This document shows, in pieces, positions 1 through 41,967 of a DNA stretch of 41,967 nt. Location of the stretch: the IMG/VR virus record IMGVR_UViG_3300028840_006412, positions 1 to 41,967 of that record. The stretch is one strand, 5' to 3'. The notes beneath the pieces are model-generated. The model was given only the letters and a program-made list of their open reading frames with translations. It had not been told where the DNA came from and did not search any database. This DNA comes from a virus. A program made the translations under genes and the position numbers. Within the stretch, counting starts at the first letter, position 1; each line of letters starts with the position of its first letter.

Positions 1-73
1 ATTGCATACCCCTAACTAACTACCCTAGTTTATTGAGAAAACACTCAGGCCCAGTGACGTCTGAACCAATTCT

Positions 74-751
74 TTACAGAATATTCCTCACAACTTCCCA
101 GCACAGATCCGTTACTACTTCAATTCGTTGATCAGCAGAGATCCATCTTTTGTCACCTGTGTACCGGTCATCCTCCAGCCAGATCTTATAGAATTTTGCG
201 ATCCACTTTTGGAGTTCTAACTCGTCATATATCTCTTTCTTCTCAGATCGTGCCTTGACCCTGGCAGTTGCGATTGATGGATCTATTCCAAGTAATAATG
301 TGACGTCGGGCTCGGCAAGCATCTGACCCTCTTCTTTCCCAGACATATCACAATGCAGATCCCACATTATTTTGGCCATCATGTGCTGCGTACTACCCAA
401 ATATCCAGCCTCAGCATGATGGGCCTGCCAATAAACAGCACTTTGATAGGCCAGGGTCGACGCATAGTAGCGGTCACAAATGACATGCATGTTCCACTCT
501 AGGGCTGGCTGAATAATATTTATGGAATGGTCCAACCTATCGGCCCGAAATAAAAGCTCCATCGCTTTAGGCGAAATTGGCTCCATCTCTTTGCCGAGAT
601 ATTTTCTAATGAGTTGCCCCACAGGGCCATGAGACGGTTCTGCCTCTAAATAAACCGGACTGCCCCAGCCTTTCCTCTCTTGTAGTCTGCGTGCCTGTGT
701 CGTCGTGCCAGCACCATCGATACCTTCCAGCACTATGAATTTACCCCCCAT
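74..751 (-). CDS. tmk: Thymidylate kinase (dTMP kinase)
   Basis: The protein (225 aa) phosphorylates dTMP to dTDP with ATP and so feeds dTTP to phage DNA synthesis in the host cytoplasm. Family features are visible in order: a P-loop at residues 10-18 (GIDGAGTTT) followed by Q19, an ADRxxH-type motif (ADRLDH, 70-74), and the nucleoside-binding DRYYAST motif (93-99) followed by AYQ. The length is normal for the family. I start at the internal ATG at 751 because AGGAG lies seven bases upstream; the longer frame to 778 has an arginine-rich extension absent from the family. The gene overlaps the end of the upstream zinc-finger gene by 11 bases, suggesting coupled translation. Odd point: the usual P-loop lysine (GxGKTT) is a threonine here. 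Confidence 0.9.
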   Translation of the reverse strand: MGGKFIVLEGIDGAGTTTQARRLQERKGWGSPVYLEAEPSHGPVGQLIRKYLGKEMEPISPKAMELLFRADRLDHSINIIQPALEWNMHVICDRYYASTLAYQSAVYWQAHHAEAGYLGSTQHMMAKIMWDLHCDMSGKEEGQMLAEPDVTLLLGIDPSIATARVKARSEKKEIYDELELQKWIAKFYKIWLEDDRYTGDKRWISADQRIEVVTDLCWEVVRNIL

Positions 752-1154
752 TGTCAGTCTCCTGCTGCGCCTCAGCATTGCGTCTACGGCATTCCTCTTG
801 CGCGGCCTCTAAGGATTCAAAGAGAGTATCTAATTTATGCAAAGTTCCTGTGCCCGTGCCTGTTTCGTAAGCCATATATTCCTCTTCATGTTTGTTCCAC
901 TGGCCAAGCAAACCTGTTACCTGAGCCCTCACTTGGCTTAGGGTCAAGGGTTGGATCACCCTCCACTCTCGGTTTTTCCACTTTATTACGTGACCATTGC
1001 CATGACACCCAGCACTACAGGCTAATTCATGCCCCGTAGTTGTAGTGACCTTACCCTTGCCCTCGCATACGGGACAGATCACTGTTTCTTTCTCACGCAC
1101 ATTCCCAATTTTCCAAACCTTGTCGCCTGGAGAAAACTTAGTCTGAATCATCAT
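741..1154 (-). CDS. Small zinc-finger protein with DnaJ-like CxxCxGxG motifs
   Basis: 137 aa, function unknown. The start at 1154 is chosen because AAGGAGG lies eight bases upstream; the longer frame to 1217 would run into the upstream gene. Near the N-terminus is a GDKVW segment like those of small beta-barrel (KOW/SH3-like) proteins. Two cysteine clusters follow: CPVCEGKGKV and CSAGCHGNGHV, resembling the zinc-binding repeats of DnaJ, so one zinc ion is probably held. The C-terminal third is charged and ends in a helix rich in E and R. Proteins with this layout are common small accessory genes in phages and plasmids, but I know of no assigned role. Its stop lies inside the start of thymidylate kinase. 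Confidence 0.7.
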   Translation of the reverse strand: MMIQTKFSPGDKVWKIGNVREKETVICPVCEGKGKVTTTTGHELACSAGCHGNGHVIKWKNREWRVIQPLTLSQVRAQVTGLLGQWNKHEEEYMAYETGTGTGTLHKLDTLFESLEAAQEECRRRNAEAQQETDNGG

Positions 1155-1170
1155 GATACTGTCCTCCTTC

Positions 1171-1428
1171 CTATAGATTTTCTCCATCATATGCCACGTC
1201 ACATCGCCATTTACCAAATTTCATATCCAAAAACTCGATAGCATCCGTTGGGTGCCAAAAAGCTTTTGCGCACCAATCAAGGGCTCGCCCCTCTGAGGTA
1301 GGCCAATAGAGCACTCCGCTTTCATCTCCACCTTCGAGATCAGTAGAGCATTGCACAAAATGAGGTGTTCGTTGATGAGCATCCCCAATATCACGCTCAA
1401 TTCGTGGATCTTTGTTGTCAATCAGCAT
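1171..1428 (-). CDS. Hypothetical protein, 85 aa
   Basis: Not recognised. The frame starts with ATG at 1428 behind AAGG and ends 16 bases before the zinc-finger gene. The protein is acidic in its first half and rich in aromatic residues in the middle (VLYWPTSEGRALDW, AFWHPTDA). No membrane segment or signal peptide is visible. An overlapping frame (1221-1421) was discarded because it lacks a good ribosome binding site. Its place in a run of small genes with the same strand and spacing supports it as real; its job, if any, is probably early and dispensable. Confidence 0.55.
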   Translation of the reverse strand: MLIDNKDPRIERDIGDAHQRTPHFVQCSTDLEGGDESGVLYWPTSEGRALDWCAKAFWHPTDAIEFLDMKFGKWRCDVAYDGENL

Positions 1429-1442
1429 CGCTCACCTTCCTT

Positions 1443-1664
1443 TTATGATCCTGATAACCATGCATCAAACATCTCATGTTGTCGATCACTCCAAGCATCG
1501 CCCCATTCCGGGGCCTGCCCCCATCTGTGCCATGCCTCTGATATCCAAAGCATAAATCCGGCCATTTTCCCACCCGGCCAATGCGTCTCGTCCCAGGCCA
1601 GTTGTTGATCAGGACTGCGCCCCATCGCGGAAGCGTATGCGATATATCGCTTCTGATATGTCAT
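1443..1664 (-). CDS. Hypothetical tryptophan-rich protein, 73 aa
   Basis: Not recognised. The sequence is unusually rich in tryptophan and methionine (LAWDETHWPGGKMAGFMLW, EAWHRWGQAPEWGDAW) and ends in a short serine/glycine tail. The ribosome binding site is weak (GGTTAAG). It fits between neighbours with gaps of only a few bases, which is the main argument that it is translated. No membrane span is predicted because the aromatic residues are mixed with charges. Confidence 0.5.
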   Translation of the reverse strand: MTYQKRYIAYASAMGRSPDQQLAWDETHWPGGKMAGFMLWISEAWHRWGQAPEWGDAWSDRQHEMFDAWLSGS

Positions 1665-1668
1665 ATTC

Positions 1669-1857
1669 TTAACCTGTCCATAGGGTTTCTGCTGCTTCCT
1701 GAGCCTCTTGCTTGGTCCGAAAATAGATACCCTCTGACCAATGACCGCTGAGATCTCGATATTTCAGCTCGAATCTATTGTCCACTGCTTGGATTCGTAC
1801 TGAACAACCAGTTGCCAGAACCGACCTATACGCCTTTTTCTTCCGTTTCCACTTCAT
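1669..1857 (-). CDS. Hypothetical basic protein, 62 aa
   Basis: Not recognised. It starts at 1857 with AAAGGAGA six bases upstream. The N-terminus is very basic (KWKRKKKAYR). It is followed by a short predicted beta-rich part and a helix ending EAQEAAETLW. The pattern 'YFRTKQEAQEAAE' resembles small phage proteins that end in a helix of this kind, but no function is known to me. Gene spacing on both sides is very short, consistent with one operon. Confidence 0.55.
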   Translation of the reverse strand: MKWKRKKKAYRSVLATGCSVRIQAVDNRFELKYRDLSGHWSEGIYFRTKQEAQEAAETLWTG

Positions 1858-1872
1858 CTCTATCTCCTTTTG

Positions 1873-2037
1873 TTATCGGAACAACTCCTCCTCAACCTCA
1901 TCTCCCACATCTCCCAGCACGCCAAGATCCTGAGATAGGATCTCGTACCATTCTTCACACGTCTTGCCCTCGGAATCGAGACGAGCCTCAATTTTGGCTC
2001 GTTCCAAGAGGCGTTCATATCGTTTTACCCTATCCAT
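1873..2037 (-). CDS. Small charged helical protein, 54 aa
   Basis: A short frame starting with ATG at 2037 behind GAAGGAGT and ending with TAA at 1873. The product is almost entirely charged and helical: an N-terminal basic helix (MDRVKRYERLLERAKIEARL) followed by an acidic C-terminal half (GDVGDEVEEELFR). It fills the gap between the GHKL ATPase gene (three bases upstream) and the 62-aa gene. The good ribosome binding site and exact fit support translation. Function unknown; a coiled-coil partner of another protein is possible. Confidence 0.6.
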   Translation of the reverse strand: MDRVKRYERLLERAKIEARLDSEGKTCEEWYEILSQDLGVLGDVGDEVEEELFR

Positions 2038-2039
2038 GC

Positions 2040-3449
2040 CTACTCCTTCTCAAACCTTGCCGCATCGGCCAGAGCCAGCTTCGCACCAATTGCGGCTAGG
2101 CCATCATAGGCGGTCTTATCGTAGTGCCCACCATAGGCATGCCCCAGCTCATGAACGATGAGACTCAACTGGGCCTCTAAAGAGCCCTCAAACCACGCCT
2201 CACCAAGAACGCCCACATTATATCGAATCACTCCCTCTTTGTAATCGGCACGTATACTTGCCTTTGGTGCATCAATCATCATGACCCGCACCTTCAACCC
2301 GGCAATTTTGGCAACCTCCATAGTTAAAGATGCGACTCGAATCATGCCGGAAGTCCACGTGTCTCGGCCTCTCTCTCTCATCGTAGTAAAATCCCGTGGC
2401 CATAAATCCTTACCAGTTGGTATCGCCCCATTTCGTTTTATCTGTTTCCACTCGGCACTGCTCATCTCTCGCGAGCTTACGATGGTAAAGTTGTTCTCTA
2501 TCGCTTTCTCCCTCGAATAGGTATCGCCCGGCGCTATTACGACTCGATTCTCACCCCATCGCTTCCTAACAATTGTCTCGACTGCATCTCGACTAATCCG
2601 ATCATCGCTCATTCCGTCGCGTACCCACGTTTCCGAGACATGATCACGTTCCAGGTCTGAAGCCATATAGTTGAGCACTTCGGCCCGCACATCTCGCAAC
2701 CAACTCGGCCTCACATTATCTCTCTCAATACTGAGAGGAATCTTTTGAAGTACATCAATATGCCAACGATCTCCCGTAGGCATGACCGGAATGCCCATTT
2801 CAAAAACCATCGCCTCTTCACCTGGACCCACCTGATGGACATGTATTGTGGTCATTCTCTTCGTTGGCCTCATCATGCCATCGTCCCCGATCAACTCCGT
2901 TGCCAAGGTGGTGGAAATAACAGCTAGGGGATCTCGGTGTGCAATTTCTGTCCCATCTATGACCAAACGAACCCCCCGTGGTGGCAGGATCAATTGTGCG
3001 GCCTCTCTGAGCCCTTCCAACTCGCGTTTTGTCAGCTTGACAGTTATAGCTATTAATGACCCCTTATGACGCTTTGTACCCGTCCAGGTTCTGCCCTTTG
3101 GACCAAAAACAATCGTCCCCTGCGTAGAGCTGATCGTTGCATATTCTGCCAAGCAGAGTACGTGCTTCTCACCTATATTGAACCGGCCCCGTGTCTCCGC
3201 ATCGCCGCGCTTACGTGTAGGTGCAAAAAGAGTATAGGCGTGACTGAGATCTATAAACCCCTCGGGAGCATCATCCTCCACCGTAATAGTAACCTGCCGC
3301 TTTCCCTCTACTGGCTTAATACTGACTCTACAGTAGGTCACACCGGGCTCGTCCAAGGAATTTGCCACTAACTCATATAGTAGGAAGCACTTATCCTTCC
3401 CTCCCCACAACTCCCTGAGCCCACTACGATCTACCTCGAACCAGCTCAT
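2040..3449 (-). CDS. GHKL-type ATPase with C-terminal HExxH zinc-peptidase-like motif
   Basis: 469 aa. The N-terminal third carries the Bergerat-fold ATP-binding motifs of the Hsp90/MutL/histidine-kinase superfamily: N-box ELVANSLD (26-33, with E26 and N30), a second box VEDDAPEGF (57-65), and a glycine box GRFNIGEK (88-95). The extreme C-terminus has HELGHAYGGHY at 433-443, a HExxHxxGGH arrangement expected to bind zinc in gluzincin/metzincin-type peptidases. The middle is basic and unassigned. T4 rIIA is a phage GHKL protein of different size, so a distant analogy is possible but unproven. The start at 3449 has GAGGAGG upstream. It heads the run of small genes toward thymidylate kinase. The ATPase call is firm; peptidase activity is inferred from the motif alone. 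Confidence 0.7.
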   Translation of the reverse strand: MSWFEVDRSGLRELWGGKDKCFLLYELVANSLDEPGVTYCRVSIKPVEGKRQVTITVEDDAPEGFIDLSHAYTLFAPTRKRGDAETRGRFNIGEKHVLCLAEYATISSTQGTIVFGPKGRTWTGTKRHKGSLIAITVKLTKRELEGLREAAQLILPPRGVRLVIDGTEIAHRDPLAVISTTLATELIGDDGMMRPTKRMTTIHVHQVGPGEEAMVFEMGIPVMPTGDRWHIDVLQKIPLSIERDNVRPSWLRDVRAEVLNYMASDLERDHVSETWVRDGMSDDRISRDAVETIVRKRWGENRVVIAPGDTYSREKAIENNFTIVSSREMSSAEWKQIKRNGAIPTGKDLWPRDFTTMRERGRDTWTSGMIRVASLTMEVAKIAGLKVRVMMIDAPKASIRADYKEGVIRYNVGVLGEAWFEGSLEAQLSLIVHELGHAYGGHYDKTAYDGLAAIGAKLALADAARFEKE

Positions 3450-3521
3450 GACTCATCCTCCTCTTTGGCCCCCTGCGCCTTGGCCCGCCCGGTTTGACGC
3501 GATCGCCCCAGGCGGAAAAAA

Positions 3522-3830
3522 CTACAGCTCGGCAGCAGCAGCAAACTCGGCCAGCCCCGCACTGTCTGGATCTTCGTTGTTCCTAACTAACCACGCCGAC
3601 GCTTCCTCGGCAGATATTTTGACATATGTCGAAGGAGATCCTTGCCACTGCGACCAGTGGTTTAAGATCCAATTCCCGGAAGCCGTCAAATACAGCCTCT
3701 CATGTTCGAATTTGTCCCCAGTCGCATGAGACACGCGGTTATTACCGTCCCACCATGTGTCTTCTTCATACATCTGGGCAGCATCCAGATCGAACCAACC
3801 ACTACCATCAGTCAACGCTTGTCTCTTCAT
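3522..3830 (-). CDS. Conserved hypothetical protein, 102 aa
   Basis: Function unknown. The start at 3830 is preferred over the upstream ATG at 3887 because AGGAGG lies just before it. The middle has a pattern I recognise from small conserved proteins of plasmids and phages: WWDGNNRVSHATGDKFEHE, then YLTASGNWILNHWSQWQGS, then a helix containing EEASAWLVRNN. It is soluble and acidic, with no cysteine and no membrane span. The 72 bases between its stop and the GHKL gene contain no further ORF. Its position in the cluster of small genes suggests early expression. Confidence 0.65.
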   Translation of the reverse strand: MKRQALTDGSGWFDLDAAQMYEEDTWWDGNNRVSHATGDKFEHERLYLTASGNWILNHWSQWQGSPSTYVKISAEEASAWLVRNNEDPDSAGLAEFAAAAEL

Positions 3831-3876
3831 TTTTTTCCTCCTTTTGTTTTTCTCTGTTTCTCTTATTGGCCCGCCA

Positions 3877-4074
3877 TTAGTCTGCATCAGGATCGCCGTC
3901 TTCTCCGGGTCCGAACCCCTGCCCTATGCCTCGCCGATATGGCTCCGCTGGCGTAGGGTCTATACGCTGTTCTACGTGAGCCCGTCCGCAGGTGCAGTGC
4001 TTCTCACACCGTTCGCAAGCACAACAAACGGGCTCCTGTCCACAAAAACATTCTTGCCAAAGTTGTCCCCTCAT
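3877..4074 (-). CDS. Small cysteine-rich protein, 65 aa
   Basis: The start at 4074 has AAGGAGG upstream; the longer frame to 4170 would overlap the next gene. The N-terminal half has eight cysteines (CFCGQEPVCCACERCEKHC, then CTCGR), a spacing that suggests one or two zinc ions in a knuckle or ribbon. The C-terminal half is glycine- and proline-rich and acidic, probably unstructured. Function unknown. It is one of two adjacent cysteine-rich genes, which may be related or may work together. Confidence 0.55.
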   Translation of the reverse strand: MRGQLWQECFCGQEPVCCACERCEKHCTCGRAHVEQRIDPTPAEPYRRGIGQGFGPGEDGDPDAD

Positions 4075-4091
4075 TTTCTTCCTCCTTATGG

Positions 4092-4313
4092 TTATGCCCA
4101 ACTCCATGCCTTCCATGCCTGCACAGGTCTGACAGTCTCGGCCACAAATGCAACTTCTTCCCCTGTCCATGAGAAGATACAGCTTTCACAACAGTCTTGA
4201 CCGGCCTCGCATCGGCCACCAATGATTTCTACGCATTCGTAACCGGTCTCTTCACAGTGGGGACACTGATAGTGTTCACACCTTCCCGTCCTGATTCGTT
4301 TCTCACATGCCAT
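4092..4313 (-). CDS. Small cysteine-rich zinc-ribbon-like protein, 73 aa
   Basis: The start at 4313 is chosen for the AAGGA sequence upstream. Cysteine pairs are spread through the first 45 residues: CEHYQCPHC, ECVEI, RCEAGQDCCESC. The CxHxxC-type spacing suggests a zinc ribbon. The C-terminal part (GEEVAFVAETVRPVQAW) is hydrophobic but too short and charged for a membrane span. It is the first gene after an AT-rich 148-base gap, so it may lead the early operon running to thymidylate kinase. Function unknown. Confidence 0.55.
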   Translation of the reverse strand: MACEKRIRTGRCEHYQCPHCEETGYECVEIIGGRCEAGQDCCESCIFSWTGEEVAFVAETVRPVQAWKAWSWA

Positions 4314-4355
4314 GTCTTTTCCTTCCTCCAGCATCTCGCTGGGCAAACAAATCTG

Positions 4356-4383
4356 AGTCTACCATAACCAGAGGTGAACGCAA
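4356..4383 (-). promoter_or_regulatory. Candidate sigma-70-like promoter for the small-gene operon
   Basis: The 148-base gap 4314-4461 is the longest AT-rich non-coding stretch in the left part of the window. On the minus strand it has TTGCGT (4378-4383), a 16-base spacer, and an extended -10 box TGG-TAGACT (TAGACT at 4356-4361). Transcription would start about 35 bases before the ATG at 4313. The match is moderate and the call rests on position and sequence only. Confidence 0.35.
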
Positions 4384-4461
4384 GTTCTTTTTTTATAATT
4401 TTGCCAGAATTTTATTTCTTAACAAAAACATATATAGAAATCAACCGGTTAGATAGAATCG

Positions 4462-5127
4462 TCACCGATCTATTGGCCCCAACTCCCCCCTTAACAACAA
4501 TCCCACATGCTTGTCTAGCTCAGTAATGGCTCGTCTCAGCTTAGAATCTTTGAAGGGATTACTAATAGGGTCTGGCCAAGGCTTGGTTGCATCTTCCATC
4601 GCAATGGCTAGTCTGAGCAGGACAGCGTAAGAAGATAGTGCCGCATTTACCACGTTGCGGGGTAATCCTTCCCGATGCTTAACCAATTGTTTCGCCATCG
4701 TTCTGGCTCGATCCCGGAGAGCCGGAGACGTCTCTCTAATACTTCTTATCATCGCTCTCGTAGATCTCTCTGCCCCCTCGCGATCCCGGACAAATCCCCC
4801 CTCAGTGGGATCGTTAATCCGATCTACATAGAGTTTTTTGGAAAATTCCCCCAAGGCCCGCTTCACAATATTTAGCTCTTCTCGAAGATGGCCCTGTTCA
4901 TAACGAAGATAATGTGCCATGACTTGGGGACCAGTCTCATTTCCCCTCTCGGTTCGAGCTATCTTTCCCAGAGAACCCAAGATGCAATGTACCGCCTCGG
5001 CCATTGCCTGCGCACCAACTTCTAATTCTCGATGCGAACCATAGCCTCCACCACCTGGAATGCCCCCATACAGCTTGGTTCGAACCGGGCATTCCTCGAT
5101 CAGGAAGTTGCGACGTCTAAGTGTCAT
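4462..5127 (-). CDS. Putative packaged internal protein A (shared LRRR..L.E N-terminus), helical
   Basis: 221 aa. It starts at 5127, where an ATGA overlap links it to the upstream membrane-protein gene; the longer frame to 5172 is rejected because the shared N-terminal motif begins here. Residues 1-11 read MTLRRRNFLIE, followed by E: the common tag ending in [L/I]-x-E. The rest is a glycine-rich linker and then long amphipathic helices rich in R, E and A. It resembles no family I know. By analogy with T4 internal head proteins, the tag would send the protein into the prohead and be cut after E11, leaving a mature protein of 210 aa. It is the last gene of the tagged cluster. Confidence 0.65.
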   Translation of the reverse strand: MTLRRRNFLIEECPVRTKLYGGIPGGGGYGSHRELEVGAQAMAEAVHCILGSLGKIARTERGNETGPQVMAHYLRYEQGHLREELNIVKRALGEFSKKLYVDRINDPTEGGFVRDREGAERSTRAMIRSIRETSPALRDRARTMAKQLVKHREGLPRNVVNAALSSYAVLLRLAIAMEDATKPWPDPISNPFKDSKLRRAITELDKHVGLLLRGELGPIDR

Positions 5128-5699
5128 TTCTGAACCTTGGCACGAGGCTGAAGCGCTTTTTGTTCTCTCCATTTTGCTTCCAAATTTTGAGGCAAATCCA
5201 CCCTCTGCTCCTGCGCCCCAACTGACATCTCACCATTCCCAGCGCCTCCCCCCTCAGAGTCTTTAGGATGCGCCTCAAGTCCTTCCAGTTTTAGCCCACC
5301 CAAGGGGTCGTCTTTATTAGGATCGGTCCCTGAAACGCCCCCTAAACCCCTCGTAGCGCCCCGTGAAGCTCTCCTAGTTGCTGCAGCGTCATGAAAGTGG
5401 CCAGAAAGGGCTTTTTCCAGCAAAAAATCCCTCAATTTGCGATCATTCTCTTTCAGGCCCAAAACTTCATGCCTCAGCAAGGTAACTTCTCGACGCAACA
5501 ATTCATAAGCTATGTCGATTTTCTCCTCGCTCTTTTCGGCCTGCTCATGGGAAAGAACAGCCTTTTGTTCCATAGCATCGGCCCGATCCAATATTCCGAG
5601 ATAGAGAGGTGTAATCGCTCCCAAAATTACCGCGATCCCACCAGCTACAGCGCCAATCATCGCGGGCAATCTGATAGGTCTTGTATTGACGTCTCCCAT
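5124..5699 (-). CDS. Membrane-anchored coiled-coil protein, 191 aa
   Basis: One membrane segment at about residues 15-36 (MIGAVAGGIAVILGAITPLY) is followed by a long heptad-like helix (about 40-100: EQAEKSEEKIDIAYELLRRE and on) and a low-complexity C-terminal half rich in glycine, acidic and basic residues. Unlike its neighbours it lacks the LRRR tag. The start at 5699 has AGGAG ten bases upstream. Single-span proteins with a coiled coil occur among phage lysis (holin or spanin-like) and superinfection-exclusion proteins; the sequence does not decide between these. It ends in an ATGA overlap with the tagged gene downstream. Confidence 0.5.
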   Translation of the reverse strand: MGDVNTRPIRLPAMIGAVAGGIAVILGAITPLYLGILDRADAMEQKAVLSHEQAEKSEEKIDIAYELLRREVTLLRHEVLGLKENDRKLRDFLLEKALSGHFHDAAATRRASRGATRGLGGVSGTDPNKDDPLGGLKLEGLEAHPKDSEGGGAGNGEMSVGAQEQRVDLPQNLEAKWREQKALQPRAKVQK

Positions 5700-5711
5700 T
5701 ATGCTTCACTC

Positions 5712-5993
5712 CTATAAGGCTCGGGTCAGAAGATGAGCTTCCCTTGCGGCTTTTTTCGCTGCCCTAATATCTCTAACCAAACTAGGCCCTTCCCCTAATG
5801 CTCGATACATCTTTGCCGCTGCTCTATGGGCCTCAATTGCTCTCTTATAGCCGCTCGGATTAGAAGATCGCCTCGAACTTCTCTCTAAGGCGCGAATCGT
5901 GTTGAGATGCATATTGATAGAAGCATCTGTACCAAACGGCAACTCCCTGTGCCGAATATCTTCACTTATATATTTGCGACGTCTCAGACCCAT
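5712..5993 (-). CDS. Putative packaged internal protein B (tagged), small basic helical
   Basis: 93 aa. The start at 5993 is fixed by AGGAG upstream and by the shared tag MGLRRRKYISE followed by D. After the tag the protein is short, basic and helical (RAIEAHRAAAKMYRALGEG, RDIRAAKKAAREAHLL). The predicted cleavage after E11 uses isoleucine at position 9, still within the [L/I]-x-E rule. Small basic helical proteins inside T4-like heads are known to pack against DNA, so a DNA-bound internal protein is possible. No enzyme motif is visible. Confidence 0.65.
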   Translation of the reverse strand: MGLRRRKYISEDIRHRELPFGTDASINMHLNTIRALERSSRRSSNPSGYKRAIEAHRAAAKMYRALGEGPSLVRDIRAAKKAAREAHLLTRAL

Positions 5994-6001
5994 GCGTGCT
6001 C

Positions 6002-6337
6002 CTAATCTAGTGGATGAAGTATTCTGAACGAACCCCACTCGGGTTGCCCCCCCACATCTACACTTTTCGATTTGCTCTTTTTGAGCAACACCCCGCCTAT
6101 GTCGGTTCTCAGACTAAGAAATCTATCATATTCATTGTCCGATACCTTGTTCTTCTTGAATGACACAACCGAAGACGGTCGCATCCCACCGCTAGTGTTC
6201 ACTTCTCGTGTACTTACCTTTAGGGGCAATCCCGATCTCTTTATGATCGACAAAGCCTTGTTTAGCGGCAACCTCGGATCATAATCCGTTGTATATAATA
6301 TGGCCTCACCTAAATATTCACGATGTCTAAGTGTCAT
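6002..6337 (-). CDS. Putative packaged internal protein C (tagged)
   Basis: 111 aa. The start at 6337 has GGAGG upstream and overlaps the stop of the preceding gene as ATGA. The tag reads MTLRHREYLGE followed by A, with histidine replacing the central arginine. The body mixes predicted strands and helices (PLKVSTREVN, SSVVSFKKNKVSDNEYDRFL, TDIGGVLLKKSKSKS) and is basic. I recognise no family. Its place between tagged genes B and D, in the same operon, suggests the same fate in the virion. Confidence 0.6.
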   Translation of the reverse strand: MTLRHREYLGEAILYTTDYDPRLPLNKALSIIKRSGLPLKVSTREVNTSGGMRPSSVVSFKKNKVSDNEYDRFLSLRTDIGGVLLKKSKSKSVDVGGQPEWGSFRILHPLD

Positions 6338-6786
6338 ATTTTCCTCCATGGGGTTGCGTTTTTTGCATCAAAAATAACTATTCCTTCAGCCAAGTTATCA
6401 CTAATAACCCCGTCGTAGCCAGCTTTCCCTACCTGCGAAGTGATAAACTTCGCGTAGACCGGATCATCGCTATATCCCCACGGATCAAATCCCATCTCAG
6501 CCTTGAGATCGATCATTAGCTTGCTCTTCGAATCGAGTATCTTCAGGCCCGGCTTGATTTTGTACGCTATGACCGTTCCTCCCTGACCATGATGTTGTGC
6601 AAATGCTTTGGCCATCCCCTTGTGCCAGGTCAGATACACACCCTGTCCGAGAGCCCCCATGCCGATGCCCTTGCCACTCTTCGCAGTACCCCGGTAGAAG
6701 ATGCCCTTGTTACGGTCATACAACGATTTGTAGAACGTTGCCTCATACTTCTTCTCGGCCAGGTACGTGCGACGTCTCAGACTCAT
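6334..6786 (-). CDS. Putative packaged ADP-ribosyltransferase-like effector D (tagged)
   Basis: 150 aa. The tag MSLRRRTYLAE comes first, then an ART-like fold. I see a first strand with a conserved arginine (IFYRG, R32), a GVYLTW turn (49-54) followed by helix HKGMAKAFA, a strand VIAYKI (72-77), and a C-terminal AGYDGVISD (122-130) with E134 before IVIFD. This order matches the small ADP-ribosyltransferase domains found in phage and polyvalent proteins, in which the substrate protein of the host is modified using NAD+. The target is unknown. GGAGG lies before the ATG at 6786. T4 Alt is the known precedent for an ART carried inside a phage head and injected. The fold assignment is by eye. Confidence 0.6.
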   Translation of the reverse strand: MSLRRRTYLAEKKYEATFYKSLYDRNKGIFYRGTAKSGKGIGMGALGQGVYLTWHKGMAKAFAQHHGQGGTVIAYKIKPGLKILDSKSKLMIDLKAEMGFDPWGYSDDPVYAKFITSQVGKAGYDGVISDNLAEGIVIFDAKNATPWRKI

Positions 6787-7250
6787 GCAGCACCTCCAAT
6801 CCACCCGATAAATTTCGGGCTCGCTCCAGGCTTCAATATCACTTCCTGCTCGTGACCGAACGCCCTCGATGATAGGGGTGTGTCCGGTATTCCAAAATGA
6901 AGCAACACATCCTTGTCCCGCACCTCGAACTTCGCGTGTCGAGCCGCAGACCGATCAACCTTGGCCGACAACGACTGGCCACCGACCTTGCTCGTTTCCT
7001 GCCCTGGTTTCATCCTGCGATACAGGATACCTATCGAGCCGCCATGATGCTTCTTGAACGCCTTGGACACCTCGGACGCAAGCGCCCGCTTCTGACTGGC
7101 CATAAGCCCGTTGTATGCCGCGAACAAGTCCTTCTTTGCCCCATAATCATTCCTGTAGACCCAATCGGACAACGCCGGATAAAGTGTGTCGAGCGCATCT
7201 TCCAAATCGTAACGCGACTCGGCCAGATATGCACGACGTCTCAGGCTCAT
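6783..7250 (-). CDS. Putative packaged R-S-E ADP-ribosyltransferase-like effector E (tagged)
   Basis: 155 aa. The start at 7250 is set by GGAG upstream, the shared tag MSLRRRAYLAE and an ATGA overlap; the frame extends far upstream but that part is a shadow of the neighbouring gene. After a helical region, three motifs appear in the order of the R-S-E class of arginine-specific ADP-ribosyltransferases: ILYRR (76-80, R78/R79), QSLS (92-95) and HEQEVIL (133-139), an E-x-E signature. T4 Alt has a closely similar EMEVILPRG. The predicted reaction is transfer of ADP-ribose from NAD+ to host protein arginines. The protein is smaller than T4 ModA/ModB, so the domain may be minimal. Confidence 0.6.
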   Translation of the reverse strand: MSLRRRAYLAESRYDLEDALDTLYPALSDWVYRNDYGAKKDLFAAYNGLMASQKRALASEVSKAFKKHHGGSIGILYRRMKPGQETSKVGGQSLSAKVDRSAARHAKFEVRDKDVLLHFGIPDTPLSSRAFGHEQEVILKPGASPKFIGWIGGAA

Positions 7251-7666
7251 CGTTTCTCCGTTGCCAGCTTGAACGCCTCGCGCCTCGACATGGGAGTACG
7301 TCCACGGGTGTACGATACGAGGAACGCCACGTTGGGCGAGAACCCAGCAGCCATCGCCTTGGCGAACATGAACTTCTGCGCGTCCTCCAGGTGCTTGGCC
7401 TCGTCCCAATCGTCCCGACTCAGCTTGCCCTGGAGCTTGCCCAGGATGTTCGTGTACGACTTCTTGCCCTTGGGCGCGTCGGACATGCCGCCCATCACCA
7501 TGCGCCCGTGGCGCTTCCCCTGCCCCCGGCTTGCGCCCCAATCCACGGTCGAACTCGTAGCGTACTTGCCCGGATTCACGCGGTCGATCTTCGCCCAGAA
7601 CTGCTTCTCGCTCATCCTCGACGGGTCGGCTGCCTCGACCAGGTAGCTGCGACGTCTCAGAGTCAT
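7247..7666 (-). CDS. Putative packaged internal protein F (tagged)
   Basis: 139 aa. The tag MTLRRRSYLVE is followed by A. AAGGGG lies before the ATG at 7666. The body is basic, with glycine- and lysine-rich turns (WGASRGQGKRHGRMVMGG) and helices (DDWDEAKHLEDAQKFMFAKA). I recognise no family. The gene is clearly richer in G and C than the flanking 8.0-9.2 kb and 4.4-6.0 kb segments, as are its neighbours D, E and G, suggesting these cargo bodies came from another source. It is joined to both neighbours by four-base stop/start overlaps. Confidence 0.6.
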   Translation of the reverse strand: MTLRRRSYLVEAADPSRMSEKQFWAKIDRVNPGKYATSSTVDWGASRGQGKRHGRMVMGGMSDAPKGKKSYTNILGKLQGKLSRDDWDEAKHLEDAQKFMFAKAMAAGFSPNVAFLVSYTRGRTPMSRREAFKLATEKR

Positions 7667-8040
7667 GCGAACCCCTTGGCCTTCATCGCCGCCGTGTACT
7701 TGATCAGGTCCACGTCGTGCTTTCTGAAAATCTCTCCCATCTCCTGTGAGATGTGAGCAGCGCGGATTAGATCGGGCCTGGATCTCGGCAAGTCAATCGT
7801 CCAGTCCATGTCCCGGTGCCTGGACTTGAGCATGGCCACAATCTCTTTCAACACCCTGGTCGGACTATCGAGCACGTTGCGAAACGGGGTCACGCTGTGA
7901 CCAGTCTTGTCGTGAATGATGACCAGGTACTTCTTCGAGCCCTTACTGTCGATCCGGTACGACAGGCCCGGTATGCCAGTCTTCCTCAAGGCCCCCTTTT
8001 TGATGGCTTCCGCCAAGTATCCACGACGTCTCAGGCCCAT
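7663..8040 (-). CDS. Putative packaged internal protein G (tagged)
   Basis: 125 aa. The tag reads MGLRRRGYLAE followed by A. The body has strands (LSYRIDSKGSKKYLVIIHDK), then helices (PTRVLKEIVAMLKSRHRDMD) and a basic C-terminus. A strand-turn-strand followed by a helix suggests a small alpha/beta domain, but I cannot name it. The start codon at 8040 overlaps the stop of gene H by one base (TGATG). GAGGG lies eight bases upstream. GC-rich like D, E and F. Confidence 0.6.
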   Translation of the reverse strand: MGLRRRGYLAEAIKKGALRKTGIPGLSYRIDSKGSKKYLVIIHDKTGHSVTPFRNVLDSPTRVLKEIVAMLKSRHRDMDWTIDLPRSRPDLIRAAHISQEMGEIFRKHDVDLIKYTAAMKAKGFA

Positions 8041-9155
8041 CAGATTACCCTCACAATCTTGACTATATTTTCTGGATATACCCGATACTCTCGCTCGTTA
8101 AAAACGTAATCTCCCACAGCCACACCTCGCATATCAACCTTTGCAGCAACTACCCCTATATTACGAGGATTGAGTTTTTTTAGCCGGTTCACCAACTCTT
8201 GGGCACGTGTCAAAAAACCAGGGTCGTATCGTCTAGGATTTGCCGCATAATAAGCCATCAGTGTCTTTACCGCGCCTAATGGTCCCTCCAAATGTTCCCG
8301 TGCCCGTGGCGCATCTACATGATATTGAAGAACCTTATCGTATATCCCCTCTCTCCTCGCCCAATCTAGGACGGTACTGGCCCGCAACTTACCCCTCGCC
8401 GCCAGAGCTAATTCCTTAAATACTCGGGCAATCTCTTTGGCAACGTAGAGATCATAAGTAAATGAAATCCCCCTCTTTGATAGTGTGCCATGTGGAGACG
8501 TGCTCCCTCCCAATCCAACCAACCCTGCCGGTCTATGCTTCTGAAACCCTGTACGGGCAAGCTGTTTAGCATTTACCGAAGCATGATATAAAGTCTCGAC
8601 GTCTGCGTGACTCGGAGGTTGTTTCTTCCCAAGACTGACCCATTTGGGAATAGAAGCTTCAACCTTCTTCTGCGCATGATCGATCAGTTCTACAAGTTTC
8701 GCATGTTCGATAGGAATAGATTTGACCGCATCTTTCAACTTTGGATCTAACTCCCACGACTGAATTCCATAGTCTAATTCATCATCGAGATCTGCCGTGT
8801 CTCGAATGCTATCAGCGACTCGTTGCATTCCCGTCTCTGTCGTCACATCCTTCTCTAACCAATCAATCCACTCAGCTATCTGGTTCAAATCCAAATGCCC
8901 CAGATATCTCTCTATGTCTGCTAAACGTTCCCGCCCCTTCCTGATCGCGTTCTCTAGCGCGTAGTCACTAATATCAACAATCTGATCCAGCATTCTCCTT
9001 CCGTCGTGACCAGAAGCTTTGATGATATTGTGAGCCCTCTCTAACTTTGCGAGTTGCACCCTCGCTTTTTTGAGAAAAGCCTTAAAGAAGCGTTCCTGAC
9101 TCCTGATGGGAATATCGATGCGCTCAGCCAGATATGAACGATATCTGAGATTCAT
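8040..9155 (-). CDS. Putative packaged large effector H with ART-like C-terminal half (tagged)
   Basis: 371 aa, the largest tagged protein. The tag is MNLRYRSYLAE followed by R. Residues 12-170 are helical and charged, perhaps a scaffold or partner-binding part. From about residue 187 an ART-like pattern appears: TLYHAS (188-193, H191), a glycine-rich loop, GISFTYD (229-235) followed by helix YVAKEIARVF, and a C-terminal strand with EREYRVYP (354-361). The histidine in the first strand and the late glutamate would fit the H-Y-E class, but the spacing is loose. If correct, this is a third ADP-ribosyltransferase among the cargo. The start at 9155 has GAGGAG twelve bases upstream, longer than usual. 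GC content is like the phage average, unlike genes D-G. Confidence 0.55.
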   Translation of the reverse strand: MNLRYRSYLAERIDIPIRSQERFFKAFLKKARVQLAKLERAHNIIKASGHDGRRMLDQIVDISDYALENAIRKGRERLADIERYLGHLDLNQIAEWIDWLEKDVTTETGMQRVADSIRDTADLDDELDYGIQSWELDPKLKDAVKSIPIEHAKLVELIDHAQKKVEASIPKWVSLGKKQPPSHADVETLYHASVNAKQLARTGFQKHRPAGLVGLGGSTSPHGTLSKRGISFTYDLYVAKEIARVFKELALAARGKLRASTVLDWARREGIYDKVLQYHVDAPRAREHLEGPLGAVKTLMAYYAANPRRYDPGFLTRAQELVNRLKKLNPRNIGVVAAKVDMRGVAVGDYVFNEREYRVYPENIVKIVRVI

Positions 9156-9160
9156 CTACT

Positions 9161-9373
9161 TTACTTTCTCCTCAACAAAGCTGAGATCTTTAACAGTCGC
9201 TGCGCGTAATGGCTCAACACCTCGGCAAATTCCAACTGCTCATCTCTAAGGAATCTACTCTGCCTAATCTTTGAGGCAAAATCTTCAGCCTTGTCCACCA
9301 CACGATCCAAACTGTAACCAACCGCGACCCGACCTATTGCCTCACCTAAATGTTTGCGACGTCTAAGATTCAT
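9161..9373 (-). CDS. Putative packaged internal protein I (tagged), 70 aa
   Basis: The start at 9373 has GAGGAGG upstream and overlaps the spanin-like gene stop as ATGA. The tag reads MNLRRRKHLGE followed by A; histidine replaces the usual tyrosine. The remaining 59 residues form two or three predicted amphipathic helices (DRVVDKAEDFASKIR, QLEFAEVLSHYAQRLLKISALL). No enzyme motif. This is the first tagged gene in the transcription order of the cluster. The small, helical, basic product resembles in style the small internal proteins of T4 heads. Confidence 0.6.
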   Translation of the reverse strand: MNLRRRKHLGEAIGRVAVGYSLDRVVDKAEDFASKIRQSRFLRDEQLEFAEVLSHYAQRLLKISALLRRK

Positions 9374-9867
9374 CTCTGATCCTCCTCGATTTCGGCCCAC
9401 ACCTTCCCTGTCAAAAGTGTCGCTACAATACCCAAGACAATACCTGTACCTATTCCAATACTCAATTTGTTTTTCTGCCACCAACTATCCCGTATTCTCC
9501 TTAGATCAGCTTCCTTGCGATCTATAATTTGATCACCCCGATATAGTGCTTTCTCTTGAATCATGACAAGGGCCATCAATGCCTTATGATCGGCCCGACA
9601 ATTGCGATATAACTCATCATAGGAAATGCGTAGATCCAGAGTTGCAAACGACTTATCCTCAGTCATACAGTGCCCATCGAAAGGAACCGTGTCCCCCCGA
9701 GAAACCCCCACAACCTTCCCCCCCTCTATGGGAGCCTTATAGGGCGGTAGAGACGTCAGCTCTCTCGCCTCCTCCGTAATAGGCAACCTCTGAGGATAGG
9801 CAGGAACTGGCTTCGTCTCCTTGCCACAACCCAAAATAAAGAGAAAAAATATCGAGAAGAAACGCAT
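9370..9867 (-). CDS. Candidate unimolecular spanin (lipobox plus C-terminal membrane span)
   Basis: 165 aa. The N-terminus is a lipoprotein signal: MRFFSIFFLFILGC with lipidated cysteine predicted at residue 14. The middle, about 115 residues, is expected to lie in the periplasm, with a helix near the end (QEKALYRGDQIIDRKEADLR). A second hydrophobic span follows near 134-156 (KLSIGIGTGIVLGIVATLL) and the tail is short and acidic. An outer-membrane lipid anchor plus an inner-membrane span on one chain is the layout of u-spanins such as T1 gp11, which fuse the two membranes at lysis. ATG at 9867 is preferred over GTG at 9873 because AGGAGG lies five bases upstream. The alternative is an unrelated membrane lipoprotein. 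Confidence 0.5.
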   Translation of the reverse strand: MRFFSIFFLFILGCGKETKPVPAYPQRLPITEEARELTSLPPYKAPIEGGKVVGVSRGDTVPFDGHCMTEDKSFATLDLRISYDELYRNCRADHKALMALVMIQEKALYRGDQIIDRKEADLRRIRDSWWQKNKLSIGIGTGIVLGIVATLLTGKVWAEIEEDQR

Positions 9868-9876
9868 CACCACCTC

Positions 9877-10254
9877 CTATGTCTGGGTCACAGCATCATA
9901 AAGAGAAAATCTTGACGGATCGACTAGTTGCACCTTGAGGGGCGCAGCAGTCTCTAAGACAACATCGTACCAATAATCTCCAGCATCTATATCTTCCGTG
10001 TCTGACGGCTTGAGATATATCTCGATAATGCCTCCAGGCCCATCAACTACTCTTGCCTGAGTATCATCTCCACCTGCCGCACCGTTTTTCTTCAGAATTA
10101 AAGCATCTAGATCAGCATCTAACAAACCCTTTTTTACACTGAACCAAACCTTTGCTCCCGTGATATCGCTAGAATCAGTCAGGGTCACCCTAATAATACA
10201 GTTGCGTTTTTTGAAGACGTCAATGACTTGGCTACATGTGTTACAAGTTGTCAT
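9877..10254 (-). CDS. BppU-like baseplate or fibre-linking protein
   Basis: 125 aa. The start at 10254 has GAGGAG upstream; the extension to 10287 lies inside the end of the repeat-protein gene. The fold pattern is that of the N-terminal beta-domain of phage baseplate proteins such as BppU: VTLTDSSDITGAKVWFSVKK, then DADLDALILKK, then IIEIYLKPSDTEDIDAGDYW, ending in a strand FSLYDAVTQT. These domains usually link fibres to the baseplate. A CNTC pair near the N-terminus is unusual. It follows the large repeat protein directly, so the two may be parts of one appendage. Confidence 0.55.
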   Translation of the reverse strand: MTTCNTCSQVIDVFKKRNCIIRVTLTDSSDITGAKVWFSVKKGLLDADLDALILKKNGAAGGDDTQARVVDGPGGIIEIYLKPSDTEDIDAGDYWYDVVLETAAPLKVQLVDPSRFSLYDAVTQT

Positions 10255-10258
10255 CTCA

Positions 10259-13200
10259 TCACTCCTCGCTAGAAAGATCTGCCTCAATATTTATATCACA
10301 CGCCACATTCCCTACTATCTCCACCGTAGCATCAATAGCTGCTAAGAGTTCAATTACCGAACCACTAAAAGGGGGCAGTTCCGATAAACTCCCCGACACC
10401 GAGCTTTGTGCATTAATAGATCCAGAAGCTTCGACCAGCCCTATCAAACTCCCGCTCAAAAAGCTTTGACCAACTACCGTACCAGAAAGAGCCGCCTGTA
10501 TTTGCGCAGCAGCACCTATAGAACTTTGTGCTGCAACAGTCCCTGAGATAGGAATCGTTGCGTCAATTGCACCCGATACACCACTTTGTGCTGCTACCGT
10601 GCCTGAAATAGGAACAACTGCTTCGACATTTCCCGATACACCGCTTTGTGCTGAGACGGTGCCAGAAATAGGTACTTCGGCTTCGACATTGCCCGACACT
10701 GCGCTTTGTGCATCAATAGATCCAGAAGTTTCGATCAGCCTTGTTAAACTCCCGCTCAAAAAGCTTTGACCAATTACCGTGCCGGAAAGTGCCGCTTGTA
10801 TTTGCGCAGCAGCACTAATAGAACTTTGTGCTGCAACTGTGCCCGAGATCGAAACTTCGGCTTCGATGCTTCCAGATACACCGCTTTGTGCTGAGACCGT
10901 GCCAGAGATAGGAACAACTGCTTCGACATTTCCAGACACTACGCTTTGTGCTGAGACTGTGCCTGAAATAGGTACTTCAGCTTCGACCGCACCTGATACC
11001 GAACTCTGTGCTGAGACTGTGCCGGAAATAGGTACTTCGGCTTCGAGAGCGCCAGACACTACGCTTTGAACTGCGACTGTACCTGATAAGGCACTTTCAA
11101 CTTCGACCGCACCTGACACCGAACTCTGTGCTGAGACTGTGCCGGAAATTGCAATTGCAGACGTTACCTCCGCTGCACCTGATACCGCACTTTGTGCTGA
11201 GACTGTGCCGGAAATAGGTACTTCGGCTTCGATATTTCCCGATATCGCACTTTGTGCTGAGACAGTCCCAGAAATAGGTACTTCGGAATCGAGAGCGCCA
11301 GACACCGAACTCTGTGCCGAGACTGTGCCGGAAATTGCAATTGCAGACGTCACCTCCGCTGCACCTGATACCGTACTTTGCGCTGCTACTGTGCCAGAAA
11401 TAGGTACTTCGGCTTCGACATTGCCCGATATCGCACTTTGTGCTGAGACAGTCCCAGAAATAGGTACTTCGGCTTCGAGAGCGCCAGACACATCGCTTTG
11501 TGCTGAGACTGTGCCCGACAAAGCTCCTTCAACTTCGACAGCACCTGATACCGAACTCTGTGCTGAGACTGTGCCTGAAATAGGTACTTCAGCTTCGACC
11601 GCACCTGATACCGCACTCTGTGCTGAGACTGTGCCAGAAATAGGTACTTCGGCTTCGACATTGCCCGATATCGCACTTTGTGCTGAGACAGTCCCAGAAA
11701 TAGGTACTTCGGCTTCGAGAGCGCCAGACACTACGCTTTGTGCTGAGACTGTGCCTGAAATAGGTACTTCAGCTTCGACCGCACCTGATACCGAACTCTG
11801 TGCTGAGACTGTACCAGAAATTGCAATTGCAGACGTCACCTCTGCCGCACCGGATACCGCGCTCTGTGCTGAGACTGTGCCGGAAATAGGTACTTCGGCT
11901 TCGACATTGCCCGATACCGCACTTTGCGCTGAGACAGTCCCAGAAATAGGTACTTCGGAATCGATGCTTCCAGATACACCGCTTTGTGCTGAGACGGTGC
12001 CCGACAAAGCTCCTTCAACTTCGACAGCACCCGATACCGAGCTTTGTGCTGAGACGGTGCCAGACAAAGCCCCTTCGACTTCGACAGCACCGGATACCGC
12101 ACTTTGTGCTGAGACTGTGCCAGAGATCGGAAGTGTGGCTTCGACATTTCCAGACACTACGCTCTGTGCTGAGACTGTGCCTGAAATAGGGACCGTTGCA
12201 TCGAGACTTCCCGATACACCGCTTTGAGCTGCAACAGTCCCGGAAATAGGAACCGTTGCGTCAATTGCTCCTGATACTGAACTCTGTGCTGCTACCGTGC
12301 CTGACAAAGCTCCTTCAACTTCGGCAGCACCTGATACTGCGCTTTGCGCTGAGACAGTACCGGAAATAGGTACTTCTGCATCGAGAGCGCCAGACACATC
12401 GCTTTGAACTGCGACTGTACCTGATAAGGCCCCTTCGACTTGAACAGCACCGGATACCGTGCTTTGCGCTGAGACACTACCCGAGAGCGCCGCGTCGACA
12501 CCAACCGCACCTGTGACAGCGCTTTGTGCTGAAACGGTGCCTGAAACCATTTTGTAAATTTCGGCTGCGCCCGACACCGCGCTTTGAGCTGATACCGTGC
12601 CGGAGATCGGAACCGTGGCGTCAATTGCACCCGATACCGAACTCTGTGCTGCAACAGTACCCGAGATCGGTATCTCGGCAGCGGCGGGCTCTGCAAATGA
12701 CATATAGGCAAATCTTCGTGCAGTCGAATCAGCCGTGGTCCAGTCAAGTGTAAACCCGTTTGCGTCAAGTGAGCTGAGTTCCGCTTCGGTATCGAGCGAC
12801 GGTGATCCCGTGCCTTCGATCCATTCGGTCAAACATTTTGTGTTTCGATATGCTTGCCCGGCTTTGCGAAACCCGCCGCCGTTCTGGCGTGCGGCCCACC
12901 TTGCAAACTCGTTAGCAGTCTCACAACCGCCCACGCCCATCGAGGCGTCGTCGTCTACCGAGTTGAAGGTATCGGTATCGCCTTGAACAAAAAAGACCTG
13001 CTCGCTTTCGTGTCCAACTGTCGTCGCCTTGGTGCCGGTCGAAGTCTTCTGCGTATCATCACCGGTCTTGATCCCGTCGAACTTAAGACAGATCGCTTCG
13101 TAATATCTCGCCGTACTATCGACCGTGAGCCAGTCAAGAGTAAACCCGTCCGAATCGAACGAATCTATCACCGCTTTTTGTGCGACCGATCCCGCGTTCG

Positions 13201-13864
13201 TTATCAAAAAAATACAGGCGTCGTTACGAAGCGAACGGTACGCATCGTTACCCTCGTCTTTTGACACGATGCTCGAACAATAGTCAGATACACCGTCAGA
13301 AAACCCTACTTGCAACCGCCCGTCCGCATCGGTCGCCGGTGGCGCGTCGCTTTGTCCAATGCCTACCAAGATAATAGCGTCGGGTTGAAACCCTACGCCG
13401 GTAATCGCCTGCGTGCCTGTCGAAGTCTTCGAAGTGAACTGCTTGATCGCGACGTTATCAACTCCACCTAAAGCAAAATAATCGACATCGTATGAGTTAA
13501 ACGCCGTAACGGTAGTCCAATCGACAGTAAATCCATTTGATAACCAGCTGTCGAAATCCGCTTCGTATGGCGTGCTCGGGAAAAAGTCCGTTTTGAGAAG
13601 GCCCAGGCAGTGCGTGTCGTCGTGCCTCGAATCGGCATAGGCCGAAGAACCTCCCGCCGCCGAAGCGGAACAAAAGAATCGAGACGACGCAGAAACAGCG
13701 CCGCCCATTGAAAGATCGCAGATCGCGGAGCTGCCGCTACCAGGTGCCGTAAGATAATTGGAAAAGAACAGAACAAGATCGGCTTGAAAACCGACGTCCG
13801 TAATGTCCGCCGTGCCTGTAGAGTCCGGCGATTCGAAAGACCCTATTTTTGTCGATAGGGCCAT
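10259..13864 (-). CDS. Giant tail-appendage protein with 38 tandem 20-residue repeats
   Basis: 1201 aa. The first ~395 residues hold three related beta-rich modules, each opening with a 'STGT..ITxVGFQPDxIIL' type segment (about 1-130, 131-265, 266-395) and each closing with NGFTLDWTTxDSTAR. From residue 400 to about 1165 come 38 repeats of the pattern [I/L]SGTVSAQSxVSGxxEAEVP; three are 22 residues long (EVTSAIA variants) and the rest 20. The alternation of small and hydrophobic residues suggests a beta-solenoid or stacked fibre. The last ~35 residues are hydrophobic and acidic. GFQPD modules are common in phage virion proteins. I infer a long fibre or decoration protein that contacts the host. 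The ribosome binding site is weak (GCGAG). Confidence 0.7.
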   Translation of the reverse strand: MALSTKIGSFESPDSTGTADITDVGFQADLVLFFSNYLTAPGSGSSAICDLSMGGAVSASSRFFCSASAAGGSSAYADSRHDDTHCLGLLKTDFFPSTPYEADFDSWLSNGFTVDWTTVTAFNSYDVDYFALGGVDNVAIKQFTSKTSTGTQAITGVGFQPDAIILVGIGQSDAPPATDADGRLQVGFSDGVSDYCSSIVSKDEGNDAYRSLRNDACIFLITNAGSVAQKAVIDSFDSDGFTLDWLTVDSTARYYEAICLKFDGIKTGDDTQKTSTGTKATTVGHESEQVFFVQGDTDTFNSVDDDASMGVGGCETANEFARWAARQNGGGFRKAGQAYRNTKCLTEWIEGTGSPSLDTEAELSSLDANGFTLDWTTADSTARRFAYMSFAEPAAAEIPISGTVAAQSSVSGAIDATVPISGTVSAQSAVSGAAEIYKMVSGTVSAQSAVTGAVGVDAALSGSVSAQSTVSGAVQVEGALSGTVAVQSDVSGALDAEVPISGTVSAQSAVSGAAEVEGALSGTVAAQSSVSGAIDATVPISGTVAAQSGVSGSLDATVPISGTVSAQSVVSGNVEATLPISGTVSAQSAVSGAVEVEGALSGTVSAQSSVSGAVEVEGALSGTVSAQSGVSGSIDSEVPISGTVSAQSAVSGNVEAEVPISGTVSAQSAVSGAAEVTSAIAISGTVSAQSSVSGAVEAEVPISGTVSAQSVVSGALEAEVPISGTVSAQSAISGNVEAEVPISGTVSAQSAVSGAVEAEVPISGTVSAQSSVSGAVEVEGALSGTVSAQSDVSGALEAEVPISGTVSAQSAISGNVEAEVPISGTVAAQSTVSGAAEVTSAIAISGTVSAQSSVSGALDSEVPISGTVSAQSAISGNIEAEVPISGTVSAQSAVSGAAEVTSAIAISGTVSAQSSVSGAVEVESALSGTVAVQSVVSGALEAEVPISGTVSAQSSVSGAVEAEVPISGTVSAQSVVSGNVEAVVPISGTVSAQSGVSGSIEAEVSISGTVAAQSSISAAAQIQAALSGTVIGQSFLSGSLTRLIETSGSIDAQSAVSGNVEAEVPISGTVSAQSGVSGNVEAVVPISGTVAAQSGVSGAIDATIPISGTVAAQSSIGAAAQIQAALSGTVVGQSFLSGSLIGLVEASGSINAQSSVSGSLSELPPFSGSVIELLAAIDATVEIVGNVACDINIEADLSSEE
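10370..12667 (-). repeat. 38 tandem ~60-bp repeats coding for 20-residue units
   Basis: The region encodes all 38 repeats of the 1201-aa protein with a 60-bp period (66 bp in three units). Unit ends alternate among a few classes (EAEVP, EVEGA, EATVP, EVTSAIA, IQAA, RLIE), and multi-unit blocks recur; the AQIQAA/GQSFLSGSL pair appears twice, near 10440-10520 and 10740-10820. High identity between units makes recombination and length change likely. Confidence 0.9.
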
Positions 13865-13869
13865 AGCGA

Positions 13870-14274
13870 TTACTCGCTATCGATCTGATTCTTCAGTGCC
13901 GTCTTAAACTGTTGTGCAGTATACGTCGGTAAGCTGTGGATAGATCGCAGCGTGTTGATCTCTTGCAGCATCAAAGACGCCAGGGCCTGGATAACACGCG
14001 GCAAGGCTTGTCGATAATTCGCAAGCGCGTCGGCAATGTCTTTTGCTACCAATCGATCTATTGTGATCTGGTCTTCAAGAGCTTTGTCGTCGAACGCAGC
14101 GATCTCTTCTGCTGTCGCCTCACGTATCTGCGAGCCATTGCACCAATACGCCGTGGACAGATCGAGATTTTGCGCATCCTCGAAAACCGCTAGATAGTCG
14201 TCCTCGGTCCACGCCTCTTGAACCGATGCAGCTAAGACCTGCCCGCCGTTTTTGCGATACAAATAAAACGGCAT
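13870..14274 (-). CDS. Hypothetical virion-associated protein, 134 aa
   Basis: Starts at 14274 where TAATG joins it to the upstream gene, so translation is probably coupled. The N-terminus is a short strand pair (PFYLYRKNGGQVLAAS) and the rest is helical (EEIAAFDDKALEDQITIDRL, then IQALASLMLQEINTLRS). Small proteins of this form often sit next to tail fibre genes and some act as fibre assembly chaperones. The sequence alone does not prove that. It lies between a virion protein and the giant repeat protein, which supports a role in that appendage. Confidence 0.5.
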   Translation of the reverse strand: MPFYLYRKNGGQVLAASVQEAWTEDDYLAVFEDAQNLDLSTAYWCNGSQIREATAEEIAAFDDKALEDQITIDRLVAKDIADALANYRQALPRVIQALASLMLQEINTLRSIHSLPTYTAQQFKTALKNQIDSE

Positions 14275-14678
14275 TAGTCGAGCGTTATATCCAGCTCGCC
14301 CACGGCAAAACTAAGCGTATCGCCGGAGTCGACGGTCTTCGATGCGTCGAGCGCAGCGTGCGCGAGCATGTTACCGCCGCTTGTCGCGTCCATGATGATG
14401 AAGTGCGTCACCGTACCCCAGGACGCCGACGCTTGCGGAAAAGTAATTGCCGTACCGTTCGCCTTGGCTCCTCCCGACGCTGCGGGCCAGTTAGTCGCGT
14501 TGTTTGTTACGGCTACACGCGCATAACTCCCGCCGCCCGGCTCGGCAATTCCACTGCCGTCGTCCGTCGGATCGGCCGTGCTCAGACCGACATACAGCGT
14601 AGCGGGAGCGCTATAAGAGGCGTCTCCAAACACATGATCGAGCAGTTCGTCTTCCAAGAAATCTCCAAAAGTTCCCAT
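14274..14678 (-). CDS. Conserved small phage virion (tail fibre-type) protein
   Basis: 134 aa, a family I recognise from many tailed phages. Typical segments are LEDELLDHVFGDASYSAP near the N-terminus, LYVGLSTADPTDDGSG, GGSYARVAVTNNATNWP, ITFPQASASWGTVTHF, and the end DTLSFAVGELDITLD. Members are beta-rich and found among tail or fibre proteins; the exact position in the particle is not settled. The gene overlaps its downstream neighbour (TAATG) and abuts the membrane protein upstream. This stretch is somewhat richer in GC than the tail operon. Confidence 0.75.
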   Translation of the reverse strand: MGTFGDFLEDELLDHVFGDASYSAPATLYVGLSTADPTDDGSGIAEPGGGSYARVAVTNNATNWPAASGGAKANGTAITFPQASASWGTVTHFIIMDATSGGNMLAHAALDASKTVDSGDTLSFAVGELDITLD

Positions 14679-14995
14679 TACACTACCTCCGTTTGCGTTA
14701 CAGCCTTAAATTCTTTTAAGGCTTGAATTATTTTGTCCGTCTTTGTTTCTTCCGATTCGATTCGGTCGGCAAAAAAATCTCGTTGCTCACACAGGATGTC
14801 GCGAAAATCCTGCCGCTGCTGCGCCAAAGTTTCACGATATTCAAGCCGGGCCTTTTCGAGTCCATCTTCAAACGATTTCGCCAACCTCGGTATTGTGTGG
14901 TTTGTCGTGCGCCACACGAGCCAGAGAATAAAAGTAAGTGCCCCCAGATTAGAAAACAAATTGATATACATTCCAGTTTCAGGGGTCGGACCCAT
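14678..14995 (-). CDS. Single-span membrane protein with coiled coil, 105 aa
   Basis: The start at 14995 is chosen for AAAGGAGGAG upstream; the frame to 15160 overlaps other sequence and lacks such a site. One membrane span lies at residues 11-29 (NLFSNLGALTFILWLVWRT), followed by a long charged helix (KSFEDGLEKARLEYRETLAQ and on) to the C-terminus. The layout resembles small phage membrane proteins near lysis genes, such as XhlA-type or Rz-like proteins. The actual function is unknown. It is one of three adjacent membrane protein genes between 14.7 and 15.8 kb. Confidence 0.55.
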   Translation of the reverse strand: MGPTPETGMYINLFSNLGALTFILWLVWRTTNHTIPRLAKSFEDGLEKARLEYRETLAQQRQDFRDILCEQRDFFADRIESEETKTDKIIQALKEFKAVTQTEVV

Positions 14996-14997
14996 CG

Positions 14998-15072
14998 TTA
15001 CTCCTCCTTTTGCTCCTCGATCTTTGTCTCGATTTGCGCCACAACCCCCATGATATAGAAACATTCCACCAT
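14998..15072 (-). CDS. Possible 24-residue ORF
   Basis: A short frame from ATG at 15072 to TAA at 14998, two bases before the start of the membrane-protein gene. The predicted peptide is hydrophobic at first and ends in a charged helix (QIETKIEEQKEE). No convincing ribosome binding site precedes it. It fills most of the gap 14996-15107, where I otherwise see only the ribosome binding site of the downstream gene and one GACGTC (15093-15098). Confidence 0.2.
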   Translation of the reverse strand: MVECFYIMGVVAQIETKIEEQKEE

Positions 15073-15107
15073 GCCATTGTCCAATACTAGGAGACGTCAC
15101 TACCGCA

Positions 15108-15440
15108 TCACAAGCTCCTCTGAAGCGCCTCGGCAAGCTTCTCCCGCCTCTTCTTGCCATCCGGCTCGTTTCGTATCTCTTCCATTTCTTTTCGCTTCAT
15201 CGCCGTCTCAGCGCCTATCACAGCCTTCTCTATCTTGACGTCCACTATTGCCTCTCTAACTTGCCCATGCACCCTCTCTATTAACGATTCTGCCTCATTC
15301 CCTGCCATCTCTTCAACTTTTCGCTTATTTTTCCGATTTACCAGATAGATCCAACCTACCAAAACCACAACCACCACCAAGGCGATGACCCACCAAAACG
15401 TCTTTAAAAACCCCCAAATCATTCTTATCTGAGGAGGCAT
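15108..15440 (-). CDS. Single-span membrane protein with charged helix, 110 aa
   Basis: The start at 15440 has AAGGA six bases upstream; the internal ATG at 15422 has none. A strong membrane span covers residues 13-34 (KTFWWVIALVVVVVLVGWIY), followed by a basic stop-transfer stretch (NRKNKRK) and a charged helix to the end (KKRREKLAEALQRSL). Topology would be N-out, C-in. It follows the holin-like gene by two bases. Function unknown; a spanin-type inner membrane component or other lysis accessory is possible. Confidence 0.55.
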   Translation of the reverse strand: MPPQIRMIWGFLKTFWWVIALVVVVVLVGWIYLVNRKNKRKVEEMAGNEAESLIERVHGQVREAIVDVKIEKAVIGAETAMKRKEMEEIRNEPDGKKRREKLAEALQRSL

Positions 15441-15442
15441 AC

Positions 15443-15793
15443 CTATTCCTTTATGGGAGGTTGAGACGACCTCTTACGAGCCTGTGGACTCCCCATAATG
15501 GCCCTAATCTTCTGACCCATTATCTCCCTCACAATCTCATACGTGCTCATGGCGAGAGAACCAGATACAGCACCGATCACTACACACTGTGCCGTATTTT
15601 CCATCGGTCTCAATCCGGGAATCAACGATACCGCTCCACCGAAAAAAATGGGAAAGAGGCGAAGTGCTATCCTCCATATCTTTGTATTCTCAACCGGATC
15701 AGGCACGATCTGGCGAACTATCCAGGTCATGAGCCCTGCTGCCAATAGAATCAGCACCGTATTGATATTCACAATCGCATCATAGACGTCCAT
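15443..15793 (-). CDS. Holin-like multi-span membrane protein
   Basis: 116 aa. The start at 15793 has GAGAGG upstream; the frame to 15835 overlaps the upstream gene with no ribosome binding site. Three hydrophobic segments can be seen: INTVLILLAAGLMTWIV (8-26), IALRLFPIFFGGAVSLIPGL (about 41-60) and CVVIGAVSGSLAMSTYEIV (about 69-87). The C-terminus is short and basic. Size, number of spans and charged tail fit a phage holin, which makes pores in the inner membrane at lysis. No endolysin gene is in this window, so the call depends on topology and on neighbouring membrane genes. Confidence 0.5.
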   Translation of the reverse strand: MDVYDAIVNINTVLILLAAGLMTWIVRQIVPDPVENTKIWRIALRLFPIFFGGAVSLIPGLRPMENTAQCVVIGAVSGSLAMSTYEIVREIMGQKIRAIMGSPQARKRSSQPPIKE

Positions 15794-15983
15794 CTTTTTC
15801 CTCTCTTTCAACGGCTCCTCTAGCCAATGTTTCAATTTTTTCTTTTATCGCTTCGTTTATCAAGACTCCAATGGTTTTTCCAGAAGATATCGAGGCTTCA
15901 TTCAATAACTTAAATGCCTCTACTGGCACGGCAAGGGGGAGAATAAATACTCTCGTTCCATCATCTAGTTGCGCCATATTCAT
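15780..15983 (-). CDS. Ribbon-helix-helix-like DNA-binding protein, 67 aa
   Basis: The start at 15983 has GAGGAG upstream and overlaps the stop of the upstream baseplate gene. A short strand (TRVFILPLAVPVEAF) is followed by two helices: KLLNEASISSGKTIGVLIN and EAIKEKIETLA. This is the pattern of MetJ/Arc/CopG repressors, which form dimers and insert a two-stranded ribbon into DNA. The site and target genes are unknown. The assignment is from secondary-structure pattern only. Confidence 0.45.
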   Translation of the reverse strand: MNMAQLDDGTRVFILPLAVPVEAFKLLNEASISSGKTIGVLINEAIKEKIETLARGAVEREEKDGRL

Positions 15984-16654
15984 GAGCTTTTTCTCCTCGT
16001 ATATTTATCTGCCATCGATTTGAAATCTGACCTCCCATAGGGATAAATAGCTCCCCCTATCTGCATCACCTCGGCAAAATTTAACGAAACAGAAGCGAGC
16101 CTTACCGTTCCTCCCTGAAACCAATTGCTACGCTCCTCCCCCACCTCAAGCAGGATACAGTAGATACCATCACCCTCATGCCTCAAACTGCTGATCGCTT
16201 GCCTATTGTATCCAAGCTTCGTACCAGTAAAATACAGCCACAAAACGGGAGGGGCCACTGCTATTTTGCCCGCATCCCCCAAATCTTTATAATCATTCCA
16301 AGATAAAAGATTCAACCATGCAATGGCAGCGTCGACGTCCACATTGTATTTATCCTCTGCCACATCCGTACCAATCTCTCCATCCATATCTCTCGAAAAC
16401 ATCGCGGTAAAATTGAACGTGCGATCACTTCCGCTCACCCATTGATAAAGAGGTAGGGGCGCACCCGGAATCTGCCTACTCTGCCAATTCGCAGACCTAG
16501 CAGTTGTCAAACTCGATGGCCAATACTGGAGAATTTTCTTGCCACCCAAATCGTTGTCCTCTTTTCCATTGTCATCTAGGGGCATTATGACGACTTCAGC
16601 CGTCTTGGGATGAATCTCAAAATTGCCGCTAAATGCTGAGAGAAGACCAGCCAT
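15980..16654 (-). CDS. Tail-tube/baseplate-type structural protein (CIS-tube-like)
   Basis: 224 aa. Features resemble the tube/baseplate-adaptor domain family of contractile systems (CIS tube protein, LysM-linked gp53-type proteins): a central segment IPGAPLPLYQWVSGSDRTFN leading into FTAMFSRD, a helix AAIAWLNLLSW, PPVLWLYFTGTK, and a final ASVSLNFAEVMQIGG. These proteins link tail tube and baseplate. It lies in the fibre/baseplate region directly before the holin module, rather than next to the tape measure. The end overlaps the ribbon-helix-helix gene by four bases. Assignment by motif order only. Confidence 0.45.
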   Translation of the reverse strand: MAGLLSAFSGNFEIHPKTAEVVIMPLDDNGKEDNDLGGKKILQYWPSSLTTARSANWQSRQIPGAPLPLYQWVSGSDRTFNFTAMFSRDMDGEIGTDVAEDKYNVDVDAAIAWLNLLSWNDYKDLGDAGKIAVAPPVLWLYFTGTKLGYNRQAISSLRHEGDGIYCILLEVGEERSNWFQGGTVRLASVSLNFAEVMQIGGAIYPYGRSDFKSMADKYTRRKSS

Positions 16655-16662
16655 TTCAACTC

Positions 16663-19095
16663 CTAGAACGGGGATGTCCCAAAAAAGCCCATTACAATAT
16701 CCAGGGTCTCCCCATAATTGTTTTGCAGCCTATAACCAGTAGACTCATAAATATTTATCCTACCGGGAGTACCCGATACAGCAGTAAAAACTGCACTATC
16801 ACCACTAATCAAGGCTACGTTATTTTCTTCCAGCCTGTAAATACCCGTTTTCTGGCCACCCGCAGTGTCGGCATTTACAATAAGCATACCACTAGAAGGA
16901 TGATCTATTGGAATCAAACCAGAACCGCCATCGACTAAACCTTCAATCAAGAAGGAGTAATCCATAGTCCCCGCCTCAGCCTTCTTCAGCGTAGAATATT
17001 TCCAACTAAAGGGAGATGTACCAGCCTTAACAGAATATAATTGCACACCACTGTTAGTCAATACTAAGGCATATGCATCATCATTATCGTCAACAAATGA
17101 CCATGCTTCAGTAGTATTATTATACTTAGCATTGATTGCAAAAGTCCAACCATTCCCATTATAAAAAGCAGTCGGCCTCAAACCATGAGGTAAAGTAAAT
17201 AATTCATACCACTTGCCCGTAGGAGGATCTGTCTGTGGCTCAATGATCGTTTCTTTATTTGTTAATAGATCAACCTGAGACGACCAGTCTGCATTGACCC
17301 ATGGCGTAGTCGCATCATCTTTGCAACATAGCCTTATTCCATATTCACCTACAAATAGCGCCCAAGCATCTCCTGTTAAGGTATTACCTGTCCACTTATT
17401 AGCAGATGCATCCCATGCCGAGTTAAAAGTAATCGCAAACCCTTTGCCCCAGGGCTTGCCAGCATAAAAATTTAGGGGAAAATCAAGAGAGGCAGCTCCA
17501 GACTTAAATATGCTTATCAGCGGTACAATCTCATCGTCAAGACCAGACATAATGGTTGGCTCTTGAAACCAATGATCCCAATTATTCCTGTCTCCATAGG
17601 CAAAGACGTCCGATGCACCCGATCTCCTCACGGCCCTAATCAATCCTCCAGTATTGTCTGTCTTTGTAGAGAGCAACCATAGTCTAGTATCGGTAGCCGT
17701 CGTGCCCCCACTAGTGATCTCGGTATCGCTAGAGAAAGTTCCATTGATCAATATGGCAAATTCCTGATCTCTCCAATATATCCGCGTCGTCTCATAGTCT
17801 GATCCATTATTGTTAGATGCCCATAGTAAGATCCAACTCGAAGACGATGCAGTGGGATGTACCGTTTTGATCCTGCCGTTGATCAAACCGAGAAGAGCCA
17901 ATAGTTGAGCATCTAATGTACCCGCCGCCATATTATCGGGAGTACCTGACTCGGCCCTTCCCGGAATCCTATTCGTCGCAAGCTGCTGTGTAAGAGCTGC
18001 GAATGGAAATGGGGTAGCAGGCTCTTGTTCCAACGTAGAAAGCTGCGCCTTCCGTAAGCATCGAATCGACAAATCGCCACTGTAGGAATAGGGAGATCCC
18101 CCGTAGAAAAAATACACATAAGGATTCTGATAGAATCCATTATCATCCACGCCAGAATCAGACGACGGATTAAGCTCTGCACTGTCATCGTTTTTATAGA
18201 TCGCACCCACATAAGGAGCCTTGCTATCGTCTCCCGTCACAACAAGCGGATAGCCTCGATTGTCTTCTCCATGTGTCTCCAAGGTAAAGAACCTTTGCGC
18301 TGTCCCCGCCGCACCATCCCCCACATAGAACCAACCCGACAACTGCACCTTCGTGACCGCAGAGAGCCCAGTCACATCTTCATATGCTGGTTGCGCCATA
18401 TCTATGTCCATCGTATCCGCCTTGGTTACGAATGGATTTGTCGCATCAGGGGTTGTCGGCGCATTATTCATCGCCTTCTTCTGGTCCAGAGAAGGAACTC
18501 TCCACGCCTCTACACTGGAGAGCAGACCGAGAATTCTATCGTTCGCAGTTAGGCCACTCTCGTCTTCTCTCTCCGGCGATGGAACAGGCATAGCCGTGGT
18601 AGATTGAGAAATATTAGAGGCTTCCACTTCCGTATCACCAATACCAAGAGTAATCGTTGCAAGTGTCAACCCGCCAATGCCAACGGCATAACCATCTGGC
18701 TGTGCCACATCGGTCACAAAATATCGCCCAGTCGTCTCATTGCTCGTGGCATAGTCAAGCTCGACACAAACATACAACGTGGTAGGAACTGCTACGACTC
18801 CACCGGGAAACCAACTGCTTAAATCGACCACTACCTCGTCCGGGTCCAGAACTGTTACACCAAATCCGTTCGTTTTATCGAACACTACTATGAATGTATC
18901 AGAATATATTCCACTCCCATCATCGGGTACAATCTTGATCGATTGAGAATCGGGCGATGTTGGTACAACATAACCACCACGATAAAGCCCTGGAGGAATC
19001 GCTGTGAATTGCCTATTCGATGCCTCGCTGACATAGGGCTCTTCCCACCGAACCTTGATTTTACTAGCAGCAATTGCTTGTTCGACCTCAGACAT
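16663..19095 (-). CDS. Large tail fibre or baseplate appendage protein, 810 aa
   Basis: The start at 19095 has AAGGAGA upstream. The N-terminal segment (IKVRWEEPYVSEASNRQFTA, then IPPGLYRGGYVVP) matches the opening of fibre-type virion proteins that attach to baseplates. A long beta-rich body follows with paired repeats: a pattern 'WGKGFAITFNSAWDASANKW' and 'NGWTFAINAKYNNTTEAWSF' recurs, as does 'DAWALFVGEYGIRLCCK' with 'DAYALVLTNSGVQLYSV', marking duplicated domains of about 110 residues. No enzyme motif. Likely host-contact or adaptor protein. Confidence 0.6.
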   Translation of the reverse strand: MSEVEQAIAASKIKVRWEEPYVSEASNRQFTAIPPGLYRGGYVVPTSPDSQSIKIVPDDGSGIYSDTFIVVFDKTNGFGVTVLDPDEVVVDLSSWFPGGVVAVPTTLYVCVELDYATSNETTGRYFVTDVAQPDGYAVGIGGLTLATITLGIGDTEVEASNISQSTTAMPVPSPEREDESGLTANDRILGLLSSVEAWRVPSLDQKKAMNNAPTTPDATNPFVTKADTMDIDMAQPAYEDVTGLSAVTKVQLSGWFYVGDGAAGTAQRFFTLETHGEDNRGYPLVVTGDDSKAPYVGAIYKNDDSAELNPSSDSGVDDNGFYQNPYVYFFYGGSPYSYSGDLSIRCLRKAQLSTLEQEPATPFPFAALTQQLATNRIPGRAESGTPDNMAAGTLDAQLLALLGLINGRIKTVHPTASSSSWILLWASNNNGSDYETTRIYWRDQEFAILINGTFSSDTEITSGGTTATDTRLWLLSTKTDNTGGLIRAVRRSGASDVFAYGDRNNWDHWFQEPTIMSGLDDEIVPLISIFKSGAASLDFPLNFYAGKPWGKGFAITFNSAWDASANKWTGNTLTGDAWALFVGEYGIRLCCKDDATTPWVNADWSSQVDLLTNKETIIEPQTDPPTGKWYELFTLPHGLRPTAFYNGNGWTFAINAKYNNTTEAWSFVDDNDDAYALVLTNSGVQLYSVKAGTSPFSWKYSTLKKAEAGTMDYSFLIEGLVDGGSGLIPIDHPSSGMLIVNADTAGGQKTGIYRLEENNVALISGDSAVFTAVSGTPGRINIYESTGYRLQNNYGETLDIVMGFFGTSPF

Positions 19096-19106
19096 ATCTG
19101 ATCTCC

Positions 19107-20318
19107 TTACACCACGAAGTCTACCGTATGCTCTATCTCAACAGAACCTGTCTTTCTCTGTTTGTCAAAAGTAAAATATGCCAACAAGACGTCATTATCA
19201 TCAAAAATACCCCCCTCAAAATAATAGGGGATACCTCCATAGGTTGAGCCCCGGCCATCATCGATCCCCTCCCACAGTTGCAACTTTATATTACAACGAA
19301 TCGTGCCCCACCCTACGCCTCTAAAAGTGATAACCGTATCCACATCGGCCCCGAACTGTTTCGTAAAGGTAGCCAACTCAGGCTCTCCATCCAACGAGAC
19401 CGGCCCAAGCAAACCATCCGCTGTAGTACCAGGAATTGCCTCGCTCACCTGTACATAGGTATCTCCTGTCGCCTCAGTTATCGAGACTGGCGTATAGAGG
19501 CCATCAATATTCGTTGACCCCTCTACCTTTACCTTTGGAGTATTGACCATCAGACCGGCGTGTAGGCCGTCCAGACGGAATGTCTTCGTGCCCTGATTGA
19601 CACCAATAATACTATAGCGCTGAGACGACTCTATATCCTCATAACCCTGACCAACAGTGGGATCTTTTCGAGTATCATGATATTTAAATACTGCGCGAAT
19701 AATATTGCCAGGCGTTATGTTGAGATTGAAATCAACATGAAGCACCCCGGTCTTGTAGTTGATCGTTCCCGTACCATTTCCAGTTAAACTGCCAGTTCCA
19801 GTTGTATCAGATACACTCTGTACCAATGCGAGCCCCGGAGTTCTCTCTTCAACTACTAATGGCCAATGCTTGGCATCTTGTGTCGGCCCCTTCGCTATGG
19901 GCAAATGATCTACAAGGAGGTTTCCGTCTACAGTAGCGCTTGGAATTGACTCGTCAACTGTTATGTCCGTTTCGCCCCCTCCCTCTGATGCTCCCCCGGC
20001 AGCGACAGTGTATAAACCGTTGTTTGCAGTAGATTCAACTATTCTTAGTCGTGTCCCCTCAGGAAAATAAGAGGCATATTCACCACTGATAGTAAAAGTT
20101 TTCGTCCCCTGATTTACTCCGGTTAGTGGAAAATCACCCCCCGAGATCGTATAGTCAACGTCACTGTTACCACCTACCGCACCTGGATCGATCACTTCAA
20201 TAGTTTCACCCGAGAGATAAAAACCACCCTCTCCTACCTTGAGGTAAGAAATTCTCTCCTTTAGGATTGTAACTATCTCGTCTCGACCCACTGTTGTTAA
20301 AGCTACACCACCACTCAT
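19107..20318 (-). CDS. Baseplate/virion structural protein with duplicated beta-domain, 403 aa
   Basis: An N-terminal segment (VALTTVGRDEIVTILKERIS) is followed by two copies of a ~70-residue module: GVNQGTKTFTISGEYAS ... STANNGLYTVAAGG ... ITVDESIPSATVDGNLL, and GVNQGTKTFRLDGLHAG ... STNIDGLYTPVSI ... VQVSEAIPGTTADGLL. Between them is a 'GTGTINYKTGVLHVDF' type domain, also seen in the tail sheath insert and in the 184-aa protein downstream. These are common building blocks of phage tails. The C-terminal part resembles a separate beta domain. Exact particle position unknown. Confidence 0.6.
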   Translation of the reverse strand: MSGGVALTTVGRDEIVTILKERISYLKVGEGGFYLSGETIEVIDPGAVGGNSDVDYTISGGDFPLTGVNQGTKTFTISGEYASYFPEGTRLRIVESTANNGLYTVAAGGASEGGGETDITVDESIPSATVDGNLLVDHLPIAKGPTQDAKHWPLVVEERTPGLALVQSVSDTTGTGSLTGNGTGTINYKTGVLHVDFNLNITPGNIIRAVFKYHDTRKDPTVGQGYEDIESSQRYSIIGVNQGTKTFRLDGLHAGLMVNTPKVKVEGSTNIDGLYTPVSITEATGDTYVQVSEAIPGTTADGLLGPVSLDGEPELATFTKQFGADVDTVITFRGVGWGTIRCNIKLQLWEGIDDGRGSTYGGIPYYFEGGIFDDNDVLLAYFTFDKQRKTGSVEIEHTVDFVV

Positions 20319-20330
20319 GACGTCTCCATA

Positions 20331-20885
20331 TTACCACGAAGTATCATCCCACATGAGATGAAGACCACTCGTGTCCAAAATTTCTGTATCGCCAGGCACG
20401 ATGTCGAAACGATACCCAATTGGCAAAACATAGCTTTCCGATAAGATGTCGTTAATAATCTCTACATGAATGGGCAAAATATCTCGTTCAATCTTCTCAA
20501 AAAGCCTTCTCCAGGCATCGGCAATTGTAAACGCATCTGACCCAGATATTGTTCCAGCCGTAATATCTAATCGTACCAAATGTGTCGCACATTTGCCACA
20601 ATCCTCTGAACATCCACCCTCTACGGGATCGTAACTTACCTGTATTTCCGTCCCTGCATCTGGCAAAGGAACAGAAAAATCCATCGCAATAAATCCATAG
20701 TCATAATCGATCTCGCCCAGGCCATCTCCACTCAGTTTGCCATCTCCATCATCTACTAATACCTTCCTATGCAATGGATCTCCATCGTCAACCTCGACCC
20801 TTACGCTACTAGGCTCAATTGGCCAACAATTTAGTCGGCCCAATATAGAGGCACCGCCAGTTGAAAAGCTCCAAATAAACGGCAT
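20331..20885 (-). CDS. Baseplate-type structural protein, 184 aa
   Basis: The N-terminal half is a 'GEIDYDYGFIAMDFSVPLP' domain like those in the 403-aa neighbour and the sheath; a CSEDCGKC cluster (about 93-100) may bind a metal. The C-terminal half is helical (DAWRRLFEKIERDILPIHVE) and ends in a short strand region. The gap to the downstream gene is 12 bases. I place it with the wedge or fibre proteins by neighbourhood; the family is not one I can name with certainty. Confidence 0.5.
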   Translation of the reverse strand: MPFIWSFSTGGASILGRLNCWPIEPSSVRVEVDDGDPLHRKVLVDDGDGKLSGDGLGEIDYDYGFIAMDFSVPLPDAGTEIQVSYDPVEGGCSEDCGKCATHLVRLDITAGTISGSDAFTIADAWRRLFEKIERDILPIHVEIINDILSESYVLPIGYRFDIVPGDTEILDTSGLHLMWDDTSW

Positions 20886-20886
20886 A

Positions 20887-21312
20887 TCAATCCCACACTA
20901 TAGGCGTCGTCTTTGTCGCCCCTTGTCCGTATTCATCAAAAGCGGTCACTTCAAACATTACTGTCTGATTATCAGTCCATGGCGCTGTTTTTTCAACCGC
21001 CACTAGCAGCCTCTGGCTGTCAATCCACATAAGCTTACTATTAGAACCATTATATGGAGCCACAAAGGCACCACTAGCATAGGCATCGTTGTACAACGAC
21101 CCACCATCTTCACTCACTCTCACCTTGAGAGTATTATCTTCCTGGATACGACTTGAAAAATTATAAAGAACTGTCCTGGTAAAAACCTGATAAATAGACA
21201 CCCCACTCCCCCCATCCGTGGGAAGGGAAGATTCGAATCTGGGCTCGACATCACTCTTTGCTTGCCCAAATTCGCATCTTCCAAAACCTACCTGGCCATA
21301 ACCACTAGACAC
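20887..21312 (-). CDS. Small fibre/baseplate protein with Gly-Phe N-terminus, 141 aa
   Basis: The N-terminus MSSGYGQVGFGRCEFGQ is a glycine/aromatic motif also present in the gpI-like protein (24967-25443). The rest is a predicted beta-sandwich (LKVRVSEDGGSLYNDAYASG, LMWIDSQRLLVAV, TVMFEVTAFDEYGQG) resembling an Ig-like domain, with little charge. It is one base from the upstream reading frame of the 184-aa gene. Probably a virion decoration or adaptor protein. Confidence 0.5.
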   Translation of the reverse strand: MSSGYGQVGFGRCEFGQAKSDVEPRFESSLPTDGGSGVSIYQVFTRTVLYNFSSRIQEDNTLKVRVSEDGGSLYNDAYASGAFVAPYNGSNSKLMWIDSQRLLVAVEKTAPWTDNQTVMFEVTAFDEYGQGATKTTPIVWD

Positions 21313-21321
21313 ACCGATCTC

Positions 21322-21963
21322 CTATCTGCGCCGTCTCTTCTTAGGCTTGGGATCTTCCTCTTCCTCTTCCTCTTCCTGCTTAAAAGCGGCAAATTCGTTT
21401 GCAAGATTCGTTACAATTTGTTCAAGAGCATTCACCTGCTCTTTGAGATCATCATCTTCCCCCTCTTCACCTTCTGATAAGTCGTCTTCCAAGAAATCAA
21501 CCATGAATCTCGTGACAATTCCAGCAAGAGATCTAGGGACCATCGAGAGCTTGATCGGTCGAAGCCTGTAGGGATGCTCCTCATTCATATATTCTTCGTG
21601 CTTATCCAAGACTTCTCGATATTCTCGACGCAGCTCCATCTGTTCCCTACTATGCGCTGTAGTCTTCCTCAAGACATCGTTGCCGTTACTATCTTCCTCG
21701 GTATACTTATCTGTTATTTCAAGACGCTTCGCCTCATATTCCTGATAATCCTCGTCTTTTTGGATAGCCAGTGAAACGCTCTTTACGTGTCTTTCTAACT
21801 TCCCCATGTTGAATGAGACATTGAAAGTAAACTTTCGCTGCATCTTCACTGAACTCTTCAGAATGTCGTCGCTGACTCTCCATAGCGCGTTTGCTTCTGT
21901 ATTTGTCAACAAGACCGGATCAATCTCTTTTCGTGCCTCATTGTTTTGCACTGCATCTCCCAT
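21322..21963 (-). CDS. Hypothetical protein with acidic/basic C-terminal tail, 213 aa
   Basis: The start at 21963 has AAAGGA upstream. The first 150 residues are helical and charged (DDILKSSVKMQRKFTFNVSF, then ALIQ-type and REQMELRREYREVLDKHEEY helices). The C-terminus is a run of glutamates (SEGEEGEDDDLKEQ ... KQEEEEEEEDP) followed by KPKKRRRR. Such tails bind nucleic acid or basic partners. No family recognised. It sits between fibre genes and may be a chaperone or a tail component. Confidence 0.55.
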   Translation of the reverse strand: MGDAVQNNEARKEIDPVLLTNTEANALWRVSDDILKSSVKMQRKFTFNVSFNMGKLERHVKSVSLAIQKDEDYQEYEAKRLEITDKYTEEDSNGNDVLRKTTAHSREQMELRREYREVLDKHEEYMNEEHPYRLRPIKLSMVPRSLAGIVTRFMVDFLEDDLSEGEEGEDDDLKEQVNALEQIVTNLANEFAAFKQEEEEEEEDPKPKKRRRR

Positions 21964-22001
21964 GATAAAATCCTTTCATCTACATCTCGGAAACGTTGTT
22001 C

Positions 22002-22223
22002 CTACTCCTTGGGTTGCGGTATTGCGTCAAGATCCGCCTTGACTTGATCCCGAACGGCATCAAAGCGTGTCTTCATTGCCTGAATCTTCTCCGCTGGAAT
22101 ATCTATGTCAGTCCCATCCACCAGTGCTACCTTACCCTTTTGGTACTGATGATAAATCTTCAGCAGTTCAGATACACCAGCCGAGGCACGGTGCAACAAT
22201 TGTTCGTCAGTTCGAGTCGTCAT
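22002..22223 (-). CDS. Hypothetical protein, 73 aa
   Basis: Starts at 22223 behind AGGAGA. Mostly helical: EQLLHRASAGVSELLKIYHQY, a short turn (GKVALVDGTDIDIP), and AEKIQAMKTRFDAVRDQVKAD. No family recognised. Small helical proteins between fibre genes may be assembly helpers. Good ribosome binding site and tight spacing support translation. Confidence 0.5.
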   Translation of the reverse strand: MTTRTDEQLLHRASAGVSELLKIYHQYQKGKVALVDGTDIDIPAEKIQAMKTRFDAVRDQVKADLDAIPQPKE

Positions 22224-22243
22224 CTTTCTTCTCCTTTCCTTAG

Positions 22244-22285
22244 CTAACTATCGTGTTTGAAAACTCCGACCACTTTATTTGCCAT
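22244..22285 (-). CDS. Possible 13-residue ORF
   Basis: ATG at 22285 lies nine bases after AGGAG and opens a 13-codon frame ending TAG at 22244, in the 82-base gap before the 73-aa gene. Peptide MANKVVGVFKHDS. It may be a leader peptide, or the good Shine-Dalgarno match may be chance. I see no other feature in this gap. Confidence 0.2.
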   Translation of the reverse strand: MANKVVGVFKHDS

Positions 22286-22305
22286 AGCCTAGATTCTCCT
22301 ACTTT

Positions 22306-24957
22306 TTACGCAGCGTCGAATAATCCGAGATCAACAAGAGCATCAACCACGTCCGTGAATGCTGCCCAGTTATTGTAGTTCGCTTTTGCCCGCTGAGTCA
22401 CTGGAGTAACGCCATAAAACCCGATCTTTTGCGCCGCAGCAGTAGCGATATTCATCCCTGTAGAAGTGTCGGTGATTATGCTGTGGGCTTCTAATTTGAT
22501 GTTGTCGACGAATTTGATCGCACCTGTGCCTACATTGATGACACCGTCTGTCTGGTTGTGCGATATCGAGATCCACTCATCTGTTGCCGTGTTTGCGCTA
22601 TGAATAAAAATGGTTGGATTTGTCTGTTGTGTATGTCCAAAATTCGTCGCTCTATCGAGATATTCGGCAATAATAAGATATCGACTGTCGTCACTGACTC
22701 CCAGATACAAGGTGTCAACTTCTTGTGCAGTGGAGTAGTACAAGGCCGCATCTTGTCCGTCGCCAAATCTCAAAAATTTATCGTCAGATAAATTGATATG
22801 CCCGTAACAAACGATTGCATCATCAAAATAAACCAACCCATCCACTTCCAACTTACCCGAAAACAGCACATCACCGCTCGCGCCCAAACCGTGTGTCGTC
22901 GTGCCCGATCCAAACTGAGTATATGGCGTTATCCTGAGATTTGTTCCTGCATTAATCACACCGTCTGTCTGGTTGTGCGCGATTGAGATCCACTCATCTG
23001 TTGCCGTATTTGCGCTATGAATAAAAAGGGTTGGATTTGTCTGTTGTGTATGTCCAAAATTCGTACCCATGTCCGCTTTTTCGCAGATCACCAAATTACG
23101 ACTGTCCGCAGACAATCCCAGCAAAACGGCGTGGGCGGTCTGTCCTGTGCTGTATTGCAATGCTACATCGCTACTTGAACCAAGCATCAAGTTGACATTG
23201 TCTATTAATCGCGCATTTGCTCGGAAAAACGAATAGCTTTGCACCTCAAATTCGTCCGACACAAGGACAGAACCACTTCCACTCAGACCATGCGAAGTCG
23301 TACCGGCTCCAAACTGAGTATACGGTGTGATCCTGAGATTTGTGCCCGCGTTGATTACGCCGTCGGTCTGGTTATGAGAGATCGAGATCCATTGCGAAGT
23401 TGATTGATTTGCGCTATGCACAAAAATGGTCGGGTCGCTTTGATTGTCGTGAGCGAAGTTGTAGGAGATATCCGCCACATCACCAACCACCAAAGTTCTC
23501 GACGTCGCGTCGAGGCCAAGATAAAGCGAATCGTTTGTCGGGTAGGTATTAAACAATAACGACGCGTCTGCACTCGTGCCAAAGTTGAGTTTGCTGCCCG
23601 TGCCTGGTGAGGCCCAATCCTGAACTACAATCGATGAGGCCGCAATTAACGTGGCATAAAATGTCGTATTTGCATCAAAACGTGAGGTGTCATCGACGTG
23701 AATGCCGGTTGGAAAGTTGATTGCCGCTCCCGTGCCCGCATTTATCGTGCCGACGGTGTTGACACATGCGATTGAAATCCACTGGTCATTTGACGATCCA
23801 CTTGAATGCACAAACATTGTTGGATGCGCAGTTTGTGCATGAGCAAAATTGTGAGCAATTGATGCAGACTCAGCGATCACCACATGATTTGACGTCGAAC
23901 CCAAGCCAAGAAAAAGCGTATCTGGCACCTGAGTAGTAGACCACCGTAGCAACGGATTTGTCGTGCCGCCAGCATCACCAAAAACAATCGACTGCTGATC
24001 TGCGAGTAGGATGCCTCCATCGGCATACAGCGAGCTATTGACCTCCAGTTTATCAACGACAACATCGCCATTAGCACTTAGGTCGTGTGACGTGGCACCT
24101 GCACCAAATACGGTATAACCCTGGATAGTATTCTTGGTGCTGGAGTTAAGGCTAAACTGATCCGCAGCAATATCTATATCAATGAGATCTGCCTCAAGAT
24201 CTGCGCCGCTGGAAAGGTCAGCAGTGTGCGGCACCACCCTCCAGTAGTTAGAATCTCTCCCAACAATAAAACCATCGTTTACGTTAGTCACCCCGTCCAA
24301 ATTGGCAATCATCGAGTAAGCGCCATCAAGATCAAATGTTAAATCCCCCTGTCCCTCGGCACCGTCCACATTTACTGTAGCGGGAGATGAACCGAAATGA
24401 TTATAAGCTGAATCTAAATCCGTAAAGGCACCAGGCGTCATAACTAGATCGCCAGCTCCATTCGATGCCGGAACAAGTCCTGCTCCCGCCTCTGTATGAA
24501 GATTCTCTACCAGCGTATTATGATCCACCTTTCTCAGAAAGGTATTCACCTTATCTTCATATCCCCTAGCTCCATCGTAGGGTGACAATGAGTTGTCCTG
24601 ATTAGTCTCATTCATTGCGGGGAGACAATAACCCGTAACCTCCTCTGCTACTCCAATATAGAGAATCGTTATGGACTCATCGGGATCTCCCGCGTTTACA
24701 ATGAGACGAATCAGGTAGCCACCCCTATCGGTTATCTGAAAATCACACGTATGCGTAGTATCATTATTTATAGTAACCGAAACTCCATGAGGAGCACTGA
24801 TCATTTCCCACAGATATGACGACTCAGCCTGATTCTGGGCCTCACATTCAACCTTCTCGCTTGCTACCGAATATAACTCAATGTCTCGTCGAGAACGATC
24901 CCAGGCTGGACCTGGAGTTCCTGGGGGCTGATTGATTCTAAAGGTTGATAGACTCAT
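22306..24957 (-). CDS. Large tail fibre protein with recurring beta modules, 883 aa
   Basis: N-terminal part (QPPGTPGPAWDRSRRDIELY, then an Ig-like domain with SVTINNDTTHTCDFQITDRG) is probably the attachment end. From about residue 180 there are repeated modules: 'VDGAEGQGDLTFDL', and four or five copies of a unit with the pattern 'SSLLLGLDA..RxLVIxExADxxxNFAH..Q..PTxFVHSAN..TDEWISIxHNQTDGVINAGT', followed by 'RITPYTQFGAGTTSHGL'. The C-terminus ends in a short segment (VTQRAKANYNNWAAFTDVVD) typical of fibre-tip or chaperone-like ends. Long, repetitive and aromatic-poor, it fits a trimeric fibre. DNA repeats are listed separately. Confidence 0.65.
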   Translation of the reverse strand: MSLSTFRINQPPGTPGPAWDRSRRDIELYSVASEKVECEAQNQAESSYLWEMISAPHGVSVTINNDTTHTCDFQITDRGGYLIRLIVNAGDPDESITILYIGVAEEVTGYCLPAMNETNQDNSLSPYDGARGYEDKVNTFLRKVDHNTLVENLHTEAGAGLVPASNGAGDLVMTPGAFTDLDSAYNHFGSSPATVNVDGAEGQGDLTFDLDGAYSMIANLDGVTNVNDGFIVGRDSNYWRVVPHTADLSSGADLEADLIDIDIAADQFSLNSSTKNTIQGYTVFGAGATSHDLSANGDVVVDKLEVNSSLYADGGILLADQQSIVFGDAGGTTNPLLRWSTTQVPDTLFLGLGSTSNHVVIAESASIAHNFAHAQTAHPTMFVHSSGSSNDQWISIACVNTVGTINAGTGAAINFPTGIHVDDTSRFDANTTFYATLIAASSIVVQDWASPGTGSKLNFGTSADASLLFNTYPTNDSLYLGLDATSRTLVVGDVADISYNFAHDNQSDPTIFVHSANQSTSQWISISHNQTDGVINAGTNLRITPYTQFGAGTTSHGLSGSGSVLVSDEFEVQSYSFFRANARLIDNVNLMLGSSSDVALQYSTGQTAHAVLLGLSADSRNLVICEKADMGTNFGHTQQTNPTLFIHSANTATDEWISIAHNQTDGVINAGTNLRITPYTQFGSGTTTHGLGASGDVLFSGKLEVDGLVYFDDAIVCYGHINLSDDKFLRFGDGQDAALYYSTAQEVDTLYLGVSDDSRYLIIAEYLDRATNFGHTQQTNPTIFIHSANTATDEWISISHNQTDGVINVGTGAIKFVDNIKLEAHSIITDTSTGMNIATAAAQKIGFYGVTPVTQRAKANYNNWAAFTDVVDALVDLGLFDAA
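22541..23064 (-). repeat. Near-identical 107-bp direct repeat inside the 883-aa fibre gene
   Basis: Copy 1 at 22541-22647 and copy 2 at 22958-23064 agree at 102 of 107 positions by my count. A third, more divergent copy lies near 23350-23460. All encode the 'DEWISI.HNQTDGVIN' unit of the fibre. The second copy is in the same reading frame, so exchange between copies would keep the frame. Confidence 0.75.
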
Positions 24958-24966
24958 CTTTTTCTC

Positions 24967-25443
24967 CTATGGAATGACCCCGATTACTTCATTTTCTACA
25001 TGCGCTCCGGTCGAGGAGTATGTGGTCCCATCTGTCCATATTTCCTCTACATCAACATTGAACCCATGTATAGCACACAGCACCTTATAGGCATCTTCAG
25101 TGCCCTTGATAAGTCTCCACCGGCCCGCAATCTCAATTTTAGTCCTCTGATATGCCTCGGGCTCATCCAGATCGGGAATAATCCCAAAATTGCCCGCAAT
25201 GTATCGTAACAAATCCTTTCTCGCAGTACGGGGATCTAGAACATAATCGTGCGACTTATAGATGAGGAACTTGAGTTCGTTGAGACTAGGTATCATGCAT
25301 CGCACAAACTTTTCATACCAACCACCCGCGTCTAAATCCTCCTGCTTCTTCCTCTCTGGCAACTCTTCCCACAAGACGACATAGGCCCAGTTGGTATAAC
25401 CAAACGTCTCCTCCCCAAAGGGGCCGTGCCCAAAACCTCTCAT
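24967..25443 (-). CDS. Baseplate protein, P2 gpI-like
   Basis: 158 aa. After a Gly-Phe N-terminus (MRGFGHGPFGEETFGYTNW), the core carries the gpI-type pattern: DPRTARKDLLRYIAGNFG, then YQRTKIEIAGRWRLIKGTED, then AYKVLCAIHGFNVDV. In P2-type phages this protein joins the baseplate wedge to the tail fibres. Its place here, after gp25-like and gpJ-like genes and one structural gene, follows the usual order of contractile tail operons. Confidence 0.7.
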   Translation of the reverse strand: MRGFGHGPFGEETFGYTNWAYVVLWEELPERKKQEDLDAGGWYEKFVRCMIPSLNELKFLIYKSHDYVLDPRTARKDLLRYIAGNFGIIPDLDEPEAYQRTKIEIAGRWRLIKGTEDAYKVLCAIHGFNVDVEEIWTDGTTYSSTGAHVENEVIGVIP

Positions 25444-26237
25444 TATCCTGCCATTTCTCCCATGCCTGCCAACTCAATATCATATGTAGACGAATTGGCC
25501 CCATCATTTGTTATCTCATAATAAAGCAACCCATCTGTAAGAGTTCCAAACCAGGGAGGATTTCGATCCTCATAGGGAGAAGTATAACAATCCTGGTTTG
25601 CCGCCTCATATATTTGATCTGTCATCCCCTGATCCGAAAAGAACTTGACCGTTGAATCCACCGTATTCCCGTTGGCCACAACCTTGACTCTCCACATTCC
25701 GGCCTGTGCAACTCCCACAGCAATTGATCCAGTGACTGTTCCTCCTCCACTCGCAGCCGAAGACGTCACAGTTTTGAGCGCTCCAAACGTGTCCACCAAC
25801 GCAACCGAGGCTCGATTAACCTGGTTGCGCATATATACGGTGTCCCCCCGCCTCACCGCTATGAAGAGGTTGTTGCGGTTATCGCCAATAGTATCTGCGA
25901 CCTGGAGGGTCAATTCTCTGCTGCCAACCACGGGACGTGCCACCTCCACATACGCGATCTTGCCATCTTCAAAACCAGTCAACGTATCGGCTGTAATAGT
26001 AATTATGCCACCCGTAAGCATCGCCAATATTTCCATGTCCTCTGTCCAAGTCAACTCGTCAGCTCCAGCATCTAGCGAAATAATCCCGCCCCCCCTCAGC
26101 CAAAGATTAGGATCTTCCAGGGCAGAATAAACATCAGCATCTTGTTGACCAATAAGGGTCTGAAAGATTTGATACCATGTCTCTTGTCCCTCCGAGGGGT
26201 AGATCCATCCTAGTTTAGCAGTTATTCCCTTTGCCAT
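25443..26237 (-). CDS. Baseplate/fibre-associated structural protein, 264 aa
   Basis: Starts at 26237, three bases after the gpJ-like gene; it overlaps the gpI-like gene by one base. An N-terminal part (KLGWIYPSEGQETWYQIFQTL) is followed by a beta-rich body (ITITADTLTGFEDGKIAYVE, RNNLFIAVRRGDTVYMRN) and a C-terminal domain ending in DGANSSTYDIELAGMGE. No family name comes to mind. Its position between gpJ and gpI homologues argues for a wedge-periphery or fibre-adaptor role. Confidence 0.55.
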   Translation of the reverse strand: MAKGITAKLGWIYPSEGQETWYQIFQTLIGQQDADVYSALEDPNLWLRGGGIISLDAGADELTWTEDMEILAMLTGGIITITADTLTGFEDGKIAYVEVARPVVGSRELTLQVADTIGDNRNNLFIAVRRGDTVYMRNQVNRASVALVDTFGALKTVTSSAASGGGTVTGSIAVGVAQAGMWRVKVVANGNTVDSTVKFFSDQGMTDQIYEAANQDCYTSPYEDRNPPWFGTLTDGLLYYEITNDGANSSTYDIELAGMGEMAG

Positions 26238-26240
26238 CGT

Positions 26241-28961
26241 CTACTCCTCGATCTGCGTAATAGTGACGTCCCACTTGGTAATCACTTCGTAGTCTCCAAC
26301 AAACAGATTTCCATCGCTATCAGCAACCGGGGCTGTTCCCGTATTGTCTGTGTCGACATAATCCGTATCCGAAATAGTGGTATTGTGATAATCCACTCCA
26401 TCAATAGCATCTATCACACTATAATATTCACTTCTAAGTAGCGGCTGCTTATAGTCTCGTCCCTTAAACATCTCATCAATAGCCGCCTCTATTAGAGCAC
26501 TCACTGTTTGAAAAACAAAAAGAGGTAAGATCTTAACCTCAATATTAAGCTTCGCCTTTACCAGGTAAAATTCGCCACCCACAACACTATTCTGAACCGT
26601 TACGATTTTGCGTTCATCCAGATATGTCTTCAAATCTTGCTTCAGAGCCTCTGTAGGAGCCGTATAAAATCCTTCAGAATCCAAGACTAGACATGAGACA
26701 CGAACGATATTGGCCTTGCAAACATCCGAAAGCATCTCATCTAAGTATTCACTCAGATCATCGATATCATTCTGAATCTGGTCAGGAACGTTCCTGGCAC
26801 TAGCTATGATTGTCTGAGAATTATTCGCCTCTGCATCTATGTCGTCACTGATTTCGTCAATTTTATCAAGACTATCATCGGAGTCATCTGCGTACCCATC
26901 TATCGCATTGCCCTGGGTAGAAAAAGTGTCCGTGCCCGTATCCGCTTCTCCCGCATCTGTATCGGCATCTTCCAAAATCTCCCGTATCGCTTCCCCCTTA
27001 TATTGAAAAGTACACATAATTGGCACACCGTACTTACCAGAAATTCCAGCCGGAACTACCGTGAGCGCAATTGATAAAAAACCCGAGCTATATGAAACGG
27101 TCCCCATGCTAATTCCGTTTCCTGAAATATTACCCGCCCCATCATCATATCCAACCACGGCAGGTTCATAAACATCCACCAATAGGTCCGTTCCATAGAT
27201 CCTGGGGCCACTATATTCGATCTCAGAAGTTCCCACATACTTCTGAATCTGCCTATATTCTCCACCGATTCTAATTAGCTTTCCCACGTCGTCAGAAGAA
27301 AATACCGGAACTACCGTTGCCCGCAACCTCCCCGGAGTTGTATCGCAATCCCCATCTGTGCCTGACTTCTCCTCATCTTGGCTCCCCACTAGAACAGTTA
27401 CAGAACCCTCCCTAATTGGCACCATGGGAAGAAAAGAAGAAAAAACAGTAGCCAACCCGTCCCCTTGGCCGATCATGTGCTGATAGGGCAAAAAAGCAAG
27501 CCGCGTCCTAGCCAAATCGATATTGTCTCGACAATCCGAAATATGCCCCTTAACCACCCCTACCTGAGTATCAATCTGATCTGTTTTTGAGCGAATATCT
27601 GTATTTTTACCCTTTGCCGCCTCTACTTCATATCGAATAGTGTCCGCAGTGCCAGTATCCCCCGTCTTAGCCTTTATGTCGTCTTGGTTCGTCTCAATAG
27701 TGTCCAGATAGCTATCCAAAGCTACCCTATTGGCTACGACTGCATCCATTAAGGCTTGCAGCTCCAAATCATCCTCTACTCCCCTCACAATAATCGCATT
27801 CGCCTTTGCCACCGCTCCCGAGATAGAGCTAAACTGCCCCGCAAGCGCTTCATAATCCCCCTTCGTAACAAGTCTTTCAGCCGCCAAGAAATAGCGAGGT
27901 GCTTCTGCCTTGATACTCTCTAACGATTCCGAATCCGCACCTCCACTTGCCGTGATAGGATTCGTAACCTCAATTGGTATTTCTTGGAAATTGACCACAA
28001 CTGTTGTGAGGCTCGTAGTAATCGTTCCCGACGTGGCCAGAGTAGCACTTTTCCCCTTAGTAGCTACATAGCTAACCCTAATCTCGGCACCGTCAGGTGG
28101 AATTTTCCCAATAACTCCATCGCCAAATTTCAACTTAGGCGGGGACGTCAAATAAGATATCTCGTAAACATCTAACTGGCCATAGGGCAAATAATCTTCC
28201 TCTGTCCACTCATCCAAATCTACCGTCAGATACGTCTTCTGCTGCGCGAGATATTCATCCCCCGGAACGAGAGATAAATCAAAGGTTTGGTTGGGCGTAC
28301 CATCTGAAGTAAAGACTTCAACATAGGTCTGTCCCTGATAAACCCCAAGATCCTCCTTCTCAGTCTCACTTGCCGAAATTACTTGATCCGTCCCCAACTC
28401 AAAAATCAATCCGTTCGGACCCTCAAATTGATGCCCCGCCCTAAGTGGGACGTCAAACGAGTAAGGACCATCAGGCAGAGTCACCGTCAAATCTGCCGAG
28501 GCAGCAACAGAAGCAGTAGGCTTATATCCCAAATACCTCGCGAGCCGGGCCACATTGCTTGCGACTCGTGCCAACTCCATATAATGATCATCGATCTCTC
28601 GATCTAAGTACCAACTCATCTGGTCAAACGCAGCTGCTACATATTCAGCAATCATCATAGCCGCATCGCTCGACATGAAATCATTAAAACTATCGCCCCA
28701 TCTCTCCGCAATATAAGCAATCGTAGCATCCAGAAATGTTTGATAATCCTTTGCCGAATACTTCGACCTGGTTAGCGTAATCTCACGCCGCATGCTCTCT
28801 CGAACCGCAGCACCCTCTTCTATCTCTACCCAGGCCGGATATGTGGGGCTACCAACTGCCACGGTCTGAATATATAACTTGTCGTCAGAAGTATTGTAGT
28901 ACCGATCCCACTGAGCCGGAGCAGCTGGTGCCGAACTATATTCTGGTACTGCAAGTATCAT
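26241..28961 (-). CDS. Baseplate wedge protein, gpJ/T4 gp6-like, enlarged
   Basis: 906 aa. The family core is visible: an N-terminal helical segment (KDYQTFLDATIAYIAERWGD, MMIAEYVAAAFDQMSWYLDR), the LARYLGYKPTASVAASADLT segment, a beta region with LKFGDGVIGKIPPDGAEIRV, and the hallmark TKGDYEALAGQFSSISGAVA. P2 gpJ has about 300 aa and T4 gp6 about 660; the extra length lies after this core, with a long helical insert around residues 395-490 (NRVALDSYLDTIETNQDDIK and on) and a beta domain. It forms the wedge ring of the baseplate. It overlaps the gp25-like gene by four bases. Confidence 0.8.
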   Translation of the reverse strand: MILAVPEYSSAPAAPAQWDRYYNTSDDKLYIQTVAVGSPTYPAWVEIEEGAAVRESMRREITLTRSKYSAKDYQTFLDATIAYIAERWGDSFNDFMSSDAAMMIAEYVAAAFDQMSWYLDREIDDHYMELARVASNVARLARYLGYKPTASVAASADLTVTLPDGPYSFDVPLRAGHQFEGPNGLIFELGTDQVISASETEKEDLGVYQGQTYVEVFTSDGTPNQTFDLSLVPGDEYLAQQKTYLTVDLDEWTEEDYLPYGQLDVYEISYLTSPPKLKFGDGVIGKIPPDGAEIRVSYVATKGKSATLATSGTITTSLTTVVVNFQEIPIEVTNPITASGGADSESLESIKAEAPRYFLAAERLVTKGDYEALAGQFSSISGAVAKANAIIVRGVEDDLELQALMDAVVANRVALDSYLDTIETNQDDIKAKTGDTGTADTIRYEVEAAKGKNTDIRSKTDQIDTQVGVVKGHISDCRDNIDLARTRLAFLPYQHMIGQGDGLATVFSSFLPMVPIREGSVTVLVGSQDEEKSGTDGDCDTTPGRLRATVVPVFSSDDVGKLIRIGGEYRQIQKYVGTSEIEYSGPRIYGTDLLVDVYEPAVVGYDDGAGNISGNGISMGTVSYSSGFLSIALTVVPAGISGKYGVPIMCTFQYKGEAIREILEDADTDAGEADTGTDTFSTQGNAIDGYADDSDDSLDKIDEISDDIDAEANNSQTIIASARNVPDQIQNDIDDLSEYLDEMLSDVCKANIVRVSCLVLDSEGFYTAPTEALKQDLKTYLDERKIVTVQNSVVGGEFYLVKAKLNIEVKILPLFVFQTVSALIEAAIDEMFKGRDYKQPLLRSEYYSVIDAIDGVDYHNTTISDTDYVDTDNTGTAPVADSDGNLFVGDYEVITKWDVTITQIEE

Positions 28962-29335
28962 CGACTCACCTCTGAGGCAGAAATGTCAGTAATTGCTCTC
29001 CCTCTCACACCTAGATATTCATAATCGACCACTATTCTATCTGGATCAGTATCCGTCGCAGCCTCGATAACGTCAATGTTTAGCACACTAACACTGGGCA
29101 AATGTTGCCGTATCGCTAGGGAAAGTTCCCTGCGAGCAAGGGCTTCAAGCAGTTCTCCCCTGTTTTCAAAGACTAGACGCATCGCCTCGCTGCCAAAATT
29201 AGAGTTCATCTTCCTCTCACCCAAAGCAGTAAAAACGATATCGTTAATGGCCAAACCGATGACGTCATCATTCTCTACCCAGACAGGAAACGTGTTCCAG
29301 GGCCATGAAATTCCTATTACTCCCGATATTGTCAT
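28958..29335 (-). CDS. Baseplate wedge protein, T4 gp25/P2 gpW-like
   Basis: 125 aa, the normal length for this family. Recognisable parts are GLAINDIVFTALGERKMNSN, then NFGSEAMRLVFENRGEL, and a C-terminal strand pair IVVDYEYLGVRG. gp25-type proteins have a lysozyme-like fold without activity and bind tube and wedge; they trigger sheath contraction together with gpJ/gp6. The gene order spike, gp25, gpJ, gpI is standard for contractile tails. Confidence 0.8.
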   Translation of the reverse strand: MTISGVIGISWPWNTFPVWVENDDVIGLAINDIVFTALGERKMNSNFGSEAMRLVFENRGELLEALARRELSLAIRQHLPSVSVLNIDVIEAATDTDPDRIVVDYEYLGVRGRAITDISASEVSR

Positions 29336-29344
29336 CCCACCCTC

Positions 29345-29842
29345 CTATATTACAGTTGCCGGTGGTGGTGGTCCCGATGTTGGTGTTGCAAATATGACCA
29401 AAACAGTCCTGGTAGCTGCATCGAGTTGAGACGCGATCTGCTGACCAATAGCTTCCTCACTATTGGCCAGATTTGACAACGCTCCCGTGAGAGGTCCGAT
29501 AATAGCCGCAGCTCCTGGCATGGCCGAACTTACCCCACTTGCCGCCCCTCCCACAAAAGGAACCGGGGGTGACAACCAATATGCCTGTATGCCCGACGAG
29601 AAAGCCGCCGCTGCCGCCGCAGCTGATCCCCCTGGCGCACCTATGGCTCCAGCTAAAACAGAAGCTAAGGCAGGCTTCTCGGCCCCTGTGAAGACGGGTG
29701 ATCCCGGTGGAGCCTTTCCTTTCCTGCAATATTTATCATATTCCTCCGCGATCTTAGACGCTGCCTCTGTCCCATTTGAGGGCCAGCTCTTAAAAATAGC
29801 AGCTAATCCCCTCGCCAATGACGACATATCAAGTGGCATCAT
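29345..29842 (-). CDS. Alanine/proline-rich baseplate-region protein, 165 aa
   Basis: Starts at 29842 (second ATG three bases later). The N-terminal half is helical (SKIAEEYDKYCRKGKAPPGS); the middle is low complexity (GAPGGSAAAAAAAFSSG, PVPFVGGAASGVSSAMPGAA) and the C-terminus helical, then proline-rich (TPTSGPPPPATVI). Genes of this composition are often found beside the spike in myovirus tail operons, but the function is not known to me. No membrane span is certain, although the alanine-rich part is hydrophobic. Confidence 0.5.
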   Translation of the reverse strand: MMPLDMSSLARGLAAIFKSWPSNGTEAASKIAEEYDKYCRKGKAPPGSPVFTGAEKPALASVLAGAIGAPGGSAAAAAAAFSSGIQAYWLSPPVPFVGGAASGVSSAMPGAAAIIGPLTGALSNLANSEEAIGQQIASQLDAATRTVLVIFATPTSGPPPPATVI

Positions 29843-29848
29843 ATCCCC

Positions 29849-30211
29849 CTAATCGATGGGACAACCCGGCAGAGATGGCATGGTGGGGACACTTGGTATC
29901 CCCGGAAGGCTTGGTGCCGCAGGAATTCCCGGCAAACCTATCGAGGGAGGAAATGGGGGGACAGAAACATCTACCGCAAATGTAGGCCGAGATGGCATGG
30001 TGGGAACACTTGGTATCCCCGGAGGGCTTGGTGCCGCAGGAATTCCCGGCAAACCTATCGAGGGAGGAAATGGGGGAACAGAAACGTCTACCGCAAATGT
30101 AGGTCGAGATGGCATGGTGGGAACACTTGGTATCCCCGGAGGGCTTGGTGCCGCAGGAATTCCCGGCAAACCTATCGAGGGAGGAAATGGGGGAAATGTA
30201 CATCTGCTCAT
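29849..30211 (-). CDS. Proline-rich tandem-repeat protein near the spike, 120 aa
   Basis: The protein is built of nearly three 39-residue repeats, each of the form PPFPPSIGLPGIPAAPSPPG followed by IPSVPTMPSRPTFAVDVSV. The pattern PxIPxxP suggests an extended polyproline rod. The start at 30211 is ten bases after the spike stop. Other myovirus tail operons carry similar Pro/Ile-rich proteins beside the spike, with a suggested tip or plug role. Frames on the plus strand that look collagen-like, and the alternative minus frame 29829-30368, are shadows of these repeats. Confidence 0.55.
   Translation of the reverse strand: MSRCTFPPFPPSIGLPGIPAAPSPPGIPSVPTMPSRPTFAVDVSVPPFPPSIGLPGIPAAPSPPGIPSVPTMPSRPTFAVDVSVPPFPPSIGLPGIPAAPSLPGIPSVPTMPSLPGCPID
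29874..30192 (-). repeat. Tandem 117-bp repeats (2.7 copies)
   Basis: The word GATGGCATGG starts at 29874, 29991 and 30108, giving an exact 117-bp period. The copies differ at only a few positions. They encode the 39-residue units of the proline-rich protein. The high identity suggests recent amplification. Confidence 0.9.
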
Positions 30212-30220
30212 CTCTTATTC

Positions 30221-31150
30221 TCATTGCATCTTCAATTTGTCCGTCAACAATGTTGGAGATGGAGGTTGCAACACAGGAGGAGCTGGTGGCCCACTCGGCC
30301 CTACCCCTGTTGGATGAGTATGCGCCAAGAGCCAGGTGAGAACCGTGCCGGTCCACCACGCGAGCCACGACGTCCCCTTGACCGCACTATCCGTTGCCAC
30401 ATCCCCCACTGTCACACCTCCCGTCTTCAGATTGACGCTTTGCGAATTTACCACAACATCCTTTGTTCCAATGATCTGAACCATACCCTCCCTTAACTCA
30501 AACACATTCCCACTCGCATCTACCACTTTGATTCCATCCTGATCCTGAATAATGGAATTTCCATTCTTATCCACCAACATATTCAACTCACCATCTTCTT
30601 TGGCTCGCATCTCCAAGAACGATCCAACATGTGTAGCCATCTGGATACTGCCATCTTCGGTAAAGGCGATAAAACTGTACCTATCACTAACTGGATCGTG
30701 CCAAATAAATTTGCATCCAGGCTTCCCCTCCTCATCGCTAAATGTCAGTTCATGTCCAGCCTTGGTACGAAAACCTCGAACAACCGGCTTTCCATCAACA
30801 TATCCACCAATGGGATAAAAATTATCGCTCCCCCCCACATTGGGCCATGATCCACCAGAATATCGAGGATAGGACGGATTCCCACCCCTAAACGTAACTC
30901 CCACGGGATCACCGACGTCTGGGGGGAAAAAAGACCCCTTATTTCTGCCACCCCACAGGGGTCTCGGCCACGCCCACGCTCCCAACGGCTTATTCCCTCC
31001 CACCTGTGGCACCTTTACTTTTATGCGCCCCTGCTCCTCGGGATCTTCGTTGTTGACACATACCCCGTCATACTCCGAATAGTAGAGCTGAAAATACTCC
31101 AAGCCATGCTGGAGAAGGTTATCTAAAAAATTCCGAAACAAGACTCCCAT
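30221..31150 (-). CDS. Baseplate central spike, gpV/gp5-like with OB-fold
   Basis: 309 aa. The N-terminal OB-fold signature is clear: YYSEYDGVCVNNEDPEEQGR followed by IKVKVPQVGG, then WPRPLWGGRNKGSFFPPDVG DPVGVTF. The second half contains short strands in a regular series (GSIQMATHVGSFLEMRAKED, IIQDQDGIKVVDASGNVFEL, KDVVVNSQSVNLKTGGVTVG) of a beta-helix tip. No lysozyme domain is inserted, unlike T4 gp5. It pierces the outer membrane at infection. The C-terminus is proline-rich. Overlaps the hub gene by one base. Confidence 0.8.
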   Translation of the reverse strand: MGVLFRNFLDNLLQHGLEYFQLYYSEYDGVCVNNEDPEEQGRIKVKVPQVGGNKPLGAWAWPRPLWGGRNKGSFFPPDVGDPVGVTFRGGNPSYPRYSGGSWPNVGGSDNFYPIGGYVDGKPVVRGFRTKAGHELTFSDEEGKPGCKFIWHDPVSDRYSFIAFTEDGSIQMATHVGSFLEMRAKEDGELNMLVDKNGNSIIQDQDGIKVVDASGNVFELREGMVQIIGTKDVVVNSQSVNLKTGGVTVGDVATDSAVKGTSWLAWWTGTVLTWLLAHTHPTGVGPSGPPAPPVLQPPSPTLLTDKLKMQ

Positions 31151-32526
31151 TATCCCATTTCCCCCTCAGTGGCCGTTATCGACTGATCTAAAAAGTCCAG
31201 CAAAGTCCCCTCAGAGACCTCTTCGTAACTATAGAAATTCCCACTAAACACATCCAATGATTCGTCGACACCTGGAAATCCCCTGGCAAAAGCTTCACAA
31301 TCCATATCGGCCCCTCCAGCTTCCACTTTTAGATCCACCTTATTCAACATATAATTCCCGGTAAAATAGTCGCCCACCCCTGCTATTCCCACAAACATTC
31401 CAGGCAAAAGGTGAGGTAGTGCAAAAGCAGAGAAATCGACCAAAATGCCATGCCCCGCCTCCTGAGCCTCCCTATACGCAGACACTTGGGCTTCTATGAT
31501 GTCACTCGGCTCTTTCCCATCACGCGGAAAATAAAAGTGCCGACCTGCTTCATCTTCATTTTCCCGCTTAGCAATTATTGACTTAACCTTGACGTCGCCC
31601 ATATCCCGTGGGGGTTGACCATCCTCTGAGGGAGGCGCAGCCTGTGTCTTCTTCGCAGAAAAAGAGGGAGAAACATTTTTTGTATCGGTATCGGCAGAAA
31701 CAACTATACCTGAATCTGCCTCGGGATCATCATTGGGACCATTGGGCACAGTGCCTACCCCTTGAAAATCCTGAAGAAACAAAGTTCCCAAACTGGTAGG
31801 AGTAAAAGACATAAGCGGAAACTCGTTTTTCGCAATATCAATTTTGCCATACATGCGAAAATTCGCACTGGTCTTAATATCGTCATGATATGTTGCCGCT
31901 GGATCTGCAAAAATAAATTTTTGATTCTGAATCACTAATCGCAACCCTACCTTCTCTGCCTCCAATGTTAGGAATTGCAAATCAGTCCGTCCTCCCTGAA
32001 CAAATGAGTCCCGATAATACTCGGCAAGTGTTTCAACTGCCGAATTCCTTATTTTAAACTCCACCTCCATCCCGTATCGCTTAGCAATTGTTTCTGCAAT
32101 TGTTTTAAAATTCGTCGGACCATCAGCTGCCCAGTCCCGAAGACGTCCCAAACGATCAGCTTGAAACGCCAATGTGGTGGCTGGAATTGTTACAGTGATC
32201 TCCTCGCCAAAAGAAACCTCTGGTCGCAACATAAATCCATAGTGCCAATCAGACATTGCCCCACTAATATCCGAATACCCCCACCGTATTCCTAATGTAT
32301 TGCCGACATGAAACCATTCATTGTCTACAGAAATCAATTCAAGGGCCTTCTCATAAGGTGGAGCAAAAACAACAGACATTTCCGAGGCAATTCCACGTAC
32401 CAATGATATCTGTACACTCTGAAGATAAGGAATTGTATCTATCCCATTGATAACGTTAAGCGAAATGGCCCTTCCAGTCTTTGGATTAGCAATTTTCGCA
32501 TCGACAAAAACACTACGAAAGGCCAC
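31150..32526 (-). CDS. Baseplate hub protein, gpD/T4 gp27-like
   Basis: 458 aa, larger than P2 gpD (~390 aa). Family traits: N-terminal strand SLNVINGIDTIPYLQSVQIS, the LGIRWGYSDIS segment followed by ITVTIPATTLAFQADRLGRL, the helix KTIAETIAKRYGMEV, and LQFLTLEAEKVGLRLVIQN. These belong to the two barrel domains of late control D/gp27 proteins, which form the trimeric hub holding the spike. Insertions around residues 250-320 look unstructured (PNGPNDDPEADSG). One-base overlaps with the genes on both sides. Confidence 0.75.
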   Translation of the reverse strand: MAFRSVFVDAKIANPKTGRAISLNVINGIDTIPYLQSVQISLVRGIASEMSVVFAPPYEKALELISVDNEWFHVGNTLGIRWGYSDISGAMSDWHYGFMLRPEVSFGEEITVTIPATTLAFQADRLGRLRDWAADGPTNFKTIAETIAKRYGMEVEFKIRNSAVETLAEYYRDSFVQGGRTDLQFLTLEAEKVGLRLVIQNQKFIFADPAATYHDDIKTSANFRMYGKIDIAKNEFPLMSFTPTSLGTLFLQDFQGVGTVPNGPNDDPEADSGIVVSADTDTKNVSPSFSAKKTQAAPPSEDGQPPRDMGDVKVKSIIAKRENEDEAGRHFYFPRDGKEPSDIIEAQVSAYREAQEAGHGILVDFSAFALPHLLPGMFVGIAGVGDYFTGNYMLNKVDLKVEAGGADMDCEAFARGFPGVDESLDVFSGNFYSYEEVSEGTLLDFLDQSITATEGEMG

Positions 32527-32828
32527 TAGAATAACTCCCTGCGAACCTGCGTCACATCGGTAACGATAATTGATTGTCCCGGAATGAGCGCACTGGGCAA
32601 CAATCTGAGATCATTGCGGTGAGCCAAGACCCACCACCAATCATCCCTTTTGTAACGAGCATTAGCGATAGAATCGATTCGCTCAGGATCTGCAACAAGA
32701 TGCTGTTTATCCATACTGGAAGGAGTCAACTCTGGCAGATTCGGCCTGGTCCAAAACTCTACGCCATCAATGACGACTAATGTGGAATGTACCAACCTCG
32801 AACTCCCCCTTCTAATTCTAACCGTCAT
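32526..32828 (-). CDS. LysM-like baseplate/tail protein, P2 gpX/T4 gp53-like
   Basis: 100 aa. The core matches the small LysM tail proteins: IDSIANARYKRDDWWWVLAH followed by NDLRLLPSALIPGQSIIVTD, with the initial YKRDDWWWVLA helix and the LIPGQ turn characteristic of them. In P2 gpX-type proteins this fold binds the tail tube/hub rather than peptidoglycan. It lies between tape measure and hub, the normal place. The stop of the tape measure overlaps its start by four bases. Confidence 0.75.
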   Translation of the reverse strand: MTVRIRRGSSRLVHSTLVVIDGVEFWTRPNLPELTPSSMDKQHLVADPERIDSIANARYKRDDWWWVLAHRNDLRLLPSALIPGQSIIVTDVTQVRRELF

Positions 32829-35800
32829 TTCACCCCTCCTACCGCTCTGCCACTTCTAGCAGCCCCTGACAATGAAACCTGATCAACACTTTTGGCCAAG
32901 ACTTTTTTATCCACTTTTAGATAATTCTCTATCACAATTGGAGTCTTAATAAACCTTCCCAAATCTTCGGCTATACCTTCTTGTTTACGAATCACTTCCT
33001 CCAATGCTACCGCATCCTTCTTCTCCTGCTTCCTCTTTGCTCTTTCCTCAGCACTAGGTATATTTCTCCCCCCCCCCTTCGGTTTCGCCGCTGTTTCTTC
33101 CACCTCCTCAGTCGCAGTCATCCTAGTTTGCCCCCTCGCATGTTTAGCCCTAGCTCTTATCGCCTTATCAGCCTCGGCATAGGAAGCCGAACTATACTCG
33201 ACGACATCTCCTGTAAACTTGCTCCATGCCCCCCCTAAATTAGCTGCCGATTTATCAGCAATATCTTCAGCTGCTTTTCCAGCCTTACCAAGCCCACCCT
33301 CGACAGTATCAGAAATAAACGTTGCCGTTTCTCTCATACCTTCCCAAAGATCATGTGTCTCTTCATCGGACGCCTTCATTTTTTTTACATAGGCATCCGT
33401 AAAAGTTTTTTCTCCTCCCAAGAATTGACGCTGTTCTTTGCGTAGTTGTTTAACCGTATCAGAAATTTTGGCAAAAGTTTCCTCATCACCAAACTTTTTA
33501 ACAATATCACCAAGCCATGTAGGAGCTTGCTCTGTTCCAAACATGCCCTCAATAACTTCCGCAATCCAGCCTTTCAGTTTGAATCCGAGCCATTCAAATG
33601 GATACATTATCCAGCTCGCTAATTTGCTCATCCCCTTATGAACCATCTCACCAAAATCATAGATCTTACCTACAACATACCCAAGACCGCTATTGACCTT
33701 TTCACCAATCCACACCCAAAGCTGCGTCAATTTTGATCCTACCCATTTGAAAGAATCCCAAGCAGCATCTTTCAAGAACCCAAAAAACCCAACAATCGTA
33801 CTAATTTGCGCCTCAACAGTAGCAACAGTGTGTTGATAAAAATCACTCAGATCGTCGCTTGAAATACCCAACATCCTCCCTATTAAAGAGGGGAGGCCCA
33901 TAAACATAGAATCAATAGTAGACGTCACCCCCTTAAATGCTTCCTCGCTCTTAAGCGCCATCTTTTCTTGATCAGAAAGTATTTTTGAAGTGGATATTTC
34001 AGAAATAGTCTGCGCCCTAATAGAGACTTGATTAGCAGCTTCCATAGCTCCCATCAAAGCACCGATAGGAGCCATCATTTTACCAACCGCCTTCGCCCCT
34101 CCCAATGCTTTACCAAGCCCTGCCTTTCCCGCACCCAACATACCCTTTCCCGCTGCTCCTACGCCTAGACCAGACAGGGGGACACCCCCAAAAAAGGCTC
34201 CGGCCCCTCCCATCGGTGGCGTCATTACTCTACTAATACCGCTCCCAGCAATACCCATCATTTTGGCACGAAAAGATTTGGACAAAACAAGAAGCGTAGC
34301 AAACGTCCCCGTTACTAATTTAACAACATTCTTCAGCGTTCCACTGATAGATTCGGGATCAAAAACAGATTCCCACAGACCAGTTATGGCTCCCTTCACT
34401 GTCTTTTTAACAATATCTATTGCTCCCCTAAAGGCATCTTCTAACAAACGCTGTATTGATCCGACCGCACCTTGTTCTGCTTCCTCGCCAAATATCGATC
34501 CCCAGATCGCACCCCCAAGTGCAGATATACCTCTACCAATATATGTAAAAGCAGTTTTGACAATACCGGCCCAATCGACGTCTGCCAAAAACTTTCCTAT
34601 ACTACGAAGGACTTGTTCGCTCGTTCCCCACACGGTCCCCCATAATTCGCCCCATTTTATCTCTTTGAACTTATCCTTAATTACCTGTATCAACCCTTTG
34701 GTCTGAATATCTTCATAGGTACTTTTTAACCATGCATGCGTATCGGGAAAATTCTTTTTGAATTTTTTATTGTCGATAAATCGCTTCTCAAAAACTTCCT
34801 TAATTTTTTCTTTCATATTCGAGAACTGTTCAATAACTTTGTCTGGACCATCAGTCAGCAACTTGAAAACTAACCATAATCCACCACCGGCAATTGCAAA
34901 CTTACCCAGATCACTAAACCTCATTCCCATCGCCCCCAAAGCTGTCAGAACGGGCAATGCACTCGTTGCGATACCTCCTAATAGTGGAGCCAAAGAACTG
35001 AGGCCCGGAATAAGTGCAGAAAGACCTACGCGCTGCACAGCAAGCAGTCTTCTCGTTAATTCGCCAAGCGGACCTTTGTCTTTGGCAAAATCACTAATTA
35101 CTCCAAACGTAGTCTTAAAACCCCGCTTCATGTTCTTTTGCCAAGCCCGAATTTCTTTATTACTCAACCTAAAAAGCTGAGCCTTCATAGTCTGCATCAT
35201 CCGATCCCAAGCTTCCCCCGCCGTAATAGTCGATTTCCAGTGAGCATCAGCCACTTCCTTTAGGGTGCCCTTAGCTCCAGCAATTACACCGGGCATATTG
35301 GCCATCGTCTCACTCACCTTGTCCCAATTCCCCTTCACGGCCCAGGCTACATCAGCACCTAATGCACTATCCATCACATGAGCCATGCGCTCAAATGCAA
35401 TTCCCGTCTCTCCCCCCCTTGCCTTAGCCTCTCTTCCCATCTCCCTCAACATATCCATAAACTTAAGAGGATCGCCCTTGGTTATCATTTCAAAAACCTT
35501 ATTGACGTCTCCTCCCGTCTCCATCAGATTTTTGGCCACTTCTCCAAATTCTCCACCCATCCCAACGAACATCTGATGAATATTTTTTCGCTCTCCAATC
35601 AAGGTAGTAAACAGTGTACGCGCAATCTCTAAGCTCTGTTGCGCTCCTACACCAAGAGACTCCTGTAACCCACCACCTAGTTGAACAATAGACAGGGTTA
35701 GATTCTCTACCTCTTCTGGACTAAGCTGCTTTCCAAACGCAGCCATCTCATTGTTTATGGATTCAAAGATGGCGGGCCATGCCTGAAGGGCCTCTCGTCC

Positions 35801-36439
35801 AATATTGAATTCACGACCTACCGCAACTATCTTATCGGCCAGACTACCCACTGCCTCCTCGGTAAAACCAAACCCCTTTGTTAACCCGCCAGCTATGATA
35901 GCAAGCTGCTCCCCCTCCATATCAAATACAGACGTCACCTTGATTAGATCCTTAACTGCCCCACTTAATCCATCTGCTCCCAACACCTTGATAAGATCGA
36001 CATTTTGTTGCCGAAAGGCTGCCCAACTCTTTGCAGTCCCCTCCATATCTTCGGCCATACCAAATGCTGCACCCCCAATGATCTTGCGTGCCTCCTTCAT
36101 CTCTTTCTCAGAAATCTTCATCCCCGCAACCATCGCTGAAAACGACTTGTTGAAACCAGTAAACATCGATGAATATGCGGTGTCCAACTCGGGACTCATC
36201 GCCTTATCGATCATCCCCCCAATCGCCGTAGTGACGAGCCCAACCGTCTTCGCTCCCTGCTGCCCCATCCGTCCCAATCCCCGTCCAAGCTTACGTCCCA
36301 GAGTAGGAGCTAACCCACTAGCTTTCTTCAAACCACCCCACAGGTTATTAACCGTATCAGATAGGCCCTGTAATTTCTTTTCCGACCCGTCGTCTTCGGC
36401 CTCAATACCAATTCCGAGCCCTTCAAAATTACGTGCCAT
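32825..36439 (-). CDS. Tape measure protein
   Basis: 1204 aa. N-terminal region rich in helix (SEKKLQGLSDTVNNLWGGLK) with a phage-TMP-like segment around residues 75-330 (SSMFTGFNKSFSAMVAGMKI, GMAEDMEGTAKSWAAFRQQN). Central hydrophobic stretches (FAIAGGGLWLVFKLL; VTGTFATLLVLS; WAGIVKTAFTYIGRGISALGGAIW) are the likely membrane segments used during DNA ejection. The C-terminus is charged (RKQEKKDAVALEEVIRKQEG). Length sets the tail length: 1204 residues at about 1.5 A per residue give roughly 180 nm, an estimate from general knowledge. GGAG lies before the ATG at 36439. Confidence 0.8.
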   Translation of the reverse strand: MARNFEGLGIGIEAEDDGSEKKLQGLSDTVNNLWGGLKKASGLAPTLGRKLGRGLGRMGQQGAKTVGLVTTAIGGMIDKAMSPELDTAYSSMFTGFNKSFSAMVAGMKISEKEMKEARKIIGGAAFGMAEDMEGTAKSWAAFRQQNVDLIKVLGADGLSGAVKDLIKVTSVFDMEGEQLAIIAGGLTKGFGFTEEAVGSLADKIVAVGREFNIGREALQAWPAIFESINNEMAAFGKQLSPEEVENLTLSIVQLGGGLQESLGVGAQQSLEIARTLFTTLIGERKNIHQMFVGMGGEFGEVAKNLMETGGDVNKVFEMITKGDPLKFMDMLREMGREAKARGGETGIAFERMAHVMDSALGADVAWAVKGNWDKVSETMANMPGVIAGAKGTLKEVADAHWKSTITAGEAWDRMMQTMKAQLFRLSNKEIRAWQKNMKRGFKTTFGVISDFAKDKGPLGELTRRLLAVQRVGLSALIPGLSSLAPLLGGIATSALPVLTALGAMGMRFSDLGKFAIAGGGLWLVFKLLTDGPDKVIEQFSNMKEKIKEVFEKRFIDNKKFKKNFPDTHAWLKSTYEDIQTKGLIQVIKDKFKEIKWGELWGTVWGTSEQVLRSIGKFLADVDWAGIVKTAFTYIGRGISALGGAIWGSIFGEEAEQGAVGSIQRLLEDAFRGAIDIVKKTVKGAITGLWESVFDPESISGTLKNVVKLVTGTFATLLVLSKSFRAKMMGIAGSGISRVMTPPMGGAGAFFGGVPLSGLGVGAAGKGMLGAGKAGLGKALGGAKAVGKMMAPIGALMGAMEAANQVSIRAQTISEISTSKILSDQEKMALKSEEAFKGVTSTIDSMFMGLPSLIGRMLGISSDDLSDFYQHTVATVEAQISTIVGFFGFLKDAAWDSFKWVGSKLTQLWVWIGEKVNSGLGYVVGKIYDFGEMVHKGMSKLASWIMYPFEWLGFKLKGWIAEVIEGMFGTEQAPTWLGDIVKKFGDEETFAKISDTVKQLRKEQRQFLGGEKTFTDAYVKKMKASDEETHDLWEGMRETATFISDTVEGGLGKAGKAAEDIADKSAANLGGAWSKFTGDVVEYSSASYAEADKAIRARAKHARGQTRMTATEEVEETAAKPKGGGRNIPSAEERAKRKQEKKDAVALEEVIRKQEGIAEDLGRFIKTPIVIENYLKVDKKVLAKSVDQVSLSGAARSGRAVGGVK

Positions 36440-36805
36440 CTATAACTCCGTTGCTCCGTGCCTTTTCAATATTACCCAAACAACGAAATTGAATCCAGAC
36501 ATTAAGAGCCCATCTGCAACGACGTCTATCGGAAATGACAAAGACATATATTCATTTATAAAACTACCAGAGATAAGTGACAAGAAAACACCGATCCAAA
36601 ACCCTACACAGGCATGGCATCTCACTAGGCGACCCAGATATGAGGTACGAAACCCAACACTACGCCCTCTCTTCTTCTGTACCATCTCGTAAAAATCATG
36701 ATCGGATAGGCCCGAAACGGCCCTCCTCAACCAATGAAAAACGTGGAGAAAAACCACCGCATTGGTAATCGAAAAACCTATAGACAAGAAGAGAAAAAGC
36801 TTCAT
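36440..36805 (-). CDS. Small membrane protein with RCHACVGFW motif, 121 aa
   Basis: The sequence has at least three hydrophobic segments: LFLFLSIGFSITNAVVFLHV (3-22), CVGFWIGVFLSLISGSF (66-82) and DVVADGLLMSGFNFVVWVIL (94-113). Between them lies LGRLVRCHACVGFW, a CxxC preceding a membrane span, as in DUF1360-type phage and bacterial membrane proteins. It sits between the tape measure and the chaperone, where a membrane protein is unusual. ATGA overlaps the 21-residue ORF upstream. Possibly superinfection exclusion or membrane priming for assembly; nothing proves either. Confidence 0.55.
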   Translation of the reverse strand: MKLFLFLSIGFSITNAVVFLHVFHWLRRAVSGLSDHDFYEMVQKKRGRSVGFRTSYLGRLVRCHACVGFWIGVFLSLISGSFINEYMSLSFPIDVVADGLLMSGFNFVVWVILKRHGATEL

Positions 36806-36867
36806 CTGAAACAGCTACCGGCACAACAATTCCTAACCACTGGCAACATCCACTTTTTTCTCAACAT
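36802..36867 (-). CDS. 21-residue ORF with strong ribosome binding site
   Basis: Starts at 36867 with AAGGAG six bases upstream and ends TGA at 36802, overlapping the next ATG by three bases (ATGA). The peptide is basic with a Cys-Cys-x4-Cys ending (RNCCAGSCFR). The strong ribosome binding site and the ATGA coupling argue that it is translated, or that it serves to raise translation of the membrane protein. No family is known to me. Confidence 0.4.
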   Translation of the reverse strand: MLRKKWMLPVVRNCCAGSCFR

Positions 36868-36880
36868 GGCCTTCTCCTTA

Positions 36881-36994
36881 CTATGATTTATTCAATCTCG
36901 CTATGTATTCGAGATGTTCCTGGATCGCTCTGTGTCTACGCGAAGACGGCATTGACATCGCACTTTCATAAGGAAGATGTAATTCGCTCATCAT
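36881..36994 (-). CDS. Frameshift extension of the tail assembly chaperone (-1 frame)
   Basis: 37 codons from ATG 36994 (or 36991) to TAG 36881, in the -1 frame relative to the chaperone. The reading frame is open back through the slippery site at 37039-37045, so slippage would make one 313-aa fusion (261 residues from the chaperone plus 52). The segment ends in LHLPYESAMSMPSSRRHRAI QEHLEYIARLNK, a helical, LPY/MP-containing form like the C-terminal extensions of other myovirus chaperones. A weak independent start (AAGGAAG eight bases upstream of the ATG) is possible too. Confidence 0.6.
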   Translation of the reverse strand: MMSELHLPYESAMSMPSSRRHRAIQEHLEYIARLNKS

Positions 36995-37011
36995 ATAAAA
37001 CACTTCCTTCT

Positions 37012-37821
37012 CTAGTCTTCTGACGTCTCCGAAGGGGCGAAAAAATTGACACCTCCAATTGCGAGAAGCACCCTAAATTCATGTTCACATTCTCTACATA
37101 TAACATCAAACTCTGTCTCTATCCCGCCCTCCTGGTCAAATAGCTTCCTGATCTCGACACGTTCCTTATATGAAAGTGCTTGCAAATTCTCTATCGTAGC
37201 GGGCTCATCGTTTACCGTCTGGACACGAATCAGAAGCGCAGCCGTCGCTTTATTTTTCGACGTTTTCTTCTTCTCATGCGTCAACTCCATATCGCCAGTC
37301 ATCATGGCCCACGTGATACGTGTCCCCCTGCTTGTCGTATACTCCCTCACCGCCTTAGTCAGATCACCCTCGGCTGGAAGAGCTTTAAAATCAGACAGGC
37401 TTAGCCGTACCGTCCATGAGAAAGGCTGTCCATCATCGGTTGTACAATTTGGACATTTCACTATTTGTCTCAACTCGTCACCAACAGTTACCTCTCTGAT
37501 ACGAAGAGCACAAACCAACAGATCCGACATGAGCATCTGAGGAGCAGCTTTGATTAATGCTGATCGATCAACAATCGAATGCCCCTCATCATCGGAAAGA
37601 GACGTCAAACAACTCCCCACGAGCCGATGCATTCGCTTAGTAAAAGATACCTTGTCATCGGCTATAATGTCCTCTTCCAAACCGCTCATCTCTCGCAAAA
37701 TAGCAGTACCTAGTACATGCACCCCATCGCTATCCTGTAACAGATAGCCACGAGGCAGTTTTGCCTCAATACTGGGAACCTTCGCATCATCAATTGTCTT
37801 AGTATCCAGAACCGACATCAT
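37012..37821 (-). CDS. Tail assembly chaperone-type protein (0-frame product)
   Basis: 269 aa. N-terminal region PRGYLLQDSDGVHVLGTAIL REMSGLEEDIIADDK and the pattern SDLLVCALRIREVTVGDELR match the T4 gp26/chaperone-type proteins placed before the tape measure. A zinc site is suggested by KCPNC (about 121-125) and CRECEHEF near the C-terminus. The start at 37821 has AAAGGAGG upstream; ATGA overlaps the ribbon-helix-helix gene. Proteins of this position assist tape measure and tube assembly and are not in the finished tail. A T-TTT-TTC heptamer near the end suggests -1 frameshifting into the next frame. Confidence 0.7.
   Translation of the reverse strand: MMSVLDTKTIDDAKVPSIEAKLPRGYLLQDSDGVHVLGTAILREMSGLEEDIIADDKVSFTKRMHRLVGSCLTSLSDDEGHSIVDRSALIKAAPQMLMSDLLVCALRIREVTVGDELRQIVKCPNCTTDDGQPFSWTVRLSLSDFKALPAEGDLTKAVREYTTSRGTRITWAMMTGDMELTHEKKKTSKNKATAALLIRVQTVNDEPATIENLQALSYKERVEIRKLFDQEGGIETEFDVICRECEHEFRVLLAIGGVNFFAPSETSED
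37039..37045 (-). promoter_or_regulatory. -1 programmed frameshift site TTTTTTC
   Basis: On the minus strand the codons AAT TTT TTC contain the heptamer T TTT TTC, the X-XXY-YYZ form of slippery sites. It lies 27 bases before the 0-frame stop. The -1 frame is open for 52 codons and includes the 37-codon ORF. GGAGGT five bases upstream may act as a stimulator; a short CTTC/GAAG stem lies just downstream. Frameshifting at this place is standard in tail chaperone genes before the tape measure. Confidence 0.6.
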
Positions 37822-38009
37822 CGCCCTCCTTTTTCAACAGAACTACTATCCCTGAGATAGGACGCTATGAGCTGTCGAATAATATCGCTCACACTCCTGC
37901 CCTCATACTCAGCTAACTGTTTGAGTTCATCATGTTGGTGCCGGGGCAACCACATATTCACTCTCACCTTGCTATTCCTATTAGATTTTACCTCTTGATC
38001 CTGCCCCAT
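37818..38009 (-). CDS. Ribbon-helix-helix (Arc/CopG-type) protein, 63 aa
   Basis: The start at 38009 has AAAGGAGG upstream; the frame to 38069 runs into the promoter-like gap. A basic strand (SKVRVNMWLPR) is followed by helices HQHDELKQLAEYEGRSVSDI and IRQLIASYLRDS, the typical Arc/CopG arrangement with the GRSVSDIIR turn between helices. It would bind DNA as a dimer or tetramer. It is cotranslated with the chaperone (ATGA). Possible roles are late-gene control or genome organisation. Confidence 0.65.
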   Translation of the reverse strand: MGQDQEVKSNRNSKVRVNMWLPRHQHDELKQLAEYEGRSVSDIIRQLIASYLRDSSSVEKGGR

Positions 38010-38102
38010 CTTGTATCCTCCTTTGTCTGTATCCTTGGGTGATGACAGAAGTATACTAGACGTCAACAAGGTGGATCAAGGAATTGTTTTAAAAAAAATC
38101 AA

Positions 38103-38300
38103 TCAAACCTTGGGAGGAAGAGGAGGCCCCATTTTGGAGAATTTCTTGGCCAACCGTTTCTTAGATCGCGTCAGCTTGTCCACAATGCCGCTCAGCGTCG
38201 TTGGAAAAGCTCTTCGGTAGACGGCAAAGGGCTTAACAAGAGGGGGCACAGCGCCCGATGTGGTGATTTCTGCGAGATATGCTCTTTTCCGTAGTCCCAT
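38103..38300 (-). CDS. Putative packaged internal protein J (tagged), small basic
   Basis: 65 aa with the shared tag MGLRKRAYLAE followed by I. It is separate from the other nine tagged genes by 29 kb and lies in the tail operon right after a tail tube gene (TAGATG junction). The body is basic (YRRAFPTTLSGIVDKLTRSK, KRLAKKFSKMGPPLPPKV), suggesting DNA binding. Its codons differ from those of the cluster (CGG AAA AGA instead of AGA CGT CGN), so this copy of the tag has probably evolved separately or is older. A poly-T run of eight follows its stop. Confidence 0.55.
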   Translation of the reverse strand: MGLRKRAYLAEITTSGAVPPLVKPFAVYRRAFPTTLSGIVDKLTRSKKRLAKKFSKMGPPLPPKV

Positions 38301-39008
38301 CTATGCCCCCACTCCAAATTGCTCAAAATGAGAATATGCCAAATCTAACTCCTCAATACTTACGGCTGTTGTATCTGCATCAAAATCACTACCTGGTTTA
38401 TACCGGGTCGGCAAGCATCCAAACAGCATATAGGCTTTACCTGGTATAGAAGTAATCCCCAGATCTAAAAGCCCCTGTGTCAGTGACGACTGCAACCCTG
38501 AAGCTTCGGACAAGCCAGCATAGGGGAGGAGCGCTAATCCCCTCGCCATATCCAGCCCCCTCGCTGAATCCATAGCCTCTAAAAGACCCTCTGCAGAAAG
38601 CCCAGTCAGATGTAACAAGATCATATTCCTGCGCTTGCCAGGAATTTTGATATCGCCAAACAAACCAAGCGTTGACGCCTGAGTTAAAAATCCGGCCACG
38701 CTTTCTTTGCCTGAAGCGCTAGTCCCCTTGACACACGCCATGGTCCATCGCCAAAAATCACTATTAAAAGGAGTCGATCCTCTCGAAAGAGTAATAGTAT
38801 TGGTAGAAGCTTTTTTTAACACGTGATGAACAAAATCACTAGTTCCCTCCTGGATCTCCTCTGTCTCGATAGAAATCTCAGGTATGGTGATTGAAGAAAA
38901 ACCTACATTGGGAACTAATACAAAGGGAGGGAAAGAAAAAGATGGATCTACATCTATAAGATGGAATTGGTGAACTCGAAGTTCATCGCTAAAAATACTG
39001 CGAGACAT
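38301..39008 (-). CDS. Tail tube protein, T4 gp19-like (paralogue 1)
   Basis: 235 aa. Family pattern: an N-terminal strand, FSSITIPEISIETEEIQEGT, then HHVLKKASTNTITLSRGSTP and the NSDFWRWTMAC segment. gp19-type proteins stack in rings to form the inner tube. Here the extended loop around residues 120-185 (AEGLLEAMDSARGLDMARGL) is longer than usual. Two tube-like genes lie side by side, suggesting a mixed tube or one end-cap variant. Confidence 0.75.
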   Translation of the reverse strand: MSRSIFSDELRVHQFHLIDVDPSFSFPPFVLVPNVGFSSITIPEISIETEEIQEGTSDFVHHVLKKASTNTITLSRGSTPFNSDFWRWTMACVKGTSASGKESVAGFLTQASTLGLFGDIKIPGKRRNMILLHLTGLSAEGLLEAMDSARGLDMARGLALLPYAGLSEASGLQSSLTQGLLDLGITSIPGKAYMLFGCLPTRYKPGSDFDADTTAVSIEELDLAYSHFEQFGVGA

Positions 39009-39518
39009 TTAGGCAGAAGGCTTGGTTGTCAACTCTACTTCTTCAACCTCAACCGTAATTTCCTGCATGTTGACGTCTGTAGCCGACGCATCGAGGTCTC
39101 CCATCGGCTTGACACTCGATGGAATACACTGTCTCCAAATCTCAGATCGAACAGCCTCGTCGTTCGCCACATCTGATCCGTCCTCCTCCTGATCATAGAC
39201 TCGAATCTCCAGATCGGTACGAAACGGCTTGCGACCCAAATATTTGTCAATCGCCCAGTCGTAAAACGTCGTATCACCTCTCAAGATGCCTCGCGTCATC
39301 GTTCCAGCTTCCCACGTGGGGGGTCCAAGAAACTTCCGCGCATATTTGCGAGATCCCGTTCGATGCTCCGCTGTTTCAAAGGTGAGGTTTGGAGTAGTGA
39401 CCGTATTAAATCCAGCAACTGGATTTTCATTGTCAAACACCCCTGCTCCACCGTCTATCTCAAAGACTCGAAAGCGAAAACTCTGAATCTCGTCTTGTGC
39501 TACTGACCTTACCGTCAT
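39009..39518 (-). CDS. Tail tube protein, T4 gp19-like (paralogue 2)
   Basis: 169 aa, the normal size of gp19-like tube subunits. Pattern: FRFRVFEIDGG, VAGFNTVTTPNLTFETAEHR, TGSRKYARKFLGPPTWEAGT, and ILRGDTTFYDWAIDKYLGRK, ending in EITVEVEEVELTTK. AAGGAGG lies before the ATG at 39518. It is directly downstream of the sheath, the usual position for the major tube protein, so this paralogue is the better candidate for the main tube. Confidence 0.75.
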   Translation of the reverse strand: MTVRSVAQDEIQSFRFRVFEIDGGAGVFDNENPVAGFNTVTTPNLTFETAEHRTGSRKYARKFLGPPTWEAGTMTRGILRGDTTFYDWAIDKYLGRKPFRTDLEIRVYDQEEDGSDVANDEAVRSEIWRQCIPSSVKPMGDLDASATDVNMQEITVEVEEVELTTKPSA

Positions 39519-39546
39519 AACCTATCCTCCTTACGTTCTCGACAAA

Positions 39547-41691
39547 CTATGAAGCAACCTTTTGCTGAAATCTCAACCGGATAAATTCCGCTGGTTTATT
39601 CCCAGCAATGTAGTAGTCCACCGTAAGCAACCCAGCATCAATACTGGCCTGCGGGTTGTTCTCCTCATCCACCTTGATAAACCAAGCCTCGGCCTGCGTA
39701 GCTCCCTTCAGATACCCATCCCTGAGCAATCCTTGGAAAAAGCCATCTCCCTGCGCCTTGATTCGAGCCCAAAGGCCCGGCCCATTGTTCTCAAAGACGG
39801 CCCAGAACGAATTGTTATACACGCTCTGCTCACAGAACATGAAGAGACGTCGAATGTTAACATTGATCCATTCCGCATCCTTACTAAGAGTTTTCGCTCC
39901 CCACACGGCTCGACCAGTCTGAACGGTAGACACTAACGGATTGATACGTGCCGGATACAAAATATCCCGCTCGCCCTTGGATAGAATACGCTCTAGCCCA
40001 GTCGCTCCATTGAGTCTACCATCGGTAATGCCCGCAGGAGCCTTGCCAACATTCCTGTTGGTATCTGTCCGTGCAAACACTCCCGCGATAAATCCATCGG
40101 GAGGTACATCGAGGTTGCGACCATCGTCAGCTATCGGATCGTAAATCTTAACCCAGGGATAGTAGAGAGCGCCATAACTCGTGTTGTAAGCAGCCGTATT
40201 CCTCACAAACTTGACCGCATCGGTCGGCTCCAGTCCCGCCTCGGTGGTCAAAATGGCGAAACGGTTCTTGTTCGTCTCAGCATACGCAATGAGATCATTG
40301 CTTACTGTCACATTCCCTGCAAAATCTGGCATTGAAATGTTCAAGATCTCATCGAGATCATCAAAGGAGTAAAGACCAGTCTTGCTCGCTTGCAAAGTGG
40401 GATCTGTGACGTCCCCACGTGTCAACGGCCCAGTTCCGTCTGTTCCTCCCGAGAGTTGACCACAGACTTCGGTCTCATCGGGCTCGGACCAATATGTCAT
40501 CATGATCGGAGTCCCATCGGCTGGCGCAGCCGAAAATTCAAGCGTCCAAGCTCCTGTCGTATAGTTGATGGTGCCGCTGACAATCCCTGTGCCCGTGATA
40601 GCTCCGTCGCTATCGTCCGTACCTGTCACAGTACCAGCCTGAACCGAAACCGTTCCAAACCTCACCTCTGGATTGCGAATAGTGCCGGAAAAGGAAGTCT
40701 CCGCCGCATCACCTTCACCCAAGAACTCAGCTAATCGCTTCGTAGCTCTCAACGATCTTGGAATGTTGTAATCAGATCCCTTCGTGATTTGAGAGAAGTT
40801 GGTCTCACCATTGACGACATCTTCAATGAAATGCTCATCCGTATCGTCATCAAGAACCACCTCGTCATATGTCTCCTCTACCTGCCAATCGGCCTCGCCA
40901 ACTGCCGATTCGCTCTGAATCGAAACATCAAACCTGGTCCAACCTCCATTGTCCCCCTCATAATCATTGTTGCCCGAGAGACACATGCGAACCTGATTGT
41001 AAAAAGTGCCTTTCCAAGGCGAGGTAAGCGTCCAGTCCGATGCATCCTCACCTTCGTACAGGTAAGTCTGATCGTTTGAGACGTCCAAGCCGAGAATCAC
41101 AGCCGTTGCATCATTGGCTGTTGCATCTTCGAACTCAAGACTCGCGGTAGCACCAGTATCATCTGTGACAATTTCAATTCGATTGCCAGTGCCTACTGAA
41201 CAACTAATGCCCGCTATCGCGTCAATAGCCGATGCAATTTCTGTGGGGGTAGTGCTCGCTGGAACCGCACCTGCACAATCGATTTCTGTAGCCGCAGCAC
41301 CGCTGATCTTTACAGCGATATAACTATCGGTACTCAGATCAACAGTGGAAGCTAGGGGACGACCAAAAAAAGATGCCGGAGTAGCAGCATCATCCAGATC
41401 TGATGCATTCGTCGCCGCTATTGCATCACTCGGAACTACACGTGTCACATATGCTCGCGTTCCCTCATTTTGAAAAAACGCAGCCATCATGAACGGAATA
41501 TTACTATTCCTCCAATACGTTCCGAATATCTCTACGAACCTATCAAAAGTGGTCACGAGCTGCGGTTCATTCTCCGGCCCCTTCCTAAGCCACCCTGCCG
41601 TAGCATAGGTAGACGTAGAAACACCAGCGATTGCCCCTGCGCTCGCAGACCTCTCTATCAGAAACAGTCCAGGACTCAGGTATTCACCCAT
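39547..41691 (-). CDS. Tail sheath protein
   Basis: 714 aa. N-terminus GEYLSPGLFLIERSASAGAI is typical of sheath proteins; the C-terminal domain includes WINVNIRRLFMFCEQSVYNN SFWAVFENNGPGLW, and TQAEAWFIKVDEENNP, with the final handshake strand IPGNKPAEFIRLRFQQK-like ending AEFIRLRFQQKVAS. The middle contains extra beta domains (ITGTGIVSGTINYTTGAWTL, and DGAITGTGI) like those in the fibre proteins, which explain the large size. GAGGAGG lies before the ATG at 41691. It forms the contractile outer layer. Confidence 0.9.
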   Translation of the reverse strand: MGEYLSPGLFLIERSASAGAIAGVSTSTYATAGWLRKGPENEPQLVTTFDRFVEIFGTYWRNSNIPFMMAAFFQNEGTRAYVTRVVPSDAIAATNASDLDDAATPASFFGRPLASTVDLSTDSYIAVKISGAAATEIDCAGAVPASTTPTEIASAIDAIAGISCSVGTGNRIEIVTDDTGATASLEFEDATANDATAVILGLDVSNDQTYLYEGEDASDWTLTSPWKGTFYNQVRMCLSGNNDYEGDNGGWTRFDVSIQSESAVGEADWQVEETYDEVVLDDDTDEHFIEDVVNGETNFSQITKGSDYNIPRSLRATKRLAEFLGEGDAAETSFSGTIRNPEVRFGTVSVQAGTVTGTDDSDGAITGTGIVSGTINYTTGAWTLEFSAAPADGTPIMMTYWSEPDETEVCGQLSGGTDGTGPLTRGDVTDPTLQASKTGLYSFDDLDEILNISMPDFAGNVTVSNDLIAYAETNKNRFAILTTEAGLEPTDAVKFVRNTAAYNTSYGALYYPWVKIYDPIADDGRNLDVPPDGFIAGVFARTDTNRNVGKAPAGITDGRLNGATGLERILSKGERDILYPARINPLVSTVQTGRAVWGAKTLSKDAEWINVNIRRLFMFCEQSVYNNSFWAVFENNGPGLWARIKAQGDGFFQGLLRDGYLKGATQAEAWFIKVDEENNPQASIDAGLLTVDYYIAGNKPAEFIRLRFQQKVAS

Positions 41692-41726
41692 TTTACTGTC
41701 CTCCTCTTCTCAAGCTCCGGGCCATA

Positions 41727-41967
41727 TTATTCAGATCCCGAGATGCCTTTGGTCTTCTTTCTGGCTCGCCTACTCTTTTTTGCAGGCTTGGCAGATTTGT
41801 TCCGTTCGTTTTTCGCTTCCTCTTTGTCGTCAGAAACGGCACCATCGTCTTTTGATTCCACCATTTTAGACGTACTTGTCAATGTATCGCCATCTTTTTC
41901 ATCATCAGATTTTTCATCTATTGACGTCATAAATGGCTTTATATCCGTTTTTTCAAGAGATTTTGGT
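41727..41967 (-). CDS. Partial charged protein (3' end only)
   Basis: The frame stays open to the window edge, reading through ATG at 41930; no ribosome binding site precedes that ATG, so this is probably the C-terminal end of a larger gene. The visible part is extremely charged: acidic (DEKSDDEKDGD, DDGAVSDDKEEAKNE) then basic (KSAKPAKKSRRARKKTK). Such tails occur on phage structural or head-associated proteins. Function unknown. It lies 35 bases before the sheath gene. Confidence 0.5.
   Translation of the reverse strand, partial: PKSLEKTDIKPFMTSIDEKSDDEKDGDTLTSTSKMVESKDDGAVSDDKEEAKNERNKSAKPAKKSRRARKKTKGISGSE

Follow-up and report, generated by a model that had tools for sequence, protein, structure and literature searches.

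A predicted −1 frameshift in a tail assembly chaperone gene of an uncultivated contractile-tailed phage, and an apparent switching of frameshift direction in its T4 gp26-like family

The sequence analysed here is a 41,967-base IMG/VR record (hereafter the window), the minus strand of which carries, in order, genes for a sheath, a tube, a second tube-like protein, a 65-amino-acid ORF, a ribbon-helix-helix protein, the chaperone, a micro-ORF, a DUF1360 protein, a tape-measure-like protein and baseplate proteins. All coordinates given below for this block are on the minus strand. The tail sheath protein (39547..41691) was recognized by a profile match, and the tail is therefore contractile. It is followed by two adjacent tail-tube proteins of the T4 gp19 family (38301..39518), of 169 amino acids (39518-39009) and 235 amino acids (39008-38301). 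An Arc/CopG-like ribbon-helix-helix protein within the tail operon (38069-37818, with a TTG start as listed) lies directly upstream of the chaperone gene and overlaps its start. On the other side of the chaperone gene, a micro-ORF of ~21 codons with a good ribosome-binding site (MLRKKWMLPVVRNCCAGSCFR; 36867-36802) and a membrane-like DUF1360 (PF07098) protein (36805-36440) precede an ORF of 1204 amino acids (32825..36439), which is tape-measure-like in size and position and matches no family. The chaperone gene thus sits between the tail tube and a tape measure assigned by size and position only. The original prediction had placed it just before the tape measure; it is indeed upstream, with the micro-ORF and the DUF1360 gene in between. 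Peptides of the form W.LP.VRxC, like that of the micro-ORF, occupy the same place in three of the five relatives described below (L005, L006 and L007) and were not seen there in the other two (L008 and L022). N-termini similar to that of the DUF1360 protein are found at the same place in L005-L008.

The 0-frame ORF of the chaperone gene (37012..37821) runs from the ATG at 37821 to the TAG at 37014-37012 and encodes a short product of 269 amino acids (TAC-N), which carries CPNC and CREC cysteine pairs. The stop codon lies 30 nt 3′ of a slippery heptamer, T TTT TTC (37039..37045). Frame 0 reads AAT TTT TTC GCC across this site, so that the first T is the third base of the AAT codon and the X XXY YYZ register is correct. 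The −1 frame is open between about 37072 and its own TAG at 36883-36881, and the extension that it encodes from the heptamer onward (TAC-C; 36881..37045) consists of the Phe-Phe pair and 52 further codons (RPFGDVRRLEKEVFYMMSELHLPYESAMSMPSSRRHRAIQEHLEYIARLNKS). By conceptual translation, a single −1 slip would join 261 residues to 52 new ones in a fusion of 313 amino acids (TAC-NC; 36881..37821), with a predicted junction peptide ...GGVNFFRPFGDVR. The heptamer close to the 0-frame stop, the 52-codon open −1 frame and product sizes of 269 and 313 amino acids had all been predicted earlier from the sequence; the presence of the heptamer and of the open −1 frame in this gene is confirmed, and both sizes are reproduced by conceptual translation.

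Within the window, such an arrangement is not rare. In four of its 45 genes, an in-register XXXYYYZ heptamer precedes the stop and falls within an open −1 overlap. A −1 extension of 42 codons beyond the stop, as seen here, is not unusual among window genes; in many of them the −1 frame stays open for long because it is that of the following gene. The window sequence alone therefore argues weakly against chance, and relatives must decide. A second in-register heptamer, A AAA AAC, was observed at 6364-6358 (minus strand), 27 nt before the stop of the first of two genes (6804-6334 and 6349-6002). Its −1 frame runs open into the second gene, and it is probably a chance occurrence because that gene has its own start. 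A homologue is present in the record of one relative, L006 (as L124).

Four relatives (L005-L008) were found by searching with the sheath, which is 62-71% identical among them to that of the window, and a fifth (L022) by a profile search with the fusion. tblastn of the fusion against named phages returned no relatives, and none was found in bacterial and archaeal genome contigs. The short products of these five independent relatives are 29-56% identical to that of the window. In every one of them, the fusion is matched in two parts, one in frame 0 and one in frame −1, which meet at Phe-Phe. Homologous −1 extensions are thus present in 6/6 genomes, and each begins at this Phe-Phe pair. A check for loss of the open −1 frame, proposed along with the original prediction, found the frame open and its product conserved in 5/5 relatives. 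Homopolymer runs are error-prone, and a sequencing or assembly indel could in principle have broken a single real ORF in two; a further contig (L001) is identical here and 99.98% identical to the window over 10 kb without gaps, and the same two-frame layout in five relatives from other metagenomes already refutes this explanation, to which we give almost no weight.

The Phe-Phe codons are TTT TTC in 6/6 genomes, and the wobble base that precedes them is T in five of the six, although the residue encoded by that codon varies (N, D, S, D and G). T TTT TTC is consequently exact and in register in the window, L005, L007, L008 and L022. The exception, L006, has G TTT TTC, together with an in-register C CCT TTT 9 nt further downstream. 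L006 could plausibly still slip, since GTTTTT is reported as the invariant motif of the −1-frameshifted chaperones of Vandenendeviridae and Andersonviridae (PMC12846349). Judged across these relatives, the arrangement clearly exceeds what would be expected by chance. A run of six T might also be expanded during transcription, with RNA polymerase adding a U, and a one-base insertion would lead to an almost identical −1 product. This is very improbable: L006 has five T only and yet keeps the −1 extension, and T TTT TTC has stayed in its codon register. Six T are also short for bacterial transcriptional slippage.

The extension follows the pattern P(F)G.V..L....(M)P.SRR across the relatives, and its conservation begins at the slip site, with FF[RL]P[FA], then G/C, D/R and V/I, and an invariant L. 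Where the two frames overlap, the −1 peptide (RPFGDV or LPFGDV) is conserved, and the 0-frame tail (APSETSED, FPSDG, YHSATSED or FPQEI) is less so. The −1 frame of L007 and L008 has a stop (TAG, TGA) immediately 5′ of the heptamer and is therefore open only from the slip site onward. These features bear on an alternative in which the extension corresponds to a small protein of its own, of about 38 amino acids ('MMSELHLPYES...'), made without frameshifting by re-initiation at an internal ATG ATG. Such an in-frame ATG-ATG does occur shortly 3′ of the stop with AGAAGGA upstream of it, and the gp51 of cyanophages is annotated as a separate gene. The conserved −1 stretch in the overlap, however, sits upstream of the first in-frame ATG: PFGDV..LE precedes every in-frame ATG and starts exactly at the heptamer. 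Moreover, L008 has no ATG at the position of the internal start, and the heptamer has been retained together with its wobble base in spite of the varying 0-frame residues around it. A separately initiated protein is thus improbable, because it would leave the conservation upstream of its first ATG unexplained.

Differences over all pairs of genomes are distributed as 334/214/430 over the codon positions of the −1 frame, and the extensions of the window and L006 compare at pN 0.21 and pS 0.81 (Nei-Gojobori; synonymous sites were mostly saturated, and for this reason pN and pS are quoted rather than dN/dS). By these measures, the extension is under purifying selection. That the slippery site is accidental and the extension non-functional read-through would agree with the frequency of such heptamers in the window and with our finding no stimulator. 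Against this reading stand the selection acting on the extension and the occurrence of the extension in 6/6 genomes, which make the reading highly improbable. As for stimulators, a downstream stem-loop or pseudoknot was considered as a conserved element and ruled out: the downstream fold in the window is not better than that of shuffled sequences (z +0.5), and no RNA structure is common to all relatives, with good hairpins in L005 and L008 only. Rfam gave no matches in the window. A Shine-Dalgarno-like GGAGGT (37051..37056) lies 5 nt 5′ of the heptamer and is a possible stimulator in the window phage; it is absent from that place in the relatives. Low-level slippage without a strong element, as in lambda, would be a fair expectation.

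By profile and by predicted fold, the short product is a member of the T4 gp26-like family. Five members were tested: phrog_150 (baseplate hub) matches all five (best E 2e-9) and PF12322 (T4 gp26) four (best E 5e-6). The window member on its own reaches E 2e-4 and 21.4 bits against PF12322, just below the curated cut-off of 24.5 bits; L006 with its frame neighbours lies above that cut-off. The phrog_150 match extends into the extension, up to residue 291. An AlphaFold model, which covers the 0-frame product (pLDDT 86.5), has as its best matches in BFVD a T4-like 'baseplate hub assembly protein' (E 5e-20, TM 0.79), and it also matches an SP-15 hub subunit (E 5e-13). Searches of the PDB by sequence and by fold returned nothing useful. 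Family, fold and gene position all support the tail chaperone proposed earlier. The same prediction had pointed to the frameshifts of the lambda G/GT and P2 E/E′ type that occur in this place, and the gene is expected to work like those genes; its sequence family is that of T4 gp26 (TAC-N) and gp51 (TAC-C), and no family match to lambda G or P2 E was found.

Taken together, we consider it highly probable (roughly 92%) that gene 37821-37012 encodes the TAC-N chaperone of a contractile-tailed phage and that −1 slippage on it gives TAC-NC. From the conserved elements, the selection on the extension and the family and fold, we infer the slippage itself, its frequency, the ratio of the two products and their function as chaperones as follows. 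Most ribosomes would stop at 37014-37012 and release the 269-amino-acid TAC-N. In a minority, the Phe-tRNAs on UUU (P site) and UUC (A site) would slip back by one base on U_UUU_UUC and re-read UUU UUU; these ribosomes would miss the stop and add 52 residues, yielding the 313-amino-acid TAC-NC. By analogy with lambda G/GT, many copies of TAC-N and a few of TAC-NC would coat the tape-measure protein, tail-tube subunits would be recruited by the extension and polymerise into a tube of the correct length, and both chaperone forms would leave afterwards.

The direction of the shift appears to differ within the wider gp26-like family, the extension of its more distant members lying in the opposite frame. 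Using a profile of the L014/L016/L012 group, we fetched 80 marine IMG/VR loci (L037-L116; TAC-N match mostly at 1501-2250 of each locus), and in 79 of these 80 the extension lies in the +1 frame at the same Phe-Phe site; these loci are related to each other and do not count as 80 separate events, and the frame assigned to each is that with the longer open extension. A +1-frame extension is also present in L014, L016, L012, L010, L023, L024, L025, L027, L028, L030 and L031. The named phages with a +1-frame extension are Listeria phage LIS04, Microcystis phage Mel-JY01, Flavobacterium phage immuto, Bacillus phage SP-15 (at TTT TTT CAC) and the Streptomyces phages BRock and GiJojo (at CTG TTT CGC). 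In L014, L016, L012 and the marine loci, the site is mostly GAC TTT TTT TGG CCT, with the variants TTT CTT TGG and TTC TTT TGG. CUU_UGG is similar to the CUU_UGA site of RF2, and UUU_CGN to the PA-X site of influenza virus. A −2 shift at these sites is unlikely, because the tRNA could not re-pair well on the CTT variants. One Synechococcus phage, S-SCSM1 (L123, about 1190-1404), reads TCT TTT TTC GCT TAG like the −1 cyanophages and has its extension in the +1 frame, which may be a true switch or the result of an indel in the deposited sequence.

The TAC-N proteins of the −1 and +1 groups are homologous (hhalign E 1e-24), and their extensions may be so, with a weak match: the extension aligns to the TAC-C of +1 relatives with a probability of 53% (E 1e-4, pairwise). 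In a 40-row TAC-N tree, the window clade is nested among +1 rows and at least three changes of direction are needed, all of them forced by supported branches. Going by this tree, the direction of frameshifting has apparently changed three times or more in the history of the family. We therefore regard it as fairly likely, with less assurance than for the −1 shift in the window gene, that the Phe-Phe pair acts as a two-way switch, on which U_UUU_UUC would direct a −1 shift (window clade and cyanophages) and UUU_UGG, CUU_UGG and UUU_CGC/CAC a +1 shift, with the extension kept through at least three flips on the TAC-N tree. A +1 chaperone frameshift is known from HSTV-2 (PMC5009743), and the PRFect training set holds 350 forward cases (PMC10885494); +1 as such is thus not new. 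What may be new is a change of direction at a homologous site inside a single family.

The window gene provides a comparatively supported frameshift for an uncultivated lineage of contractile-tailed phages, and a gene that would likely be annotated as a 'baseplate hub subunit' followed by empty space becomes a chaperone with two products. Comparison across the family suggests that one and the same site is tunable to −1 or +1. Since short natural differences at one homologous site accompany opposite outcomes, the determinants of frameshift direction can be tested directly in this system.

Among known chaperone systems, lambda encodes a short and a −1-extended long chaperone upstream of the tape measure, and in the lambda model the TAC-N-type protein attaches to the tape measure, while tube subunits are recruited through the extension (PMC5009743). 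The gpG/gpGT pair is like the window gene in having a short and a −1-extended chaperone upstream of the tape measure; no sequence relation was found between them, and the lambda tail is long and non-contractile, whereas that of the window phage is contractile. P2, which has a contractile tail, uses a −1 frameshift at the same position for its E/E′ chaperone, and in these three respects it is like the window phage; again no sequence relation was found. For T4-like phages, Vladimirov, Gautam & Davidson reportedly equated gp26 with TAC-N and gp51 with TAC-NC in 2022. T4-like gp26/gp51 belong to the same family as the window gene by profile and fold and occupy the same place upstream of the tape measure; the extension in the window, with its MPSSRR motif, has diverged greatly. 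The 2022 study is cited by the authors of PRFect (PMC10885494) for T4-like chaperones that consist of a short gene and a fused long gene, and for T4 itself having two genes and no frameshift, where we predict a −1 frameshift for the window phage. A second paper (PMC12846349) cites it for −1 signals of the poly-T type in T4-like TAC-N genes. The chaperones of Vandenendeviridae and Andersonviridae are likewise myovirus chaperones with a −1 frameshift at poly-T, and L006 shares their G TTT TT (PMC12846349). The closest parallel is provided by the cyanophages S-CREM2, S-PM2 and Syn33, in which T TTT TTC lies at the end of gp26 and gp51/TAC-C follows in the −1 frame, the same site and −1 extension as in the window. 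Cyanophage gp51 has only ~20% of the length of T4 gp51 (PMC3037559), which fits a TAC-C read by frameshift. The window gene is another case of this known T4-like/cyanophage frameshift arrangement.
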